From Acidobacteriota bacterium (GTDB lineage: Bacteria > Acidobacteriota > Vicinamibacteria > Vicinamibacterales > UBA823): a stretch of 64,000 bases of DNA. Positions 1 through 64,000 of the stretch are shown here, piece by piece. The notes beneath the pieces were generated by a model, which did no database searches, was not told where the DNA came from, and was given only the letters and a program-made list of their open reading frames with translations. The first letter of the stretch is position 1. Every line of letters begins with the position of its first letter. The stretch lies in the NCBI GenBank assembly GCA_002730525.1, contig PCAK01000040.1:1-64000 (forward strand), given 5' to 3'. Made by a program: the position numbers and the translations under genes.

Positions 1-1683
1 GGCAGATACGCGGCCCGGTTCATTTCGGTGGCGTGGAACCAGTGGTTGATCCCCTCGCCCTGGTGGATCGCCACCGGAGCGATCGTGGCGATGTCGTCGG
101 CGAGTTGCTCGATCAGTTCCCTGGGCGCGGAGGTAATCTCGACGACCGAGTCCAAGTCGTAGTCGCGCAGGTGGGTCTCGTACATCGTCCACAGCGTGAT
201 GCACTCGATGGATTGACCGTCGGCCAGCGTGACCTGGAAGCGCCCCTCCAGCGCCGGCGACAGGCCCTTCTGGCTCATCGTCTCACCGACGTCGTCGCGT
301 GTGAGTGCCCGCGGTTCATCGGCCTGCTCGTCCCAGATGACGTAATCGCCTAGCTGCTCGTGCTGTTCCGCGGTGAGCCCCTGGACCGTCATGGACGGCC
401 CGTCCGCCGCCAACGAGGTCTGATAGTCGGCGAAGACTTCGCTCGCGCGCAGCCGTCTTAACGTGTCGGTGCGGACGAGCAGGGGAAAGTCCGTGAACCG
501 CTTGACGAAGTCCTCGTCGTACTGCCGGCGCTCCATGAGCAGGCGCGTGATGCCCAGAAACAGCGCTGCGTCAGTCTGAGGGCGGATCGGGATCCAGTAG
601 TCGGCCTTCGTCGCAGGGGGGCTGTACTCCGGCGCGATGACGACGATCTTGCCGCCCCGCTCCATGCACTCGATGAACCAGTGCGAATCGGGTAGCTTGT
701 TCTCGACCAGATTCTTCCCATCCATGATGATGAGCTTCGAGAACCTGAGGTCGTTGAAGTCACAGTCCGACGTCTGCAGGCCATGCACCCATGGATGACC
801 GGGCGCTTGGTCGCCGTGCCAGGTGTAGTTCGAGAAATTCCGCCCCGCCCTCGCCTCGTCCGGTCCGACCCCCCGAACCTGGGCGTCGAGCAGGGCCAGC
901 GAGTTGTTCAGCCGGTACATGCCGTACTTGCCCAGCACGCCAAGGAGGCCCATGCCGCCTCGCATCTTGACCGTTCGGGTGCCGGCGCCGCCCATGGCAT
1001 CGACCATTTCCGGCTGATATCCCTGCGCGCGCAGCCGTTCGGCACCCTCGTCTCCAGAGTAGGTGCGGGCGATGGACTGGAGCGCTCCGGCGATGTTCTG
1101 AAACGCCTCCTCCCACGAGATCTGGATGAACTCGTCGTCGCCGCGCCGGTCGAACAGATAGGTCGACCGAAGCTCCGGCGTGAGTTCGGGGAATCCCGCC
1201 TCGGCCCACGCCTTCCAGCCTCGCCGGACGATCGGGTGGCGCAAGCGGTACGGTCCGTAGAGGACTCGATGAAAGGTGTAGCCCTTCGCGCACTGGCGGG
1301 GATTCCAGTTTGCCGTTGCGTGGTTGCCGTAGAGGTCGGCGTAGTCCTGATAGTCGTAGGTCGAGCCGGTTCGCACGACGATGCCGTTGCGGACGTAGGC
1401 TCGGATACGACACGCGTGGGTGTCGTTGGGCGAGCACACCCAGTCGAACATCGAGTCGTACCGATATTGGTCGTGGTAGATCGCTTCCCAGTCCCTCGAC
1501 ACGGAACGCCCCAGCGGATTCCCGTCATCGGTCGGTTCGAGGAAGGTGCACGCCGCCTCGAGGCCCAGCACGGACCCAGCGGTGCCGATGCCCATCCATT
1601 GCAGGAACAAGCGGCGCGGTACGCCGCCCGGCTTCGGTTCGCCTGGGACAGGATCGGAAAGCGGGTGCTTGTCTTTGCTCATG
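1..1683 (-). CDS. Type II DMSO-reductase-family molybdenum alpha subunit (C-terminus outside window)
   Basis: The frame starts at ATG 1683 and is open for 561 codons to the window edge, so the C-terminal part is missing. Residues 23-30 (RRLFLQWM) begin a Tat signal. An FeS motif follows: C83-x3-D87-x3-C91, then C131 in NPRQCAKG. Asp291 in WHGDQAPGHP is the likely Mo ligand. These match the NarG-like type II branch (periplasmic nitrite oxidoreductase, ethylbenzene dehydrogenase, perchlorate and selenate reductases), which oxidise or reduce small anions or hydrocarbons in the periplasm. A GGAG sits about 10 nt upstream of the start. The haem subunit gene lies 65 bp upstream on the same strand; the FeS beta subunit and chaperone should lie beyond position 1. 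The substrate cannot be read from the sequence. Confidence 0.88.
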
Positions 1684-1748
1684 GCGTTGTTCTCCGGTCC
1701 GCTAACTGCCGTCGAGATGGGTGGAAGAACTCGGTCGCGCGCGCTTGT

Positions 1749-3377
1749 CTATGGCTCGATGAACAGTTCCTGCCAGATCGTGATCGACTTCTTCCCATCC
1801 CGGTCGCCGGCGCTACCGTTCCACACCGCGAAGCCGACGGCCGTTCGTGATCCAGGTCTGAGCCTCACAGCTTCGTTCTTGCCGGTATCGAGGTCCCGGG
1901 TGAACTGCACGCGATACGATCCGGTCGCGTACTCGCCGGTGGCCGAGACCGCCTGATCGAACGGCGGACGAGCCAGCAAGGTGCCGAATCCCTCGGCGGT
2001 CAGGTCCTCCGCGGCGCTGTTCCGCGTGGGATCCGCGACGATGTTGCCGGCGCCCCAGGCGGTGACGAATCGTGGATCCGATTCCAGGGTCAAGGCGTTG
2101 CGCATCGGCTGCTCGACCGGCGAGCGCAGGAGGTTGGGATAGGAATCGATGCCGATGTTGGGATAGACCTTCTCCAGGTCCTGGAAGGCCGGCTCCAGAT
2201 CGGCCTGACGTTCGGACTTCCACATCCAGATGTTCACGTGGTCACCCAGTTGACCCATGGCGAAGAATGGCGGGTCTTCATTCAGAGCGAACTGAATCGC
2301 CGAGGCATCGCGGAAATCCTGAGGTCGAATGGCCGTGGCATCCTCAGTCGTGTCCGACCAGTTCAACAGCATCGCGACACGTTGGCCGTCATGCACCGCC
2401 TTGACGGTGATCTCCTCGGGCCGTTCCGCACGCCACCAGAGCGGCATGAGATGGAGGCTCACGGCCGGTGAACTCCGCCACACGCCCGAGTCAGGGTGGT
2501 CCGGGAGTTCCGCGACGCGAGTCGCGACGATCCGGAACTTCTTCATCTCCACCTTGGCGCGTTGCTCGTCGCTCGACATCGACCGGACAAGGTGCACGAG
2601 ATGCCATGCGTCGTCACCGTGGAGATACCCACTTTGCGGCATCGGCGAGCCCGGTAGCCCGGCGACCAGGCGGCGGTAGACCTGTTCGGGCGAGGGGTCG
2701 CCCTTGTAGACGCCGAGCGTCAGATCGCGTGGTCGCGTCGGCAAGCCCTTCGAGTCGATCTGCTCCTGCGCGCCGTCGCCCTTCCCGGTCTCACCGTGGC
2801 ACGGTGCACAACCTTTTCCGTAGAGTTCGCGTGCTTGAGCTTCGGCCTCTGGCGTAAATTCCGGCTCGGGTGGAATCGCAATGATGCCTGTGCCGGGGTT
2901 ACCGAACGACGCCGGCTCGGTCGGCTCACTGACCGTGATCGGCCGCTCCAGGAAGGTCTTGACGTAGTGCACCAGCCCCCAGCGGGTTTCTTCAGGCAGA
3001 TGAGCCCACGACGGCATCGCGGACCCTGGCATGCCGCGCGACATCGTCCGGAACAGATCGTCATCGGTAGGGACGCCGTCCCACGTCGAGATCAATCGGA
3101 ATCGTCCTGTCGTGAAATCGCGCGGTCGCGGATAGAGCAGATACGCAGCCTCACCCAATCCGTCGCCGTCTGGTCCGTGGCAGGCGACGCATTCTTTCTC
3201 GTACGTGGTCTCGCCGAGCGCCAGGAGTTCCGGCGAGGTCGACGGGTGTTCGGAAGGTTCCAGGGAAAGGGCGATCACACCCGGGTCGGTGTCGAGTGGT
3301 GGGCCGCAGGCGACCATGAACGAGAGGGCGAAGAGCGCCAGCGAAAGGTGGAGAAGCCGAGTGTGCGCGATTGACAT
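1749..3377 (-). CDS. Lipoprotein fusing a dihaem cytochrome c to an ethylbenzene-dehydrogenase-like haem-b gamma domain
   Basis: 542 aa with an ideal SD (AGGAGG) before ATG 3377. The N-terminus is a lipoprotein signal with Cys24 in MVAC. Two cytochrome-c domains follow: CVACH at 63-67 with downstream MPGSAMP, and CAPCH at 190-194 with LPGSPMP, the methionines being likely distal haem ligands. Residues about 280-540 resemble the EB_dh/NxrC-type gamma subunit (WRSSPAVSLHLMPLWWR, LNWSD, WMWKSERQAD). Known gamma subunits pass electrons between the FeS beta subunit and a separate cytochrome c. Here both functions appear to be in one chain anchored to a membrane. It is first in the operon, ahead of the Mo alpha subunit. 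Confidence 0.85.
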   Translation of the reverse strand: MSIAHTRLLHLSLALFALSFMVACGPPLDTDPGVIALSLEPSEHPSTSPELLALGETTYEKECVACHGPDGDGLGEAAYLLYPRPRDFTTGRFRLISTWDGVPTDDDLFRTMSRGMPGSAMPSWAHLPEETRWGLVHYVKTFLERPITVSEPTEPASFGNPGTGIIAIPPEPEFTPEAEAQARELYGKGCAPCHGETGKGDGAQEQIDSKGLPTRPRDLTLGVYKGDPSPEQVYRRLVAGLPGSPMPQSGYLHGDDAWHLVHLVRSMSSDEQRAKVEMKKFRIVATRVAELPDHPDSGVWRSSPAVSLHLMPLWWRAERPEEITVKAVHDGQRVAMLLNWSDTTEDATAIRPQDFRDASAIQFALNEDPPFFAMGQLGDHVNIWMWKSERQADLEPAFQDLEKVYPNIGIDSYPNLLRSPVEQPMRNALTLESDPRFVTAWGAGNIVADPTRNSAAEDLTAEGFGTLLARPPFDQAVSATGEYATGSYRVQFTRDLDTGKNEAVRLRPGSRTAVGFAVWNGSAGDRDGKKSITIWQELFIEP

Positions 3378-3514
3378 GAAGCCTCCTGACCCCGTCCGAG
3401 CCGTAGGATGTTTCTACTTCAAGCACACTGGCAACCCTATGACATTCGTCATAACTGCGCGCGCTCGAGTCGAGAGATCGCCGGCGGGGGCTCAGAAATC
3501 GATCGCGGACGCTT

Positions 3515-4441
3515 CTACGGGCACTCGCGGGTTCGCCGCCAGAACGCCGCGGCGAGGCTGCCGATCAACGAATGGCAGACAGACGAGATCGCGCACGGGA
3601 TGGCGACGAGCGGGCTGGCGAAGTTCTGCCGCGCGAGGACGACGCCGAGGCCGGAGTTCTGCATGCCGACCTCTATAGAGACGGTTCGCGCGGCGCGCTC
3701 CTCGCTCAGCAGGAGTCGGCCGGCGGCGTAGCCGAGGCCGAAGCCGCCGAGGTGCAGCGTGAACACGGCGAACAGCAGGCGCACGCCGGCCTCAAGGATT
3801 TCCTGTTTTCCCGCCCCAATGATCGACGCGACGATGAGGACGATGGTCGCCACCGCGACCAGTGGCGCCACTGGCAGGACGGCGCGCGTCAGGCGCGGTG
3901 CGTAGCGGTTGAGGCTGACGCCGAGGACGACCGGCAGGATGACGACCTGCACCGTACTCAGGAGCAGGCCGGCGGCCGGAACGTCGACTCGGCTACCGGC
4001 CAGCAGCGCCGTCAAGGTCGGCGTCATTGCCACGGCGAGCAGTGTCGAGAATGCGGTCATCGTGACCGACAGCGCGACGTCCGCCTTGGCGAGAAACGAG
4101 ATGACGTTCGAGGCGGTGCCGCCCGGGCACGACGAGACGAGCACCAGGCCGACCGCGAACTCGGTCGGGAGGTCGTAGAGGTACCCCAGGCTCCATCCGA
4201 GCGCGGGCATCACCGTGTACTGCAGCACGACTCCCGGGACGACGAGCCGCCGGTGTCGCGCGATCCGCTTGAAGTCATCGACGCCGAGCGTCATCCCCAT
4301 GCTGAGCATGATGACGCCGAGGCCGATCGTGATGAAGGGGCCTGAGAACCAGGTGAACGACGGCGGATGATAGAGCGCGATCGCGCTGGCGAGGAGCACC
4401 CAGAGCGGGAAGGCGGCGGTCAGGAGCGCGAGGACTCTCAC
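3515..4441 (-). CDS. Bile acid:sodium symporter (BASS/SBF) family transporter
   Basis: 308 aa, almost entirely hydrophobic, with about nine predicted membrane segments. Family features include GVIMLSMGMTLGVDDF in the N-terminal half, the SCPGGTASNVISF crossover region and EVGMQNSGLGVVLA in the C-terminal half, which correspond to the Na+-binding crossover helices of SBF proteins. BASS members import organic anions with sodium; the substrate here is unknown. The start is GTG 4441, which overlaps the stop of a tiny upstream frame (GTGA). It could be cotranscribed with the haem/Mo operon downstream on the same strand, 137 bp away, but that gap also has room for a promoter. Confidence 0.85.
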   Translation of the reverse strand: MRVLALLTAAFPLWVLLASAIALYHPPSFTWFSGPFITIGLGVIMLSMGMTLGVDDFKRIARHRRLVVPGVVLQYTVMPALGWSLGYLYDLPTEFAVGLVLVSSCPGGTASNVISFLAKADVALSVTMTAFSTLLAVAMTPTLTALLAGSRVDVPAAGLLLSTVQVVILPVVLGVSLNRYAPRLTRAVLPVAPLVAVATIVLIVASIIGAGKQEILEAGVRLLFAVFTLHLGGFGLGYAAGRLLLSEERAARTVSIEVGMQNSGLGVVLARQNFASPLVAIPCAISSVCHSLIGSLAAAFWRRTRECP

Positions 4442-4512
4442 GGAGCGTCGTCTGCCGCCATGTCGGCCTGCCGGGCGCGCTTGATCCAGGTCCGCTCGAC
4501 GCGTCCACTCAT
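4438..4512 (-). other. 24-codon frame upstream of and overlapping the BASS gene
   Basis: ATG 4512 opens a 24-residue frame whose TGA overlaps the GTG start of the transporter. Its start (MSGRVERTWIKRAR) faintly resembles the first residues of MOSC-domain proteins. It could be a gene remnant or a leader peptide coupling translation into the transporter. Only length, overlap and this weak resemblance support it. Confidence 0.25.
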
Positions 4513-4616
4513 CGTTGCTCTGGGGGTAAACACCTGCCGCGCGCGGTCAGTCTACACCACCGGGTGCACCGGCCCTCGGGTCAGGCCGAGGCCACTAATA
4601 TAGGATGGTGGGAGAG

Positions 4617-5699
4617 ATGGCAGACGCGGAACAGCAAGCCCGTGATGACCTCGACGCCTGGGTGCGGGAGGTTGTCGCGTGGCACTTCGATCCGGCGACA
4701 GGATGTCCCTACTGGCTCGAGTGGGCGGAACAGGCCGACTGGGATCCGCGGCGCGAGGTGGAGTCGTTCGACGACCTGAGGAAGTTCGGCCACTTCGAGG
4801 ACGAGTTGCTCCGTGGTGGCCCGGTGCGCCGTTGGGTGCCGAAGGCCTATGCCGACCGGCCCGTCTACGTCTTCGAGACCGGCGGCACGACCGGTGTGCC
4901 GAAGAGCCGGATCAGCATCGACGACTTCCGGCTCGACTACGAGCTCTTCTCGAAGACGCTGCCCGACGACAAGTTCCCGCCCGGGTCGAACTGGCTGATG
5001 CTCGGACCGACTGGCCCCCGGCGGTTGCGGCTCGCCGTCGAGTACCTCGCACAGCATCGCGGCGGCATCTGCTTCTGCGTCGACCTCGATCCACGCTGGG
5101 TGATCAAGCTGATCAAGAAAGGCTGGATGGATCACCTCAAGGCGTATCAGACCCACGTCATTGACCAGGCCGTGACGCTGCTCGGCGCCGGCCACGACAT
5201 CAAGTGCCTGTTCACGACGCCGAAACTGCTCGAGGGGCTGGCTGACCGACTCGAGAGCGACGGGACATCCATCAAGGGAGCGGGGATCACCGGCGTCTTC
5301 TCGGGCGGTACCGAGTTCACGCCGCAGTGGAACCGGTTCGCGCACGAGGAACTGCTCGATGGCGTTTACATGACGCCGACCTACGGCAACACGTTGATGG
5401 GCCTGGCCGCGAGCGCGCCGAGCACGCCGGAGAACGGCTACAAGATTACGTACTACGCGCCGCAGCCGCGCGCGGTCGTTCAGGTCGTCGATCCCGACGC
5501 CCCTGACACTGTCGTCGATTACGGCGCGACCGGTCGTGTGATGATCACGACGCTCACGAAGGAGTTGTTCCTGCCGCGGTTCCTCGAGCGCGACGAGGGT
5601 GAGCGTGAGCGGCCCTACGAGAAGTACCCCTGGGACGGCGTGAGCGGGGTGAGACCATTCGGCCGGCTGGCGTCGGTGACGACGGTTGGGGTCTACTGA
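4617..5699 (+). CDS. LuxE/PaaK-like acyl-adenylating enzyme
   Basis: About 360 aa, the usual LuxE length and shorter than full ANL ligases. The phosphate-binding loop is visible at residues 85-95 (FETGGTTGVPKSR), with later FSGGTEF and PTYGNT core motifs and a C-terminal RPFGRL. This family activates a carboxylate with ATP and transfers the acyl group to a protein or CoA. ATG 4617 is preferred because GGGAGAG lies directly upstream; ATG 4605 is an in-frame alternative. The next gene, 1 bp away, is an aldehyde-dehydrogenase-fold reductase, so the pair recalls LuxE/LuxC, which reduce fatty acids to aldehydes. No luciferase genes are present. The substrate is unknown. Confidence 0.7.
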   Translation: MADAEQQARDDLDAWVREVVAWHFDPATGCPYWLEWAEQADWDPRREVESFDDLRKFGHFEDELLRGGPVRRWVPKAYADRPVYVFETGGTTGVPKSRISIDDFRLDYELFSKTLPDDKFPPGSNWLMLGPTGPRRLRLAVEYLAQHRGGICFCVDLDPRWVIKLIKKGWMDHLKAYQTHVIDQAVTLLGAGHDIKCLFTTPKLLEGLADRLESDGTSIKGAGITGVFSGGTEFTPQWNRFAHEELLDGVYMTPTYGNTLMGLAASAPSTPENGYKITYYAPQPRAVVQVVDPDAPDTVVDYGATGRVMITTLTKELFLPRFLERDEGERERPYEKYPWDGVSGVRPFGRLASVTTVGVY

Positions 5700-5700
5700 C

Positions 5701-7116
5701 ATGATTCACTTTCCCGTGCTCAGATGGGGCGAGCCGTACCAGAGCCTCGAGGTGAACCAGGTCGCGCACTTCGCCACGGGCGAACCGCTGGCCGAGGTGA
5801 GCCAGGCCAACGGCGGCCTGGTCGCGCGAGACCTCCGCAAGGCGCAGCGTGCCCGCGACGCGCTCCGTGAGATTCCCTGCGCCGAACTCGTCAAGATGGT
5901 CAAGCGGGCGGGCGAGCTGTTCCAGACCGCCGATCTGCCGATCGGGGATGCGTCGCAGTCGCCCGACGATTTCGTCCGGCAGCAGTCGGCGACGACTGGG
6001 CTGCCCGAGCAGCTCTGCCGGATGAACCTGGAGAAGCTGGGCGGCGTCCTGGGACAGCTCGACAAGATCCTGGATGCGCTGACCCGTCGCCTCGACCTCG
6101 ACATCTTCACGAAGGGCTTCGGCGACGAGGACGGCGTGCTGCGCAGCTACCAGGCGATTGCGCCGGTGCTCGGCATGGTGCTGCCCTCGAACTCATCCGG
6201 CGTGCACAGCCTCTGGCTGCCGGTCGTGCCTTTGCAGGTGGGGCTGGTATTGAAGCCGGGCCCGCAGGAACCGTGGACGCCGTGGCGGCTGAGCCAGGCC
6301 TTCTTCCAGGCCGGCGTGCCAAAGCAGGCGATCGCGCTCTATCCGGGCGAGGCCGAGGTCGGCGCCGCGGTGGTCGCGCACTGTCCGAAGAGCTTCATCT
6401 TTGGCGGCACGGCGACGGTCGATCGCTACCGCGGGAACCCGGCGGTGCAGGTGCACGGCCCCGGGTTCAGCAAGATCCTGATCGGCGACGACCAGGTGGA
6501 CGACTGGGAGCAGCACCTCGACCTCATGGTGCATTCGGTCCTGGTCAACAGCGGGCGCAGCTGCATCAACTGTTCGGGCATCTGGGCGTCGCGCCATACG
6601 AAGGAGATTGCGGCGGCGCTGGCCGTGCGACTCGGGCCGATCGCGCCACTGCCGCCCGACGACCCGAAGGCCGAGCTTGCGGCGTTCACTGTACCCGGGC
6701 AGGCTGAGGCGATCTCGGGCGATATCGACAGCGCGCTCGCGGAGGACGGCGTCGAGGATGCGACGGCCAAGTACCACGACGGTGGCCGCCTGACGAGCCA
6801 CGAGCGCTACGGCTATCTGCGACCGACCGTCCTCAGCTGCGCCGCCACCTCGGCGGCGGCGGCGAAGGAGTACATGTTCCCGTTCGTGACGGTCGTGGAA
6901 TGCCCGCAAGCCGAGATGCTCGGGTCAATCGGCTCGACGCTGGTCGCGACCGGCATCACCAAGGACGAGCCGTTCCGCCGGTCACTGATGGAGGCGACCA
7001 ACATCGATCGGTTGAACCTCGGACCGATCCCGACGACGCAGCTGAACTGGCTGCAACCGCACGAGGGCAACATCGTCGACTTCCTGTTCCGCGCCCGCGC
7101 CTTCCAGATGGCGTAG
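5701..7116 (+). CDS. Aldehyde-dehydrogenase-superfamily acyl reductase
   Basis: 471 aa starting at ATG 5701, one base after the previous stop; a TTG at 5686 is a weaker in-frame start. The central part has the NAD(P)-fold helix region (LPSNSSGVHSLWLPVVPLQ, LVLKPGPQEPW) and a catalytic-cysteine segment, NSGRSCINCSG, near residue 285. The C-terminus has the dehydrogenase-like EYMFPFVTVVE segment. Known relatives oxidise aldehydes or, as in LuxC, reduce acyl-enzyme thioesters with NADPH. Tight coupling to an acyl-activating gene favours the reductive direction, but that is inference. A palindromic repeat lies just after the stop. Confidence 0.75.
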   Translation: MIHFPVLRWGEPYQSLEVNQVAHFATGEPLAEVSQANGGLVARDLRKAQRARDALREIPCAELVKMVKRAGELFQTADLPIGDASQSPDDFVRQQSATTGLPEQLCRMNLEKLGGVLGQLDKILDALTRRLDLDIFTKGFGDEDGVLRSYQAIAPVLGMVLPSNSSGVHSLWLPVVPLQVGLVLKPGPQEPWTPWRLSQAFFQAGVPKQAIALYPGEAEVGAAVVAHCPKSFIFGGTATVDRYRGNPAVQVHGPGFSKILIGDDQVDDWEQHLDLMVHSVLVNSGRSCINCSGIWASRHTKEIAAALAVRLGPIAPLPPDDPKAELAAFTVPGQAEAISGDIDSALAEDGVEDATAKYHDGGRLTSHERYGYLRPTVLSCAATSAAAAKEYMFPFVTVVECPQAEMLGSIGSTLVATGITKDEPFRRSLMEATNIDRLNLGPIPTTQLNWLQPHEGNIVDFLFRARAFQMA

Positions 7117-7123
7117 GTAAGGC

Positions 7124-7151
7124 ATGCGTAGCGCAGGACTTCAGTCCTGCG
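7124..7151 (+). repeat. 28-bp palindromic interspersed repeat, copy 1
   Basis: The segment starts ATGCGTAGCG and contains an 8-bp-arm palindrome (GCAGGACT / AGTCCTGC) around a TC centre. A second copy on the opposite strand at 63224-63251 matches 23 of 28 positions. Four of the five differences are compensatory changes inside the hairpin arms. It sits between two genes of a probable operon and could form an RNA hairpin. Confidence 0.65.
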
Positions 7152-7210
7152 TGGGCGAGCCCGTAGGGCGAAGCCCATGAGGGTCGGAAAAGGGGGCTGC
7201 CCCTTTCGAG

Positions 7211-8527
7211 ATGCGAATCCTCTCCATCACGGCTGGTGCGGCCGACATGTACTGCGGGAGTTGTCTCCGCGACAACGCCCTGGCCGCCGAGCTGATCGCA
7301 CGCGGTCACGACGTTCTCCTCCTGCCGCTCTACACCCCGACGCGCACCGACGAACGCAACGTCAGCGACCCGCACGTCTTCTACGGCGGCATTAGCGTCT
7401 TTCTGCAGGAACTCTCGCCGCTGTTCCGACGGACCCCGCGCTTTCTCGATCGGCTGTGGGACGCGCCGTCGGTCATCCGCGCGGCCACCAGCCGAGCCGT
7501 CAGCGTCGATCCGGCACAACTCGGCGACCTGACGCTCTCGGTGCTGCGCGGGGAGGACGGCCACCAGCACAAGGAGCTGCGCAAGCTCATCGACTGGTTG
7601 AAGACGCAGCCTCGGCCGGACATCATCGTCCTGCCGAACTCGCTGCTGATCGGCCTGGCCGCGCCGCTCCGCGCCGCGCTCGGCCGTCCGGTCTGCTGCA
7701 CGCTCCAGGGTGAGGATCAATTCCTTGAAGGGCTGCCCAGGATGCAGCGCGCCGCCGCCCTCGACATCATCCGCGCGAAGGTTCCTGATGTCGACCGGTT
7801 CCTGCCCGTGAGCGAGTACTACGTTGACTTCATGGCCGACTATCTCGCTATTCCGACCGAACGGCTCAGCGTGCTGCCGCTCGGCATCAACCTCGATGGC
7901 TACCCCGAGCGCCGCCAAACGCCGGCAGGCGGCGCCACATTGACGGTCGGCTACTTCGCGCGGGTCGCGCCCGGGAAGGGGCTCCACGTGCTGGCCGATG
8001 CGTTTCGGGCGCTGCGCGAACGGCTTGGCGTACGTGGCGCACGACTCGAGGTGGCCGGCTACCTGGCGCCGGAGCACCGCGGATACCTCGCCGAAGTCGA
8101 GGCGAAGCTGTCGTCCTGGGGGCTCGAGGGCGCGTTTGCCTACCGGGGCGTGATCGACCGCGCACGGAAGATCGAATTTCTGAGCGGCCTCGACGTGTTC
8201 TCGGTGCCCAGCACCTATCCCGATCCCAAGGGCATCTTCGTCCTCGAGGCGATGGCGTGCGGCGTGCCGGTCGTCCAGCCGCGGCACGGGGCGTTTCCCG
8301 AGATCCTCGAGCGCACCGGCGGCGGGATCACGTTCGAGCCCCACGACGCCGATCGCCTGGCAGACGAGCTGGCCGGGCTGCACCGTGAGCCCGACCGGGC
8401 CGAGCAGCTCCGCCGGCAGGGCGCCTACGGCGTGCGGAAGCACTACAGCGCGGCCCGGATGGCCGACCGGGCGATCGAATTTTTTGGCGAAGTGGTCGCG
8501 TCGGCCGGCCTGGCTGCCGTATCCTGA
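7211..8527 (+). CDS. Glycosyltransferase family 4 (group 1)
   Basis: 438 aa GT-B glycosyltransferase. The N-terminal domain begins MRILSITAGAADMYCGS with a glycine-rich acceptor loop. The linker carries LPLGINLDGY near residue 220. The C-terminal donor domain contains GYFARVAPGKGLHVLADAF and the nucleotide-sugar signature PKGIFVLEAMACGVPVVQP near residue 340. GT4 enzymes retain anomeric configuration and transfer hexoses from nucleotide sugars to lipids or glycans on the cytoplasmic side. Its position between an acyl-modifying pair and an ABC exporter suggests a glycolipid or glycoconjugate route, which is inference. Confidence 0.85.
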   Translation: MRILSITAGAADMYCGSCLRDNALAAELIARGHDVLLLPLYTPTRTDERNVSDPHVFYGGISVFLQELSPLFRRTPRFLDRLWDAPSVIRAATSRAVSVDPAQLGDLTLSVLRGEDGHQHKELRKLIDWLKTQPRPDIIVLPNSLLIGLAAPLRAALGRPVCCTLQGEDQFLEGLPRMQRAAALDIIRAKVPDVDRFLPVSEYYVDFMADYLAIPTERLSVLPLGINLDGYPERRQTPAGGATLTVGYFARVAPGKGLHVLADAFRALRERLGVRGARLEVAGYLAPEHRGYLAEVEAKLSSWGLEGAFAYRGVIDRARKIEFLSGLDVFSVPSTYPDPKGIFVLEAMACGVPVVQPRHGAFPEILERTGGGITFEPHDADRLADELAGLHREPDRAEQLRRQGAYGVRKHYSAARMADRAIEFFGEVVASAGLAAVS

Positions 8528-8549
8528 AGGCGGCCCGGGGAACCGCAGC

Positions 8550-9227
8550 TTGCTCGAGATCTCGAATCTGTCGAAGGCCTATCCCACGCCCCGCGGGGAG
8601 CTGCCGGTGCTCCGCGACGTCAGCTTGTCGCTTCAGCGCGGCGAGTCGGCGTCGATCATGGGCCCGTCGGGCAGCGGCAAGAGCACCCTCCTTTACATCA
8701 TCGGCGCGCTCGAGCCGCCGTCGTCGGGGCGGCTGACCATCGACGGCGACGATCCGTTCGCGCTCGATCCGAAGGCGCTGGCGGCGTTTCGGAATCGCGC
8801 TGTGGGGTTCGTCTTCCAGGACCACCTGCTGCTGCCGCAGTGCACGGTGGTCGAGAACGTCCTGCTGCCGACGCTCGTTGGGGAGCCGCTGGCCGATGGT
8901 CGCGCGCGCGCCCTCGACCTGCTCGGACGCGTCGGCCTGAGCGACCGGCTCGACCATCGACCGGCCGAACTGTCGGGCGGCGAGAAGCAGCGTGTCGCCA
9001 TCGCGCGGGCGCTCATCCGGCAGCCGCCGCTCGTGCTGTGCGACGAGCCGACTGGGAACCTCGATCGCGAATCGGCCGAGGCCGTCGCGTCGCTGCTCCT
9101 GACGCTGCACCGCGAGCAGAAGTCGGTGCTGGTCGTCGTCACCCACAGCCCGACGCTCGCCGATCGGTTTGGCCGCCGGCTCGAGCTGAACGAGCAGCGG
9201 CTCGCGCCGCGCAGGATGGCCTCGTGA
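8550..9227 (+). CDS. ABC transporter ATP-binding protein, LolD/MacB type
   Basis: About 225 aa with all ABC motifs: Walker A GPSGSGKS near residue 40, Q-loop VFQDHLLLPQ, signature LSGGEKQR, Walker B LVLCDEPTGNLD and the H-loop VVTHSPT. GNLD after Walker B is typical of the LolD/MacB/FtsE branch, which powers export or extraction of lipids, lipoproteins or peptides rather than import. The start is probably TTG 8550 (LLEISNLSKAY), as the upstream frame overlaps the glycosyltransferase. Its stop overlaps the GTG start of the permease (GTGA), so the two are translationally coupled. Confidence 0.9.
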   Translation: MLEISNLSKAYPTPRGELPVLRDVSLSLQRGESASIMGPSGSGKSTLLYIIGALEPPSSGRLTIDGDDPFALDPKALAAFRNRAVGFVFQDHLLLPQCTVVENVLLPTLVGEPLADGRARALDLLGRVGLSDRLDHRPAELSGGEKQRVAIARALIRQPPLVLCDEPTGNLDRESAEAVASLLLTLHREQKSVLVVVTHSPTLADRFGRRLELNEQRLAPRRMAS

Positions 9228-12200
9228 GCCGCAGCTGGTTCGTCCTGAGGAGCCTGATTCACTACCGGGGCGTCAATCTCACCGTCGTCGCCGGCGGCGG
9301 CGTGGCCGTCGCGGTGCTCGCGGGCGCCCTGCTCGTGGGCGGGTCCGTGCGGGGCTCGCTCCGCGACCTGGCGCTGGGTCGTCTCGGCCTGACGGACACG
9401 GTCGTGACGACGCCGGTCTTCTTTCGCGACGCGCTGGCCGACGACCTGCTGGCGACGCCGGCGGTCGCCGGCGAGTTCGACGGGGCGGCGCCGCTCATTA
9501 CGCTGAACGGCTTCGTGACCGAGCCGGCCAGCGGACGCCGCGCGACGGGGGTCCAGGTCTACGGCGTCGATGAACGGTTCTGGGCGTTTCATCGGCGCGC
9601 GTCGCAGGCGCCACCGGGTCGCAACGAGCTGCTGCTCGGCGAGGCGCTGGCACGCGAGATGGCGGTCGAGCCGGGTGCCGCGCTCCTCGTCCGGGTGGAG
9701 CGTCCGACCGACGTGCCGCTCGGGTCGTTGCACGGCCGGCGGGACGATGTCGGTCGGACGGTTCGGCTGACCGTGGCGTCGATCCTGGCGCCGTCCGCGC
9801 TGGGCGAGTTCTCGCTGCGGCAGAGTCAGGGGGCAGTGCGGGCTGTTTTCGTCGAGTTGTCGAGGCTGCAGGAGGCGCTGGAGATCGACGGCAAGGTCAA
9901 CACGGTCCTGCTCTCGACTGCAGCCGCGCCGGTGGATGGCGACGACGGCGGGAGCCGCGTCGCCGCCGTCGAGCGCGCGTTGCGGGACACGGCCACGCTC
10001 GACGATCTCGCTCTGACCATTCGAACGCTGCCTGAACGCGAGGCGCTGGTCGTCGAGTCGGGGAGCGGCATGGTCGGCGACGTGGTCGCGGAGGCGGTGC
10101 GCGAAGCGGCCGAGCCACTGGGCCTCGAGCCGCGGCCGGTTCTGACCTATCTCATCAATCGCCTGAGTCTGGGGCCGCGCGAGGTGCCGTACTCGCTCGT
10201 GACCGGTGTTGACTTCCCGGCATTCTCGGCGCTGTCGTCACGTGCCCAGCGCCGGTCGGGGCTCTGGCCCGAAGCGCTCGAGTACCCGCCGATTCTCTTG
10301 AACGAGTGGGCCGCCCAGGATCTCGGGGCGCGCCAAGGCGACATCATCAACGCCGAGTACTACGTCTGGGAAGACGCCGGCCGGCTCGTCACGCAGGAGA
10401 CCGCGTTTCAGCTCTACGGCGTGCTGTCCATCGACGGGCCCGCGGCGGATAGCGATCTCGCCCCGTCCTACGAGGGCATCACCGACGCGGAGACGATTGT
10501 CGATTGGGACCCGCCGTTTCCGATCAATCTCGGCGCCATCGGCCCGCGCGACGAGGCGTACTGGAACCGCTACCGGACGACGCCAAAAGGGTTCATTGAG
10601 CTCGGGGCGGGCCAGACCCTCTGGCAATCGCGATACGGCCAGCTCACGTCGGTCCGGCTCCTCGCCGATGCTGACGTTGACGGTGGTGCCGTGCCAGACC
10701 TTGAATCCCGCGAAGCCGCCCTGCGCACGGCGCTGGCGGCTCGACTCGACCCGGTCGCCACCGGTATTGGCGTGACGCCGGTCCGCGCGCTCGCGCTGGG
10801 CGCGTCGGTCGGGGCGACCGATTTCGGGGAGTACTTCACCTACTTCAGCTTCTTCATCGTCGTCTCGGCGCTCCTGCTGGCGAGCCTGTTCTTCCGGCTG
10901 GGCGTCGAGCAGCGCGTCCGGGAGATCGGCGCGCTTCAAGCGTTCGGCTTTCCGCTCACGACGATCCGTGCGCTGTTCTGGGGCGAGGCGATCGTGCTCG
11001 GCGTGGCCGGCGGGTTGATCGGGACGGCCGGTGCCATCGGCTACGCGCGGGTCATCATGTACGGACTCCGCACCTGGTGGGTCGATGCGGTCGGCACGAC
11101 GCTGCTCACGCTGCATCTGGCCCCGGCGACCGTCGGGATCGGCGCGACGGCTGGCGTGCTGGCGGCGGTGGCCACAATAGCCCTCAGCCTCCGCACGCTG
11201 CGGACGGCGTCACCGCGAAGTCAGCTGACCGGCGCACTCCCGGAGACGTCGCGCGACGCGCGCGAGGGGGTCGGGTCGGTGTGGGTCCACCTGCCGGGCT
11301 GGCTCGGGCCGCCGGCGCTCGCGGCGGGTGGCCTCGGGCTCGTCGTGGCGGCGAGGGCCGACGCCATCAATGCGACCGCGGGGTTCTTCGGGGCGGGCAT
11401 GTTGCTCCTGACGTCGTCGCTGGGCGCGGTCTGGTTCTGGTTGCGCCGAAGCGCGCCAGGTTCGATCACCCAGGCGAAGTTCTGGGCCGTCGTCCAGCTC
11501 GGCCTCCGGAACTCCAGTTATCGGCCGGGGCGCAGCGTGCTCTGCATCGCGTTGATCGCCTTCGCGGCCTTCATCATCGTGGCGGTCGATGCCTTCCGTC
11601 GGGGTGAGGGCGACTCAACCGACCGTGCGTCAGGCACTGGAGGCTACGCGCTGCTGGCCGACTCGCTGCTGCCGCTCGGTGACGATCTTTCCGAGGCCGA
11701 GGGGCTGGCGCGCATCGGCGTGACGGGCGACGGTACCGGGCTCGACATCCTGGAGAGCGCGGCGATCGAGCGGTTCCGGGTTCGCGCCGGCGACGATGCC
11801 AGCTGCTTGAATCTGTACCGGCCGGCCGATCCGCGCGTGGTCGCTGTTTCCGACCGGTTCATCCGGGAGAACCGGTTCAGCTTCGGTGCGACCCTCGCCG
11901 AGACGTCGGACGAACTGGAGAACCCCTGGCGGCTCCTGCGCCGGCAGTTGCCGGACGGCGTCGTGCCCGCCCTGGCGGACGCCAACTCGCTCACCTATGC
12001 GATGCACCTGGCGGTTGGCGACGAGACCGTCATGAACCGTGGCAGCGAGCGCGAGGTCACGCTGCGGATCGTCGCCGCGCTGGCCGATAGCGTGCTGCAA
12101 CGCGAGCTGATCGTCTCGGAGACGCATTTCCGGCGAGTGTTCCCCGAGGAAGAAGGCTTCCGGTTCTTCATGGTCGACGTCGGCGAGGATCGCGCGGCCG

Positions 12201-12676
12201 AGGCCGCCGCCCTCCTCGAGGACCGGCTTGCCGACTTCGGGTTCGACGTCGCCTCGACGGCCGAGCGCCTCGCGGCCTTCCATCGGGTCGAGAACACGTA
12301 TCTCGCCACGTTCCAGACGCTCGGCGCACTCGGGCTCCTGCTCGGCACGTTCGGGCTCGGCGCCGTGCTGCTGCGCAACGTCCTCGAGCGGCGCCGCGAG
12401 CTGGCACTGCTGCGCGCCGTGGGCTACGAGCGGCGGCACCTGACGTGGATGGTCCTGGCCGAGAACCTCCTGTTGCTGACCCTGGGCCTCGGCATCGGCA
12501 CCGTCTGCGCGCTGGTCGCCATTGCGCCGGCCTGGCTCGAGCGCGGGCAGCGGTTGCCCTACGCATCGATCGGCTGGTTACTGGCCACCGTGGCGCTGAC
12601 CGGGGCGCTGGCGTCGCTCGCGGCGACCCGGGTGATGGCCCGCTCGCCGCTGCTGCCAGCCCTCAAGACGGAGTAG
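9224..12676 (+). CDS. Large FtsX/MacB-type ABC permease
   Basis: 1150 aa from GTG 9224, overlapping the ATPase stop. One membrane helix near residues 20-40 is followed by a long extracytoplasmic domain of about 480 residues. A first FtsX-type helix bundle lies at about 535-660 (EYFTYFSFFIVVSALLLASLFFR, then VREIGALQAFGFP), further helices at about 690-790, a second soluble domain, and a C-terminal FtsX bundle from about 1020 (LGALGLLLGTFGLG, ELALLRAVGYERRHL). The doubled FtsX arrangement means one polypeptide can replace the usual permease dimer. With the ATPase it forms a complete mechanotransmission-type transporter; the cargo is unknown. Confidence 0.88.
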   Translation: MSRSWFVLRSLIHYRGVNLTVVAGGGVAVAVLAGALLVGGSVRGSLRDLALGRLGLTDTVVTTPVFFRDALADDLLATPAVAGEFDGAAPLITLNGFVTEPASGRRATGVQVYGVDERFWAFHRRASQAPPGRNELLLGEALAREMAVEPGAALLVRVERPTDVPLGSLHGRRDDVGRTVRLTVASILAPSALGEFSLRQSQGAVRAVFVELSRLQEALEIDGKVNTVLLSTAAAPVDGDDGGSRVAAVERALRDTATLDDLALTIRTLPEREALVVESGSGMVGDVVAEAVREAAEPLGLEPRPVLTYLINRLSLGPREVPYSLVTGVDFPAFSALSSRAQRRSGLWPEALEYPPILLNEWAAQDLGARQGDIINAEYYVWEDAGRLVTQETAFQLYGVLSIDGPAADSDLAPSYEGITDAETIVDWDPPFPINLGAIGPRDEAYWNRYRTTPKGFIELGAGQTLWQSRYGQLTSVRLLADADVDGGAVPDLESREAALRTALAARLDPVATGIGVTPVRALALGASVGATDFGEYFTYFSFFIVVSALLLASLFFRLGVEQRVREIGALQAFGFPLTTIRALFWGEAIVLGVAGGLIGTAGAIGYARVIMYGLRTWWVDAVGTTLLTLHLAPATVGIGATAGVLAAVATIALSLRTLRTASPRSQLTGALPETSRDAREGVGSVWVHLPGWLGPPALAAGGLGLVVAARADAINATAGFFGAGMLLLTSSLGAVWFWLRRSAPGSITQAKFWAVVQLGLRNSSYRPGRSVLCIALIAFAAFIIVAVDAFRRGEGDSTDRASGTGGYALLADSLLPLGDDLSEAEGLARIGVTGDGTGLDILESAAIERFRVRAGDDASCLNLYRPADPRVVAVSDRFIRENRFSFGATLAETSDELENPWRLLRRQLPDGVVPALADANSLTYAMHLAVGDETVMNRGSEREVTLRIVAALADSVLQRELIVSETHFRRVFPEEEGFRFFMVDVGEDRAAEAAALLEDRLADFGFDVASTAERLAAFHRVENTYLATFQTLGALGLLLGTFGLGAVLLRNVLERRRELALLRAVGYERRHLTWMVLAENLLLLTLGLGIGTVCALVAIAPAWLERGQRLPYASIGWLLATVALTGALASLAATRVMARSPLLPALKTE

Positions 12677-12732
12677 CCCAGCGCCGACAACGTCAAACAG
12701 ACGGATGATGGCTCGCCGCCCCGACCCCTCGT

Positions 12733-13182
12733 CTACCCCTGCGGTCTGAAGTACAGCACCATTCCCGCGCCGACCGAGGCCATGACGAAGCCGACGTAGA
12801 CGAGCGGGTGGGGTGCGGTGCGCGGCGGATGCAGCACCATCGACGTGAGCACGTTGACGAGGGGTGCGCCGCCGAAGACCAATGGCATGACGTACAGTGG
12901 GATGCCGCCGGTGCGGAAGGCCCAGATGATGCACACCGCACCGAGCGCGCCGAGCGCGCCGGCGCCGGTGGCCCAGGTCGTGCCGGCCGCCGAGAAGCCG
13001 GTGAGGCCGCCCTGGGAGGAGAGCGCGACGATGGGGACGACGACGCCGATGAGGAAGTAGGCGACGCCGACGCACAGCAACGCCTTCAGGGGGTTTCCGA
13101 GTTGTACCTGACCGGTATGCAACGCGACGCCATACACGCCCCACGAAAGAACGGCACCGAGCACGAACAGCAGCCACGTCAT
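12733..13182 (-). CDS. Small multispanning membrane protein, DMT/EamA-like
   Basis: 149 aa from ATG 13182, chosen because a strong SD (AGGAGG) precedes it; a longer in-frame start lacks an SD and would overlap the divergent MFS gene. Four to five hydrophobic helices are visible (TWLLFVLGAVLSWGVYGV, LKALLCVGVAYFLIGVVVPIV, GALGALGAVCIIWAF, VYVGFVMASVGAGMVLYF). Length and glycine-rich helices resemble half-size drug/metabolite transporter proteins, but no substrate motif is seen. It converges with the ABC permease gene (56 bp apart). Confidence 0.65.
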   Translation of the reverse strand: MTWLLFVLGAVLSWGVYGVALHTGQVQLGNPLKALLCVGVAYFLIGVVVPIVALSSQGGLTGFSAAGTTWATGAGALGALGAVCIIWAFRTGGIPLYVMPLVFGGAPLVNVLTSMVLHPPRTAPHPLVYVGFVMASVGAGMVLYFRPQG

Positions 13183-13268
13183 GAGTTTGCTCCTCCTGGG
13201 AAGAATGCGCCGTTGCGACCCGAGCCCGCCGCGGCGCCCCATTGTAGTGTAGTGTTCCGGATCCGACG

Positions 13269-14597
13269 ATGTCACAGCCTGCCGCTCGCCTCACGCCCGT
13301 TCAGTGGGTCATCTGCGGTGTTGCCGCGCTCGGCTTCGCCTTCGACGTGTACGAGCTGCTGATGCTGCCGCTCATCGTGCGGCCGGCCTTACTCGAGTTG
13401 ATCGGCGCCGCGCCGGGCACGCCTGACTTCAATCTCTGGGTGGGCTTGCTGTTCTTCGTCCCGGCCGTCGCGGGAGGCGGATTCGGTCTGCTGGGCGGCT
13501 ACCTGACCGACCTGTTCGGCCGTCGGCGCGTGCTGGTCTGGAGCATCCTGCTGTACGCCGGATCGGCGCTGGCGGCGGGGTTCTCGACGTCGATCGAGAT
13601 GCTGCTCGTGCTGCGTTGCACGACGTTCATCGGCGTCGTGGTGGAGTTCGTGGCGGCGGTCGCCTGGCTCGCCGAGTTGTTTCCGGTACCGAAGCGGCGC
13701 GAGGCCGTGCTGGGCTACACGCAGGCGTTCTCGTCGATCGGAGGGCTGCTGGTCAGCGGCGCCTATTTCTTCATCGTGACCTACGCCGAGTCGCTGCCCG
13801 AGATTCGGGGCGGCCACGAACCTTGGCGCTACACGCTGATGTCAGGTGTGGTCCCCGCGCTGCCGCTCATCGTCATCCGGCCGTTCCTGCCGGAGTCTCC
13901 GACCTGGTATGCGAAGAAGATGGCCGGGACGCTGAAGCGGCCCAGCATCGCCGAGTTGTTCCGACCGGAGTTCCGGCGCACGACCATCGTGACGACGATC
14001 ATGTTCGCCTGCGCTTACGGCGCCGCGTTCGGTGCGCTGCAGCAGGCGCCGCGGATCGTGCCCGGCCTCGAGGGGATCGCGGACCTGGCGCGGACGCAGC
14101 AGGAGCAGGCCGTGGGGACGGTCCAGTTCCTTCAGGAGATGGGTGGTCTGACGGGCCGGCTGCTGCTGGCGTTCTTCGCGGTTCGGATCGTGGCGCGGCG
14201 ACGGTTACTGCGGCTGTTCCAGACGCCAGGGCTGTTCGTCGTGCCGCTCGTCTTCCTGTTTGCCACGACAACGAGCCTGCCCGTGCTGCAGTTCGGCCTC
14301 TTCCTGGCCGGCGTCTGCACCGTTGCCCAGTTCAGCTTCTGGGGCAACTACCTCCCGCGCGTGTTTCCGACGCACCTGCGCGGCACCGGAGAGAGCTTCG
14401 CGGCGAATATCGGTGGACGGATGATCGGCACGTCGTTCGCCGTGGTGACGACGCAACTGACCAATGTCATGCCGGGCGAGAACCCGACCGAGCAGCTGGC
14501 GTACGCCGCTGCCGCCGTTGGACTACTCGTCTACGCGGCGGGTTTCACCGCGAGCTTCTGGCTGCCCGAGCCGCAGGGTGAAGAGCTGCCGGAGTAG
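13269..14597 (+). CDS. Major facilitator superfamily transporter
   Basis: 442 aa with about 12 hydrophobic segments. The loop 2-3 signature is GGYLTDLFGRRRVLVW near residue 78, typical of MFS proteins. FDVYELLMLPLIV in helix 1 and WLAELFPVPKRREAVLGYTQAF in helices 4-5 resemble the sugar/organic-acid branch. FLPESPTWY precedes the central loop and LPRVFPTHLRGTGESFAANIG corresponds to the conserved second-half motif. Probably a proton-coupled symporter of a small anion or sugar acid; the substrate is not deducible. Divergent from the small membrane protein gene. Confidence 0.85.
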   Translation: MSQPAARLTPVQWVICGVAALGFAFDVYELLMLPLIVRPALLELIGAAPGTPDFNLWVGLLFFVPAVAGGGFGLLGGYLTDLFGRRRVLVWSILLYAGSALAAGFSTSIEMLLVLRCTTFIGVVVEFVAAVAWLAELFPVPKRREAVLGYTQAFSSIGGLLVSGAYFFIVTYAESLPEIRGGHEPWRYTLMSGVVPALPLIVIRPFLPESPTWYAKKMAGTLKRPSIAELFRPEFRRTTIVTTIMFACAYGAAFGALQQAPRIVPGLEGIADLARTQQEQAVGTVQFLQEMGGLTGRLLLAFFAVRIVARRRLLRLFQTPGLFVVPLVFLFATTTSLPVLQFGLFLAGVCTVAQFSFWGNYLPRVFPTHLRGTGESFAANIGGRMIGTSFAVVTTQLTNVMPGENPTEQLAYAAAAVGLLVYAAGFTASFWLPEPQGEELPE

Positions 14598-14624
14598 CCG
14601 GCTGCCTGCCGAGCCGAGCGGCTC

Positions 14625-15047
14625 CTACAGTTCGACTTCCTCGGCTTCCAACTGGTAGCACTGTCGTCCCGCGCCGTGCGACCAGAAGTAGGGGCCGGGA
14701 GGCTCGGGCGTCTCTTCCGAGTCCAGTTCGAAGTTTGCGCACAGCTCGTAGGTGTCCGCGCCTGTGACGCGATAGTCGTAGGGCTGCGCGGTTTCGGGAT
14801 CGGCGGTGTCCAACGGCGAGCGCGAGCCCTGCGACAGCTCCTCCAGCGACGCTGGGAGCCGCTCGTTCCGCGTCCAGTGGAGATCCATGGCGCGCGCGAT
14901 CTCGCGGAGGTCCCGCACGCGCCGGTCGTCCAAGCGCCGGGCACGTTCCAGGCCCGGCGAGCCAAGGACCAACAGTCCGCCGACCACCGCGGCGACGACC
15001 GCGACGGCGGAGGCGCCGATCGCGATCTGACCGCCGGAGATTCTCAC
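14625..15047 (-). CDS. Membrane-anchored hypothetical protein
   Basis: 140 aa. An N-terminal membrane helix (residues 7-29) is followed by a helical segment, LDDRRVRDLREIARAMDLHWTRNERLPASLEEL, that looks like the mature part of a type II secretion pseudopilin, and then a short beta-rich domain with two cysteines (ELCANF, RQCYQL). There is no prepilin cleavage motif, so it is not an obvious pilin. Its ATG overlaps the stop of the upstream DUF5671-like gene by 4 bp, so the two form a coupled pair. Function unknown. Confidence 0.7.
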   Translation of the reverse strand: MRISGGQIAIGASAVAVVAAVVGGLLVLGSPGLERARRLDDRRVRDLREIARAMDLHWTRNERLPASLEELSQGSRSPLDTADPETAQPYDYRVTGADTYELCANFELDSEETPEPPGPYFWSHGAGRQCYQLEAEEVEL

Positions 15048-15688
15048 CCAGTCCCCTCTCGCTCGTCGAACCTGAGATCCCGCAGGTAGTAGCCGTAGAC
15101 GCCGCCCGCGATGCCGCCGACGACCGCGACCTTGAGGACAAACCGCACCGTCAACTCACCGCCAAGCAGGTTGTAGACCAGCGCGGTCACGTCGCCGACC
15201 AGGACGCCCCCGGCCAAGAAGAGCGTGAGGTAGGTGAGCCAGCGACGGATCTTCGAGGCATGCTTGCTCGGGTCCGCCTGGGTCGCCCGGCTCGTCAGCC
15301 ACGACACGCAGGTGAACACTGGGAACGCGACGATGAGGAACGAGACCGACCAGCGGACGCCTTCCCAGAACACCTCCGTTGGGATCGGTGTGGTTGGATC
15401 CGGCAGCGCGCGGTCTATGAACAGGAACAGCAGGTGGCCGAGGTTGAAACTGCTGATGTACAGCGTGCTGAACAGCACGAGATACATGAACGCCTCGCGC
15501 GCGGACAGGTAGGGCCTGGGTCGTGGAACCGGAATGGGGAAGTCGACCTCAGCGAAATTCGAAAGCGCGGCGGTGATCTGGTCCGGGGGCCAGCCGGCCC
15601 TCCGGAGGGCATCCTCGATCTGCGATCGCGGCACGCCGCGGGTCAGGCCGTCTTTGACGAACGCGACGAGGCCGTCATCGAGTGTCAT
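15044..15688 (-). CDS. DUF5671-like four-helix membrane protein
   Basis: 214 aa. The first 45 residues form a soluble helical domain (LVAFVKDGLTRGVPRSQIEDALRRAGWP, then QITAAL) resembling a UBA-like or SHOCT-like helical hairpin. Four membrane segments follow (YLVLFSTLYISSFNLGHLLFLF, SVSFLIVAFPVFTCVSWL, WLTYLTLFLAGGVLVGDVTALVYN, VLKVAVVGGIAGGVYGYYL), the layout of DUF5671 proteins. Function is not known for the family. It overlaps the next gene by ATGA and lies 18 bp downstream of the fucosidase start-proximal operon end. Confidence 0.7.
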   Translation of the reverse strand: MTLDDGLVAFVKDGLTRGVPRSQIEDALRRAGWPPDQITAALSNFAEVDFPIPVPRPRPYLSAREAFMYLVLFSTLYISSFNLGHLLFLFIDRALPDPTTPIPTEVFWEGVRWSVSFLIVAFPVFTCVSWLTSRATQADPSKHASKIRRWLTYLTLFLAGGVLVGDVTALVYNLLGGELTVRFVLKVAVVGGIAGGVYGYYLRDLRFDEREGTG

Positions 15689-15706
15689 GGAGTGCGCCCT
15701 CCCGGC

Positions 15707-17014
15707 TCAGCGGATCTCGAGCGCGACCACCTCGTCGACCAGGTCCGCGGGCCTGGGCGGGAGCGAGAGGAGCAACGCGGCGTCGACGACGTTCACGTCG
15801 ATCGCCTCGCCAGTCCGCACCAGCCTGGCGCCGACGACCTCCCGACCGATCGGCGGCAGGGCGAGGACCCGGCCGTCCCAGTCCAGGATGTGGGCGAAGA
15901 CCGTGTCGGCGTTCTGCGTCGTGACACCCCACGGCCCGGGCGCGATCGGCCCGCCGCGCGTGCCGTAGATCGACTCACCGTAGTCTTCGAGCCAGCGCCC
16001 CATCGCGCGCAGACGCTCCTCGAACTCCGACTGAATCCGGCCGTTCGGCATCGGACCGACATTGAGCAGGAAGTTCGCGTCCCGGCCCGCGGCGCCGACG
16101 AGATAGCGAATCAGGTCCGCTCGGCTCTTGTACGCGTGGTCGGTGATGTTGAAGCCCCACGAGTTGTTGATCGTTTCGGCCGTCTCGATCGGCAGCGCGC
16201 CGATCTCGGTGGTGTTGAACCCGGCGGTGTTCGCGCCAGGCAGGTCCTTCTCGAACATCTGGAAGTCTTCACCGGGAAACGGCAGCCGATGATGATTCGA
16301 GCCGATCAGCGTCTGCGGCTGCAGTTCGTGGATGAGCGCGTAGGTCTCGTCGATGCGCCACGGCGCCTCAGGCTGATCCCACATGCCGTCGAACCAGATG
16401 CCGCCGATCTCACCGTAGTTGGTCAGCAACTCTCGAAGCTGCCCGTTCATGAAGTCGATGTAGGTGTTCCAGTCTCCGGCCTCGGGTCGCGCGGCATCGC
16501 GCCCGGTTCGGCCGCGCGGGTAGTAGTCGGTGTGCCGCCAGTCCAGCTGCGAGTGATAGAAGAACAGCTTCACGCCCTCGGCCCGGCACGCCTCGGCCAG
16601 TTCGGCCAGCACGTCTCGGCCGTAGGGCGTGCGGTCGACAATGTCCCAGTCGGTCAGGCTCGAGTCGAACATCGCGAAGCCGTCGTGGTGCTTCGATGTG
16701 ATCGTGATGTACCGCATGCCCGCCGCTTTGACGAGCGCCACCCAGGCCTTGGCGTCGAACTCGGTCGGGTTGAACTGATCGGCGAGCCGCTCGTAGTGCG
16801 CGGCCTGGATGGGACGGGTCTGCATCACCCATTCGCCCGCGCCGAGTACGCTGTAGATGCCCCAGTGGACGAACAGGCCGAACTTCGCGTCCTGGAACCA
16901 TTCCCGGGCTTCGAGGTTGGCCGGACTCGGTTCGTAGCCCTGCTGCGCGTGGAGGTGTGCCGTCGGAACGACGGTAAGCGTCACGATGAGTAGTGCGCGG
17001 ATCACAGTCGGCAT
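15707..17014 (-). CDS. Alpha-L-fucosidase, GH29
   Basis: 435 aa. Start ATG 17014 gives a clean Sec signal peptide (PTVIRALLIVTLTVVPTAHLHAQ), so the enzyme is exported. GH29 hallmarks: WFQDAKFGLFVHWGIYS at the barrel start, KHHDGFAMFDS, the substrate-binding WDQP region and nucleophile Asp in GGIWFDGMW near residue 206. FLLNVGPMPNGRI marks the end of the barrel. GH29 enzymes release terminal alpha-L-fucose with retention. The sulfatase gene lies 16 bp upstream, so together they would attack sulfated fucose-containing glycans such as fucoidans; this is inference. A run of nine C separates the SD (GGGAG) from the ATG. Confidence 0.9.
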   Translation of the reverse strand: MPTVIRALLIVTLTVVPTAHLHAQQGYEPSPANLEAREWFQDAKFGLFVHWGIYSVLGAGEWVMQTRPIQAAHYERLADQFNPTEFDAKAWVALVKAAGMRYITITSKHHDGFAMFDSSLTDWDIVDRTPYGRDVLAELAEACRAEGVKLFFYHSQLDWRHTDYYPRGRTGRDAARPEAGDWNTYIDFMNGQLRELLTNYGEIGGIWFDGMWDQPEAPWRIDETYALIHELQPQTLIGSNHHRLPFPGEDFQMFEKDLPGANTAGFNTTEIGALPIETAETINNSWGFNITDHAYKSRADLIRYLVGAAGRDANFLLNVGPMPNGRIQSEFEERLRAMGRWLEDYGESIYGTRGGPIAPGPWGVTTQNADTVFAHILDWDGRVLALPPIGREVVGARLVRTGEAIDVNVVDAALLLSLPPRPADLVDEVVALEIR

Positions 17015-17030
17015 GGGGGGGGGCTCCCGC

Positions 17031-18467
17031 TCAGCGTACGTAGCCAAGTGATCGAAGTTGCTCGAGCGTTGCCTCGTCCACGATTTCAGCTTCCTCGTCT
17101 GAGTCGAGTGCGGCGACGATTCGCTCGATCGTCTGCTTCATACGGGCCCGCTCCTGCGGCGCCTCGTCGATGAGGTTGCGCGTTTCATAGGGGTCCGCGG
17201 CGATGTCGTAGAGCTCATCCGGGCCCTCGCTGTACCACAAGTACTTGTAGGTGAGGTCCTGGAGCGCGTAGCGCTCGCCCGGCTCGTGGGTGAGCCGGTT
17301 GCGGGCCGTGGGAATGACGCGGCGACGCTCGCTGAACGCGAACGGTCGGTGCGTTCCCGTGAAATCACCGGACAGCAGCGGCAAGAGCGACCGGCCCTGA
17401 ATCGTTCCGCGCTGACCGTTGAGCGACGTGCCCAGCAGGTCGAGGATCGTCACCGGCACGTCGACGTGCTCGACCAGCTGATCGTCAATCGCGCGGGGCG
17501 CGGCCGGGCGCGCGTCCGCGTCCGAGAAGTGGAAGATCAGCGGCACGTGGATCTGTTCGTTGTAGATGTAGCGGTGATGTCCGAACCATTCGTGATTACC
17601 CAGGCCCTGGCCGTGGTCGGCGGTCACGACCCACAGCGCGTTCGACCCGAGGCCGAGGTCGCCGAATGTCGAGTACAACCGTTCGAGCTGTGTGTCGACG
17701 AACCTGATCTCGGCGTCGTAGCTGATGATCCGCCGGAGCATCTGGCTGCGGTGCCACTCCGATCTGTGTTCGTCGACCAGGAACGCTTCGAAGCGATCCA
17801 TCTCGTCGCCGGGGCTCGGCCTCAGGGCTTCGACGTACGCACGCGGTGGCCGCTGCGGGCGGTGCGGGTCGAAGTAGTGCACCCAGAGGAAGAACTTGCC
17901 ATCGGCGGCGCCGGTTTCCAGCCACCTGATGACCGCGTCGGTGGTGCGCTTGGCCGGCCGGTAGCGGCGGGGCGCATTCACGCGCGGCGTGTTGTAGGTC
18001 TCGAAGCCCTGGGCGATGTTCGACTCGCCGAAGAGCGCGCGGCCGCTGACGAACGCCGCGGTCTCGTATCCGCGGTCCGCGAGCACTTCGGAGATCGTCA
18101 CGAATCCATCGTCGAGGCGCTGACCGTTGTCCTGCACACGGTGCTGCAGCGGGTACAGCGACGTGAACAACGACGAGTGTGCGGGGCCGGTCGTCGCCGA
18201 GTGTGAAAAGGCCTTAGTGAAGCTGATCGAACGATCGGCCAGCGACGTGAGAAACGGCGCCGTGTCGATCGGATAGCCGAAGAACGGCAGGTGGTCGGCG
18301 CGCAGCGTGTCGATGGTGACCAGAACGATACGCTCCGGCTCGACCCGGTGCGCGGGTGCGCCGCACGCAAAGACCGCTGCGGCGAGCGCGACGATGAGGA
18401 GTGCTCGAAGGTCTCGTCGGCGGATCGACGACGCCGAGTGTCCCGGGCCGGGCATCAGAAGCGCCAT
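17031..18467 (-). CDS. Type I sulfatase-family lipoprotein
   Basis: 478 aa from ATG 18467; this start gives a lipoprotein signal (LLIVALAAAVFAC) and fits a -10 TATACT 32 bp upstream. Alkaline-phosphatase-fold features are present: LVTIDTLRADHLPFFGY (metal-binding Asp), the nucleophile region TTGPAHSSLFTSLYP near residue 95, and TADHGQGLGNHEWFGHH (metal ligands). The canonical C/S-x-P-x-R formylglycine core is altered: no cysteine occupies the nucleophile position. It may be a sulfatase using Ser/Thr chemistry or a phospho-type hydrolase. Followed at 16 bp by the GH29 gene. Confidence 0.82.
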   Translation of the reverse strand: MALLMPGPGHSASSIRRRDLRALLIVALAAAVFACGAPAHRVEPERIVLVTIDTLRADHLPFFGYPIDTAPFLTSLADRSISFTKAFSHSATTGPAHSSLFTSLYPLQHRVQDNGQRLDDGFVTISEVLADRGYETAAFVSGRALFGESNIAQGFETYNTPRVNAPRRYRPAKRTTDAVIRWLETGAADGKFFLWVHYFDPHRPQRPPRAYVEALRPSPGDEMDRFEAFLVDEHRSEWHRSQMLRRIISYDAEIRFVDTQLERLYSTFGDLGLGSNALWVVTADHGQGLGNHEWFGHHRYIYNEQIHVPLIFHFSDADARPAAPRAIDDQLVEHVDVPVTILDLLGTSLNGQRGTIQGRSLLPLLSGDFTGTHRPFAFSERRRVIPTARNRLTHEPGERYALQDLTYKYLWYSEGPDELYDIAADPYETRNLIDEAPQERARMKQTIERIVAALDSDEEAEIVDEATLEQLRSLGYVR

Positions 18468-18498
18468 GATCGTGATGAGGCAGCGCGCGCGGTAGGGC

Positions 18499-18504
18499 AG
18501 TATA
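18499..18504 (-). promoter_or_regulatory. Probable -10 element for the sulfatase/fucosidase operon
   Basis: On the minus strand the hexamer reads TATACT, 5 of 6 to the sigma-70 consensus, giving a leader of about 25 nt before ATG 18467. No convincing -35 is visible, so the call rests on the -10 and its spacing. Confidence 0.35.
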
Positions 18505-18600
18505 GCACCGACTCTCCATGTCTCTCTCGCGCGCGGGAGGCGCCGGGGCGGCGTGATAAACTCCCCGGCTGCGACACCTGACAAGGCAGAGGAGATCGTG

Positions 18601-20514
18601 ATGGGCAAGCCCTACGACCGTTTGACGACGCCGATGGTCCGCGAGAACGGATCGCTGCGGCCGGCGAGCTGGGACGAGGCGCTGGAGCGGGCGGCGACCG
18701 GCCTCAAACAGGTCGTCGACGCGCACGGCGGGTCGGCGGTGGGGATGTTTAGCTGCTCGAAGACGACGAACGAGATGAACTTCATGGCACAGAAGTTCGC
18801 CCGGTCCGTCATCGGCAGCAACAACATCGACAGCTGCAACCGTACGTGACACGCGCCCAGCGTCGTCGGTCTGGCGACGGTCTTGGGCGCGGGTGGCGGC
18901 ACCAGTTCGTACACCGACCTGCACCGTACCGATGTGGTCATCCTGTGGGGCTCCAACGCCCGCGAGACTCACCCGATCTTCTTCCATCATCTGCTCAAGG
19001 CGCTGCACAGTGGCGCGCGGCTCTACGCCGTCGATCCGCGTCGGACCAGTTCAGCCCGGTGGGCCGACGTTTGGTTGGGGCTCGACGTCGGTACCGACAT
19101 CGCGCTGGCCAATGCCGTCGGCCGCGAGATCATCGCCGCGGGGTTGGTCAATCAGGAGTTCGTCGACCAGGCCACGAGCGGGTTCGACGAGTACCGCGCG
19201 GCGGTCGAGCCCTACACACTCGAACGTGCCGAGCGGATCACGGGCGTCCCGCGTGACGCGATCCGCTCTCTGGCCCATGCCTACGCCGGGGCGAAGAGCG
19301 CGCAGCTTTGCTGGACGCTCGGCATCACCGAACACCACAACGCGGTCGACAACGTCCTGGCGCTGATCAATCTCGCGCTGCTGACCGGCCACGTCGGGCG
19401 GCCGGGTTCCGGCATGAATCCGCTGCGCGGCCAGAACAACGTGCAGGGCGGAGGCGACATGGGCGCGCTGCCGAACAAACTGCCGGGATTCCAGGACGTC
19501 GAAGACGACGAGCTGCGGGCGAAGTTCGAGCGCGCGTGGGACTGCACGATTCCGCCGAAGAACGGATGGCACCTGACGCAGATGTTCGAGGCGATGGAGC
19601 GGCGCGATCTGCGTGGGCTCTACGTCATCGGGGAGAACCCCGCACAGTCGGAAGCCGACGCGGACCACACCAATCGCATGCTGCAGGGGCTGGACCACCT
19701 CATCGTGCAAGACATCTTTCTGACCAAGACCGCCGAATTGGCCGATGTCGTGCTACCGGCGGCGGCGGGCTGGGCCGAGGCCGAGGGCACGGTGACGAGC
19801 AGCGAACGACGGGTGCAGCGCGTCCGCAAGGCGCTCGACCCTCCGGGCGAGGCTCGAGACGACGTCGACATCCTGTGCGAGCTGGCGAAACGCTTCGGCC
19901 ACGACTGGGGTCAGCCGGCGGCCGAGGAGATCTGGGACGAGCTGCGCGGCCTGTCGCCGATGCATGGCGGCATGAGCTACGCGCGGCTCGAGGCGCTCGG
20001 CGGCATCCAGTGGCCGTGCCCCGACGAGGATCATCCCGGCAGCACCTATCTGCACGGCCGGCTCTGGAAGCGCCCGATCGAGGGGCGAGTGGCGCCTTTC
20101 TCGGTCGTCGAAGATGTGCCGCCAGCCGACGGACTGACCGACGAGTACCCGGTCCGCCTGACGACTGGGCGCCGGCTGGATTCCTACAACACGGGCGTGC
20201 AGAGCGGCGGCTTCGCCTCACCGATCCGCCGGCCCGAGACGCTCGATATCTGCGAGGCCGACGGCCGGCGGTGGGGCATCGCCGACGGCGAGCGGGTGCG
20301 AGTGCAGTCACGGCGGAGCGCGATCGAGATGACCGTGCGCTACGTCGACAATCTACGGCCCGGCCTGACGTTCACGACCTTTCACTTCCCGGACGAGGTC
20401 GAGACCAACAAGTTGACGAACCCGGCGTGGGACCAGAGATCTGGAACGGCCGAATTCAAGGCCGCGGCGATACGCATCGAGAAGCTCGAGGCGGCGGTCG
20501 GCGTCGGTGGATGA
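18601..20514 (+). CDS. fdhA: Selenocysteine formate dehydrogenase, catalytic half of a split alpha subunit
   Basis: Read as one 638-codon gene with in-frame TGA at 18847-18849 as selenocysteine 83. The flanks NNIDSCNRT-U-HAPSVVGL match the FdhF/FdsA active site, where U or C ligates Mo. The frame continues through FGSNARETHP-type cofactor loops (VVILWGSNARETHPIF), the ENPAQSEAD segment and the C-terminal dinucleotide-binding domain (TTGRRLDSYNTGVQS near residue 520). GAGGAG lies upstream of ATG 18601. The usual N-terminal FeS domains are absent; they are encoded by the gene at 22395. It would oxidise formate to CO2 on a bis-MGD cofactor in the cytoplasm. Function requires SelB and tRNA-Sec encoded elsewhere. 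Confidence 0.93.
18847..18891 (+). promoter_or_regulatory. UGA-Sec codon and bacterial SECIS hairpin
   Basis: Immediately after TGA 18847-18849 the sequence folds into a two-part stem: CGCGCCCA (18852-18859) with TGGGCGCG (18884-18891), and CGTCGTC (18861-18867) with GGCGACG (18873-18879, one G-U pair). The apical loop is GGTCT. The loop GGUC begins 18 nt after the UGA, the spacing I recall for E. coli fdhF, whose SelB-binding loop is also GGUC. This recodes the UGA as selenocysteine. Confidence 0.92.
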
Positions 20515-20524
20515 GCGAGCGCGG

Positions 20525-22375
20525 ATGGATCTGAAACTGTTGCCGGCCGAAGCGAGCCCGGAAGAACGCGCCGCTGTCGCCTCCGTCTTCGACTCGTCGT
20601 CCGAGGCGTCAAACGCCGATCGGGTCGCGCGCGAAGGCCTCAACGAGGCCAAGGCGCGGCGTCATCTGCTGCTGCCCGCACTGCACGCGGTGCAGAAGGC
20701 GGTCGGATGGATTTCGCAGGGTGCCCTCAATGAGATCTGCTGCCGGTTGATCGTGCCACCGGCGGAGGCCTACGGCGTCGCCAGCTTCTACGCGATGTTC
20801 TCCACCGTGGCGCGGGCGCCGCGTGTGGCGCACGTCTGCGACGACATCGCCTGCAAGCTGGCCGGGGCCGACGCGATCTGCGCGACGCTGGAGCGAACGA
20901 TCGGGCCGCCCGGGACGTCCTCGGCCGACGGGCAGGCGACGTGGCTGCGCAGCCCGTGCCTCGGGCTCTGCGAGCGGTCCCCGGCGGCGCTGTTCCAGTT
21001 GGCGGGTTCGGAGAGCGCGGACGACGACACGATCGCACCGGCCACCATCGATGAGATCGAGCAGATTCTGAACGGCGCGACGGTGCCGGCTCCGGCCGTG
21101 GGTTCCACGCCGCAGACGTCGGGGACGCGTGAGCCCGAGCTACGGCTGCTGCGGCGGGTCGGTGTCGCCGATCCGACGAGCCTGTCGGCTTATCGTGCGG
21201 CGGGTGGCTACGACGCGCTCGCGCGAGCGGTCCAGATGGGGCCGGCCCAGGTCATCGCCGAGGTCTCGGCCTCGGAACTGCAAGGCCGTGGCGGCGCGGC
21301 GTTTCCGACCGGCCGCAAGTGGGATGCGGTCGCGAAGACGGCGGAGACGCCCCGCTACGTCGTCTGCAATGCCGATGAGTCAGAGCCCGGTACGTTCAAG
21401 GACCGCGTGTTGATGGAGGAAGACCCGTTCGCGACCGTCGAGTCGATGACGGTCGCCGGGTTCGCCGTCTCCGCCGCGCACGGCTATCTCTACGTGCGCG
21501 GTGAGTATCCGCTCGCCACCGCTCGCCTCGAGGGCGCCATCCGCCAGTGCCGAGCCGACGGCCTGCTCGGGGCCGACGTGATGGGCAAGGGGTTCGCCTT
21601 CGACATCGAACTGCGCCGCGGCGCCGGCGCCTACATCTGCGGCGAGGAAACGGCGCTGTTCAATTCGATCGAGGGGTTTCGCGGAGAGCCGCGGAATAAG
21701 CCGCCGTTTCCGGTGGAGAAGGGCCTCTTCGGAAAGCCGACGGTCATCAACAATGTCGAAACGCTGGCCAACGTGCTCGATATCGTGCTCGAGGGCGGCG
21801 CGGCCTTTGCCGGCGTGGGGACGGAGCAGTCGACCGGCTCGAAGCTCTTCTGCGTCTCGGGCTCGGTCGAACGGCCCGGGCTCTACGAGGTGGCGTTCGG
21901 CACGACGCTGGGCGGACTGATCGATCTGGCGGGCGGAGTTCGCGACGGGGGGGGGCTAGCCACCGTCCTGCTGGGCGGCGCCGCGGGCACGTTCGTGTCG
22001 CCGGAGCATCTCGACACGCCGCTGACATTCGAAGGCACGCGTGCGATCGGAGCGTCGCTGGGGTCGGGCGTCGTCATGGCGTTCGACGAGTCGGCCGACA
22101 TGCGCGACATCGTGCTGCGCATCGCCGCCTTCTTCAGGGATGAGTCGTGCGGGCAGTGCGTGCCCTGTCGCGTCGGCACGGTACGTCAAGAAGAGCTATT
22201 GCGGCGGCTGGCGCGCGACGGCGCGCGGCCTTCGCCTGCGGCCGAGGCGGATCTGCTGGACGAGCTGGCGCGCGTGATGCGCGATGCGTCGATCTGCGGC
22301 CTGGGCCACACGGCGGCCAACGCGGTGCAGTCGGCCGTCTCGATGGGCGTGTTCGAAGGAACGGAACGTGAGTAG
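20525..22375 (+). CDS. fdhB: Formate dehydrogenase beta subunit, NuoE-NuoF fusion
   Basis: 616 aa from ATG 20525 (GTG 20507 is an alternative; the ATG at 20511 is out of frame and stops at once). Residues about 20-180 are thioredoxin-like NuoE with [2Fe-2S] cysteines in VCDDIACKL and SPCLGLCERSP. From about 210 it is NuoF: FMN site GRGGAAFPTGRKW, NAD-binding CNADESEPGTFKDR, GAYICGEETAL, an SLBB segment and the [4Fe-4S] SCGQCVPCR with a last Cys in ASICGLG. It accepts electrons from the alpha FeS chain and reduces NAD+. It sits between the two halves of the split alpha subunit. Confidence 0.92.
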   Translation: MDLKLLPAEASPEERAAVASVFDSSSEASNADRVAREGLNEAKARRHLLLPALHAVQKAVGWISQGALNEICCRLIVPPAEAYGVASFYAMFSTVARAPRVAHVCDDIACKLAGADAICATLERTIGPPGTSSADGQATWLRSPCLGLCERSPAALFQLAGSESADDDTIAPATIDEIEQILNGATVPAPAVGSTPQTSGTREPELRLLRRVGVADPTSLSAYRAAGGYDALARAVQMGPAQVIAEVSASELQGRGGAAFPTGRKWDAVAKTAETPRYVVCNADESEPGTFKDRVLMEEDPFATVESMTVAGFAVSAAHGYLYVRGEYPLATARLEGAIRQCRADGLLGADVMGKGFAFDIELRRGAGAYICGEETALFNSIEGFRGEPRNKPPFPVEKGLFGKPTVINNVETLANVLDIVLEGGAAFAGVGTEQSTGSKLFCVSGSVERPGLYEVAFGTTLGGLIDLAGGVRDGGGLATVLLGGAAGTFVSPEHLDTPLTFEGTRAIGASLGSGVVMAFDESADMRDIVLRIAAFFRDESCGQCVPCRVGTVRQEELLRRLARDGARPSPAAEADLLDELARVMRDASICGLGHTAANAVQSAVSMGVFEGTERE

Positions 22376-22394
22376 CCGGACCGCTGGAACGCCG

Positions 22395-23303
22395 ATGATC
22401 GACGTGACGGTCGACGGCGAGGTGGTGCAGGTGCCGGAGGGCGCGACGCTCCTGGATGCCTGCCGCACCAAAGGCGTCGATACGCCGACGCTGTGCTACC
22501 TGGAGACGCTGACGCCGGTGAACGCCTGCCGCGTCTGCGTTGTGGAGCTGGAGGGCTCTCGGACGCTGGTGCCCTCGTGCTCTCGAGCGGCCCAGCCCGG
22601 CGACGTCGTCCAGACCGACTCGCCGCGCGTCCGTCACAGCCGGAAACTGGTCCTCGAATTGCTGGCGTCGTCGGTCGATCTTTCCCTTGCGAGCGGAGAC
22701 GTCAGACGGTGGGTGGACCGTTACGAGGTCGACACCGCCAGGTTCGGCCCAGCGGCGGCGCCGGCCGCGGCGGATGAGCGCGACGGCCGTGATTCTGGGC
22801 ATCACCATGCGTCTGACGGCGCAACAGCGGAAACGGTCGCACAGCCGATCAAGATCCACGACGAGATGTACGTCCGCGACTATTCGAAGTGCATCCTCTG
22901 TTATAAGTGCGTCGAGGCCTGCGGCGACGATGCGCAGAACACCTTTGCCATCGCGGTCGCCGGGCGCGGTTTCGATGCCAGGATCTCCACCGAGTTCGAC
23001 CGGAAACTGGATCAGTCGGCCTGCGTTTACTGCGGGAACTGCATCGGCGTCTGCCCCACCGGCGCGCTGGTGTTCAAGAGCGAGCACGACCTCCGGGAAG
23101 CCGGCACCTGGGACGAGGCGAAGCAGACCATGACCCGCACGGTCTGCCCGTACTGCGGCGTGGGCTGCAATCTCGAGTTGCACGTCCAGGACAACGAGAT
23201 CGTGAAGGTCACCTCACCGATGGACCACTCGGTGACCCACGGTCACCTGTGCATCAAGGGCCGGTTCGGATGGCAGTTCGTCCAGAATCGCGGGAGCGAG
23301 TGA
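22395..23303 (+). CDS. Formate dehydrogenase alpha subunit, detached N-terminal FeS half
   Basis: 302 aa. Order: [2Fe-2S] ferredoxin domain (TLCYLETLTPVNACRVC, then PSC), a linker without the NuoG-type Cys/His cluster, two [4Fe-4S] sites (CILCYKCVEAC and CVYCGNCIGVC), then the Molybdop_Fe4S4 motif CPYCGVGC ending LCIKGRFGWQFVQNRGSE. In ordinary FdhA the polypeptide would continue here into the Mo domain that starts at 18601, so the split is exactly in that interdomain linker. It wires the Mo site to the NuoE/NuoF subunit. GTG 22368, preceded by AAGGA, is an alternative start overlapping the beta gene stop. Confidence 0.92.
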   Translation: MIDVTVDGEVVQVPEGATLLDACRTKGVDTPTLCYLETLTPVNACRVCVVELEGSRTLVPSCSRAAQPGDVVQTDSPRVRHSRKLVLELLASSVDLSLASGDVRRWVDRYEVDTARFGPAAAPAAADERDGRDSGHHHASDGATAETVAQPIKIHDEMYVRDYSKCILCYKCVEACGDDAQNTFAIAVAGRGFDARISTEFDRKLDQSACVYCGNCIGVCPTGALVFKSEHDLREAGTWDEAKQTMTRTVCPYCGVGCNLELHVQDNEIVKVTSPMDHSVTHGHLCIKGRFGWQFVQNRGSE

Positions 23304-23323
23304 ACGACGGAAGGGACGCGGGG

Positions 23324-24826
23324 ATGACCGACGATCAGGCGGCGCGACTGGACCGGGAAGTCGGCGGGCTGGATCTCCCGAACACGTCCTGGAAGGGGAT
23401 GCTGCGGCACTTCGGCCCGGGCCTCATCCTGATGATGACCGGCGTCGGGACGAGCCACCTGGTGACGGCGCCCGCGGCGGGCGGGCGCTTCGAGTTCGCC
23501 CTGCTCTGGTGCATTCCGATCGCCTACATCTTCAAGTACTACGGGTTCGAGATGGCGTTCCGCTTCACGAACGCCACCGGCAAGAGTCTCATCGAAGCCT
23601 ACGGCACGGCCTGGAAGAAGTGGCCGCTCTGGTACGTCATGGTCACGACGATCATCCAGTCGGCAATCGGCCAGGCAGGCCGGCTCACCGCCACGGCGGC
23701 GGTGGCCTACTTCCTGTTCACGACGAACTTCGGATTGCCGTTCGACGCCTGGGTCTACGGTCTGGTCCTGGGCGTCCTGTCGGTCGCGGTGATTCTGCGC
23801 GGCAACTACGGCGCGGTGGAGACCGCCACCAAGTTGCTGGCGGGGATGCTGGTGCTGTCGGCATTCTTCGTCTTCCTGTTCCGTCCGGCGGGGCTCGACG
23901 CGATCGAGCATTTCGTGATCTTCGAGACGCCCGAGGGGTCGTGGCTGATTATCGCGGCGTTCCTCGGCTTGCTGCCGACCGGGATTGACGTGTCGCTCCA
24001 GGCCTCGGAATGGGGCAAGGCCAAGCGTGTGGGCATGGGCCGACTGCGCCCCGAACTGGAGCGGGCGGGGCTGGCGAAGCCGTTCGACCCCTTTTCGAGT
24101 TCGAAGGCTGATCTGGCCGTTGACACGTCCGTGATTCCAGAGCGCGGCGTCGAGTACTGCCACCGTTGGTTCCAGATCGGGCTGTGGGACTTCCGCCTCG
24201 GCCACGTCGGGTCGTTCTTCCTGGCGTGCATCTTCCTCCTCCTGGCCGCGGTCTGGATGTATCCGAGCGAGGTGGCCGGTAACGATGTGATGGGGGAGAT
24301 CGCCAGAATCTTCACGGAGAGCATCGGCCCGTGGATGATGGTCGTCTTCATCCTCGGTGCATTCGCCGCGACGTTCTCCACCGCCTTCAACTACTTCGAC
24401 GGATGGCCGCGGGTGGTCGGCGCCTGTTGCCGGAACATGTTCCGGTCCACCGCGTCGCTGCAGGGTGTGGCTCGCGAGGACCTGACGGACGAGCATCGCC
24501 GTCGATGGTATTCGGAATACAATATCTATCGGGCCACGATGCTGTTCTCGCTGGTTACGTCCGTCGTGATCGTCTACGGCGTGCCGCGGCCGGTGCTCCT
24601 GGTCCTGATCGCCTCCGCGCTGGCCTTCTTCATCGCGCCGGTGGTGTTCTTCCTGAACGTCTATTACTGCGTCACGATCATTCCGAAGACGGATCGCCGA
24701 TTCTATCCGTCGAAAATGGAAATCTGGTTCAGCTGGTTCAGTTTCGTCGTCTTCACGGTGCTGACGATCATCGTCGTGCAGGCGCGGGACGTCGTGGGGA
24801 GTCTCGTCAGACAAATGATCGGCTGA
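23324..24826 (+). CDS. Nramp-fold transporter lacking the standard metal motifs
   Basis: 500 aa with about 11 membrane helices, starting at ATG 23324 behind GGAAGGGA. Overall pattern and FGPGLILMMTGVGTSHLVTAPAAGG in helix 1 resemble Nramp/divalent-metal transporters. The metal-binding DPGN of helix 1 is replaced by TGVGTSH, and the helix 6 MPH motif by LLPTGIDVSLQASEW. A cytoplasmic insertion with charged residues lies near 250-290. It lies 20 bp after the formate dehydrogenase genes, so it may be cotranscribed; a role in supplying Mo, Fe or formate would be speculation. Confidence 0.75.
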   Translation: MTDDQAARLDREVGGLDLPNTSWKGMLRHFGPGLILMMTGVGTSHLVTAPAAGGRFEFALLWCIPIAYIFKYYGFEMAFRFTNATGKSLIEAYGTAWKKWPLWYVMVTTIIQSAIGQAGRLTATAAVAYFLFTTNFGLPFDAWVYGLVLGVLSVAVILRGNYGAVETATKLLAGMLVLSAFFVFLFRPAGLDAIEHFVIFETPEGSWLIIAAFLGLLPTGIDVSLQASEWGKAKRVGMGRLRPELERAGLAKPFDPFSSSKADLAVDTSVIPERGVEYCHRWFQIGLWDFRLGHVGSFFLACIFLLLAAVWMYPSEVAGNDVMGEIARIFTESIGPWMMVVFILGAFAATFSTAFNYFDGWPRVVGACCRNMFRSTASLQGVAREDLTDEHRRRWYSEYNIYRATMLFSLVTSVVIVYGVPRPVLLVLIASALAFFIAPVVFFLNVYYCVTIIPKTDRRFYPSKMEIWFSWFSFVVFTVLTIIVVQARDVVGSLVRQMIG

Positions 24827-24875
24827 GGAGGTGCGTGCGGTCGAGCATCAGCGCGCCTGGAAGGGGAGCACTGCC

Positions 24876-26465
24876 ATGTCCATCATTCGCGTCATGTCCA
24901 TCGTCACGCTCACTGCGTTCGTGTCAGCCGGCCCGTCGTGGGCGCAATCGGAACGACTCGAAGCGCTGAAGCAGGAGGCGGTCGCCGAGGTCGAGGCGCT
25001 GCGGACGTTCACGCAGCAGACCGTCGACCAGATCTTCAGCTTCGGCGAGCTGGGATTCCAGGAGCACGAGACTTCTCGCCATGTGACCGGCATCCTGGAG
25101 GAGAACGGCTTCCAGGTGGAGCGGGGTGTCGCCGAGATGCCGACCGCTTGGATCGCGACCTGGGGATCGGGGAAGCCGGTGATTGCGTTCGGCAGCGACA
25201 TCGACGGCATTCCGAAGGCCTCACAAAAACCTGGCGTGGCTTACCACGATCCGATCATCGAGGGTGCGCCAGGCCACGGTGAGGGCCACAACTCGGGCCA
25301 GGCGGTGAACGTCACCGCGGCGCTGGTCCTCAAGAAGCTGATGGAGCGCGAGAACATCGCCGGCACGATCATGTTGTGGCCCGGCGTCGCCGAAGAGCAG
25401 CTCGGCTCGAAGGCCTACTTCGTGCGCGGCAACCTGTTTCAGGACGTCGACATCATGATCTTCACGCACGTCGGCAGCAACATGGGCGTGAGCTGGGGCG
25501 AGGGCAGTGGCAACGGCTTGGTCTCGGTGGAGTACACGTTTCACGGCGAGTCGGCCCATTCTGCGGGATCGCCGTGGTCGGGACGCAGTGCGCTCGATGC
25601 GGTCGAACTGATGACCTCGGCGATGAACTACCGGCGCGAGCATCTGCGGTTGTCGCAGCGGACGCACTACGTCATCACCGACGGCGGTGACCAGCCCAAC
25701 GTCGTGCCCTCGATTGCATCGGTCTGGTACTACTTCCGCGAGCTGGACTACGAGCACATCAAGGAACTGTTCGAGATTGGCAACACCTCGGCCGAGGCCG
25801 CGGCGAAGATGACCAACACCGATGTCGAGTGGCGGATTCTCGGGTCGGCCTGGCCCCGCCATTTCAACAAGGTCATCGCCGAGACGATGTACGAGAACAT
25901 CACGACCGTCGGCCTGCCGGAATGGAGCGAGGCGGATCAGACACTGGCCCGGGCGCTACAGACGGAGATGGGCGTCGACGAGCCGACCGGCCTGGCGACC
26001 GAGCTGGGCGAACTGGGCGGGCCGCCGGAGGGTGTGCGGACCGGCGGCGGGTCCGACGACATCGGCGACATCTCGTGGCAGGTGCCGACCGTGACCCTGC
26101 GGTTCCCCGCGAACTTCCGCACCGGCGGCGGTGGTCACCACTGGTCGAGCGCCGTGGCGATGGCCACGCCGATCGCGCACAAGGGCTCGACGGCCGGCGC
26201 CAAGGTGATGGCGATGACCGCGCTCGATTTCCTGCTGCAGCCCGAGAAGATCGAGGCGGCCCGAGCCTACTTCACCGACGTGCAGACGGCGGAGCAGCAA
26301 TACATTCCGTTCATCAGCGCCGACGATCGACCGGCGACGCACCTGAACGCCGAGATCATGGAGGAGTTCAGAGAAGAGATGAGCGAGTACTACTTCGACC
26401 CGACGCGGTACGACACCTATCTCGAGCAGCTCGGCATCGAGTATCCGATGGTGCGGGAGCAGTAG
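24876..26465 (+). CDS. Exported M20-family amidohydrolase (AbgB-like)
   Basis: 529 aa from ATG 24876 (AAGGGGAG upstream) with a Sec signal ending SAGPSWAQ. M20 features: FSFGELGFQEHETS, metal-binding FGSDIDGIPKAS (Asp), GHGEGHNSGQAVNVTAAL, VAEEQLGSKAYF (catalytic Glu) and the dimerisation-domain HGESAHSAGSPWSGRSALDAVE. The family hydrolyses N-acyl or aminobenzoyl amino-acid bonds using two metal ions. It lies 49 bp after the Nramp-like gene on the same strand. Length exceeds simple M20D members (about 400 aa), with extra C-terminal helices. Confidence 0.85.
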   Translation: MSIIRVMSIVTLTAFVSAGPSWAQSERLEALKQEAVAEVEALRTFTQQTVDQIFSFGELGFQEHETSRHVTGILEENGFQVERGVAEMPTAWIATWGSGKPVIAFGSDIDGIPKASQKPGVAYHDPIIEGAPGHGEGHNSGQAVNVTAALVLKKLMERENIAGTIMLWPGVAEEQLGSKAYFVRGNLFQDVDIMIFTHVGSNMGVSWGEGSGNGLVSVEYTFHGESAHSAGSPWSGRSALDAVELMTSAMNYRREHLRLSQRTHYVITDGGDQPNVVPSIASVWYYFRELDYEHIKELFEIGNTSAEAAAKMTNTDVEWRILGSAWPRHFNKVIAETMYENITTVGLPEWSEADQTLARALQTEMGVDEPTGLATELGELGGPPEGVRTGGGSDDIGDISWQVPTVTLRFPANFRTGGGGHHWSSAVAMATPIAHKGSTAGAKVMAMTALDFLLQPEKIEAARAYFTDVQTAEQQYIPFISADDRPATHLNAEIMEEFREEMSEYYFDPTRYDTYLEQLGIEYPMVREQ

Positions 26466-26610
26466 CAGGTTCGTCGGCAGTACGATCGGTGGCGCGACGC
26501 TTGCCCCTTCCTGCAACGCTGAACAGGGCTGGGGCCTCCAGCGAAGCGGGGAGCAGCGTCGCGAACGGCGCGGAAAACGCCGCGCCTCGATAGACAGCAA
26601 GGAGGCTCAG

Positions 26611-27201
26611 ATGAAGCGGATTGCACTATTCGTCGCCGTCCTCTTGGCGGTATCGACCGCCACCTTCGCGCAACGCGGCCGCACCCCCGCACCGCCCCCA
26701 CCGCTCGAGCCGGGTGCCTCGCAGGCCGATGTCGACACCGCCCTGATCGCGGCGCCCAGCCGGCAGCGGGACCAGGCGACCGTCGTCAAGTGGAACGCGG
26801 ACTTCACGTACGAGACGCTGAGGCAGGGGACCAACCGTTTGGTCTGCTACGAACTGTCCGGCTTCCCGCTGCGGGCACCGTTCGCGGTGCAGTGCACCAG
26901 CATCGCCAACTTCGACCGCATCGCGCAGAACCTGCAAGCCGAGTCGACCGGCGACCGCGAGACGTCGGAAGCGATGCTCAAGGAGATGGAAGAAGCAGGG
27001 ACCCGCGTGAGCCCCGAGTACGGATCGATGTGGTGGAGCGTCAACGGCGCAAGCCGGGAAGAGGCTCGACCGCACCACCTCATGATCGCAGTGCCGGGCG
27101 CCACCACTGAATCGACCGGCCTGCCAGAGAACCCTAGAGAAGGCGGTGCGTGGATCATGGGTGCGGGGACGTTGACCGCGCACGTCATGATGCCGAGCTA
27201 G
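26611..27201 (+). CDS. Secreted protein of unknown function
   Basis: 196 aa with an excellent SD (AAGGAGG) and a Sec signal (MKRIALFVAVLLAVSTATFAQ). The mature part opens with a proline-rich stretch (TPAPPPPLEPG), then VVKWNADFTYETLRQGTNRLVCYELSGFP, with two Cys flanking it (VCYE, VQCTS) that could form a disulfide, and ends AWIMGAGTLTAHVMMPS. No catalytic motif is recognised. It stands alone between the amidohydrolase and the SnoaL-like gene. Confidence 0.7.
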   Translation: MKRIALFVAVLLAVSTATFAQRGRTPAPPPPLEPGASQADVDTALIAAPSRQRDQATVVKWNADFTYETLRQGTNRLVCYELSGFPLRAPFAVQCTSIANFDRIAQNLQAESTGDRETSEAMLKEMEEAGTRVSPEYGSMWWSVNGASREEARPHHLMIAVPGATTESTGLPENPREGGAWIMGAGTLTAHVMMPS

Positions 27202-27364
27202 TTGACCTGCTGCGTCGCCCGGTGCCTCGGACCGGGCGGCGCATCCTCACACTCTCGATTGGCGGCCTCCGCGCCGTCGTCACGCAAATGTTCTACAACC
27301 TGTATCCTCACGTCTATTAGCCCAGCGGAGCGGTGGAAGCCGGGCCGCGAAAGGAGCATCCCCG

Positions 27365-27781
27365 ATGAGTGCGATCAAGGAAACGGCTGAACAGTTCCTC
27401 GATGCCTGTGAAACAGGAAAAGGCTGGGAGGCCTGCCAGCAGCACTGCCACGCCGGCGCGACGTTCTCGGCCCAGGCCGATGCTCTCGCTGATGTCGACA
27501 CCTTGCAGGCCTACACCGAGTGGATGAAGGGCTTGTTCACACCCGTACCCGATGGCCGGTACGAGGTGCGGTCGCTGGCCGTGGACGAAGATCGCAATAA
27601 CGTGGCCGCCTATGCCGTGTTCCATGGCACTCACACGGGTGAAGGCGGTCCGGTGCCGCCAACCGGAAAACAAGTAGAGGCGGACTACGTGTACGTCATG
27701 CAGTTCGACGGCGACAAGATCCGCCACATGACGAAGATCTGGAACGATGGCTTCAGCCTGAAGCAGCTCGGATGGGCGTGA
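27365..27781 (+). CDS. SnoaL-like/NTF2-fold protein
   Basis: 138 aa with the NTF2-like layout: helix KETAEQFLDACETGKGWEACQ, then DTLQAYTEWMKGLFTPVPDGRYEV, and strands ending VYVMQFDGDKIRHMTKIWNDGF, as in SnoaL ester cyclases and delta-5-ketosteroid isomerase relatives. His and Asp in these strands may line the pocket. Members catalyse varied cyclisation or isomerisation reactions or only bind ligands, so no substrate is proposed. GGAGC lies just upstream of ATG 27365. The peptidase gene follows 2 bp later. Confidence 0.75.
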   Translation: MSAIKETAEQFLDACETGKGWEACQQHCHAGATFSAQADALADVDTLQAYTEWMKGLFTPVPDGRYEVRSLAVDEDRNNVAAYAVFHGTHTGEGGPVPPTGKQVEADYVYVMQFDGDKIRHMTKIWNDGFSLKQLGWA

Positions 27782-27783
27782 CC

Positions 27784-30339
27784 ATGACGACAGCCACTAG
27801 ACGGAAGCCACAGAAGCCGCAGACGCCGCGGCGCCATCTCAGGTCCGCCTTGGCCGTGCTGCTCCTCGCCGCGGCGGTGGTGACACCATCGGCCAGCGCC
27901 CAGGTCGACCCCTCCGACAGCTACGTCCTGCCGCCGCCGTCGGTCCAGGACCTGTTCGAGCGCGACAAGAACCTCGCGACACTCGACCGGTTGAGCCCGG
28001 GCGGTACGCATTTTCTAATTCCTCGATCCGACGAGCTGTCGAGCCTCGAGTCGCTGTCGCGGCGGACGCTCAGGCTGGGAATGCTCGAATTGATGCCGGA
28101 GGTCGACCGCGAGTGGCGGCTCGCCACGTACGGAATCCGCGGCTATGACGTCTACTCGCTGGCCGATCGCCGGACCTGGTCGATCGACCTGGATGTGCCG
28201 GATGGGATCTACCTCAGCGACGCGATCTGGTCGCCGGACGGGCGACGGCTCGCGTTCCTGGCGCACCTGGCGGACGGTACCCAGGTCTGGACCGCCGACG
28301 TGGCGACCGGCGCAGCCGAGCCGTTGAGCGACGCGCGCGTGATGGCGACCTTGGCCGCACGCGCCGGGTTCGGCGTGCCGAGCGTGCCGTCGCGGATGAT
28401 CCAGTGGATGTCTGACGGCTCGGTGTTGGCGCTGACGGTGCCGGCGTCGCGTGGGCTCGAGCCCGATGCAGGCGCCGTTCCGACTGGGCCGGTCGTCCGG
28501 CGTTCGCGCGAGGAGGCGACGCCGACCCGGACGCTGCCGTTCCTGCTTCGGACGGAGCACGACGCCGACCTGTTCCGCCACTACACGACGGCCCAGCTGG
28601 TACGGCTGCGCTCGGGCCAGGAGCCGGAGCCGATCGGCGAGCCTGCGATGTACATGTCGATCGCGCTGTCGCCAGATGGGCGGCGCATCCTGCGCGAGCG
28701 ACTGGTCGAACCGTTCTCGTTCATCGTCGGCTACAGCAGCTTTGGCCGCGACCTGGAGGTTCTCGATCTCGACGGGTCGGTCGTCTCGACGATACGTCAG
28801 GTGCCGCTGCACGAGCCTTCCGGACGCGACAACCGCCCCGATGCCGACCTGCCGCGTGAGGTGGTGTGGCGGCCTGATAGTGGTCTGGCGTGGCTCGCCC
28901 CGGGGCCAAAGCCGGGTGACGATATCGACGATGCTGACAGTGACCGCCAGGATCGGATCCTGACGGTGGCGGCGCCGTTCGACGTCGACGATGCAACGGT
29001 CGTCGCCTCGACCAGCGGCCGCTACAGTGGGCTTGGATTCGCCGCCGATGGGGAGCATGCGTTTGCCGAGATCGCCGAGGACGGTGACCGGCGAATCGTC
29101 GCCTACGGTCTGCCGGCCGGGTCGGCTGAACTGGTCCTGGCCGCCTACGACCCGGACGACGTGCTGGAACTGCCCGGCGAGCTGTTGACGCGCCAGGACG
29201 GCAACGGCGTCGCGTCGGTCATCACTTCGACCGACGGCGCGTCAGCCTACCTTGAGGGGCCAGGCTATCGGGAGTCGTTCACGCCCCAGCCGTTCGTCGA
29301 TCGCGTCGACCTGGCGAGCGGGGCGGCAACTCGCGTGTTCGAGGGCTCGGTCGACGCGTTCGATCAGCCGCTGGTGCCGCTAGACGACGATTTCAGCCGA
29401 ATGATCGTCAGCCGCGAGACGAAGACCGCGGTCCCTGACAGCTACCTCTGGAGCGCCGAGGGCGCGTGGGAGAACCTGACCGGGAACGCCGACCCGTATG
29501 CGGAGATCACCGCGGCTCGGCGGATCGACTTCGACTTCACGCGCCGGGACGGGCTGGTCGTGCAGAGCCGGATCTCGCTGCCGACCGACTATCGCCCGGG
29601 GCAGCGCGTGCCCGCCATCTTCTGGACCTATCCGCGGGAGTACGCCTCGCCCGAGGAGTACGTGCGCGGAGCAATCAGGGCCCGCAACCACAACGCGTTC
29701 ACGCCGCTCAGCTTCCTGCGTTGGTCGGACATCTGGCTGACGCAGGGCTACGCCGTCGTCTACCCCGACATTCCGATTCTCGGCACCGACGGCCGATTCA
29801 ACGACCATTTCGTCGCCGACACGACCGAAACGATGTATGCGGCCATCCGGAAAGTCGATCAGATGGGCTACGTCGACGTCGACCGGATCGGCCACGGCGG
29901 CCACAGCTACGGCGCGTTCACGACGGCCAACCTGCTGGCCCACACGCCGTACTTCAAGGCTGGGATCGCGGGCGACGGCGCCTACAACCGGACCTTGACG
30001 CCGATGGCCTTCCAGGGCGAGCGCCGGTTCATCTGGGACGCGCCGACCACCTACCTGGAAATCTCGCCGTACTTCTACGCCGATCAGATCCACTCGCCGC
30101 TGCTGATGTACCACGGCGAGCAGGACAACAACTCCGGCACCTTCCTGATCCAGTCGGAGCGGATGATGCAGGCGCTTACCGGGCTCGGGAAGACCGCGGC
30201 GCTCTACGTCTATCCGTTCGAGTCGCACGGCCCGCGCGCGAAGGAGAACTACCTGGATCTCTGGGCGCGGTGGCTCGACTGGTTCGACACCTACGTGAAG
30301 GGCGGGGCGTCCGAACTCTCCGACAACCAGGGGCAGTAG
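27784..30339 (+). CDS. Exported prolyl-oligopeptidase-family serine peptidase (S9)
   Basis: 851 aa from ATG 27784 (ATG 27772 is in frame too). A basic N-terminus precedes a Sec signal (SALAVLLLAAAVVTPSASAQ). Residues about 60-560 have propeller-type repeats (IWSPDGRRLAFLAHLADGTQVW). The C-terminal hydrolase domain has nucleophile Ser in GGHSYGAF near 707, Asp in GEQDNN near 780 and His in ESHGPRA near 814. It most resembles S9D glutamyl-endopeptidase-like proteins. Likely cleaves short peptides in the periplasm; overlaps no neighbour and converges with the DUF362 gene. Confidence 0.9.
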   Translation: MTTATRRKPQKPQTPRRHLRSALAVLLLAAAVVTPSASAQVDPSDSYVLPPPSVQDLFERDKNLATLDRLSPGGTHFLIPRSDELSSLESLSRRTLRLGMLELMPEVDREWRLATYGIRGYDVYSLADRRTWSIDLDVPDGIYLSDAIWSPDGRRLAFLAHLADGTQVWTADVATGAAEPLSDARVMATLAARAGFGVPSVPSRMIQWMSDGSVLALTVPASRGLEPDAGAVPTGPVVRRSREEATPTRTLPFLLRTEHDADLFRHYTTAQLVRLRSGQEPEPIGEPAMYMSIALSPDGRRILRERLVEPFSFIVGYSSFGRDLEVLDLDGSVVSTIRQVPLHEPSGRDNRPDADLPREVVWRPDSGLAWLAPGPKPGDDIDDADSDRQDRILTVAAPFDVDDATVVASTSGRYSGLGFAADGEHAFAEIAEDGDRRIVAYGLPAGSAELVLAAYDPDDVLELPGELLTRQDGNGVASVITSTDGASAYLEGPGYRESFTPQPFVDRVDLASGAATRVFEGSVDAFDQPLVPLDDDFSRMIVSRETKTAVPDSYLWSAEGAWENLTGNADPYAEITAARRIDFDFTRRDGLVVQSRISLPTDYRPGQRVPAIFWTYPREYASPEEYVRGAIRARNHNAFTPLSFLRWSDIWLTQGYAVVYPDIPILGTDGRFNDHFVADTTETMYAAIRKVDQMGYVDVDRIGHGGHSYGAFTTANLLAHTPYFKAGIAGDGAYNRTLTPMAFQGERRFIWDAPTTYLEISPYFYADQIHSPLLMYHGEQDNNSGTFLIQSERMMQALTGLGKTAALYVYPFESHGPRAKENYLDLWARWLDWFDTYVKGGASELSDNQGQ

Positions 30340-30364
30340 GCGCGATGCGCTTCGCCGAGGCAGG

Positions 30365-31663
30365 TCAGGGCCGTTCGGCCCGCCCTCGCGCAGGCGCTTC
30401 GGCGAGGCGCCGCCGGCGGTTGGCGAACTCGGGTGCTTCCTTGAGGCAGGTGATGAGGATGCCGATCGAGGTGAGCAGCGCGCGCAGGCCGGTGCGCCGC
30501 AGCCCACCGGAGATTCCGTTCTTCACCTGATAGCCCTGTCCGTCGGAGCTGGCACGTTCCCACCCCCGGAACAAACGGCCCCAGTCGCTGTTCAATGCCT
30601 CACGCATGACGGCGCGGCCCTTCAACGGATACCAGAAGCTGTCGTGGTACATCACGCTGGCCAGGTATGCCCACGGCGCCAGCACGGTCTTGAGCGACCA
30701 TTCCAACGGCCGGCGCAATGGACCCCAGTAGATCTTGTGCTGCATCCGCGAGGCGAAGGTCATCTTCTTGAAGGGGCCGACGAAGTTCCACGCTTCCGCG
30801 CCGGCTGACGCGTCGCCGACGATAGCGATCTCCCGCGGGTCGCCGCATCCGAGCCCGGCGTCGTGCGCCAGGCGGATGTACTTGATCGACAGCGGGTCGA
30901 AGCCCATGAGCTTGGCCGCCACGGCGTCGATTGCCACCTGGTCACTGCCGGCCAGGATGACGTTCTTGACGTGGGGCGTCATGCATCTGGGCCCGGGGCC
31001 GTCGCCGGCGAATGTGCCGTCCATGACCGCGAAGACGCCGCGGTGGATCTTCTGCTGGATCATCAGGAGATCCACGAGCGTTTCGTGGATCACCGGATGG
31101 GTCCAGTGGCGCCGCTCGTTCAGCAAGCCACCGAACGCGTTCTTCATGGCGCCGGTCGTCGTCGTGAAGACGTGGGTCTTCACGGTCGGTAGGTGGATGA
31201 TGTTCTCGCCGATGAACCGCTTCGGAATCAGAAAGCCCTGAGGGTAGACGTCGTTCAGGCAGAGGAACTTGTCCGCGAGATCTCCCACCGCATCCCGGAC
31301 GTGCACCCACTCTTCACCCTCGTACAGGTGGATGTTCCGGAGCCCGTGCGCCTCGACGACCGGGAGTTGCTTGTTCTCGCGTTCACCCAGGTGCGCGTCG
31401 ATGACGACCGTTCGATTGTGGCAGGCATGGATTCGCGCCGGATCGTAGCCGTCCTGCTTCATCGCGCGGATCACGCCGTCGAGTTGCCACGGCGTCGTTG
31501 AGCTGCCGGGGAAGAAGAAGTGCCAGGAGATGTTGACCTTGAGCGCGGTGTCGACCGCGGGGTCGACGATCTGGCGATACCCGGCCAGGTTCAGCAGACG
31601 ATGGTAGTCGTCGATCACCGTCGACGGCTGCGTGCGGAGGACGGCGACCGTGGCGCGAGGCAT
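30365..31663 (-). CDS. DUF362-family protein
   Basis: 432 aa from ATG 31663. The body matches DUF362: LKVNISWHFFFPGSSTTPWQLDGVIRAM, then ENIIHLPTVKTHVFTTTTGAMKNAFGGLL, VMDGTFAGDGPGPRCMTP and NVILAGSDQVAIDAVAAKLMGFDP. Many family members carry a ferredoxin domain; none is visible here. The C-terminal 100 residues are basic with an amphipathic helix. Biochemical role unknown. It lies downstream of the xanthine-dehydrogenase-like gene on the same strand, separated by a strong inverted repeat, so it is probably only partly cotranscribed. Confidence 0.82.
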   Translation of the reverse strand: MPRATVAVLRTQPSTVIDDYHRLLNLAGYRQIVDPAVDTALKVNISWHFFFPGSSTTPWQLDGVIRAMKQDGYDPARIHACHNRTVVIDAHLGERENKQLPVVEAHGLRNIHLYEGEEWVHVRDAVGDLADKFLCLNDVYPQGFLIPKRFIGENIIHLPTVKTHVFTTTTGAMKNAFGGLLNERRHWTHPVIHETLVDLLMIQQKIHRGVFAVMDGTFAGDGPGPRCMTPHVKNVILAGSDQVAIDAVAAKLMGFDPLSIKYIRLAHDAGLGCGDPREIAIVGDASAGAEAWNFVGPFKKMTFASRMQHKIYWGPLRRPLEWSLKTVLAPWAYLASVMYHDSFWYPLKGRAVMREALNSDWGRLFRGWERASSDGQGYQVKNGISGGLRRTGLRALLTSIGILITCLKEAPEFANRRRRLAEAPARGRAERP

Positions 31664-31690
31664 GGTGAGGTCAGGTACGGCGTACAGAAC

Positions 31691-31717
31691 AAGGGGGACG
31701 GCGTCGCCGTCCCCCTT
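31691..31717 (-). terminator. Inverted repeat between XDH-like and DUF362 genes
   Basis: Perfect 13-base arms (AAGGGGGACGGCG and its complement) around a single base, effectively a 10-bp stem with a short GC loop. In the minus direction the stem is followed by CTTGTTCTG, only weakly T-rich. Probably a terminator or attenuator at the end of the XDH-like transcript. Confidence 0.55.
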
Positions 31718-31740
31718 TGCGTATTCCGATCGGGCGCTGG

Positions 31741-34161
31741 CTAGCCGAGATGGGCCGTGAGCTGACCGTCGGGCCCTTCTTCCAGCGAACTCAGAATCAT
31801 GTCCGGCGTCACCGGCGTCCGGCGCATATGCTCGTCGCCGATGGCATCGGCGACGGCGCAGACAATCGCGCCCGCGCCCGCACCCTGCGGCGGCTCGCCG
31901 ATCCCCTTCGATCCGACCGGTGTCTGCGGATCGGGAATGTCGAGGGCGCCCCACTGCATGTTGAGCGGAACATCCAGGAGCGTCGGCGGCTTGTTGGAGT
32001 AGAACCGCTTCGCCACCGACAGGCCCCAGTGCTGGTCGAAGACCCACTTCTGCTTCAGTGCGTGACCGAATCCCTGCACGGAACCGCCGTGAATCTGGCC
32101 GCCCAGGCTGCGCGGGTGGAGAATGACGCCGCAATCGGCCGTCGCCGTGTAGTCGACGATGCGGACATGGCCGGTCTCGACGTCGACCTCGACCTCAGCG
32201 AAGCCGATGACGAACGTGTAGGTGTCGCCGTCGCGCCCGAAGTTGTCACGCGCGATGCCCATCAGCCCCTGGCCAGCCAGATTGGTCGCCGACGTGACCG
32301 TGAAGGGATTGATGTCCTCGGGCAACTCGTGGCCGTCGTAGGTGCCGCCGAGCTGGATCGCCCGCTCGGCCGCGCGCGCGAACGTCAGATACCGCGAGCG
32401 ATTGGATCGGTGGAAGACCCGACCGTCCGCGACGTCGTAGTCGTCGGCCGATCCGCCGAGATCGCGCGCTGCGATTTCCTGAAGCTTCCGCTTGGCGTCG
32501 AGCCCGGCCGCCCAGTTCGCCCGGGTGTGGGCGTGGGTTGTCTGACTGCCACCCTGGCTCGCGCTCCAGGGTAGGTTCCTGCTGGTGTCGCCCCAGGCCA
32601 CCTCCACGTTTTCGAACGGGAAGTCCAGCACCTCGCAGGCCGCCCGGGTCGTGTCGAAGACCGAGTGCGTGCCGAGGTTGCCCGGACCGGAGGTCACGTA
32701 CAGCTTGCCGTCGGGCTTGATGACGAACAAGCCGTCGTAGCCGAGGCTGCCGCCGACATACGAACTGACGGCGACGCCGACACCGGTCACCTTCGTGCCG
32801 TTCCGCTGACCGCTGCGCTGCCGCCGCTCCTCCCAGTTGAAGATCTCAGCGCCCATGTCGAGCGCCTCGCTGACATTGGCGCTCGTCACGTTGCGGCGGC
32901 TGCCCTCGTCGTTCGCGGGGCCGTACTCGGCCGCACCGCTCGGTGAGTTGATCCGCCGGAACTCGACTTGGTCGATGCCGAGCTGGCGCGCGGCCTTCGA
33001 CATGATCGGCTCGATTAGCGCGACCTCCTGAACGCCACCCGGCCCGCGCTGCGACGCGTGCGGCGGGGTGTTCGTGATGACACTCACGCCGCGGAACCGA
33101 ATGTTCTCCGGCTGGTGGACGAGCGATGCCAACCGCCCGGTCGTCAGGAAGTCACCCTGCCGATTGTAGGGGCCGTTCTCCTGGACGATGAACACGTCCA
33201 GCGCGGTGAGGCGGCCGTCGGAGGTGAACCCGGCCTTAACCCGCGACTGGTAGCCGGGGCGGGCGCGGCCGATGTAGTTTTCTTCCTGCCGGTTGATCCG
33301 CATCATGACCGGCTTGCCGATCTTCCGTGACATCAGCGCCGGGATCGCCTCGAAAATCGAACCCGGAATCTTGCTGCCGAACCCGCCGCCCGCGTACTCG
33401 GCGATGAGGACCAGGTCTTCGGGATCGATGCCGATCCAGTTGGCGGCCGGCGCGTGACTGCGCACCGTGCTCTGCGTCGAGCAGTGCATGTAGCACTTGC
33501 CATTCTGCCAGTAGGCCATCGCGGTTCGCGTCTCGAGCGGTTGATGCGAGGTGGTGGCCTGGACGCTCGTCTCGTCGAGCACGAGGTCGGCTTCGGCCAA
33601 GGCTGTCTCGACGTCGCCGTGTTCCCATTCTTCGCCGGCTTCGCCCATCGGCAACTGGCCGGGCTCCGCCGCGGCCCAGACCTCCTCGGGCCACTTGATC
33701 GTCGCAACCTCGCGGCCGGTGAAGGCGTTGCCGTCCAGCCGCGCGTTCGAGCTGCCCGGCCGCAGGCTCGCGAGTGGGTCGATAGCGAACGGAAGCGGTT
33801 CGTAGTCGATCTGAATCTTTTCGATGGCGTCGGCGGCCGTCGTCTCGTCGACCGCGGCAACCGCGAGAATCGGCTGACCCTCGTAGAGCGGCTCGGTCGA
33901 GTTGAGCGCGCGCTCCTGGACGCCTTCCCGCTGCAGCGGTGGCATGTCGTCTTCGGTGAGGATCCCCTCGACGCCGTCCATCGCCAGCGCTTCGCTCGCG
34001 TCGATGCGCGTGATGCGGGCGTGCGGCATCGGGCTCAGCAGCAGTTTCGCGAACACCATGCCCTCGGCGCGGAAGTCCTCGGCATACTTCGCCTGGCCCG
34101 TCACCTTCGCGACGATGTCCGGAGTCTGATAATCCTTGCCAATGTATTTGTAGTCAGCCAC
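31741..34161 (-). CDS. Xanthine dehydrogenase/aldehyde oxidase-type molybdenum large subunit
   Basis: 806 aa with both XDH domains: N-terminal Ald_Xan_dh_C (KVTGQAKYAEDFRAEGMVFAKLLLSPMPHARI) and the Mo-binding region (EYAGGGFGSKIPGS, NTPPHASQRGPGGVQEVALIE, ASQGGSQTTHAHTRAN). Catalytic Glu is in GSKGIGEPPQGAGA near residue 755. The family hydroxylates purines, aldehydes or aromatic N-heterocycles at a Mo-MCD cofactor. FAD and [2Fe-2S] subunits normally sit beside it but none is present, so it must use distant partners or an unusual acceptor. No Tat signal, so it is predicted cytoplasmic unless carried by a partner. Confidence 0.9.
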   Translation of the reverse strand: MADYKYIGKDYQTPDIVAKVTGQAKYAEDFRAEGMVFAKLLLSPMPHARITRIDASEALAMDGVEGILTEDDMPPLQREGVQERALNSTEPLYEGQPILAVAAVDETTAADAIEKIQIDYEPLPFAIDPLASLRPGSSNARLDGNAFTGREVATIKWPEEVWAAAEPGQLPMGEAGEEWEHGDVETALAEADLVLDETSVQATTSHQPLETRTAMAYWQNGKCYMHCSTQSTVRSHAPAANWIGIDPEDLVLIAEYAGGGFGSKIPGSIFEAIPALMSRKIGKPVMMRINRQEENYIGRARPGYQSRVKAGFTSDGRLTALDVFIVQENGPYNRQGDFLTTGRLASLVHQPENIRFRGVSVITNTPPHASQRGPGGVQEVALIEPIMSKAARQLGIDQVEFRRINSPSGAAEYGPANDEGSRRNVTSANVSEALDMGAEIFNWEERRQRSGQRNGTKVTGVGVAVSSYVGGSLGYDGLFVIKPDGKLYVTSGPGNLGTHSVFDTTRAACEVLDFPFENVEVAWGDTSRNLPWSASQGGSQTTHAHTRANWAAGLDAKRKLQEIAARDLGGSADDYDVADGRVFHRSNRSRYLTFARAAERAIQLGGTYDGHELPEDINPFTVTSATNLAGQGLMGIARDNFGRDGDTYTFVIGFAEVEVDVETGHVRIVDYTATADCGVILHPRSLGGQIHGGSVQGFGHALKQKWVFDQHWGLSVAKRFYSNKPPTLLDVPLNMQWGALDIPDPQTPVGSKGIGEPPQGAGAGAIVCAVADAIGDEHMRRTPVTPDMILSSLEEGPDGQLTAHLG

Positions 34162-34379
34162 TTCGTCCTCCGCGTCTTCCCCACGGCGGCCCGCCGGAGC
34201 GCATCCACGCCCCCGGTCCGCCGAAACGGCCTCTTGTGGACACCGCAGCTTAACATGAGTCCACGGGCCGACTCCACGCGGAAATCACCCAGATGTTCGC
34301 CTGTATTTCGCCATAGAGCTCGGGTGGGGCAGGTTTATACTGAACCGCGTTTCGGCACTGAAAACAGGGAGTCCAGCGG

Positions 34380-34538
34380 ATGGCTCAGGATCGAACCTTT
34401 GGCCGCCGGCAGATGCTGAAGACCCTCGGCGTGTCGACCCTGGCGCCGGCGCTGAGCGGGCTGACGCCGGTCCGCCTGCTGGCTCTCGGCCACCCCCCTA
34501 CCGTTCCCAAGGAATTTCGGGCGCGCGGTAGTAGTTGA
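34380..34538 (+). pseudogene. Orphan Tat leader: 5' remnant of an exported enzyme gene
   Basis: A 52-codon frame from ATG 34380 with upstream GGGAG. Residues 8-36 (GRRQMLKTLGVSTLAPAL, onward to LLALG) form a convincing twin-arginine signal. After about residue 38 the frame runs into the antisense of the GH20 C-terminus and stops at once. The mature protein is missing, so a deletion or rearrangement seems to have joined a leader to the end of the convergent GH20 gene. Confidence 0.6.
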
Positions 34539-36087
34539 CGCCGAGCGCCGACCAGCGCGGCGCCTGCGCGCCGAGCCGCCGGCTGAACTCGTCGTAGTTC
34601 CGTCCGTCCGGAGCCGACCAGCCGATCTCCGCGATCGCGGGCAGCCGCGGAAAGGCCATGAACTCGACCTCGGACAGCCTCGCGAGCGTCTCGGACCAGA
34701 TCGGCGCCTCCACGCCCAGGATCGACGACTCGGGGACGCCGTCGTAGAGCGTGGCCGGGTCCCATGTGTAGGCGGTGCGAACGTCGATCAATCCGGCCCA
34801 CCGGAGGCCCAGCGCGGAGTCGGCCTGGTACTTCATGTCGAGGTACGTCCGGTCGGCCGACGAGACAATGATTCGCGCGCCTTGCGCGATCGCCGGTTGG
34901 GGTGAAGCGTCCGGCCGCCACTGCTGGACCACGGTGCCGGGCGTCAGGCGGGCATGGGCGATCTCGTCCCAGCCGATCACCTGCTTTCGGTGGGCCTGCA
35001 CGATCTGCTGCGCGCGCTCCACGAACGCCCCGTATTCCTCTTCGCTCAGCCTCTCCACTTCATCGCCGCCGATGTGGATGTATCGCCCGGGCGTCAGCGC
35101 GGCGATCTCTCGCACGACGTCGTCGATGAAGCGATACGTGACGTCCTTGTCCACGCAGAGCGTGCTGAAGCCGACTCGCGTGCCGGTGTAGAGCGGTGGC
35201 GCGACACTGTCGCAGTTCAGTTCGGGATACGAGGCGAGCGCCGCGTTCGTGTGACCCGGCATGTCAATTTCGGGCACGATCGTCACGAACCGCCGCTGGG
35301 CGTACGCGACGAGGTCGGCGTACTCGGCCTGCGTGTAGTGTCCGCCGGGTCCACCGCCGACCTCCGTGCTGCCGCCGTGCGTGGCCAGTCTGGGCCACGA
35401 CATGATTTCGATCCGCCACCCCTGGTCGTCGGCCAGATGGAGATGCAGCCGGTTCATCTTGTAGAGCGCGAGGAGGTCGACGTAGCGCTTTACGTCCTCG
35501 ACCGAGAAGAAGTGTCGCGAGACGTCGAGCATCGCGCCGCGCCACTCGAAGCGCGGGCTGTCCCGGATCGCTCCGGCCGGCACTCCGATCGATCGCGCGG
35601 GGTCGGGTCGGGTAGCCTCGTGCTCGAGATGCGGGGGCAGCAACTGGCGAAGCGTCTGGATGCCGTAGAACAGGCCGGCCGGGTGCCCGGCGGCGATGGT
35701 GATGCCGCCCGGGGCTACCTCGAGCTCGTAGCCCTCGTCGCCGGTCTCGGCCACTGCACGCAGGTTGATGTGGATGCTGCCTTCAGGGATCGTCTCGCTG
35801 CCGGCGACGACTCGTGGCGCCTCCGACCCGGCCGCAGTCCCGATCAGGGCTGACAGGAACCGGCCGATCGCTAGTGCGTCGGCGTCGTTCGGCGTGACGA
35901 CGATGGCGGTCTCGGGCCCGAGGACGAACTCGCCGTCCGCGGGTTCGATCGACACAGGGGCTGGGATGACTCGCTGCATCAGCGAGACCGGCGGCGGCTC
36001 GGGCGGAGCAAGACGCGTCGGCCTCGCGCACGACGCCGCAGCCAGTGCCACGAGCAAGCCCAGGCCGCCGACTCTCAAGCTGTTCAT
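34498..36087 (-). CDS. Beta-N-acetylhexosaminidase lipoprotein, GH20
   Basis: 529 aa with lipoprotein signal (GLLVALAAASC). A GH20b-like N-terminal domain occupies about 35-165. The catalytic barrel follows: FEWRGAMLDVSRHFF, MNRLHLHLADDQGWRIEI, TIVPEIDMPGHTNAAL, and the Asp-Glu pair in YIHIGGDEVE near residue 340. These enzymes remove terminal GlcNAc or GalNAc using the substrate acetamido group. It follows the DUF1080 gene by 8 bp, so they form a glycan-degrading operon. Its last codons overlap the Tat-leader remnant on the other strand. Confidence 0.92.
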   Translation of the reverse strand: MNSLRVGGLGLLVALAAASCARPTRLAPPEPPPVSLMQRVIPAPVSIEPADGEFVLGPETAIVVTPNDADALAIGRFLSALIGTAAGSEAPRVVAGSETIPEGSIHINLRAVAETGDEGYELEVAPGGITIAAGHPAGLFYGIQTLRQLLPPHLEHEATRPDPARSIGVPAGAIRDSPRFEWRGAMLDVSRHFFSVEDVKRYVDLLALYKMNRLHLHLADDQGWRIEIMSWPRLATHGGSTEVGGGPGGHYTQAEYADLVAYAQRRFVTIVPEIDMPGHTNAALASYPELNCDSVAPPLYTGTRVGFSTLCVDKDVTYRFIDDVVREIAALTPGRYIHIGGDEVERLSEEEYGAFVERAQQIVQAHRKQVIGWDEIAHARLTPGTVVQQWRPDASPQPAIAQGARIIVSSADRTYLDMKYQADSALGLRWAGLIDVRTAYTWDPATLYDGVPESSILGVEAPIWSETLARLSEVEFMAFPRLPAIAEIGWSAPDGRNYDEFSRRLGAQAPRWSALGVNYYRAPEIPWER

Positions 36088-36095
36088 CCGTCGCT

Positions 36096-36866
36096 CTACA
36101 GCTCTCGCAACCAGATGTTGCGATAGCTGACCGGGTGGTCGTGGTCCTGGAGCAGGAGCGGCAGCGGGCCGTGCGCCTCGTACGTCGCCTCACCGACGTT
36201 GGCGCTCGCCCCTGTAAGCACGGCGTGGTTCTGGATGAGGATGCCGTTGTGGAGCACGGTCATCGTCGCCGGCCGCTCGACCGAGCCATCGGCACCGAAG
36301 CGCGGCGCCATGAAGATGATGTCGTAGGTCTGCCAGGTACCAGGCGCGCGTGAGGCGTTGACGAGCGGGATGTGCTGCTTGTAGATCGCGCCGGCCTGGC
36401 CGTTCACATAGGTCGGGTTCTCGTACGAGTCGAGAACCTGCACTTCGTACAGGCTCTGCAGGTAGACGCCGCTGTTCCCCCGATTCTGGCTGCGCCCGCG
36501 CACGACCGCGGGGGTGCGCCACTCGACGTGCAGTTGGACGTCGCCAAACCCCTGCTTCGTGACGATATCGCCGGCGTCGGGATCGACCGTGAAGATGCCC
36601 GCGTCCGCGTCGACGACCCACGCCGCCTCACTGCCGTTCTGTGACTCCCAGGCCGAAAGGTCGGTGCCGTCGAAAAGCACGACGGCGTCCGACGGCGCGC
36701 CGCCGGACGCGCCCGGGATCACCATCGATGGTTCGGGTTCCCAAACCTCCGTCAGTGTCGGATCGCCCTGAGCCTGGGCGAGCGAGCCGCCGTCGAGCAC
36801 GAAGACGGCGACGACGGCCGCCGTTGTGAAGATGGTGCGAAGCGTGAACGATCTCGACTGCGACAT
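36096..36866 (-). CDS. Secreted DUF1080 (3-keto-disaccharide hydrolase-like) protein
   Basis: 256 aa with Sec signal (TIFTTAAVVAVFVLDGGSLAQAQ). The concanavalin-like DUF1080 fold is recognised from VVLFDGTDLSAWESQNGSEAAW, DVQLHVEWRTP, NRGNSGVYLQSLYEVQVLDSYEN, APGTWQTYDIIFMAPRF, TVLHNGILIQNHAVL and the end HDHPVSYRNIWLREL. Some family members act on 3-keto-glucosides or bind sugars. First gene of the pair with GH20. Confidence 0.88.
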   Translation of the reverse strand: MSQSRSFTLRTIFTTAAVVAVFVLDGGSLAQAQGDPTLTEVWEPEPSMVIPGASGGAPSDAVVLFDGTDLSAWESQNGSEAAWVVDADAGIFTVDPDAGDIVTKQGFGDVQLHVEWRTPAVVRGRSQNRGNSGVYLQSLYEVQVLDSYENPTYVNGQAGAIYKQHIPLVNASRAPGTWQTYDIIFMAPRFGADGSVERPATMTVLHNGILIQNHAVLTGASANVGEATYEAHGPLPLLLQDHDHPVSYRNIWLREL

Positions 36867-36941
36867 CTGTGGCCTCCCAGCCAGCGGCTCTACGCCACCG
36901 AGGCGGGGATTATAGCGACTCCCGAAGCCGATCCGCCACGA

Positions 36942-37340
36942 TCAATCGCCGAGGAACGCGACCAGCTCGGCCAGTTCGGCCGCCCAGCCCTCGGTCTTGA
37001 AGTCCGATTCTCGCACGTCGAGAATCGTGCCGCCGCCGCCGCGAGGAGTCAGCGCCCACTCCACCAGTGTCGATGCGCCTTCGTCGAACGGGGCGCCGGC
37101 TTCGTGCATCCATCGCCAGACCAGTCGAGTGGGCGGTTCGAACGCCTCCACCCGAACGGCGAACCGGCCGTGCGAGTCCCACTCGAAGTAGCCCGGCCCG
37201 CCCGCGCGCAGCTCCAGCTCGGCTCCCTGGCCGAACCACTGCGCAATCTCCTGCGGGTCGGTGATGGCGCGCCAGACGCGTTCGGGCGGGGCGGTCAGTT
37301 CGAGTCGTCGTTCGATGATGCTCGTCTCGGCGGTGCTCAT
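36942..37340 (-). CDS. SRPBCC/AHSA1-domain protein
   Basis: 132 aa matching START-like AHSA1 proteins throughout: ERRLELTAPPERVWRAITDPQEIAQWFG, GYFEWDSHGRFAVRVEAFEPPTRLVWRW and the C-terminal helix GWAAELAELVAFLGD. Such genes commonly follow an ArsR regulator gene; here only a short possible ArsR tail precedes it (37352-37414). Ligand unknown. Confidence 0.85.
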   Translation of the reverse strand: MSTAETSIIERRLELTAPPERVWRAITDPQEIAQWFGQGAELELRAGGPGYFEWDSHGRFAVRVEAFEPPTRLVWRWMHEAGAPFDEGASTLVEWALTPRGGGGTILDVRESDFKTEGWAAELAELVAFLGD

Positions 37341-37351
37341 CGTTCTGTTCC

Positions 37352-37414
37352 TCAGGGGTGCTGCTCGAGGTGGCGGGCCAGTCGGGCTAGGCGCCGATCC
37401 CAGGCGCTTCGGGT
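37352..37414 (-). pseudogene. Possible ArsR-type regulator C-terminal remnant
   Basis: Twenty codons (TRSAWDRRLARLARHLEQHP then TGA) look like the last helix of ArsR regulators that usually precede AHSA1 genes, and they end just upstream of the SRPBCC start. No wing-helix domain is found upstream, where a different broken gene begins. Similarity is short, so the call is tentative. Confidence 0.3.
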
Positions 37415-37419
37415 CGAGC

Positions 37420-37812
37420 TCAGAGCCAGCGACGCACGGACTTCTTGTAGTCGCGATAGGAGTCGCCGAACTTTCGCTCGAGGTAGGCCTCTTCGTGACG
37501 AATGGCCGCGATCTGGACGACGGCGCAGGCGACGGGCACCAGCAACAGAAGCCAGAGATTCCCCAAGCCGATGCCGAGCGCTGACTGGCCGAGCGCGAAG
37601 CTCACATACATCGGATTGCGCGTGAAGCGGTAGACACCGCTGCTGACAATTTCGGGAGTGGCGAGCTAGGGCCTGGGATCCTGGCCCGTCTCGCGAAAGA
37701 GCCTCCAGGCCCCGACCATGAGCGGGAGACCAAGGAGGACAACCAGCGAGCCCAGTGCGACGCGGGGGCCCCGCGCCACCTGACACGGACGAGCCCCGCG
37801 CCAACGTCGCCT
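37420..37812 (-). pseudogene. Isoprenylcysteine methyltransferase-like membrane gene with in-frame amber
   Basis: Frame reads GSLVVLLGLPLMVGAWRLFRETGQDPRP, then TAG at 37666-37668, then in the same frame LATPEIVSSGVYRFTRNPMYVSFALGQS and the family end YLERKFGDSYRDYKKSVRRWL at 37420. The parts on either side of the TAG form the normal ICMT/PEMT C-terminal domain (RFTRNPMY, E-x2-L-x3-FG). The N-terminal helices are short or missing. A single base change explains the stop; a readthrough product cannot be excluded. Confidence 0.75.
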
Positions 37813-37817
37813 ACGAA

Positions 37818-37976
37818 TCAATATCGAGGTAGGCGATGTGTTCGTGCGCCACCAAATCCGTCGGGCATGATCCGTTCGGGCGGGCCGAACTCCGCCGGTT
37901 TGTCGACGTCCAGCCGCCAAATCACCTGGATGTAAGGCACCAGCCGCGGGTCGATGGCGAATTCTTCGTAGCGCAT
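37818..37976 (-). pseudogene. AraC-family regulator, N-terminal remnant
   Basis: Starts at ATG 37976, overlapping the hydrolase stop (TAATG). The 52 codons read MRYEEFAIDPRLVPYIQVIW, then PAEFGPPERIMPDG, the typical start of AraC regulators with a DUF6597-like sensor domain, before the frame ends in unrelated residues. The rest of the sensor and the HTH domain are gone, replaced by the ICMT-like fragment. Confidence 0.65.
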
Positions 37977-38929
37977 TAGCCGGCGGGTCGCGGCCGTCGG
38001 AGGAAATTCACGAGCGCGTCGATGAAGTACGCCCGCGGCGTCTCGAGAAAGGCTGCGTGATCGCCTCCGGCGACGACCACCCACTGCTTGTCGGCGGTGC
38101 CGAGGCGGGTGAAGAGCGTGGCCTGCCGATCGGTCGGCGCGAGCGGATCGGTCTCGCCTTGAATGACCAGCGTCGGTACGTTGACGTCCTCGGGCGTCAG
38201 TGCGTTCCACTGGTCTTGGTTCCGCCAGTCCATCCGGACCGGGTCCGCAGCCAGCGCGGCCTCGACGTAGGCGTCGATCGCGACTTGGCTGATCGAATCG
38301 GGCGTGACGAAGTCGCTGGCGGCGGCTTCGGCAGTTGTTGGCTCGCGCGGTGGAGCGTCGGCGCCTGGGTCGGCCGGTATCTCTTCATCGAGCGCGACCG
38401 GAAAGCCGAAGAGTACAACGGCGCGCATCAGGTCGGCCCGCTGCTGGGCGGTCAGGAGCGCGACCATCGAGCCGAGCGACCATCCGAAAAGCACTGGGGG
38501 TTCACCGCCGTGACGTTCGGTGATCCAGGCCAGCACGTTGGCGGCGTCGTTCGCCGCGACCATCGGCGTATTCCAACCCGTGTCGTCGCGCGGTGTCTCG
38601 CCGTAGCCGCGGAGATCCAGGCCGTAGACAGCGAAGCCTTCCGCCACCAGGCCATCCATCAACGACAGGTCCTCCCCGGGCACCTGGAGGTCGAAGTCGG
38701 GGCGCGCGCTCCAGGTCCGGCCGTGAACGAGAAGGATCGCGCCCTCAGGATCGCCCGCCCGCTTCTCCCAGAGCGCCATCGGATGTCTGTCTGACTCGAC
38801 GGTGTGGCGGATGAGTTCCACGGGTGCGGCCGCAACGGCCGGTTCGGTGGCCGGCGCGGCGGCTGGCTCCGGAGGCCCGGCGCAGGCCGTGAGCGAGGAG
38901 AGCAACGTCAGGGCGATGGGCAGCCGCAT
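37976..38929 (-). CDS. Alpha/beta-hydrolase lipoprotein
   Basis: 317 aa from ATG 38929, giving a lipoprotein signal (LPIALTLLSSLTAC). Fold landmarks: LLVHGRTWSARPDFDLQ (oxyanion region), YGLDLRGYGETPRDDTGW, nucleophile Ser in LFGWSLGSMVALL near residue 150, Asp in VIQGETDPLAP, and His in GGDHAAFLE. Likely an esterase or related hydrolase facing the periplasm; substrate unknown. An Ala/Pro/Glu-rich linker follows the lipobox. The truncated AraC gene starts in its stop codon. Confidence 0.85.
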   Translation of the reverse strand: MRLPIALTLLSSLTACAGPPEPAAAPATEPAVAAAPVELIRHTVESDRHPMALWEKRAGDPEGAILLVHGRTWSARPDFDLQVPGEDLSLMDGLVAEGFAVYGLDLRGYGETPRDDTGWNTPMVAANDAANVLAWITERHGGEPPVLFGWSLGSMVALLTAQQRADLMRAVVLFGFPVALDEEIPADPGADAPPREPTTAEAAASDFVTPDSISQVAIDAYVEAALAADPVRMDWRNQDQWNALTPEDVNVPTLVIQGETDPLAPTDRQATLFTRLGTADKQWVVVAGGDHAAFLETPRAYFIDALVNFLRRPRPAG

Positions 38930-38995
38930 TAGGTGACATACTGCCACGGGAGCTTGGGTTTCGGGAACACCTTGCGCGCCTCACCGGAGGGAAAG

Positions 38996-39478
38996 ATGCC
39001 ATCGTTCGACGTCGTTTCAGAAGTGGATCGGCAGGAAGTCAGGAACGCCGTCGACCAGGCGAACCGCGAGTTGGCGACCCGTTTCGATTTCAAGGGGACA
39101 AACGCCACGTTCGGCCTCGAGGAAGAACAGGTTGTAATGAAGGCGCCCGACGAATTTCAGCTCCACCAGATGTACGAGATCCTAACGAAGCGACTCGTCG
39201 GCCGGCGGATCGACATCCGCTGCCTGAAGCGCGACGAGCCGCAGGTGAACGTCGGCGAGGCCCGCCAGTCGATCGCCGTGCGCTCCGGCATCGAGTCGGA
39301 GACGGCACGCGATATCGTCAAGCGCGTGAAGGCGACGAAGATCAAGGTGCAGGTCGCAATTCAGGGCGACAAGCTGCGCGTGACGGGGAAGAAGCGCGAT
39401 GATCTCCAGCAGGTCATGGGCCTGCTCAATGAAGCCAAGCTCGACGTTCCGCTGCAGTTCGAGAACCGTCGCGACTAG
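38996..39478 (+). CDS. YajQ-family nucleotide-binding protein
   Basis: 160 aa from ATG 38996 with SD GGAGGGAAAG. Family start MPSFDVVSEVDRQEVRNAVDQ and the two ferredoxin-like halves are intact, with TRFDFKGT, ETARDIVKRVKATKIKVQV and DKLRVTGKKRDDLQQVM near the end. YajQ proteins bind RNA, tRNA or cyclic di-GMP; length matches the family (about 160 aa). Appears complete and functional, set among broken genes. Confidence 0.93.
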   Translation: MPSFDVVSEVDRQEVRNAVDQANRELATRFDFKGTNATFGLEEEQVVMKAPDEFQLHQMYEILTKRLVGRRIDIRCLKRDEPQVNVGEARQSIAVRSGIESETARDIVKRVKATKIKVQVAIQGDKLRVTGKKRDDLQQVMGLLNEAKLDVPLQFENRRD

Positions 39479-39506
39479 AACGGCTGCGCGACGCCCCCTC
39501 AAGCGT

Positions 39507-39722
39507 TCAAGATCGCTTCGACGCGCGCCCGCCGGCGGCCGTGACGAGCTCGGCGGTTTCGTCGATGGTTTCGTCTCGTCCTGGCGTCGTCGGGTGTCCG
39601 AGAACGCTTCGACCGCTGCAATACACCGTGCCCCCCGCTTCTCCGAGTGCGCGGGCGATCCCGCGTCCGGCTCCGCGTGTCGCGCCCGCGACGACCGCTA
39701 TCTTGTTCTCGAGTGTTGTCAT
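39507..39722 (-). pseudogene. Short-chain dehydrogenase, N-terminal fragment only
   Basis: 71 aa. Residues 1-45 carry the SDR Rossmann start KIAVVAGATRGAGRGIARALGE and VYCSGRS, followed by the ETIDETAELVTAAGG helix found in a subfamily of 300-residue SDRs. The frame then stops at TGA. The NNAG, Ser-Tyr-Lys catalytic and substrate regions are absent downstream, so the gene has lost about three quarters of its length. Confidence 0.75.
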
Positions 39723-39737
39723 GACGGCATCTTTCTT

Positions 39738-40177
39738 TCAGGCCTTGCTAGGCTTCACGTGGGCCATCGCTACGAGTAGCGATGCCACGGCGGCGAGACT
39801 GGCCAGCAGGTGCAGTGCCGAGCCGAACGGCTCGCTCCAACCCAGCAAGCCGGCTTCTGACAACAGGTAGTTCCAGTCGTGCAGATGTCCGCCGACCAGT
39901 GGGAGCGCCTGGGCCCGGGCGCCGCCCAGACGCCGCAGACGGCGGCCTCGAAGATCTGCTTCCGATGCGCGAAGCTCGCCGCGCAGGCGATGGGGAAGAA
40001 GAGCTGGCCGATCGTGCCACCGAGGACCTGCAGCGTCTGGCCGAACGCCGCGAACATGAGGTGGCCGCCCTCGTGCAGCGCCAGATTCACGCCGTCGAGG
40101 AAGTGGTAGTGATAGGCGAAGACCAGCCAGCCGACGTAGGGCGTGAGGAGTAGGGCTAGTAGGCCGCGGGCGAGCAT
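39738..40177 (-). pseudogene. Frameshifted M50B-like/hypothetical membrane protein
   Basis: The first part (RGLLALLLTPYVGWLVFAYHYHFLDGVNLALHEGGHLMF, onward to FEAAVCGVWA) is in one frame. It holds HEGGH, an HExxH-like zinc-binding variant typical of M50-type membrane proteins. Near 39920 the homologous continuation moves to another frame, PLVGGHLHDWNYLLSEAGLLGW to VAMAHVKPSKA, ending TGA at 39738. The junction looks like a short deletion that also shifted the frame. Confidence 0.65.
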
Positions 40178-40231
40178 GGAACAGGATAGCCCGATGTGAC
40201 AGGAGAGGCGCCGCTGTGGAAGAAGGCCGAG

Positions 40232-41122
40232 CTACCAGCTGACGTAGCGATACATCAGCCGGATGAGCGCGTAAGCCTCGGTCATGTCGCGGGCGTCGTA
40301 CTCGACCGTCGTGCCGTCGATCCGCCGCATGTCGGGGATCGCCTGGAGGATGTCGGCGCGAGTCGTCGTGGCCGACCGCATCCGGAGCGTGACCGGGCCG
40401 GCCGTGTCGAGCGGCGTGGCGTTGGCCAGATCATCGAGCGCGGCGCGCGTGGCATCCCGCAGGCGCGCGCGCACCGCGTCGGGATGCTCGAGTTTCGCCA
40501 CTGACGATCCGACGGCTTCCTTCGTCGCGACCGTGCGGGTCTGCACCAGCGCGCCGAATTGCTCGGTGAACGTCAGGTCGCCGGCGGCGAGGATGACCGG
40601 CACCCCATGGCTGCCGGCGTAGTAGGCGTTCAGCCCACCCTCGCCGACCTCGGTGTCGTTGAGCCAGAGGCCCTTCACCGAACCCGTTCCGGTGTGGGCG
40701 AGGAAGCCGCTCGCGGTGCCGGCGCGCGCGTGATAGCCGAGAAAGATCGCCCCGTCGAACGAGGCATCGAGGCCCTGCACCATCCCGAGCGGTTTGAGGT
40801 TGCCCTGGATGTAGGTCACCCGCGGGTCCAGCCGCGTGTGCAGCAGATTCTGCATGTCACCGTGCGAGTCGTTCACGACGATCTCGGCCGGCCCGCGGTC
40901 CAGGATCGCCGCGACCACCACGTTGACCTCCTCGGTCATCAGCTCGCGGCCGAGTGCGTAGTCCTTGCCGCCGGCGCTCGTCATCCGGCCGGTCCCGATG
41001 CCGCCGATGCCCTCCATGTCGACCGAGATGAAGATCTTCGGGCCCTCCTGGGCGTGGGCGGCGGTGGCCGCGGCCACGAAGCACGCGAGTGCGAGCGAGG
41101 TGAGATGTGTTCGGGTCGCCAT
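40232..41122 (-). CDS. Exported M55-family D-aminopeptidase
   Basis: 296 aa with Sec signal (SLALACFVAAATAAHAQ). M55 (DppA) features: KIFISVDMEGIGGI (metal ligands D and E), EEVNVVVAAILDRGPAEIVVNDSHGDMQNLL (His/Asp ligands), FLGYHARAGTASGFLAHTGTG and a conserved GGLNAYYAGSHGVPVILAAGD. The family removes D-amino acids from peptides with two zinc ions. DppA is usually cytoplasmic; the signal here suggests processing of D-amino-acid peptides in the periplasm, perhaps peptidoglycan stems. Confidence 0.88.
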   Translation of the reverse strand: MATRTHLTSLALACFVAAATAAHAQEGPKIFISVDMEGIGGIGTGRMTSAGGKDYALGRELMTEEVNVVVAAILDRGPAEIVVNDSHGDMQNLLHTRLDPRVTYIQGNLKPLGMVQGLDASFDGAIFLGYHARAGTASGFLAHTGTGSVKGLWLNDTEVGEGGLNAYYAGSHGVPVILAAGDLTFTEQFGALVQTRTVATKEAVGSSVAKLEHPDAVRARLRDATRAALDDLANATPLDTAGPVTLRMRSATTTRADILQAIPDMRRIDGTTVEYDARDMTEAYALIRLMYRYVSW

Positions 41123-41160
41123 GGATCGTTCTCCGAAACTGGGCCGTGCCTCTTTTCGCG

Positions 41161-41525
41161 CTACTTCTCCGACCAGATCGCCAGCTCGTAGCCGCTCGGA
41201 TCGGTGAAGTGGAACCGCTTACCGCCAGGGAACTCGAACGTCTCCTTCACGATGCTGCCACCGTGGGCCTCGACGGCCGCCTTGCAGGCAGCCAGGTCTG
41301 CGGCGTACAGCACGACGAGCGGCCCACCACCCGTGATGCCGGAACTCCCGTCCGACGCCTTGGTGAAGCCCCCGGCAAGCCGGCCGTCGAAGAAGGAGGT
41401 GTAGTCGGGGCGTAGTCGGTGAACTCCCATCCGAAGACGCTCGAATAGAACGTCTTCGCGGCGGCGATGTCCTCGACCGCGAACTCGATGTAGTCGATCC
41501 GCTTGTCCTGTTCGGCCTGCGTCAT
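41161..41525 (-). pseudogene. VOC/glyoxalase-like protein, single-base frameshift
   Basis: The first 45 residues (DKRIDYIEFAVEDIAAAKTF, FGWEFTDYAP) and the remainder (DYTSFFDGRLAGGFTK, VLYAADLAACKAAVEAHGG, KRFHFTDPSGYELAIWSEK) are in adjacent frames joined near 41415, where a C-rich run has one base fewer than expected. Restoring one base gives a typical 121-aa VOC domain. Its ATG overlaps the M14 gene stop. The lost base could be real or a sequencing error. Confidence 0.8.
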
Positions 41526-44182
41526 GGTCGGCCTCCGCTGTCGGTTGCGGCGCTGCCTGCCGCGCCGGGCACCCCGGCGCCCATGAGCGCGTTGAACACC
41601 AATTTGAAGGTCCCGTGGGTCTGGGCGCGGTGCTGCGCCCTGAAGCCGATCAGCACGACGCGCCCCTCGCCGTGCGTGACCGAGACCATCGCGGCCTTCT
41701 CGGCGATGACGTCCTCGCCGAGCAGCCAGCCGGACTCAAGGATGTCGCGGTCGATGAATGTCACGATCCGCTCGACCCGGTCGTTGCGTGGCGTGGCGAC
41801 GACCTCGTAGACCTGGTTGCCGCCGAGGAACGCCGCGAGGCCCTTGGCCGGCATCCCGTAGGCCAACGGATGGTCGCGATCGATGTCGACGCGCAGCGTC
41901 GAGCCGGGCGACCAGAACTCCGTGGACGACAGTCCGGCCACGGCGTTGCGGACCGGCAGGTCGAACTTCTCGATCGCCAGGTCACCCGCCTGCGCGAACG
42001 TGACGAGCGTGCCGCCGTTCTCGACGAAGGCCTCGAGCGCGGTGACGCCCTCGTCTCCAAATCCGCTCCGGAAGGCGGGTGGATAATCCTCCGGGCTCCC
42101 GCCTCGGCTGGGGCCATTCTCCGGTTGGTCGCCGGTCATCCGCGCGACGCTGTCGGCGGGCAGAACGATGACGTCGTAGTCGTCGTTCAGCGTGCCGCCC
42201 GTGACGGCGGCATCCATCAGCGTGTCGTACGGGAATTCGAAGTCCTCGAGCAGCCAGCGGGTCCAGCCCTCGTCCATGTTCCCGCCGTAGTACCGCTGAT
42301 ACATCCCGATGCGGGTCCGCCGTTGCGGCTGGCTGACGCCGCTCGCGTCGGCGTCCAGCGCCGTGAAGTCAACGCCGGTGGCGCTGGCGATCCGGGAGAC
42401 GATCGCGTCGTCGGCTGATGACGGAACGACGAAGTCGCCCGGCTGGGCGCGCTCGACGGTGCCGGTCACCCGGCGCACGTCAACGTTCGCCGCGAGCAAG
42501 AGGTTCACCGCCTTGAAGCTATCGTTCAGCCGCCCGTCGAGTACGTAGCCGTTGCGGCCGCTGGCGACTTGCCCGGCCGGCGCGATCGCCTCCCGGACGA
42601 CCGCAAGGCCTGACTCGACGTTCGATTCGATCGGGTCGACCCTGACGCCCATGAACTCGGCCATCGTGTCGGTCGACATGTCGTAGGGGCGCATCGGGCT
42701 GCCGTCCCGGTTCCGCGTGTAGGTGTTGTCGGGGTAGAAGGTCCGGCCGAGTAGCCACCGGATGACACCCATCTTCGGCTGGGCCATCGAGACGACGAAG
42801 GTGCCGGCGCCGTAGACGCGACCCTCGTGCGTAAATTTCGCGCCGGCGCGCTGCACCTCGATCCCTTGCAGGCGCAGCTTGTTCACCATCTTCGTGGCGG
42901 TGAGCGGATCGTGCTGATCGGCCGGGATGACGAACGCCGCGGGCGACATCGCCGCGCCGCGTTCGATCTGTCGAGAGGCCTTCAGGTAGGCGTTGCGTAG
43001 CACGGTGGCGCGGTGCCGCGCGGCGATGTCGAGCGTGGCGATCGCGGCGATCTTCTGCTGTTCGACGATGTCGCGGACGCGCCACCAGCCGCCTTCCCAC
43101 GGGTTCGGGAAGGTGGTCTGCATCTCGTACTCGGGCAGGCCGCGCGAGCCGTTCAGTTGATCGGGATGCACGAAGAGTGGCGTGGCCAGTCTGGCGCTCG
43201 CCGACTCGGTCAGCATCCCGGCAATGTTGTGGAACGGCGTGATCCAGTGAAAGCCGAAATGCCCCCAGCCCGAATAGATGGCCGCGTTGACGACGCCGGA
43301 GATCCCGGCCTCCTCTTCCTTGTAGGCGATGTGGGCGCCGAACCAGCTCATCTCGCGCCAGACCAGCGGGTCGCCGGCCGGACGGATCGGCTCGGCGTAG
43401 GGCGGCACGTAGATCCGCGCGCCGTAGGCGCCCATCTGGTGGTGGTCGACGTAGGCCTGCGGGATCCAGTCGCGGAAGATGACCGTCGCGCCGTACTGCG
43501 ACTCGACCGTGTTCTGCTGGAACGCGTCGCGATTATTGTCGTGGCCGATGAAGTGGTGGTACAGCTCTGGCGGGCTGATGCCCTCGTACTCCGTCCCGAC
43601 GAACTCGTTGTACCAATCGGTCACGATGTTCTGGCCGTCGGGGTTGAAGCTCGGGATCATGATGGCGACTGTCTCGTCGAGGATCCGGGCCACCTCATCG
43701 TCGGTCCGGGTCACCAGGTCGTACATCAACTCGGCAGCCATCTGGCTCGCCCCGACCTCGGTCGAATGAAGTCCCATCGACTGGACGACGACCGCCTTGC
43801 CGTTTGCGATCGCCAGCTCGATCTCCTGCTCGGACGCGCCCCGCGGATCGCTCAACGTGGCGTTCAGCTGCCGCAGTTCATCGAGCCGGGCAAGATTCGC
43901 CGGCGACGAGATGAAGAGCACCAGGAACGGGTCGCCGAGTGTGGTCGGCCCCATGTTCACGACCTCGAGGCGGTCGCTCTCGCGCCCCAGCAGCTCGTAG
44001 TACTCGACGAGCTTGTTCCAGCGCGCCAGTTTCCGGTCGGCGCCCATCTGGAAACCGAAGAACTCCTCGGGTGATGAGATCGATTGCCCCTGCGCGACCG
44101 CGGGCGCGAGCCCGACGACGGCGGTCAAGGCGATCAGGACGACGGCACCTCGCCAGGGAAACCGGCTCAACGTTTTGGTCAT
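41522..44182 (-). CDS. Exported M14-family zinc carboxypeptidase-like protein
   Basis: 886 aa from ATG 44182 (GTG 44188 is also in frame) with Sec signal (AVVLIALTAVVGLAPAVAQ). The N-terminal 350 residues form the M14 domain: zinc-binding HSTEVGASQMAAEL near residue 138, MIPSFNPDGQ and DHHQMGAYGARIYVPPY. The rest is a long C-terminal region ending in a DJ-1/GATase-like segment (FVENGGTLVTFAQAG, MVSVTHGEGRVVLIGFRAQHR). This architecture recurs in exported M14 peptidases of uncertain substrate. It is coupled to the VOC gene. Confidence 0.9.
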   Translation of the reverse strand: MTKTLSRFPWRGAVVLIALTAVVGLAPAVAQGQSISSPEEFFGFQMGADRKLARWNKLVEYYELLGRESDRLEVVNMGPTTLGDPFLVLFISSPANLARLDELRQLNATLSDPRGASEQEIELAIANGKAVVVQSMGLHSTEVGASQMAAELMYDLVTRTDDEVARILDETVAIMIPSFNPDGQNIVTDWYNEFVGTEYEGISPPELYHHFIGHDNNRDAFQQNTVESQYGATVIFRDWIPQAYVDHHQMGAYGARIYVPPYAEPIRPAGDPLVWREMSWFGAHIAYKEEEAGISGVVNAAIYSGWGHFGFHWITPFHNIAGMLTESASARLATPLFVHPDQLNGSRGLPEYEMQTTFPNPWEGGWWRVRDIVEQQKIAAIATLDIAARHRATVLRNAYLKASRQIERGAAMSPAAFVIPADQHDPLTATKMVNKLRLQGIEVQRAGAKFTHEGRVYGAGTFVVSMAQPKMGVIRWLLGRTFYPDNTYTRNRDGSPMRPYDMSTDTMAEFMGVRVDPIESNVESGLAVVREAIAPAGQVASGRNGYVLDGRLNDSFKAVNLLLAANVDVRRVTGTVERAQPGDFVVPSSADDAIVSRIASATGVDFTALDADASGVSQPQRRTRIGMYQRYYGGNMDEGWTRWLLEDFEFPYDTLMDAAVTGGTLNDDYDVIVLPADSVARMTGDQPENGPSRGGSPEDYPPAFRSGFGDEGVTALEAFVENGGTLVTFAQAGDLAIEKFDLPVRNAVAGLSSTEFWSPGSTLRVDIDRDHPLAYGMPAKGLAAFLGGNQVYEVVATPRNDRVERIVTFIDRDILESGWLLGEDVIAEKAAMVSVTHGEGRVVLIGFRAQHRAQTHGTFKLVFNALMGAGVPGAAGSAATDSGGRP

Positions 44183-44251
44183 ACTCACTGGATTGACTCC
44201 TTCACATAGCCTGTACGAGCGGCCCGCGACGGGCCGGGGGCATCGAGAATA

Positions 44252-44953
44252 TCACGCGGATTGCGAGTAGATCCGCCGCATGTCGGGGCGCTCCGTCGCG
44301 ATGTAATGGACCCAGATATACGCGTGGCTGAAGAGGGCTACGACGAGCCCGGCGGCCGACCCGAACCACAGACCTGGAATCCACGCCATCAGGAACCCGA
44401 AGACGTACATCGCGTTTCGCGTGTATCGGAATATCCCTTGTCGTACTAGCGGCCGGGAACGATACGACGGATCGAAGTGGTCGATGCCGAGCGCGCGGCG
44501 GAACGTGAAGTAGCGCTGGATGGAGTGGAAGAGGTAGACGACCGGGACGGCGGCCGCGACGGCCAGCAGGCGTAGCATCGTCGGGTCCCAGGGCAGCGTG
44601 TCGCGATTGGACGCCGCGACCGCGACCACCGTGGCCAGCCGCGCGAGCGCCAGGGCGGCGAACCCAGCGCCGTACATCGGAAAGCCCCGGTCGCCGTAGA
44701 GGCGCGTGAATAGCTGCCCGTGCAGTTGCATCCGCCAGCAGAACCAGACGTAGCACTGGTGGGAGACGGCGACGATGATGGCCAGCGCGATCCAGACGGG
44801 TGTGCCCAGGCCGCCCAGGGTGCCGAGGCGAACCGGATCCGCCCGCAGCGCTGGCGCCATCGCGCCGAGCAGCCCAATGAGCAGCAGCAGGTGCAGCCAT
44901 TGCCGCTCGAAGATGCGAGACAGCAGGCGCCACCCGTCGGACTGTCCAGGCAT
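44252..44953 (-). CDS. Isoprenylcysteine/PEMT-type membrane methyltransferase-like protein
   Basis: 233 aa from ATG 44953 with five to six hydrophobic helices. The C-terminal catalytic-like block reads GIFRYTRNAMYVFGFLMAWIPGLW, then SHAYIWVHYIATERPDMRRIY, the RxxRNPMY-type SAM-binding motif and the E-R-P tail of the ICMT/PEMT superfamily. NnrU-like proteins share this layout. The methyl acceptor is unknown. It lies 5 bp after the DUF190 gene. Confidence 0.75.
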   Translation of the reverse strand: MPGQSDGWRLLSRIFERQWLHLLLLIGLLGAMAPALRADPVRLGTLGGLGTPVWIALAIIVAVSHQCYVWFCWRMQLHGQLFTRLYGDRGFPMYGAGFAALALARLATVVAVAASNRDTLPWDPTMLRLLAVAAAVPVVYLFHSIQRYFTFRRALGIDHFDPSYRSRPLVRQGIFRYTRNAMYVFGFLMAWIPGLWFGSAAGLVVALFSHAYIWVHYIATERPDMRRIYSQSA

Positions 44954-44958
44954 CGGCG

Positions 44959-45299
44959 TCAGGACTTTTCGCCCGAGCGATACCAGTGGACGTCGACGCG
45001 CTCGATGGTGGCCAAGCCCTCGGTCACCGCGTCGTCGATGAGGGGCAGGAAGGCCTCGATCTTCTCTTCGGTGTCGATGATTTCGACCACGAGCGGCAAG
45101 TCGTTCGACATTCGGAGGATCTTTGCGCTGTGCAGCCGGCTGCTCGCGCCGAAGCCTTCCAGTCCCCTGAGAACGGTGGCGCCGGCCAGGCCATGCTCCC
45201 GTGCCTGGCGCACGATCCACTCGTGGAGCGGCCTGCCGCCGTGCGTATCCTGTTCGCCGATGAAGATGCGCAAGAGAGCTTGCCGTGCTTTGCGAGCAT
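44959..45299 (-). pseudogene. DUF190 protein with a probable 5' frameshift
   Basis: The body from TTG 45273 (RIFIGEQDTHGGRPLHEWIV to the end) is a full DUF190 ferredoxin-like domain related to PII folds. The SD GAGGAG and ATG 45299 lie in another frame (MLAKHGKLS). Removing a TC from the CTCTCTT stretch near 45275 would fuse ATG, KHGKL and the body exactly as in family members. The body alone may still be translated from TTG. DUF190 genes often accompany crcB, as here. Confidence 0.7.
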
Positions 45300-45309
45300 G
45301 CTGGACTCC

Positions 45310-45459
45310 TCAAGCGGTCAGGCTGACGACGAGCGTGCCGTAGGGGAACGACGTCGTGGGCATCTGGCGATGCACGAGACCGGTCACGCCGTACCTCAGC
45401 ATCGCACCGAGGAACCCCCCGACGCCGACGAGCAAGGCATTCAACACAGCCGTTGGCAA
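45310..45459 (-). pseudogene. crcB: crcB (fluC) N-terminal remnant
   Basis: From TTG 45459, behind GGAGG, 49 codons read PTAVLNALLVGVGGFLGAML, then PYGTLVVSLTA and TGA. This matches the first helix and the FPYGTL motif of FluC/CrcB fluoride channels, normally about 125 aa. Helices 2-4, including the Na+ and pore residues, are missing. A DUF190 gene, a frequent crcB partner, follows 11 bp later. Confidence 0.7.
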
Positions 45460-45474
45460 GAATCCTCCGCGCAG

Positions 45475-45625
45475 CTAGTCCGCGACGCCGAACCCCGGCC
45501 GCGGCTTGAACTCCGTGATGTCGCCGAACGCCGAGAAGCCGACGCACTCGTAGATACTGACACCGTCGGGCGCGGCCTGCAGGATCGCCGACTCGTACTG
45601 CCGTGCCGCGGCGTCGTGCAGCGGC
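45475..45625 (-). pseudogene. GNAT acetyltransferase C-terminal remnant
   Basis: The last 45 residues before the stop at 45475 (ILQAAPDGVSIYECVGFSAF, GDITEFKPRPG) match the end of GNAT domains, where the final strand pair follows a YxxxGF motif. The acetyl-CoA loop and N-terminus are absent: upstream DNA is the end of the CDF gene. Start is approximate. Confidence 0.5.
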
Positions 45626-45652
45626 CTCCGTGTGAGCGCGGTGCCAGCGGCG

Positions 45653-46555
45653 CTAGGATGCAGTTGTCGCGGGCGTATAGACGCAGCGCGTCTTCGAGTT
45701 GCCATCCTCGATCTGAATGGTCGGGTGCTGGATGCCGAACCGGCGCTCGAGTGTGTCCGACACCGACTGGAGCAGTTCGTCGTCGGCTTGGGCGGACTGC
45801 ATGACGAGGTGCACTGTCAGCGCTGTTTCGGTCGTGCTCATCGCCCAGATGTGCAGGTGGTGGACGTCGTCAACGCCGGGCAACCCGTCGAGATAGGCGC
45901 GCACCGCGCCCACGTCGACATGGTCAGGCACGGCGTCCATCGCGAGATCGAGTGACTCGCGCAGGAGCCCAAGCCCAGAAATGAAAATGATCGCGGCGAC
46001 GGCCAGCGCAACGATCGGGTCGACCCACAGCCAGCCGGTCGAGACGATGATGAGGCCCGCGACCACGACCCCAAGCGAGACGGCTGCGTCGGCTGCCATG
46101 TGCAGAAACGCGCTCTTGATGTTGAGGTCGTGGTGACGGCCTGACATGAACATGATGGCGGTCACCAGATTGATGATCACACCAGCCCCAGCGACCAGGA
46201 TGATCGTCCGGCCGTTCGTCGACGCCGGTTCGGCCAGCCGGGCGAGCGATTCCCAGATCACCGCGCCGAGCGCGACGCAGAGCATGACGGCACTCACCAG
46301 GGAGGCCAGCACCGTCGCACGCTTCATGCCGTAGGTCCGCCGCTCGGTCGGGCGGCTGTGCGAGAGGAAGGTGGCGCCCCAGGCCAACCCCAACGCGAGC
46401 ACGTCGCTCATGTTGTGACCGGCGTCGGAGATGAGCGCCACGGAGTTGAAGGCGAAGCCGCAGCCCGCTTCGATCAGGACGTACAGGCCGTTGACGGCGA
46501 TGCCGACCTTGAAAGCGCGGTCATACGCGTGCGCGTGAACGTGCGTGTCGGTCAC
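45653..46555 (-). CDS. Cation diffusion facilitator (CzcD-like) metal exporter
   Basis: 300 aa; GTG 46555 is preferred because CCAGGA precedes it (GTG 46576 is an alternative). The N-terminus is His-rich (TDTHVHAHAYDR). Six helices are visible; metal site A pairs SDAGHNMSD near residue 44 with HMAADAAVSLG near 160. A soluble C-terminal domain (HHLHIWAMSTTETALTVHLV) completes the family fold. Exports Zn2+, Co2+ or Cd2+ by proton antiport. No metal regulator gene is adjacent. Confidence 0.92.
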   Translation of the reverse strand: MTDTHVHAHAYDRAFKVGIAVNGLYVLIEAGCGFAFNSVALISDAGHNMSDVLALGLAWGATFLSHSRPTERRTYGMKRATVLASLVSAVMLCVALGAVIWESLARLAEPASTNGRTIILVAGAGVIINLVTAIMFMSGRHHDLNIKSAFLHMAADAAVSLGVVVAGLIIVSTGWLWVDPIVALAVAAIIFISGLGLLRESLDLAMDAVPDHVDVGAVRAYLDGLPGVDDVHHLHIWAMSTTETALTVHLVMQSAQADDELLQSVSDTLERRFGIQHPTIQIEDGNSKTRCVYTPATTAS

Positions 46556-46609
46556 GGCAATCGTTCCTGGGGCCACGTCGATTCACGGTTGCGCATGACG
46601 AGGCTACCG

Positions 46610-47098
46610 TCACCCAGGATACACTGCGATCACGCGCCACGGATCGCCGTCGGCCTGCTCGATGAGCGAGGCCTGCGTGAAGTGAATGGGGGCCGGATAC
46701 GAGAAGCCGGCGTCGTCGTGATCGATCGGTGTGGTCAGGCGTGCGACATTGCGCGGATGCCGGAGCGTGATGTGCGGCGCGAGGGGGCGAGGCAGTTGGC
46801 CCGCTCCGGCCAGGAGGCGTGCCCGCAGGTCGTCGAACTCCATGGTGGCGGTGATGACGGGCAGCAGCAGGCCACCGCCGTCGAACGCACGCGTCGGGCC
46901 GAACTCGAGCGTCACCGCCACTCGCCCGAGCTCGGCGAGTCGACGTTCGACCACCGCCCAGTCTGTCACGTCGTCGTCTCGGCAAAGCGTGATGTGGGCC
47001 GGAATCAGGCCGTACTGGATCGGATCGACGCGCTGCCTGACGGCGTCGATGGTCGCTCGCGCCGGCTCGGGGAGGTAGAGGCTGACCTGGCGCCGCAT
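46610..47098 (-). CDS. 2'-5' RNA ligase/cyclic phosphodiesterase-family protein
   Basis: 162 aa from ATG 47098. Two HxT signatures are present, PAHITLC near residue 38 and PHITLRHPRN near 112, the catalytic pair of 2H phosphoesterases. The family hydrolyses or ligates 2',5' and 2',3'-cyclic phosphates in RNA or nucleotides. Ten bases follow the UbiD stop, so it is likely translated from the same message. Confidence 0.85.
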   Translation of the reverse strand: MRRQVSLYLPEPARATIDAVRQRVDPIQYGLIPAHITLCRDDDVTDWAVVERRLAELGRVAVTLEFGPTRAFDGGGLLLPVITATMEFDDLRARLLAGAGQLPRPLAPHITLRHPRNVARLTTPIDHDDAGFSYPAPIHFTQASLIEQADGDPWRVIAVYPG

Positions 47099-47108
47099 GT
47101 CGCGAAGC

Positions 47109-48908
47109 TCAGTCCAGGTGGCTCCGTTCGGCGTCGCCCATCTCGACGCCGCCCGCGGGGAAGTACTCCTTCCAGCGAGCGTCGACCTTCGCGGCGACAT
47201 CCTCACGGCAGGTGAGTTCCGCGGGGAAGCCACTCTTCAGCCGCGCGTCGATCACGACCGGTGCCGTGTAGGCGAGATGGTTCCGGACGACGCGGGTCGC
47301 CGCGGCGTGAACGTCCGCCGCCGGTTCGAACCGGGTGAACGTCGTCCAGAGGAAGTTGGTCGGGCTTCTCACGGCACGCGCCGGTTCATCGGACAGGACA
47401 ATCATCGGCCACGGCGCGAACGCCGGATCCGCGGCGATTCGACCGGCGACGTCGGGCTCGGTCTCGCGCGGCGGCACGCCGACGACGAGGCACCCGCCAC
47501 AGAAGACCTGCACGTCCGAGACGCCGGGCGGCACCGCCGCAGCCGTGAACGTGCGGGGCAGGTCGCGGACCGCGTCACCGAGTCCGAGCCAGACACCCTT
47601 CGACCCGAGGTTGACCTCCGGTCCGGTGTAGTCGAGCGTGTCCATCGACAGGTTCGAGAAGACGTAGAGGTCGGTCTCGGGGTTAGTGCGCGCGAGGACG
47701 TGCTCGAGCGTGGCCGGGAAGTTCCGCAGATCAACCGGGCGATCGGTGACGAGCAGGAACTTCGTCAACGAGAGCTGGCCTTCTCCGAGGATCCGGAACG
47801 CGCTGGCCATCGCTTCGCGCGGGTAGCGCTGCTTCACGACCGTCGCCGCGAGCGAATGATAGCCGGTCTCGCCGTACGACCAGAGTTGTTCCACCGCCGG
47901 CATCACGACGGGGAAGAGCGGTGACAGCAGGTCTTGCAGGAGATCGCCGATGAAGAAGTCCTCCTGTCGAGGCTTGCCGACGACGGTCGCCGGGTAGATG
48001 GCGTCGCGCCGGCGCGCCATCGTCCGCGCGTGGAAGACGGGGTAGTCGTGCTGCAGCGAGTAGTAGCCGTAGTGATCCCCGAAGGGGCCTTCGGGCCGCC
48101 GCTCGCGTGGCGGCACCTCGCCGATCAGCGCGAACTCCGCGTTGGCGATCAGCGCGTGCGGCCAGGGGCCGTCGGCAAGGCGAAGCCGCTCGCCCGCGAT
48201 CAGGGAAGCCAGCATCAACTCGGGCACGTTTTCGGGCAGCGGCGCGATCGCCGAGAGCATCAACGCGGGCGGGCCGCCGAGAAATACCGTGGCCGGGAGC
48301 GCGTCACCGCGCGCTTCCGCGACGTGGTAGTGAAAACCGCCGCCCTTGCCGATCTGCCAGTGCATCCCGGTCGACCGCTGGTCGTGGACGTGCAGCCGGT
48401 ACATCCCGAGGTTGTGGCCCCGGCCGTCCGGGTGCTGGGTGAAGACGAGTGGCAAGGTGATGAATGGCCCGCCGTCCTCGGACCACGTCGTCAGGGCCGG
48501 CAGCCGATCGAGGTGGACGTCGTCGGTCACGACCTCGGTCACCGGTCCGCCTCGGCCCCGCCTCAGGCCTACCTTCATCAGTTCGAGGCCTACATCTCTG
48601 GCGCCCCACAGCTTGGCCGGCGTCGGGGGCAGCATCGTCTCGACCAGTTCGACGATCCGCCGGATCAATCGCTGGGGCCGCTCACCGAAGGCGAGCTCGG
48701 CACGGTGCGCGGTACCGAAGAGGTTGGTGACGAGCGGGAAGTCGGCGCCTTCGACGTTGGTGAAGAGCAGCGCGGGCCCGCCCGCGGCGATGACGCGGCG
48801 GTGGATCTCCGCGGCCTCGAGGCGGGCATCGACCGGCGCGGCGACCTCGATGAGGTCGCGGTTCCGCCGCAGTTGCTCGATGAACGCGCGGAGATCGGGG
48901 AAGGCCAT
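47109..48908 (-). CDS. UbiD-family prenylated-FMN decarboxylase
   Basis: 599 aa, longer than E. coli UbiD (about 490). Recognised by FPDLRAFIEQLRRNRDLIEV, VTNLFGTAHRAELAFG, NLGMYRLHVHDQRSTGMHWQ, the catalytic Arg/Glu region (PPRERRPEGPFGDHYGYYS) near 270-285 and HHxA-like AVEQLWSYGETGYHSLAATVVKQRYP. Members reversibly decarboxylate aromatic or unsaturated acids using prFMN made by a UbiX, which is not nearby. Substrate unknown. A sulfotransferase fragment lies 12 bp upstream. Confidence 0.9.
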   Translation of the reverse strand: MAFPDLRAFIEQLRRNRDLIEVAAPVDARLEAAEIHRRVIAAGGPALLFTNVEGADFPLVTNLFGTAHRAELAFGERPQRLIRRIVELVETMLPPTPAKLWGARDVGLELMKVGLRRGRGGPVTEVVTDDVHLDRLPALTTWSEDGGPFITLPLVFTQHPDGRGHNLGMYRLHVHDQRSTGMHWQIGKGGGFHYHVAEARGDALPATVFLGGPPALMLSAIAPLPENVPELMLASLIAGERLRLADGPWPHALIANAEFALIGEVPPRERRPEGPFGDHYGYYSLQHDYPVFHARTMARRRDAIYPATVVGKPRQEDFFIGDLLQDLLSPLFPVVMPAVEQLWSYGETGYHSLAATVVKQRYPREAMASAFRILGEGQLSLTKFLLVTDRPVDLRNFPATLEHVLARTNPETDLYVFSNLSMDTLDYTGPEVNLGSKGVWLGLGDAVRDLPRTFTAAAVPPGVSDVQVFCGGCLVVGVPPRETEPDVAGRIAADPAFAPWPMIVLSDEPARAVRSPTNFLWTTFTRFEPAADVHAAATRVVRNHLAYTAPVVIDARLKSGFPAELTCREDVAAKVDARWKEYFPAGGVEMGDAERSHLD

Positions 48909-48920
48909 GGATCGCCGGGG

Positions 48921-49271
48921 TCAGGCCGGCGGCTCGCCGGTGGCGATCCAGCGGGCGCACTCGGCGCCGAGTTCCTGCTCGGCGCGGGCCTCGTACTCGG
49001 CCGATTCGTCCGCCGTGAGCGTCTCCTTCCATCGGCCGTTGACGCCCTTGTGAATGAAGACCTGCGCCCCGGCGTCCCAGAAGGCGCCGCCGAGTGGTAC
49101 GCTCTTGGTCGCGTTGGCCTTCATCCAGTCGAACGAACAGTACTCGACGATCGCATCCCACCGCGATTCGTCGATCGGGATGTCGAGAAACGCCACGATC
49201 TCGTACTCGCCCTGAATCGCCTGACGCAGGGTGTCGCGGTCGACCCGGGGCGGTTTGGATACGGTCGTCAT
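48921..49271 (-). pseudogene. Sulfotransferase C-terminal fragment with a foreign N-terminus
   Basis: 116 aa. From about residue 28 it reads as the end of a cytosolic-type sulfotransferase (AFLDIPIDESRWDAIVEYCS, FDWMKANATKSVPLGGAFWD, GVNGRWKETLT, ECARWIATGE). The PAPS-binding P-loop half is missing. The first 27 residues (RVDRDTLRQAIQGEYEIVA) instead resemble the start of SAM-dependent methyltransferases of the arsenite-methylase type. A deletion that fused two gene ends in frame would explain it. It keeps its own start and stop, so a short protein could be made. Confidence 0.65.
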
Positions 49272-49287
49272 CGTCTCTCCTTCGGCG

Positions 49288-50586
49288 CTATTGTCTTGAG
49301 ACCAGGTAATCGAGCAGTAGATTCGACATCGCCCGGATACCGACCGGCACCGAGGCGTCGTCGGCCTGAAAGGTCGGCGTGTGGTGTCCGCCCGACTCGG
49401 TGCCGGGCCGCACCATGCCGAGGCGGAAGAAGAAGCCGGGTACTTCGTTGGCGAAGAACGAGAAGTCCTCGCCGCCCATGACCGGCTCGACGATGTCGAC
49501 GTTGTCGGGGCCGACGACCCGCTCGAGCGTCGGCGCCATCTGCGCGGTCAATTCGGCATCGTTGATCGTGGCCGGCGAGCCCCGGTCGTACTCCAGTGCG
49601 TAGCTGCCGCCGCCGGCGATCGTAATGCCCTCCAAGATCTCGCTCATTCGCCGCTCGATCGTGTCACGCGCGCCCGGGTCGTAGGTCCGAACCGTGCCCT
49701 CCATCCACACCTCAGCGGGAATGATATTGAAACGCGTGCCGCCCTGCATCAGCCCGACGGTCACCACGCTCGGTTCGAGCGGCGAGAGGTTGCGTGACCG
49801 GATCGTCTGGAACGCCGTCACGATCTGCGACGCCATCACGATCGGGTCGATACCGAGGTGCGGGTAGGCGCCATGGGCCTGCTGACCCGTCACGCGAATC
49901 TTGAAGTGGTCCACGGCCGCTAGCATCGGCCCGGCCTTGAAACCCAGCCGCCCGACCTCCATCGACGCCAGGGTGTGCAGGCCGAAGACGGCCGACGGCC
50001 GCGGGTTCGCCAGGACGCCCCCCTGCACCATCAATGCGGCCCCGCCCTCTTCGCCTGGCGGCGGACCCTCCTCGGCCGGCTGAAAGATGAACTTGATCGT
50101 GCCGGGGATCCGGTCGCGCATCGACGCCAGGACGGACGCGACACCCAGTTGGACCGCGGTGTGGACGTCGTGACCGCACGCGTGCATCACGCCCACCTGC
50201 TGGCCCAGGTACTCCGTTCGCACCGTGGACGCGAACGGGTATGACGTGTCCTCGGTGACCGGTAGCGCATCCATGTCAGCCCGGACCGCCACGACATCGC
50301 CCGGCAGACCGCCCCGGAGGATCGCGACGACACCGGTGTGGGCCACGTCGACGGAGACCTCGTCGAAGTCCAGTTCACGCAGGTGTTCGGCGACGAGCGC
50401 CGCGGTCTCGAACTCGCGATTGCCAAGTTCGGGGTTCTGGTGGATCTGATGCCGGATCTCGATAATCTGCTCGGCGTAGCGGTCGACCGCCTCGTCGATC
50501 GCCGCGTCCTGCGCCGCCGCGCTGACTGCGAGCCAGGGCGCGACCGCGAGCAGACAGATGGCGCCGCCGATGCCGTTTACTGCCAT
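49288..50586 (-). CDS. Exported M20D amidohydrolase
   Basis: 432 aa from ATG 50586, supported by AAGGAGA and a Sec signal (GGAICLLAVAPWLAVSAAAQ). M20D motifs: EIRHQIHQNPELGNREFETA, VAVRADMDALPVTE, MHACGHDVHTA (metal ligands), FQPAEEGP (catalytic Glu), GQQAHGAYPHLGIDPI (dimerisation domain) and MGGEDFSFF near the C-terminus. Cleaves N-acyl amino acids or related amides with two metal ions. A second, larger M20 enzyme is at 24876. Confidence 0.92.
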   Translation of the reverse strand: MAVNGIGGAICLLAVAPWLAVSAAAQDAAIDEAVDRYAEQIIEIRHQIHQNPELGNREFETAALVAEHLRELDFDEVSVDVAHTGVVAILRGGLPGDVVAVRADMDALPVTEDTSYPFASTVRTEYLGQQVGVMHACGHDVHTAVQLGVASVLASMRDRIPGTIKFIFQPAEEGPPPGEEGGAALMVQGGVLANPRPSAVFGLHTLASMEVGRLGFKAGPMLAAVDHFKIRVTGQQAHGAYPHLGIDPIVMASQIVTAFQTIRSRNLSPLEPSVVTVGLMQGGTRFNIIPAEVWMEGTVRTYDPGARDTIERRMSEILEGITIAGGGSYALEYDRGSPATINDAELTAQMAPTLERVVGPDNVDIVEPVMGGEDFSFFANEVPGFFFRLGMVRPGTESGGHHTPTFQADDASVPVGIRAMSNLLLDYLVSRQ

Positions 50587-50648
50587 TCGATGGGTCTCCT
50601 TCGTCATTCCAGAGCCTGTCGCCTCATGGCCGGCCCTGGTTCCTACCT

Positions 50649-51131
50649 TCAGTCCTCCGGCGTCACCCGCTTTGACATGATCTGATACGGCGAATCGGTG
50701 AATCCCGTGCGCGCGTACGCGCGGATTGCCTTCGTGTTCTCCTCGTGCACGTACAGGCGGAGGTCGGCCGCGCCCGCGGCGCGGGCGGCGTCCTCGATCG
50801 TCGCGAGCAGCAACCGGGCGAGCCGTCGGCCCCGGTAGGCGGGTGTCACGAACATGCTCTGCACCCACCAGTAATTGGCGGCGTTCCAGTTGCTCCACTC
50901 GCGCGTCACCGACGCGTTGCCGACTACCTCGCCGCCGGCCGTTTCGACGACCCAGTAGGTTGCCACCGACGGGTCCTCGAGACCGGCGAGGACACCGCGC
51001 CTGAGCGTGTCGGCATCGAGCGTGCGGCCTTCCGCGTTCGCGGCCTCAGCCGCGGCGAAGCCGGCGATCGTGTCGAGATCGGTCATCGTGGCCCGGCGGA
51101 CGGTGAACGTCGATTCGGCCGACTCGCTCAT
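50649..51131 (-). CDS. GNAT-family N-acetyltransferase
   Basis: 160 aa. Complete GNAT fold: TVRRATMTDLDTIAGFAAAE start, WVVETAGGEVVGNASVTREW, acetyl-CoA loop VTPAYRGRRLARLLLATIED near residue 105 and C-terminal NTKAIRAYARTGFTDS. WWVQSMFV precedes the loop. Acceptor unknown. Last gene of a minus-strand group after the MBL hydrolase, 16 bp apart. Confidence 0.9.
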   Translation of the reverse strand: MSESAESTFTVRRATMTDLDTIAGFAAAEAANAEGRTLDADTLRRGVLAGLEDPSVATYWVVETAGGEVVGNASVTREWSNWNAANYWWVQSMFVTPAYRGRRLARLLLATIEDAARAAGAADLRLYVHEENTKAIRAYARTGFTDSPYQIMSKRVTPED

Positions 51132-51147
51132 GGAAAGCGTCCGGTCG

Positions 51148-52068
51148 TCAGTCGATCGGCAGACACAGCAGGTCGTCGGCAAGGACGAGGTCGCCCTCGA
51201 ACGCCCGGCGGACGATCGCGACGTTGGCCGCCTGGTCGGCCAGGCTGAAGCCTTCGTGGCCTGGGTGCTCCGGCTCGACGCCCATGAAGTGACTGAGGAT
51301 GAGCGTGCCGACGCCGGCGTCGCGGGCGATCTGGCCGACGACGCTCGGCCGCGCGTGAATCGGTCCGTCGGTGGCCTCGGCGACCGCGAGATGCATCACC
51401 AGGACCGTCGCGTCGCGCGCGAACTCGATGAATCGAGGATCGGCACCGGTCTGGTCGCTGCTGAAGACGACACTCGCCTCCCCGACCTCGGCGCGATAGG
51501 CCACGGTGGGTGCGTTCGTGTGCGGAACCCCTTGCGCCGTGACCGACAACGCCGGCGAGGCGAAGACGACGGTCGGCTCGGGCCGCGCCACGCCCGAGTT
51601 CCCGCCGCCGACCGTGCGGGACAGGACAGGAAACGCGCCGGCGGTATCGCCGAAGAGACGGTCGAGAAACGTATCGACCGCTGGGAAGGCGTTGTTGCCA
51701 GACGGTCCGGCGAACGGGAGCGACGCGGTCCGGAAGAGTTGGCTCACCCAGAGCAGCGCCGGCACGTCGGAGACGTGGTCGGGATGGAAATGGCTGATGG
51801 CCAGGAGCGAGAGATCTTCGATCCGCGCGCCGGCTTCGCCGAACCGGACGGACGCTCCGCCTCCGGCATCGACCAGCAGGCGCGCGCGCCCGTCGATCCA
51901 GATCAGGTAACTCGATGAGGCGCGCCCGTCGCGCGGGAAGGGCCCGCCCGATCCGAGGACCTGGACGGCGAGCGGTGCGTCACGGCAGACGTCCTGCGCG
52001 GCATTTGCGGCCCCGACAGCACCGAGGCAGAGCCACACGGTCAGGGCGGCGCGACATCTCAGTTTCAC
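51148..52068 (-). CDS. Exported metallo-beta-lactamase-fold hydrolase
   Basis: 306 aa from GTG 52068 with Sec signal (TVWLCLGAVGAANAAQ). MBL zinc motif LAISHFHPDHVSDVP near residue 92, later GVPHTNAPTVAYRAEVGEASVVFSSDQTGAD and LSHFMGVEPEHPGHEGF supply the remaining His/Asp ligands. The layout is of the RNase Z/arylsulfatase-like MBL group. Two Cys lie near the ends (VCRDA, LLCLPID). Substrate unknown. Divergent from the FadR-type regulator; their promoters share the palindrome at 52115-52133. Confidence 0.87.
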   Translation of the reverse strand: MKLRCRAALTVWLCLGAVGAANAAQDVCRDAPLAVQVLGSGGPFPRDGRASSSYLIWIDGRARLLVDAGGGASVRFGEAGARIEDLSLLAISHFHPDHVSDVPALLWVSQLFRTASLPFAGPSGNNAFPAVDTFLDRLFGDTAGAFPVLSRTVGGGNSGVARPEPTVVFASPALSVTAQGVPHTNAPTVAYRAEVGEASVVFSSDQTGADPRFIEFARDATVLVMHLAVAEATDGPIHARPSVVGQIARDAGVGTLILSHFMGVEPEHPGHEGFSLADQAANVAIVRRAFEGDLVLADDLLCLPID

Positions 52069-52114
52069 AGGAGAAGCTTACTTACTGCCGGAGGGATTTG
52101 CGCATTTTGGATTC

Positions 52115-52133
52115 GTGGTATATTGTATGCCAC
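52115..52133. promoter_or_regulatory. Palindromic operator overlapping a -10 element
   Basis: GTGGTATATTGTATGCCAC is an inverted repeat with 8-base arms (7 of 8 pairs match) around TTG. On the plus strand TATATT at 52119-52124 could be a -10 with a poor TTGCGC -35 fifteen bases upstream; on the minus strand TACAAT lies in the same palindrome. FadR/GntR-type regulators bind such G-T-rich dyads, so this is a likely autoregulatory site for the next gene and perhaps the divergent MBL gene. Confidence 0.55.
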
Positions 52134-52174
52134 TTGAAACGGCCCGGTTCTTGGCCGTCTATCGCACAGCCTCC

Positions 52175-52864
52175 ATGCCTGCCACCGTGCTCAAGCTCGA
52201 GCCGCTCGACGCCAGCGACGCCCTCAAGAGCCGGATCTATCTCCGGCTCAAGGAGGCGATCTGCTCGATGAACATCTACGCCCAGGCCGAGGAGCCGCGG
52301 CTCGACGAGCGCCAGCTCGGCGAGGCGCTGGGCGTGAGCCGGACGCCGATCCGCGAGGCGCTCGCGCGACTGGAGCAGGAGGGCTTCATCCGGACCGTGC
52401 CAAGGAAGGGTGCGTTCATCGTCCGTAAGACGAAGCAAGAGATTCTCGAGATGATCACGGTGTGGGCGGCGCTCGAGAGCATGGCCGCCCGCCTGATCAC
52501 CGAGCATGCAACCGACGAAGAGCTCTCGACGCTGCGGCGGATGTTCGCCACGTTCGACGGTGGTCAGGTGAAGGCGCGGATCGACGAGTACTCGGCCACC
52601 AACATCTCCTTCCACCAGGCGCTGTTGCAACTGAGCCGGTGCGACTTGCTGAATCGGATGGCCGAGAACCTGTTCGTCCACATGCGATCGATCCGGATGC
52701 AGACCATCGGCGACCGCGACCGGGCGCGTCAGTCGATTATCGACCATATGCACATCATCGAAGCGCTCGAGAGCCGCGACACCGATCTGGCGGAGCGGCT
52801 GGGGCGCGAGCACAGCCTGAACCTCGCGACCCACGTCGAGCAGCACGTGACGTTTCTGGACTGA
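52175..52864 (+). CDS. GntR-family transcription regulator with FCD ligand domain
   Basis: 229 aa from ATG 52175; earlier in-frame starts (52115, 52127) fall inside the operator and promoter. The winged HTH is ERQLGEALGVSRTPIREALARLEQEGFIRTVPRKGAF at about 35-75. The all-helical FCD domain follows (EMITVWAALESMAARL, SFHQALLQLSRCDLLNRMAE, HMHIIEALESRDTDLAERLGREH), its His/Asp residues forming a metal/acid pocket. It heads an operon with the TPP enzyme, CoA-transferase and acyl-CoA synthetase, so it probably senses their substrate. Confidence 0.88.
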   Translation: MPATVLKLEPLDASDALKSRIYLRLKEAICSMNIYAQAEEPRLDERQLGEALGVSRTPIREALARLEQEGFIRTVPRKGAFIVRKTKQEILEMITVWAALESMAARLITEHATDEELSTLRRMFATFDGGQVKARIDEYSATNISFHQALLQLSRCDLLNRMAENLFVHMRSIRMQTIGDRDRARQSIIDHMHIIEALESRDTDLAERLGREHSLNLATHVEQHVTFLD

Positions 52865-52916
52865 CCCTTTGGATCTTCATTCCTTCCTACTCATTCGGAA
52901 AAGACGGAGAAGCACC

Positions 52917-54644
52917 ATGTCACCAACCGCAGCACCCACGACGAAGCCGGTCGAGGCCGAGGCGGCGCCGACGCAGATTTCGGGAGGGCACCTGGTCGCC
53001 AAGGCGCTGAAAGCCGAGGGTGTCGAGGTCATCTTCACCCTCTGCGGCGGCCACATCATCGATATCTACGACGGGTGCCTCGATGAAGGCATCGAGATCA
53101 TCGACGTCCGTCACGAGCAGGTGGCGGCGCATGCGGCCGACGGCTACTCGCGGCAGACCGGCAAGCCGGGCTGCGCGGTCGTGACAGCAGGCCCGGGCAC
53201 GACCGACGCCATCACCGGCATCGCCAACGCGTTTCGCGCGGAGAGCCCGATGCTGATGATCGGCGGCCAGGGCTCGCTGACCCAGCACAAGATGGGTTCG
53301 CTGCAGGATCTGCCGCACGTCGACATCCTCTCGCCGATCACGAAGTTCGCGGCGACGGTGCCGTCCACCGCGCGCGTCGCCGACATGGTATCGATGGCGT
53401 TCCGCGAGTGTTTCAACGGCGCGCCGGGTCCATCGTTCCTCGAGATTCCGCGCGACGTGCTCGACGCCAAGGTCGATCTGGACAAGGCGCGCATTCCGGC
53501 GGCCGGCCGCTACCGGGCGTCGACGAAACTGTCGGCCGATCCCGATGACGTGCAGCGCCTGGCCGACCTCCTGGTGCAAGCGGAGCGGCCGTGCATCCTG
53601 TTCGGGACCCAGACCTGGACCAGCCGTGCCAGCGAGAAGGCGCGGGAGTTCGCGCGCACCCTCAACATCCCGGCCTACATGAACGGGTCGGGTCGCGGCA
53701 CATTCCCGCCAGGCGACCCGCACCACTTCCACCGGACCCGCCGGATAGCGTTCGACAAGGCCGACGTCATCGTCATCGTCGGGACACCGTTCGACTTCCG
53801 TATGGGCTACGGCCGCCGCCTGCGCGCCGACGCGACCGTCGCCCAGATCGACATGGACTACCGCACCGTCGGCAAGAACCGGGACATCTCGCTCGGCCTC
53901 GTGGGCGACATCGGCCGGGTCCTCTCCGACGTGCTGGTGGCGACGACCGGCACGACCGACAACGGCGCCACGAAGCGGCAGGCCTGGCTCGACGAACTGC
54001 GGGCGGCAGAGAAGGTTGCCTACGAGAAGCTGATTCCGGCCTTTACCTCGGAGAACGTGCCCATCAATCCGTACCGGGTCGCCTACGAACTGAACGAGTT
54101 CCTGACCGACGACACCATCTACATCGGTGACGGCGGCGACGTCGTCACGATCTCGGCCCAGGCGGTGCAGCCGCACCAGCCCGGCCACTGGATGGACCCC
54201 GGGCCGCTCGGCACACTGGGCGTCGGGGTGCCATTCGCGATGGCCGCGAAGTACGCGCACCCGGAGAAGGAGGTCCTCTGCTACTTCGGCGACGGCGCGT
54301 TCACGCTGACCGGCTGGGATCTAGAGACCTGCCAGCGCTTCAAGCTGCCGATTCTGGGCGTCATCGGCAACAACTCGGCGATGAACCAGATTCGCTGCGG
54401 TCAGATCAACAAGTACGGTGCCGAGCGCGGAAACGTCGGCAACCTGCTGGGCGACGTCGACTTCGAGAAGTTCGCGGAGATGCTGGGCGGATACGGCGAG
54501 GTCGTTCGGGAGCCCAAGGAGATCCGACCGGCGCTCGACCGGGCGCGCGAGGCCGTGCGCGGCGGCACCTCCGCGCTCGTCAACATCTGGGTCGACCGGG
54601 AAGAGTGGGCGCCGGGCACCCGCAATCAGACCATGTACAAGTAG
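52917..54644 (+). CDS. Thiamine-diphosphate-dependent lyase/decarboxylase (oxalyl-CoA decarboxylase-like context)
   Basis: 575 aa with SD GGAGAAG. Three-domain ThDP fold: PYR domain with catalytic Glu in DVRHEQVAAHAADGYSRQ, central domain near 215-350, and the ThDP/Mg site CYFGDGAFTLTGWDLETCQRF, then GVIGNN. Adjacent frc-type and acyl-CoA synthetase genes suggest oxalyl-CoA decarboxylase or a 2-hydroxyacyl-CoA lyase. However, the loop after GNN (SAMNQIRCGQINKYG) differs from the oxalyl-CoA decarboxylase sequence I recall, so substrate assignment is open. Confidence 0.85.
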   Translation: MSPTAAPTTKPVEAEAAPTQISGGHLVAKALKAEGVEVIFTLCGGHIIDIYDGCLDEGIEIIDVRHEQVAAHAADGYSRQTGKPGCAVVTAGPGTTDAITGIANAFRAESPMLMIGGQGSLTQHKMGSLQDLPHVDILSPITKFAATVPSTARVADMVSMAFRECFNGAPGPSFLEIPRDVLDAKVDLDKARIPAAGRYRASTKLSADPDDVQRLADLLVQAERPCILFGTQTWTSRASEKAREFARTLNIPAYMNGSGRGTFPPGDPHHFHRTRRIAFDKADVIVIVGTPFDFRMGYGRRLRADATVAQIDMDYRTVGKNRDISLGLVGDIGRVLSDVLVATTGTTDNGATKRQAWLDELRAAEKVAYEKLIPAFTSENVPINPYRVAYELNEFLTDDTIYIGDGGDVVTISAQAVQPHQPGHWMDPGPLGTLGVGVPFAMAAKYAHPEKEVLCYFGDGAFTLTGWDLETCQRFKLPILGVIGNNSAMNQIRCGQINKYGAERGNVGNLLGDVDFEKFAEMLGGYGEVVREPKEIRPALDRAREAVRGGTSALVNIWVDREEWAPGTRNQTMYK

Positions 54645-54657
54645 GTGAGTGAGGCCA

Positions 54658-55890
54658 ATGAGTAAAGCGCTCGAAGGACTTCGCATCCTGGACATGACGC
54701 ATGTCCAGATGGGGCCGTCGGCCACCCAGATCCTGGCGTGGCTCGGGGCCGACGTCATCAAGGTGGAGCTTCCCGGACGGGGCGACATCACGCGGTCGCA
54801 GCTGCGTGACATCCCCGATACCGACAGCCTCTACTTCACGATGCTCAACTGCAACAAGCGGAGCATCACGCTCAACACGAAGACCGATCAGGGCAAGGCG
54901 ATCTTCCGCAAGTTGATCGCGGCGTCCGACATCCTGGTCGAGAACTTCGCGCCCGGCGCGCTCGCGCGTCAGGGGTTTACCTGGGAGACAATCCACGAGA
55001 TCAACCCGCGGATCATCTACGCCTCGGGGAAGGGGTTCGGTCCGGGCCCCTACGTCGATTGCAAAGCCTACGAGACGGTGGCGCAGGCGATGGGCGGGTC
55101 GATGAGCACGACCGGCTTCGAGGACGGCGTCCCCACGAGCACTGGCGCCCAGATCGGCGATTCGGGCACGGGGATGCACCTCGTGGCGGCGCTGCTGGCG
55201 GCGATTATCCAGCGCGAGAAGACCGGCCGAGGCCAGCGGGTCGAGGTGGCGATGCAGGACTGCGTCTTGAATCTTTGTCGGGTGAAGATGCGCGATCAGC
55301 AGCGGCTGACGCACGGGCCGCTAGGCGAGTACCCGAACGAGACGTTCGGCGACACGGTGCCGCGCTCGGGCAATGCGTCGGGCGGCGGCCAGCCCGGCAA
55401 GGCGCTCAGGTGCAAGGGCGGCGGAGCGAACGACTATAGCTACGTCATCATCCAGCCGCCGAGTTGGGAACCGCTCATGAAGCTGGCGGGACGCGAGGAA
55501 CTCATCGAGGACCCGGCGTTCGCGACACCGAAGGCCCGCTTGTCACACCTCGACGAATGCTTCGACATCGTCGAGCACTGGACTCAGCAACACGACAAGC
55601 TCGAGGTGATGCGGATGCTGAACGATGTCAATGTGCCGTGCGGTCCGATCATGAGCATGAAGGAGCTGATCGAGGACGAGTCTCTGAAGGCGCGCGGCAT
55701 GATTGTCGATGTCGAGCATGCCGGGCGTGGCACCTTCCAGACGGTGGGCTGCCCGCTCCAGTTGTCGGACTCGCCCGTCGAGGTGGAGACGTCGCCCGCG
55801 CTCGGCGAGCACACCGAAGAGATTCTCAAGGACGTCGTCGGATACAACGGCGCGGACATGGCGGCGGCCCGGGAGGCGGGCGCCATTTAG
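54658..55890 (+). CDS. frc: Class III CoA-transferase, formyl-CoA:oxalate type
   Basis: 410 aa. Strong similarity to Frc: [76 protein letters not shown], catalytic Asp in [12 protein letters not shown] near residue 165, [33 protein letters not shown] glycine loop and [13 protein letters not shown]. Frc moves CoA from formyl-CoA to oxalate through aspartyl-CoA intermediates. ATG 54658 follows GTGAGG and lies 13 bp after the TPP gene, so they are cotranscribed. Confidence 0.88.
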
Positions 55891-55922
55891 TCAGGTACGG
55901 CCAGAGGCGTGAGGACTGACAG

Positions 55923-58052
55923 ATGAGTCACGATCGAGCGGCAGTCAAGGCAGTGTTGGATGGAGCGCGCGCGGCCGGACGCGCGTCGCTGACGTCGACC
56001 GAGAGTAAGCAAGTATGCGACGCCTACGGCATTCCGGTGCCGAAGGAGGGCCTGGCGACCTCGAGCGCAGGGGCGGCGACCCTGGTCGCCGACATCGGCT
56101 ATCCCGTGGTGCTCAAGATCGTCTCGAAGGACATCCTGCACAAGACCGAGGCCGGCGGTGTGTTGACCGGGCTGGCGACCGCGAAAGAGGTCGCCCAGGG
56201 CTACGAGGCGATCGTCAAGAGCGCACGCGCCTACAAGTCGGACGCCGACATCGCGGGCGTGCAGGTGCAGCAGATGTTGCCGGCTGCCCAGGAAGTGATC
56301 GTCGGTGCCGTGACCGACCCCAGCTTCGGCAAGCTCGTGGCGTTCGGGCTCGGGGGGGTTCTGGTCGAGGTGCTCAAGGACGTGACGTTCCGGCTGGCGC
56401 CTGCCAGTCGCGACGATGCGCTGTCGATGATCGACGGCATCCAAGCCGCCGAGGTGCTGAAGGGCGTGCGGGGTGCCGACCCGGTGAACCGTGAGGCGCT
56501 TGCCGGCCTCATCGAGAACGTCTCGGCCCTCACCGCGGACTTCCCCGAGATTCACGAGCTGGACTTGAACCCCGTCCTCGCGACGAAGGACGCCGTCGCC
56601 GCTGTCGACGTGCGGGTCCTGCTGGCGCAGGAGCTGCCCGAACCCCGGCCCCGTCCTTCGCAGGAAGAGATCCTAAAGTCGATGGTCCGCATCATGCGGC
56701 CCAAGTCGGTCGCGGTCATCGGCGCGTCGAGCGAGGACGGGAAGATCGGCAACTCGGTGATGAAGAACCTGATCAACGGGGGATATCAGGGTGACATCTA
56801 CCCGATCAACCCGAAGGCCGACGAGATCCTCGGACGCAAGTGCTACAAGAGCGTCAAGGACGTCGACGGTGCCATCGACATCGCCGTCTTTGCGATTCCC
56901 GCGAAGTTCGTGGCCGGCGCCCTGCAAGAGGTCGGCCAGAAGGGGATCGCCGGTGCCGTCATGATTCCGTCTGGCTTCGCCGAGGTCGGCGAGACGGAAC
57001 TGCAGCAGCAGATGATCGGTGTGGCTCGGAAGTACAACGTCCGCGTCATGGGGCCGAACATCTACGGGTTCTACTACACGCACGAGAACCTCTGTGCGAC
57101 GTTCTGCACGCCTTACGATGTGAAAGGGCAGGCGGCGCTCTCGTCGCAGAGCGGTGGGGTCGGGATGGCGATCATCGGGTTCAGCCGATCGGCAAAGATG
57201 GGTGTCTCGGCGATCGTCGGGCTCGGCAACAAGTCGGACATCGACGAGGACGATCTGCTGACCTTCTTCGAGAAGGATGACAACACGCAGGTCATTGCGA
57301 TGCACGTCGAGGACCTGAAGGATGGGCGCGCCTTCGCCGACGTGGCTCAGCGCGTGTCGAAGAAGAAGCCGGTGGTCGTGCTGAAGGCCGGCCGGACGGC
57401 GCTGGGCGCTCGGGCCGCCGCGTCTCACACTGGCGCCCTGGCCGGCAACGACAAGGTCTATGACGACGTGCTGCGGCAGTCGGGCGTCATCCGGGCCCAG
57501 ACGTTGAACGACATGTTGCAGTTCGCGCGCGGCTTGCCGATTCTGCCGACACCCAAGGGCGAGAACATCATCATCATCACCGGCGCGGGTGGCTCTGGCG
57601 TGCTGCTCTCGGACGCGTGCATCGACAACGGTCTGCAGCTGATGCGTATGCCCGACGATCTGGATGCGGCGTTCCGGAAGTTCATCCCGCCGTTCGGCGC
57701 GGCCGGCAATCCCGTCGACATCACGGGCGGCGAGCCACCGACGACCTACCGGAACACGATCAAGCTCGGGCTGGAGGACGACCGGGTGCACGCGCTCATC
57801 CTCGGGTACTGGCACACGATCATCACGCCGCCGATGATCTTTGCGAAGCTCGCGTCGGAGGTCGTCGAGGAAGCGCGCACCAAGGGGATCAACAAGCCGA
57901 TCGTCGCGTCGCTCGTCGGCGACGTCGAGGTCGAGGAGGCAGCGGAGTACCTCTACGACCGCGGCATTCCGTCGTATCCCTACACGACGCAGCTGCCCGT
58001 GAACGTCCTCGGCGCGAAGTACCGCTGGGCCCGCGGGGCCGGCTTGCTGTAG
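55923..58052 (+). CDS. ADP-forming acyl-CoA synthetase, ATP-grasp domain first
   Basis: 709 aa. Residues 10-235 are the ATP-grasp part (GYPVVLKIVSKDILHKTEAGGV, QQMLPAAQEVIVGAVTDPSFGKLVAFGLGG). From about 255 comes the CoA-binding Rossmann domain (SVAVIGASSEDGKIGNSVMKNL), then the ligase domain with the conserved AASHTGALAG His near 505 and SQSGGVGMA. This beta-alpha order is a known variant of acetate-CoA ligase (ADP-forming). It could conserve the thioester of an acyl-CoA as ATP or activate the operon substrate. Confidence 0.88.
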   Translation: MSHDRAAVKAVLDGARAAGRASLTSTESKQVCDAYGIPVPKEGLATSSAGAATLVADIGYPVVLKIVSKDILHKTEAGGVLTGLATAKEVAQGYEAIVKSARAYKSDADIAGVQVQQMLPAAQEVIVGAVTDPSFGKLVAFGLGGVLVEVLKDVTFRLAPASRDDALSMIDGIQAAEVLKGVRGADPVNREALAGLIENVSALTADFPEIHELDLNPVLATKDAVAAVDVRVLLAQELPEPRPRPSQEEILKSMVRIMRPKSVAVIGASSEDGKIGNSVMKNLINGGYQGDIYPINPKADEILGRKCYKSVKDVDGAIDIAVFAIPAKFVAGALQEVGQKGIAGAVMIPSGFAEVGETELQQQMIGVARKYNVRVMGPNIYGFYYTHENLCATFCTPYDVKGQAALSSQSGGVGMAIIGFSRSAKMGVSAIVGLGNKSDIDEDDLLTFFEKDDNTQVIAMHVEDLKDGRAFADVAQRVSKKKPVVVLKAGRTALGARAAASHTGALAGNDKVYDDVLRQSGVIRAQTLNDMLQFARGLPILPTPKGENIIIITGAGGSGVLLSDACIDNGLQLMRMPDDLDAAFRKFIPPFGAAGNPVDITGGEPPTTYRNTIKLGLEDDRVHALILGYWHTIITPPMIFAKLASEVVEEARTKGINKPIVASLVGDVEVEEAAEYLYDRGIPSYPYTTQLPVNVLGAKYRWARGAGLL

Positions 58053-58064
58053 AGGCCGAAGGAC

Positions 58065-58110
58065 GTACAAAGGAAAGGCCGGGGCAGGTGCTCCGGCCTT
58101 TCCTTTGTAC
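58065..58110. terminator. 18-bp-stem intrinsic terminator
   Basis: GTACAAAGGAAAGGCCGG and its perfect complement flank a 10-nt loop, between the acyl-CoA synthetase stop and the convergent HD-protein stop. Each strand ends CTTTCCTTTGTAC, giving a mixed T-rich run, so it can serve both converging transcripts. Confidence 0.85.
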
Positions 58111-58126
58111 CCGAACTGTTGCGGTG

Positions 58127-58957
58127 TTAGAGCGGTCGCGTCGGATCGATGAGCGTCCGCCACATGAACGCCGACGAGCTGTTGTCGTAGCCCAGGCCTT
58201 CCACCGGGTCCTTCCACTGGCGGCCGATGATGTCGATGAACGGTTCGAGCGAGACCGGAACGGTCTGGTCGAATCCGTACTCGTCGTTCATCGTGACCAT
58301 CCGGGCTTCCATGTACCAGGAATGGTTGCGCGCGAACTTGTAGTCGGCCGTGATGTAGTCGTCGGGGACGTAGTCCTTGCCCCAGATCCGGTTATAGAAC
58401 TCCGGATACTCGTAGCCGACCGCCGGATCAGGGAAGAACCGCAGCGCCTGGTGGTACTTGACCCCCCAGCTGATCCGCTCGTCGACGTACGGCGCGAACA
58501 GCGCCCCGCCCCAGTAGCCGTGGTCAGACCGGCAGAGGGCTTGGGAGACGTCGTGTAGCAGGCAGGCCATGACCGTCCGCTCCGGATGCCCTTCCTTGAG
58601 TGCATGCGTCGCGCTCCGGATGACGTGCTGGGCCGGCGCGAAGCGATACCGGTAGAAGTCGATCAACGTCGGCTTTGCCGGCATCTCGGCGAGCGGCTCC
58701 TCGCGCGGCTGGAAGACGCGGCCGGTGCCGCGGGCCGGGCGCGGCCCATCCTGGTCCTGCTGACCGCCGCCCTGCTGGTACCAGTTCGGGCGGATCGGCG
58801 CCAGTGCCGCCGTCTCACCGAACTCGTCGATGTACCAGTTGTCGAGTTCCCCCGACATGTAGTGCTCGATCGCCTCGGCTCGATCCTCCGGCGACAACAA
58901 CTCGAATGCGGCGATCCCCCCGACCGACGCCAAGAACTTCCTGCGATCGACATCCAT
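58127..58957 (-). CDS. Tat-type HD-domain protein with PhnZ-like diiron ligand spacing
   Basis: 276 aa from ATG 58957 with GGAGGAAAG upstream and a clear promoter at 59015. The N-terminus (DRRKFLASVGGIAAFELL) resembles a short Tat leader. The HD core is H111, then LLHD (H135-D136), H146 in SDHGYWGG and H169 in KYHQALRFF, with a late Asp in MVTMNDEYGF. As I recall PhnZ, a mixed-valent diiron oxygenase, its first His and HD dyad have the same 24-residue spacing and it too ends this region HxxxxRYL. A hydrolase function is equally possible. Confidence 0.6.
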   Translation of the reverse strand: MDVDRRKFLASVGGIAAFELLSPEDRAEAIEHYMSGELDNWYIDEFGETAALAPIRPNWYQQGGGQQDQDGPRPARGTGRVFQPREEPLAEMPAKPTLIDFYRYRFAPAQHVIRSATHALKEGHPERTVMACLLHDVSQALCRSDHGYWGGALFAPYVDERISWGVKYHQALRFFPDPAVGYEYPEFYNRIWGKDYVPDDYITADYKFARNHSWYMEARMVTMNDEYGFDQTVPVSLEPFIDIIGRQWKDPVEGLGYDNSSSAFMWRTLIDPTRPL

Positions 58958-59014
58958 AGGCTTGCTTTCCTCCAGAGTGGACGCACTTCGCCGGCCAACC
59001 ACCGACTGCATTGA

Positions 59015-59043
59015 ATTGTACTAACGATATAACTTACTGCCAA
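59015..59043 (-). promoter_or_regulatory. Sigma-70-type promoter of the HD-protein gene
   Basis: On the minus strand TTGGCA (59043-59038) and TACAAT (59020-59015) are separated by 17 bp, each 5 of 6 to consensus. This predicts a start site about 50 nt before ATG 58957. It is the most canonical promoter I see in the window. Confidence 0.75.
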
Positions 59044-59114
59044 ATTGCGCCGGTGGTCAATGGCTTTTTCGGCTTCCTGGCGCGCAAGCTCGCCGCTCGG
59101 TGCAGGCACCCAAC

Positions 59115-59149
59115 AAAAAGGGCGGCGTGGCCTCGCGACCACGCCGCCC
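59115..59149 (-). terminator. Intrinsic terminator, minus strand
   Basis: A perfect 11-bp stem (GGGCGGCGTGG with CCACGCCGCCC) around an 8-nt loop at 59120-59149, followed in the minus direction by TTTTT (59119-59115). It ends the minus-strand transcript carrying the PQQ-like/alcohol-dehydrogenase genes and insulates the HD-protein promoter. Confidence 0.85.
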
Positions 59150-59460
59150 GATACTGCTCGATATTCGACTGAACGGCACCGTCGTGCGGGCCGTCGAGCC
59201 CATGGCCGGCCTCACGGCCGCTGGCCGGGAGCGTGCCGGCGCGACCTCATCCTGATGCCGTCGAGTCTCAGCCCCCCCCCCGGGGGAGGGCCTCGCTTGG
59301 CGTTCGCAGCGCGAACGCTACCGGGGGTGCCGGTGGCCCGGTGGAGACATCTGCGCCTCCTCTCCGTATTGGCGGCACGGACCGACCGCGCCGCCCTTCT
59401 CGGTACACGGATACACCCGGGGTGGGGTGAAGTCAACGAAAACCGGGCCGCCGCCGAGCG
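59150..59460. other. 311-bp stretch without a supported gene
   Basis: No frame here resembles a known protein. It contains a C10-G5 homopolymer run (59272-59286), a small inverted repeat around GCGTTCGC/GCGAACGC near 59300-59318, and lies between the PQQ-like gene stop and the terminator, so it is probably a 3' untranslated region. A short minus frame ending near 59318 has no start context. Confidence 0.5.
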
Positions 59461-60566
59461 TCACCCGAAGCAGTAGATTAGCCCGTCTTGCGCGCCGACA
59501 ACGATGCGCCCGGCGGCGACAGCAACCGATGCCGTGATGGCCGATCCGATCTCGTACTCCCACTCCTTCGCGCCGTCGGCCAAACCGAGGCCGTAGAGGC
59601 GCCCGTCGTTCGACCCGATGTAGACACGGTCGCTGACGATAGCGGGCGACGAATCGATCCGTCCGCGCGCCGTGAAGATCCACCTGGCCTCGCCGGTCGT
59701 GGCGTCGAGCGCGTGCACCATCCGGTCGCGCCCGCCGAGGACGACGAGCCCCGCGCGGAATGCCGGCGACGAGTAGAATGGGAACTGCCGCGTTGGATGC
59801 GCGTAGCGCCACCGTACTTCCCGCCCAGCCAGATCGAGCGCCAGTACTTCGTTGTTGAACGTGCCGTAGTAGGCGGTTGTGCCGGCAATCGCCGGCGACG
59901 CCGCGGTGTAGGCGCCCGACGAGACGCTGAAGATCTCTTCGCCGTCGCGCACGCGGACGCCGCGGAACTGCTCGTCGCAGCCGCCGAAGAATGCCACCCC
60001 GTCGGAGACGGCCGGCGTGGCGTGCACGTAGCTACTGGTCTCCACCCTCCAGATCTCGTTGCCGTCCTCTCGCGCGACCCCGTACAGATAGCCGTCGTAC
60101 GAGCCGATCAACACGACGTCATCGACGATGACTGGCGACGACTTGATCTCGCTCTCGGTCGCAAACGTCCAGCGGGCCTCGCCGGTGTCGGCGTCGACGG
60201 CGTGCAGCACGCCGAACAGGTCGCCGACGTAGACGACGCCGTCGGAGACGGCCGGCGACGATTCACCGATGCCGTACTCGGAGGCCAGGTAGCGCCAGCG
60301 CAGCGAGCCGTCATCGAGGTTTAGCGCTATCAGGTCTCCGGCGTAGGTGCCGACGTAGACGACGCCGTCGGCAATCGCGGCGGACGAGTCGACGGTATCG
60401 CCCGTGTCGAATGTCCAGAGCAGTGCCGGGTCGTCGGGCACACTCGACGTGATGACGCCGGTCAGCGACGGGTTGCCACGGAACTGCGGCCACGCGTCGG
60501 CCGTTTGAGCGAGGGCGCTTGCCGGCTGGCCACCTACGGTCGCCAGGGTGAGCATGATGACGAGGG

Positions 60567-60579
<13 letters not shown>
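59461..60579 (-). CDS. Exported PQQ-like beta-propeller protein (BamB-like)
   Basis: 372 aa with Sec signal (TLVIMLTLATVGGQPASALAQ). Seven or eight propeller blades repeat the pattern SSPAVSDGVVYVGDLFGVLHAVDADTGEARWTF. The start WPQFRGNPSLTG is common to PQQ_2-type proteins of this kind. Tryptophan-docking repeats are present, but the catalytic residues of quinoprotein dehydrogenases are not evident, so a structural or binding role is more likely. Its start overlaps the alcohol dehydrogenase gene by 13 bp. Confidence 0.88.
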
Positions 60580-61706
<1,127 letters not shown>

Positions 61707-61720
61707 GCGGCTCGCTGAGC

Positions 61721-63172
61721 TCAGTCCGCGGCGAGCGCGAACAGGCGGTTGCGGGAGTTGAGGAAGAGCGCGCCGTTGGCCGGCACGGGCGTTCCGTAGA
61801 CGGCGCTGCCGAGGTTCATCTCGGCAATGACCTCGAGTTCCGAGCCGGTCTTCAGCACGACCACGTCGCCGTCTTCGTCGCCCAGATAGACTCGGCCGTC
61901 GACGACGAGCGGCGAGCCCCAGATCGCGGCGAACGTGTCGTGCACCCAGTAGACCTCGCCGGTCTTGGCGTCGATGCAGTGGAGGAAGCCGCTGAAGTCC
62001 GGCTGGTAGATCAGCCCCTCGTGAATCGCGGGGGTCGAGATCGAACGGCGGATGTCGGTGTAGGACCAGACGCGCCCGGTCTCGGTGATATCGTCGCGCT
62101 TCGTCGCGTCGATCGCGTACATGTTGCCGACCCCTTCGCCGTGCTCGGGGTCCTGTCCGTTGGCGATGTAGACGAGGTCATCGTAGACGACCGCGGTGGC
62201 GATCAGCTCGTTGCGGGTGCGCGGCCAGACCGAGTCCTTCGGGTTCGTGTCGAACTCCCAGAGTTTCTCGCCGGTGGTCGCCTCGTAGCCGCGGATCCAG
62301 CCGTCGCCCTGGCCCATGATGACTTGGTCGACCCCGCCGATCGTGCCCACCGTCGGCGACGCCCACTGGCCGTGGAGGATCCGGTCGTCGACCGAGTTGT
62401 CCTCCCAGATCAGTTCGCCCGTCGTCTTGTTCAGCGCGATGATCGCCGGGGCGAAGGGTGACTGGATGTTGACGTGACTCTCGTCTTGCCCGTTCGCCGT
62501 GCTCACGTAGATCAACTCGCCGTGCGTGACCGGCGACGAGTTCGACATGTTGTGCGGAAACGCCCCGACTTCCTCGAGCATGTCGAACCGCCAGATGACG
62601 TCGGCGTCGATCTCGTTCTGGGACGACTCGTCCTGCACCCAGCCGTCGTTTTCCCCGTCGCGGAAGCCCTCGAGGTCGAGCGCGACGACCTCGCCACGGT
62701 TCGAGACGTAGTAGGCGACGCCATCTTCGATCAGCGGCGACGAGCAGACGCCCTGGTAGGGCCAGTCGTGCACCCGGCCCGCGATGAGCTTCGCGTTGGC
62801 GTGCTGCCAGAGAAACTCGCCGTCCGACTCGCGGAACGCCATGAGGATGCCCATGTCGCCCTGCTGACGCGGGTCCTTGACCGCCTCGTTGTTCGTCCCG
62901 ACCAGCACGACGCCCTCGGCGACGACCGGGTTGCCATAGGTCTGCGAGCCGAGTTCGGCCACCCAGCGGATGTTGCGGCCACTGTCGACGTCCCAGTCGG
63001 CCGGCAGGCCGGTCATGTCCGACACCATGTTCCGGTCGGGCGTGCCGCCCCACATCGGCCAGTCGCCCCCCATCGGCGAGGGCCCCTGCTGCGCCCGCAT
63101 GGACGAACTCGCCGCCACGAGCGCGAGCGCCATGGCGGCCAAGACGCACAAGCTGCTGGATCGCCGTCGCAT
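61721..63172 (-). CDS. Exported PQQ-like beta-propeller protein
   Basis: 483 aa from ATG 63172 (AGGA upstream) with Sec signal (SSLCVLAAMALALVAASSSMRAQ). Begins WPMWGGTPDRNMVSDMTGLP, then blades of the type GNPVVAEGVVLVGTNNEA, SSPLIEDGVAYYVSNRGEVVALDLEG and YWVHDTFAAIWGSPLVVDGRVYLGDEDGDVVVL. This PQQ_2 class is common as exported single-domain proteins of unknown function. The stop is 14 bp before the alcohol dehydrogenase gene. Confidence 0.88.
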   Translation of the reverse strand: MRRRSSSLCVLAAMALALVAASSSMRAQQGPSPMGGDWPMWGGTPDRNMVSDMTGLPADWDVDSGRNIRWVAELGSQTYGNPVVAEGVVLVGTNNEAVKDPRQQGDMGILMAFRESDGEFLWQHANAKLIAGRVHDWPYQGVCSSPLIEDGVAYYVSNRGEVVALDLEGFRDGENDGWVQDESSQNEIDADVIWRFDMLEEVGAFPHNMSNSSPVTHGELIYVSTANGQDESHVNIQSPFAPAIIALNKTTGELIWEDNSVDDRILHGQWASPTVGTIGGVDQVIMGQGDGWIRGYEATTGEKLWEFDTNPKDSVWPRTRNELIATAVVYDDLVYIANGQDPEHGEGVGNMYAIDATKRDDITETGRVWSYTDIRRSISTPAIHEGLIYQPDFSGFLHCIDAKTGEVYWVHDTFAAIWGSPLVVDGRVYLGDEDGDVVVLKTGSELEVIAEMNLGSAVYGTPVPANGALFLNSRNRLFALAAD

Positions 63173-63223
63173 CAATGTTCCTGCTTTCCCATTCGTTCCT
63201 GCTGTCGTCGTCGCCGAACCGTT

Positions 63224-63251
63224 CGCGGGGCTGAAGCCCCGCGCCACGCAT
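63224..63251 (-). repeat. 28-bp palindromic interspersed repeat, copy 2
   Basis: Inverse orientation relative to the copy at 7124. The central palindrome is GCGGGGCT/AGCCCCGC around TC. Compared with copy 1, arm positions A/T have become G/C in pairs, so base pairing is kept. Lies between the PQQ-like gene and the next gene upstream on the minus strand. Confidence 0.65.
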
Positions 63252-63254
63252 CGT

Positions 63255-64000
63255 TTAGTACACCCGCACGTTGTCGAAGAAGATCTCGAACGGCGCATTT
63301 GCGTAGATGCCTGGGCTGCCCTGCGGATGGGGGTTCGGGTCGATCACTTCGAGCGCCCAGTCGGCGGGCTCGGCCTCGTCCCGCGGCCAGACCTTCCCGC
63401 GCGCGCGCACCTGGCCGTCGTGGAGATCCTCGACGCTCAGCTTGAACCGGTACCAGGTGTCCGGCTCCCAGGCGAACGGCATCGTAACCGTCCGCACCGT
63501 CTCTGGCTGCCAGGTCTGGAGTTCCAGCCGCTGGTGGTTGCCCATCAGCACCAGCGTGTGGCGCTGGGCGTTGACGCCGGCATCGCCCATCTGGCGACGG
63601 CTCCGGATAGCCCAGATGTCGGCCTCGACCGTGTAGTCGGACAGGCCGGAATCGCCGATGTAGACGCGCGCGCGCCGCGTGAACGGATTGTCCGACTTCT
63701 TGACCAGGACGCGGCTGCCGGCCTCGTCTCGCACCTCGAACTTGCCGGTCGACGCAATCCAGTGCGCCGGGGAACTGCTCGGCGCATCCGCCTCGAAGTC
63801 GTACTCGTGCGGCAGCGGCGGAATCACCCGGAGCCGGGCGCTGCTGGTCACGCCATTGGCCGATGCGGTCACCGAACCGGCTTGCATGTTGGCGGCGGCG
63901 TCGGCGATGAACTCGCCGCCGGATGTAATCGTGCCCTCGAGGCCGTCGAGCGCCCAGGTCACCGCGCCGTCCGGTACCTGTCGACCCCGGGCATCGAACA
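63255..64000 (-). CDS. C-terminal part of a larger exported protein (start outside window)
   Basis: The frame is open to the window end and reads DARGRQVPDGAVTWALDGLE and GGEFIADAAANMQAGSVTA, an immunoglobulin-like domain ending in SSARLRVIPPLPHEYDFE. A jelly-roll-like domain follows (DNPFTRRARVYIGDSGLSDYTVEADI, HTLVLMGNHQRLELQTWQPE, WYRFKLSVEDLHDGQVRARGKVW, PFEIFFDNVRVY). This C-terminal pair often caps PQQ-like propeller proteins, which suits the operon. At least 248 residues are present. Confidence 0.75.
   Translation of the reverse strand, partial: FDARGRQVPDGAVTWALDGLEGTITSGGEFIADAAANMQAGSVTASANGVTSSARLRVIPPLPHEYDFEADAPSSSPAHWIASTGKFEVRDEAGSRVLVKKSDNPFTRRARVYIGDSGLSDYTVEADIWAIRSRRQMGDAGVNAQRHTLVLMGNHQRLELQTWQPETVRTVTMPFAWEPDTWYRFKLSVEDLHDGQVRARGKVWPRDEAEPADWALEVIDPNPHPQGSPGIYANAPFEIFFDNVRVY

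Follow-up and report, generated by a model that had tools for sequence, protein, structure and literature searches.

How nitrite oxidoreductase (NXR) hands its electrons to the respiratory chain is unsettled, and the solved Kuenenia complex ends at haem b. Chains that carry both c-type haem sites and a haem-b domain are already described. Nitrospina gracilis encodes alternative NxrC proteins with one to three haem-c sites and a haem-b domain (PMC3578206), alt_NxrC_2 of N. moscoviensis combines a diheme cytochrome c with a signal peptide and a TM helix (PMC6606698), and Kuenenia has the diheme protein Kustd1709 in its nxr cluster (PMC6423088). The alternative NxrC proteins of Nitrospira and Nitrospina have only been proposed as anchors, and purified Kuenenia NXR holds the separate NxrC only, not the fused Kustd1709 (PMC8387239). 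The cytochrome c/haem-b fusion is not new but an established kind of protein, known from sequence. An earlier note on the present locus had regarded the fusion as unusual; this stands only in the sense that in none of these described cases is the fusion a demonstrated subunit of a purified enzyme.

The protein considered here is encoded in the window (the whole stretch of 64,000 nucleotides analysed), which is the start of contig C40 of an acidobacterial genome. Its gene is a single open reading frame with an ATG start at exactly 1749-3377 on the minus strand, with the frame intact. The features of the protein are:

1749..3377, minus strand: candidate fused triheme gamma subunit of 542 aa, with lipoprotein signal, diheme cytochrome c and EB_dh/NxrC haem-b domain
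3306..3377, minus strand: predicted signal peptide and lipobox, Cys24 then Gly, from the sequence and from the AC/GC lipobox of most acidobacterial orthologues
2562..3230, minus strand: diheme cytochrome c module, residues 50-272 (6h5l_B, E 6e-38, Z 26.1)
3177..3191, minus strand: haem c 1 site CVACH, residues 63-67; Cys63, Cys66 and His67 invariant in 42 sequences
3015..3017, minus strand: Met121, predicted distal ligand of haem c 1, invariant in 42 sequences
2796..2810, minus strand: haem c 2 site CAPCH, residues 190-194; Cys190, Cys193 and His194 invariant in 42 sequences
2640..2642, minus strand: Met246, predicted distal ligand of haem c 2, invariant in 42 sequences
1785..2420, minus strand: EB_dh/NxrC haem-b domain, residues 320-531 (PF09459; 7b04_C, E 2e-27)
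2256..2258, minus strand: Met374, equivalent by alignment (numbering checked) of the Kuenenia NXR-C haem-b ligand Met155, invariant
1788..1790, minus strand: Lys530, equivalent by alignment (numbering checked) of the Kuenenia NXR-C haem-b ligand Lys305, invariant

As the earlier note had read, two CxxCH domains and an EB_dh/NxrC-like domain share one chain: Pfam searches recognise two class-I cytochrome c regions (PF13442, 60 bits; PF00034, 54 bits), followed by an EB_dh domain (PF09459, 87 bits against a cut-off of 33). The closest match of the diheme half is Kuenenia Kustc0458 and that of the C-terminal half is Kuenenia NXR-C. With 113 bits against NCBIfam TIGR03477 (curated cut-off 170), the protein falls below the curated type II haem-b subunit subfamily; it has the EB_dh fold and the Met and Lys haem-b ligands of a type II DMSO reductase gamma subunit. 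Within the genome, the nearest paralogue of the fused protein is a diheme cytochrome 41% identical to its N-terminal half, encoded directly upstream of nosZ, in a denitrification context (locus L002 on contig C43, 1468-3694).

Since the window starts at a contig end, one might suspect that an assembly or frame artefact has joined separate genes. However, orthologues from many assemblies, at 62-91% identity, span the same three domains in one frame, and this end of C40 shares an exact 99-base overlap with the start of contig C15 (locus L017). Frame error and contig chimera are ruled out on these grounds, and we regard an artefact as having a negligible chance of being the explanation.

Lipid tethering to a membrane is probable, with a reservation that concerns the query itself. 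Most acidobacterial orthologues have an AC/GC lipobox (LAGC or LSGC, for example), but the lipobox-like FMVAC of the query, which ends at Cys24 with Gly25 next, has a non-canonical Met at -3. In a sequence check of the homologues, no lipobox was found in several from Planctomycetota, nor in that of L061. The fused protein lacks a hydrophobic C terminus. By the usual rule, a Gly after the lipobox Cys would not be a signal for retention in the inner membrane.

We then considered the haem ligands. In an alignment of 42 sequences that includes both kinds of fused protein (operon-borne and anammox), invariance is limited to 28 columns, which include the predicted ligands of all three haems. Because these predicted ligands are invariant across the 42 sequences, there is strong evidence that the fused protein would carry three functional haems. 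An AlphaFold model from the 42-row alignment (pLDDT 84, pTM 0.82) superseded a first one from 15 rows, in which the haem-b pocket was poor (pLDDT 65). In the later model, residues 42-269 match the Kustc0458 diheme cytochrome (6h5l_B, Z 26.1) and residues 283-542 match the gamma subunit of ethylbenzene dehydrogenase (EBDH; 2ivf_C, Z 26.2), with Z 25.9 against NXR-C (7b04_C). The model thus fits both folds, the haem ligands being taken from the alignment, and the gamma-subunit identity given in the earlier note is borne out by the EB_dh domain, the ligand equivalents and the fold match.

The gene beside it encodes the catalytic partner, which reaches the contig end:

1..1682, minus strand: NxrA, residues 1-560 of 1163, with Tat-like signal RRLFLQ (7b04_B, E 7e-237), cut by the contig end
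1410..1436, minus strand: NxrA motif CSPNDTHAC, residues 83-91, in which Asn86 and Asp87 align with Kuenenia Asn70 and Asp71

Merging C40 and C15 gives an NxrA of 1163 aa in a stop-free frame. Its N-terminal half (560 residues) matches 7b04_B at E 7e-237 and its C-terminal half at E 0, with PcrA, EBDH and Nar far behind, and a twin-arginine signal (PRRLFLQWMG, read by eye) lies near the N terminus. In Kuenenia NxrA, Asn70 is a substrate residue and Asp71 a ligand of the FS0 iron-sulfur cluster, and EBDH has Ile at the position of Asn70 (PMC8387239). The active-site Asn and the iron-sulfur Asp of the acidobacterial NxrA are in the Kuenenia NXR state, not that of EBDH, and CxPND occurs in NxrA of all loci checked except L110, where the pattern failed to match. 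NxrB, encoded on C15, is 61% identical to the Kuenenia copy (7b04_A, E 6e-180) and matches Kuenenia NXR far better than its EBDH, PcrA or NarGH counterparts. No NarI-like gene is found among the annotated operon genes, and the gamma position is held by the EB_dh protein, which sets the enzyme apart from NarGHI. Judged by sequence, the partner enzyme is a periplasmic NXR of the Nitrospira/anammox type, with nitrite oxidation or nitrate reduction as its predicted activity; synteny followed past position 1 onto C15 supports the partner Mo enzyme of the earlier note and narrows its identity.

The operon runs from the fused gamma gene through nxrA, a gene for a 115-aa protein, nxrB and a TorD/NarJ-type chaperone gene (3' of nxrB on C15) to a gene for a 346-aa protein. 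The conserved 115-aa protein (L017 1926-2273) is without a Pfam or NCBIfam match; it is present in most acidobacterial and planctomycete nxr operons and was not detected in the anammox loci. The 346-aa protein (L017 4434-5474) likewise has no family match, and a homologue lies at the kustd1701 position of the Kuenenia/anammox nxr cluster.

Directly downstream of the operon on C15 (L017 5668-11112) are genes for a 6-hydroxycyclohexenecarbonyl-CoA dehydrogenase (Had) and for a benzoyl-CoA reductase of BcrCBAA type. This setting could point to a hydroxylase of the EBDH type, acting anaerobically on hydrocarbons or aromatic rings and feeding the adjacent benzoyl-CoA reductase. The operon has BcrCBA-type genes on its flanks in L063 too, and in the planctomycete locus L111 its neighbours include distant BcrC/BcrB-like genes. 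Of 198 genomes, 11 have BcrB homologues (at least 70%), and four of these have the fused nxr gene as well, a co-occurrence above chance (4/10, Fisher p 9e-4, not corrected for kinship). On the other hand, bcr genes are absent near most loci, NxrA resembles Kuenenia NxrA over its full length and EbdA only weakly, and Asn86 is conserved where EBDH has Ile. The active-site Asn and the rarity of the bcr linkage lead us to disfavor a hydroxylase, which we consider very improbable.

Within the set of 198 genomes (the source and its relatives), the fused protein is encoded in 10, with 65-91% identity in the others; the genome nearest to the source in this survey is acidobacterial and of the same genus. 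Named records with the protein are mostly acidobacterial MAGs from groundwater and sediment. Bins assigned to Aromatoleum and Deltaproteobacteria also have single fused-gene loci, perhaps through mis-binning. Among planctomycete genomes, 41 of 343 have a full-length match by our count. The nxrA gene is in the same cluster in 19 of the 20 planctomycete loci fetched, nearly always as the immediate neighbour, and most of the loci that reach far enough go on to the 115-aa protein, nxrB and TorD. Gene order varies little (the fused gene is last in L111, and the 346-aa gene lies in between in L110). Other planctomycete fusions of cytochrome c and EB_dh are encoded away from nxrA (L128 8500-9963, L131 8946-10442, L129 5136-6602 and L118 8733-10175), and that of L128 has an anammox-like C-terminal TM helix.

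A tree of EB_dh domains resolves three groups: operon-borne fused proteins (86/81), anammox fused proteins (100/100) and separate NxrC (100/99). Because of these three groups, function is not simply transferable between them. In an NxrB tree, two fused-gamma planctomycete operons were placed outside the anammox and remaining sequences (88/80 support) with a very long outgroup, and we do not claim this placement.

No second EB_dh protein was found in the 99%-complete genome. Since no other candidate was found, the fused protein probably acts as the gamma subunit and also as the outlet for electrons in a tethered periplasmic NXR, and we consider it likely that it is the gamma subunit of a membrane-tethered enzyme of the Nitrospira/anammox type. 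The conservation of operon order across acidobacterial and planctomycete loci supports this assignment. Against it, anammox nxr clusters encode the same architecture beside a separate NxrC, so that a core role does not follow for the fused protein. Instead, like Kustd1709 or alt_NxrC_2, it could be an alternative gamma of an accessory kind, which would connect NXR to the respiratory chain through transient docking, with NxrAB either lacking a dedicated core gamma or having an unrecognised one. The alt_nxrC_2 transcript of N. moscoviensis, about 4-fold below that of nxrC_2 (PMC6606698), would be in keeping with such a role. However, the lack of any other EB_dh protein, the position of the fused gene directly before nxrA in two phyla and the retention of the haem-b ligands all argue against an accessory role, which we judge rather unlikely.

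On the gamma-subunit reading, NxrA, loaded with the Mo cofactor, would be exported together with NxrB by the Tat system and would dock on the lipoprotein. During nitrite oxidation, electrons would pass from Mo through the iron-sulfur clusters to haem b and on to the two haems c, from which a soluble cytochrome or the aa3 oxidase would take them; in nitrate reduction the same path would be reversed. The fusion would replace the separate NxrC and the separate cytochrome partner of Kuenenia, and the enzyme would be hard-wired to downstream cytochromes, as the earlier note had envisaged. Kuenenia NXR runs in both directions in vitro (PMC8387239). Because of this, the direction in vivo may be either nitrite oxidation or cytochrome-coupled nitrate reduction, and we consider the two about equally probable.

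The genome encodes an aa3-type cytochrome oxidase, a divergent second COX1-like protein that adjoins a diheme c-type protein, and a NosZ-type nitrous oxide reductase. Autotrophy by the CBB cycle was rejected, as the carbon-fixation search, which covered RuBisCO, found none in the genome. Among nitrite reductases, the search covered NirK, with no match above the cut-off, and Cytochrom_C552, with a marginal match in one multiheme protein (24.2 bits including neighbours, against a cut-off of 24.1). This protein is TPR-like and does not resemble NrfA, and it was rejected on these grounds. Elsewhere in the window, a formate dehydrogenase-like frame (18553-20500, plus strand) has an in-frame TGA at CNRTUHAPSV and is probably a selenocysteine enzyme; the frames after it, to about 22.4 kb, look NuoE/NuoF-like. 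Overall, a facultative heterotroph fits the host better than a classical autotrophic nitrite oxidiser.

Operons of this kind, whose only gamma candidate is the fused protein, suggest that NXR can have its cytochrome arm as a built-in outlet, and they offer a small system in which this could be tested. They also place nxrAB in lineages not known to live by nitrite oxidation, which makes either gene, taken by itself, a poor marker for nitrification. More speculatively, there may be a widespread "triheme-gamma" NXR, with the cytochromes built into gamma and no separate NxrC, outside the classical nitrite oxidisers, in Acidobacteriota and in Planctomycetota other than anammox bacteria. Such an enzyme, with a lipid tether in the acidobacterial case, may reduce nitrate in a reaction coupled to cytochrome c during anaerobic catabolism. 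It may also be similar to the form from which the NXR of anammox bacteria and nitrite oxidisers later split gamma. We put this broader proposal forward tentatively, as a possibility less probable than not.

Among known systems, anammox bacteria provide the closest comparison that could be made at sequence level. The planctomycete genome G289 is Kuenenia or a near twin: its NxrB start equals 7b04_A, and its NxrC matches 7b04_C, with Met155 and Lys305 at the positions given in the Kuenenia paper. Its nxr cluster encodes a 535-aa protein with two CxxCH sites, an EB_dh domain and a C-terminal TM helix, which we identify by position as Kustd1709 because cluster order and haem counts agree with those published (kustd1704-1711; PMC6423088). 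Kustd1709 aligns with query residues 11-541 at 28% identity and shares the two CxxCH sites, the EB_dh domain and the Met/Lys ligands. In contrast to the query, it has a C-terminal TM helix and no lipobox, and it is encoded several genes from nxrA in a cluster with a separate NxrC (kustd1704).

The alternative NxrC proteins of Nitrospira and Nitrospina, compared by published description only, likewise combine a signal peptide, haem-c sites and a DMSO-reductase-type gamma domain in one chain and are tied to nitrite oxidation. Like them, the query carries haem-c sites together with a haem-b domain on a single exported chain, but it has neither the accompanying separate NxrC nor the TM anchor of the membrane-bound forms. 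The alternative NxrC proteins are TM-anchored or soluble and their genes are described as lying apart from the NXR genes, whereas the query is a predicted lipoprotein encoded by the first gene of its nxr operon.

Other relatives resemble only one half of the query. NXR-C (Kustd1704, 7b04) has the same haem-b domain, with Met155 and Lys305 corresponding to Met374 and Lys530, and lacks the cytochrome c domains. The EBDH gamma subunit (2ivf_C) shares fold and haem-b ligand type but is stand-alone and soluble and belongs to an enzyme with another substrate. Kustc0458 (6h5l_B) is like the diheme half in fold and sequence, whereas it partners an HAO-like protein and is without a haem-b domain.

In the open-access PMC literature, which the search covered, we found only a passing mention of NXR in Acidobacteriota (UBA890; PMC13335318) and no description of operons with a fused gamma by nxrA and no separate NxrC from Acidobacteriota or non-anammox Planctomycetota. 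Thus, compared with these systems, what may be new, though this is not certain, is the operon type: a lipid-tethered triheme protein as sole gamma candidate, encoded by the first gene of an NXR operon of a kind common to two phyla.
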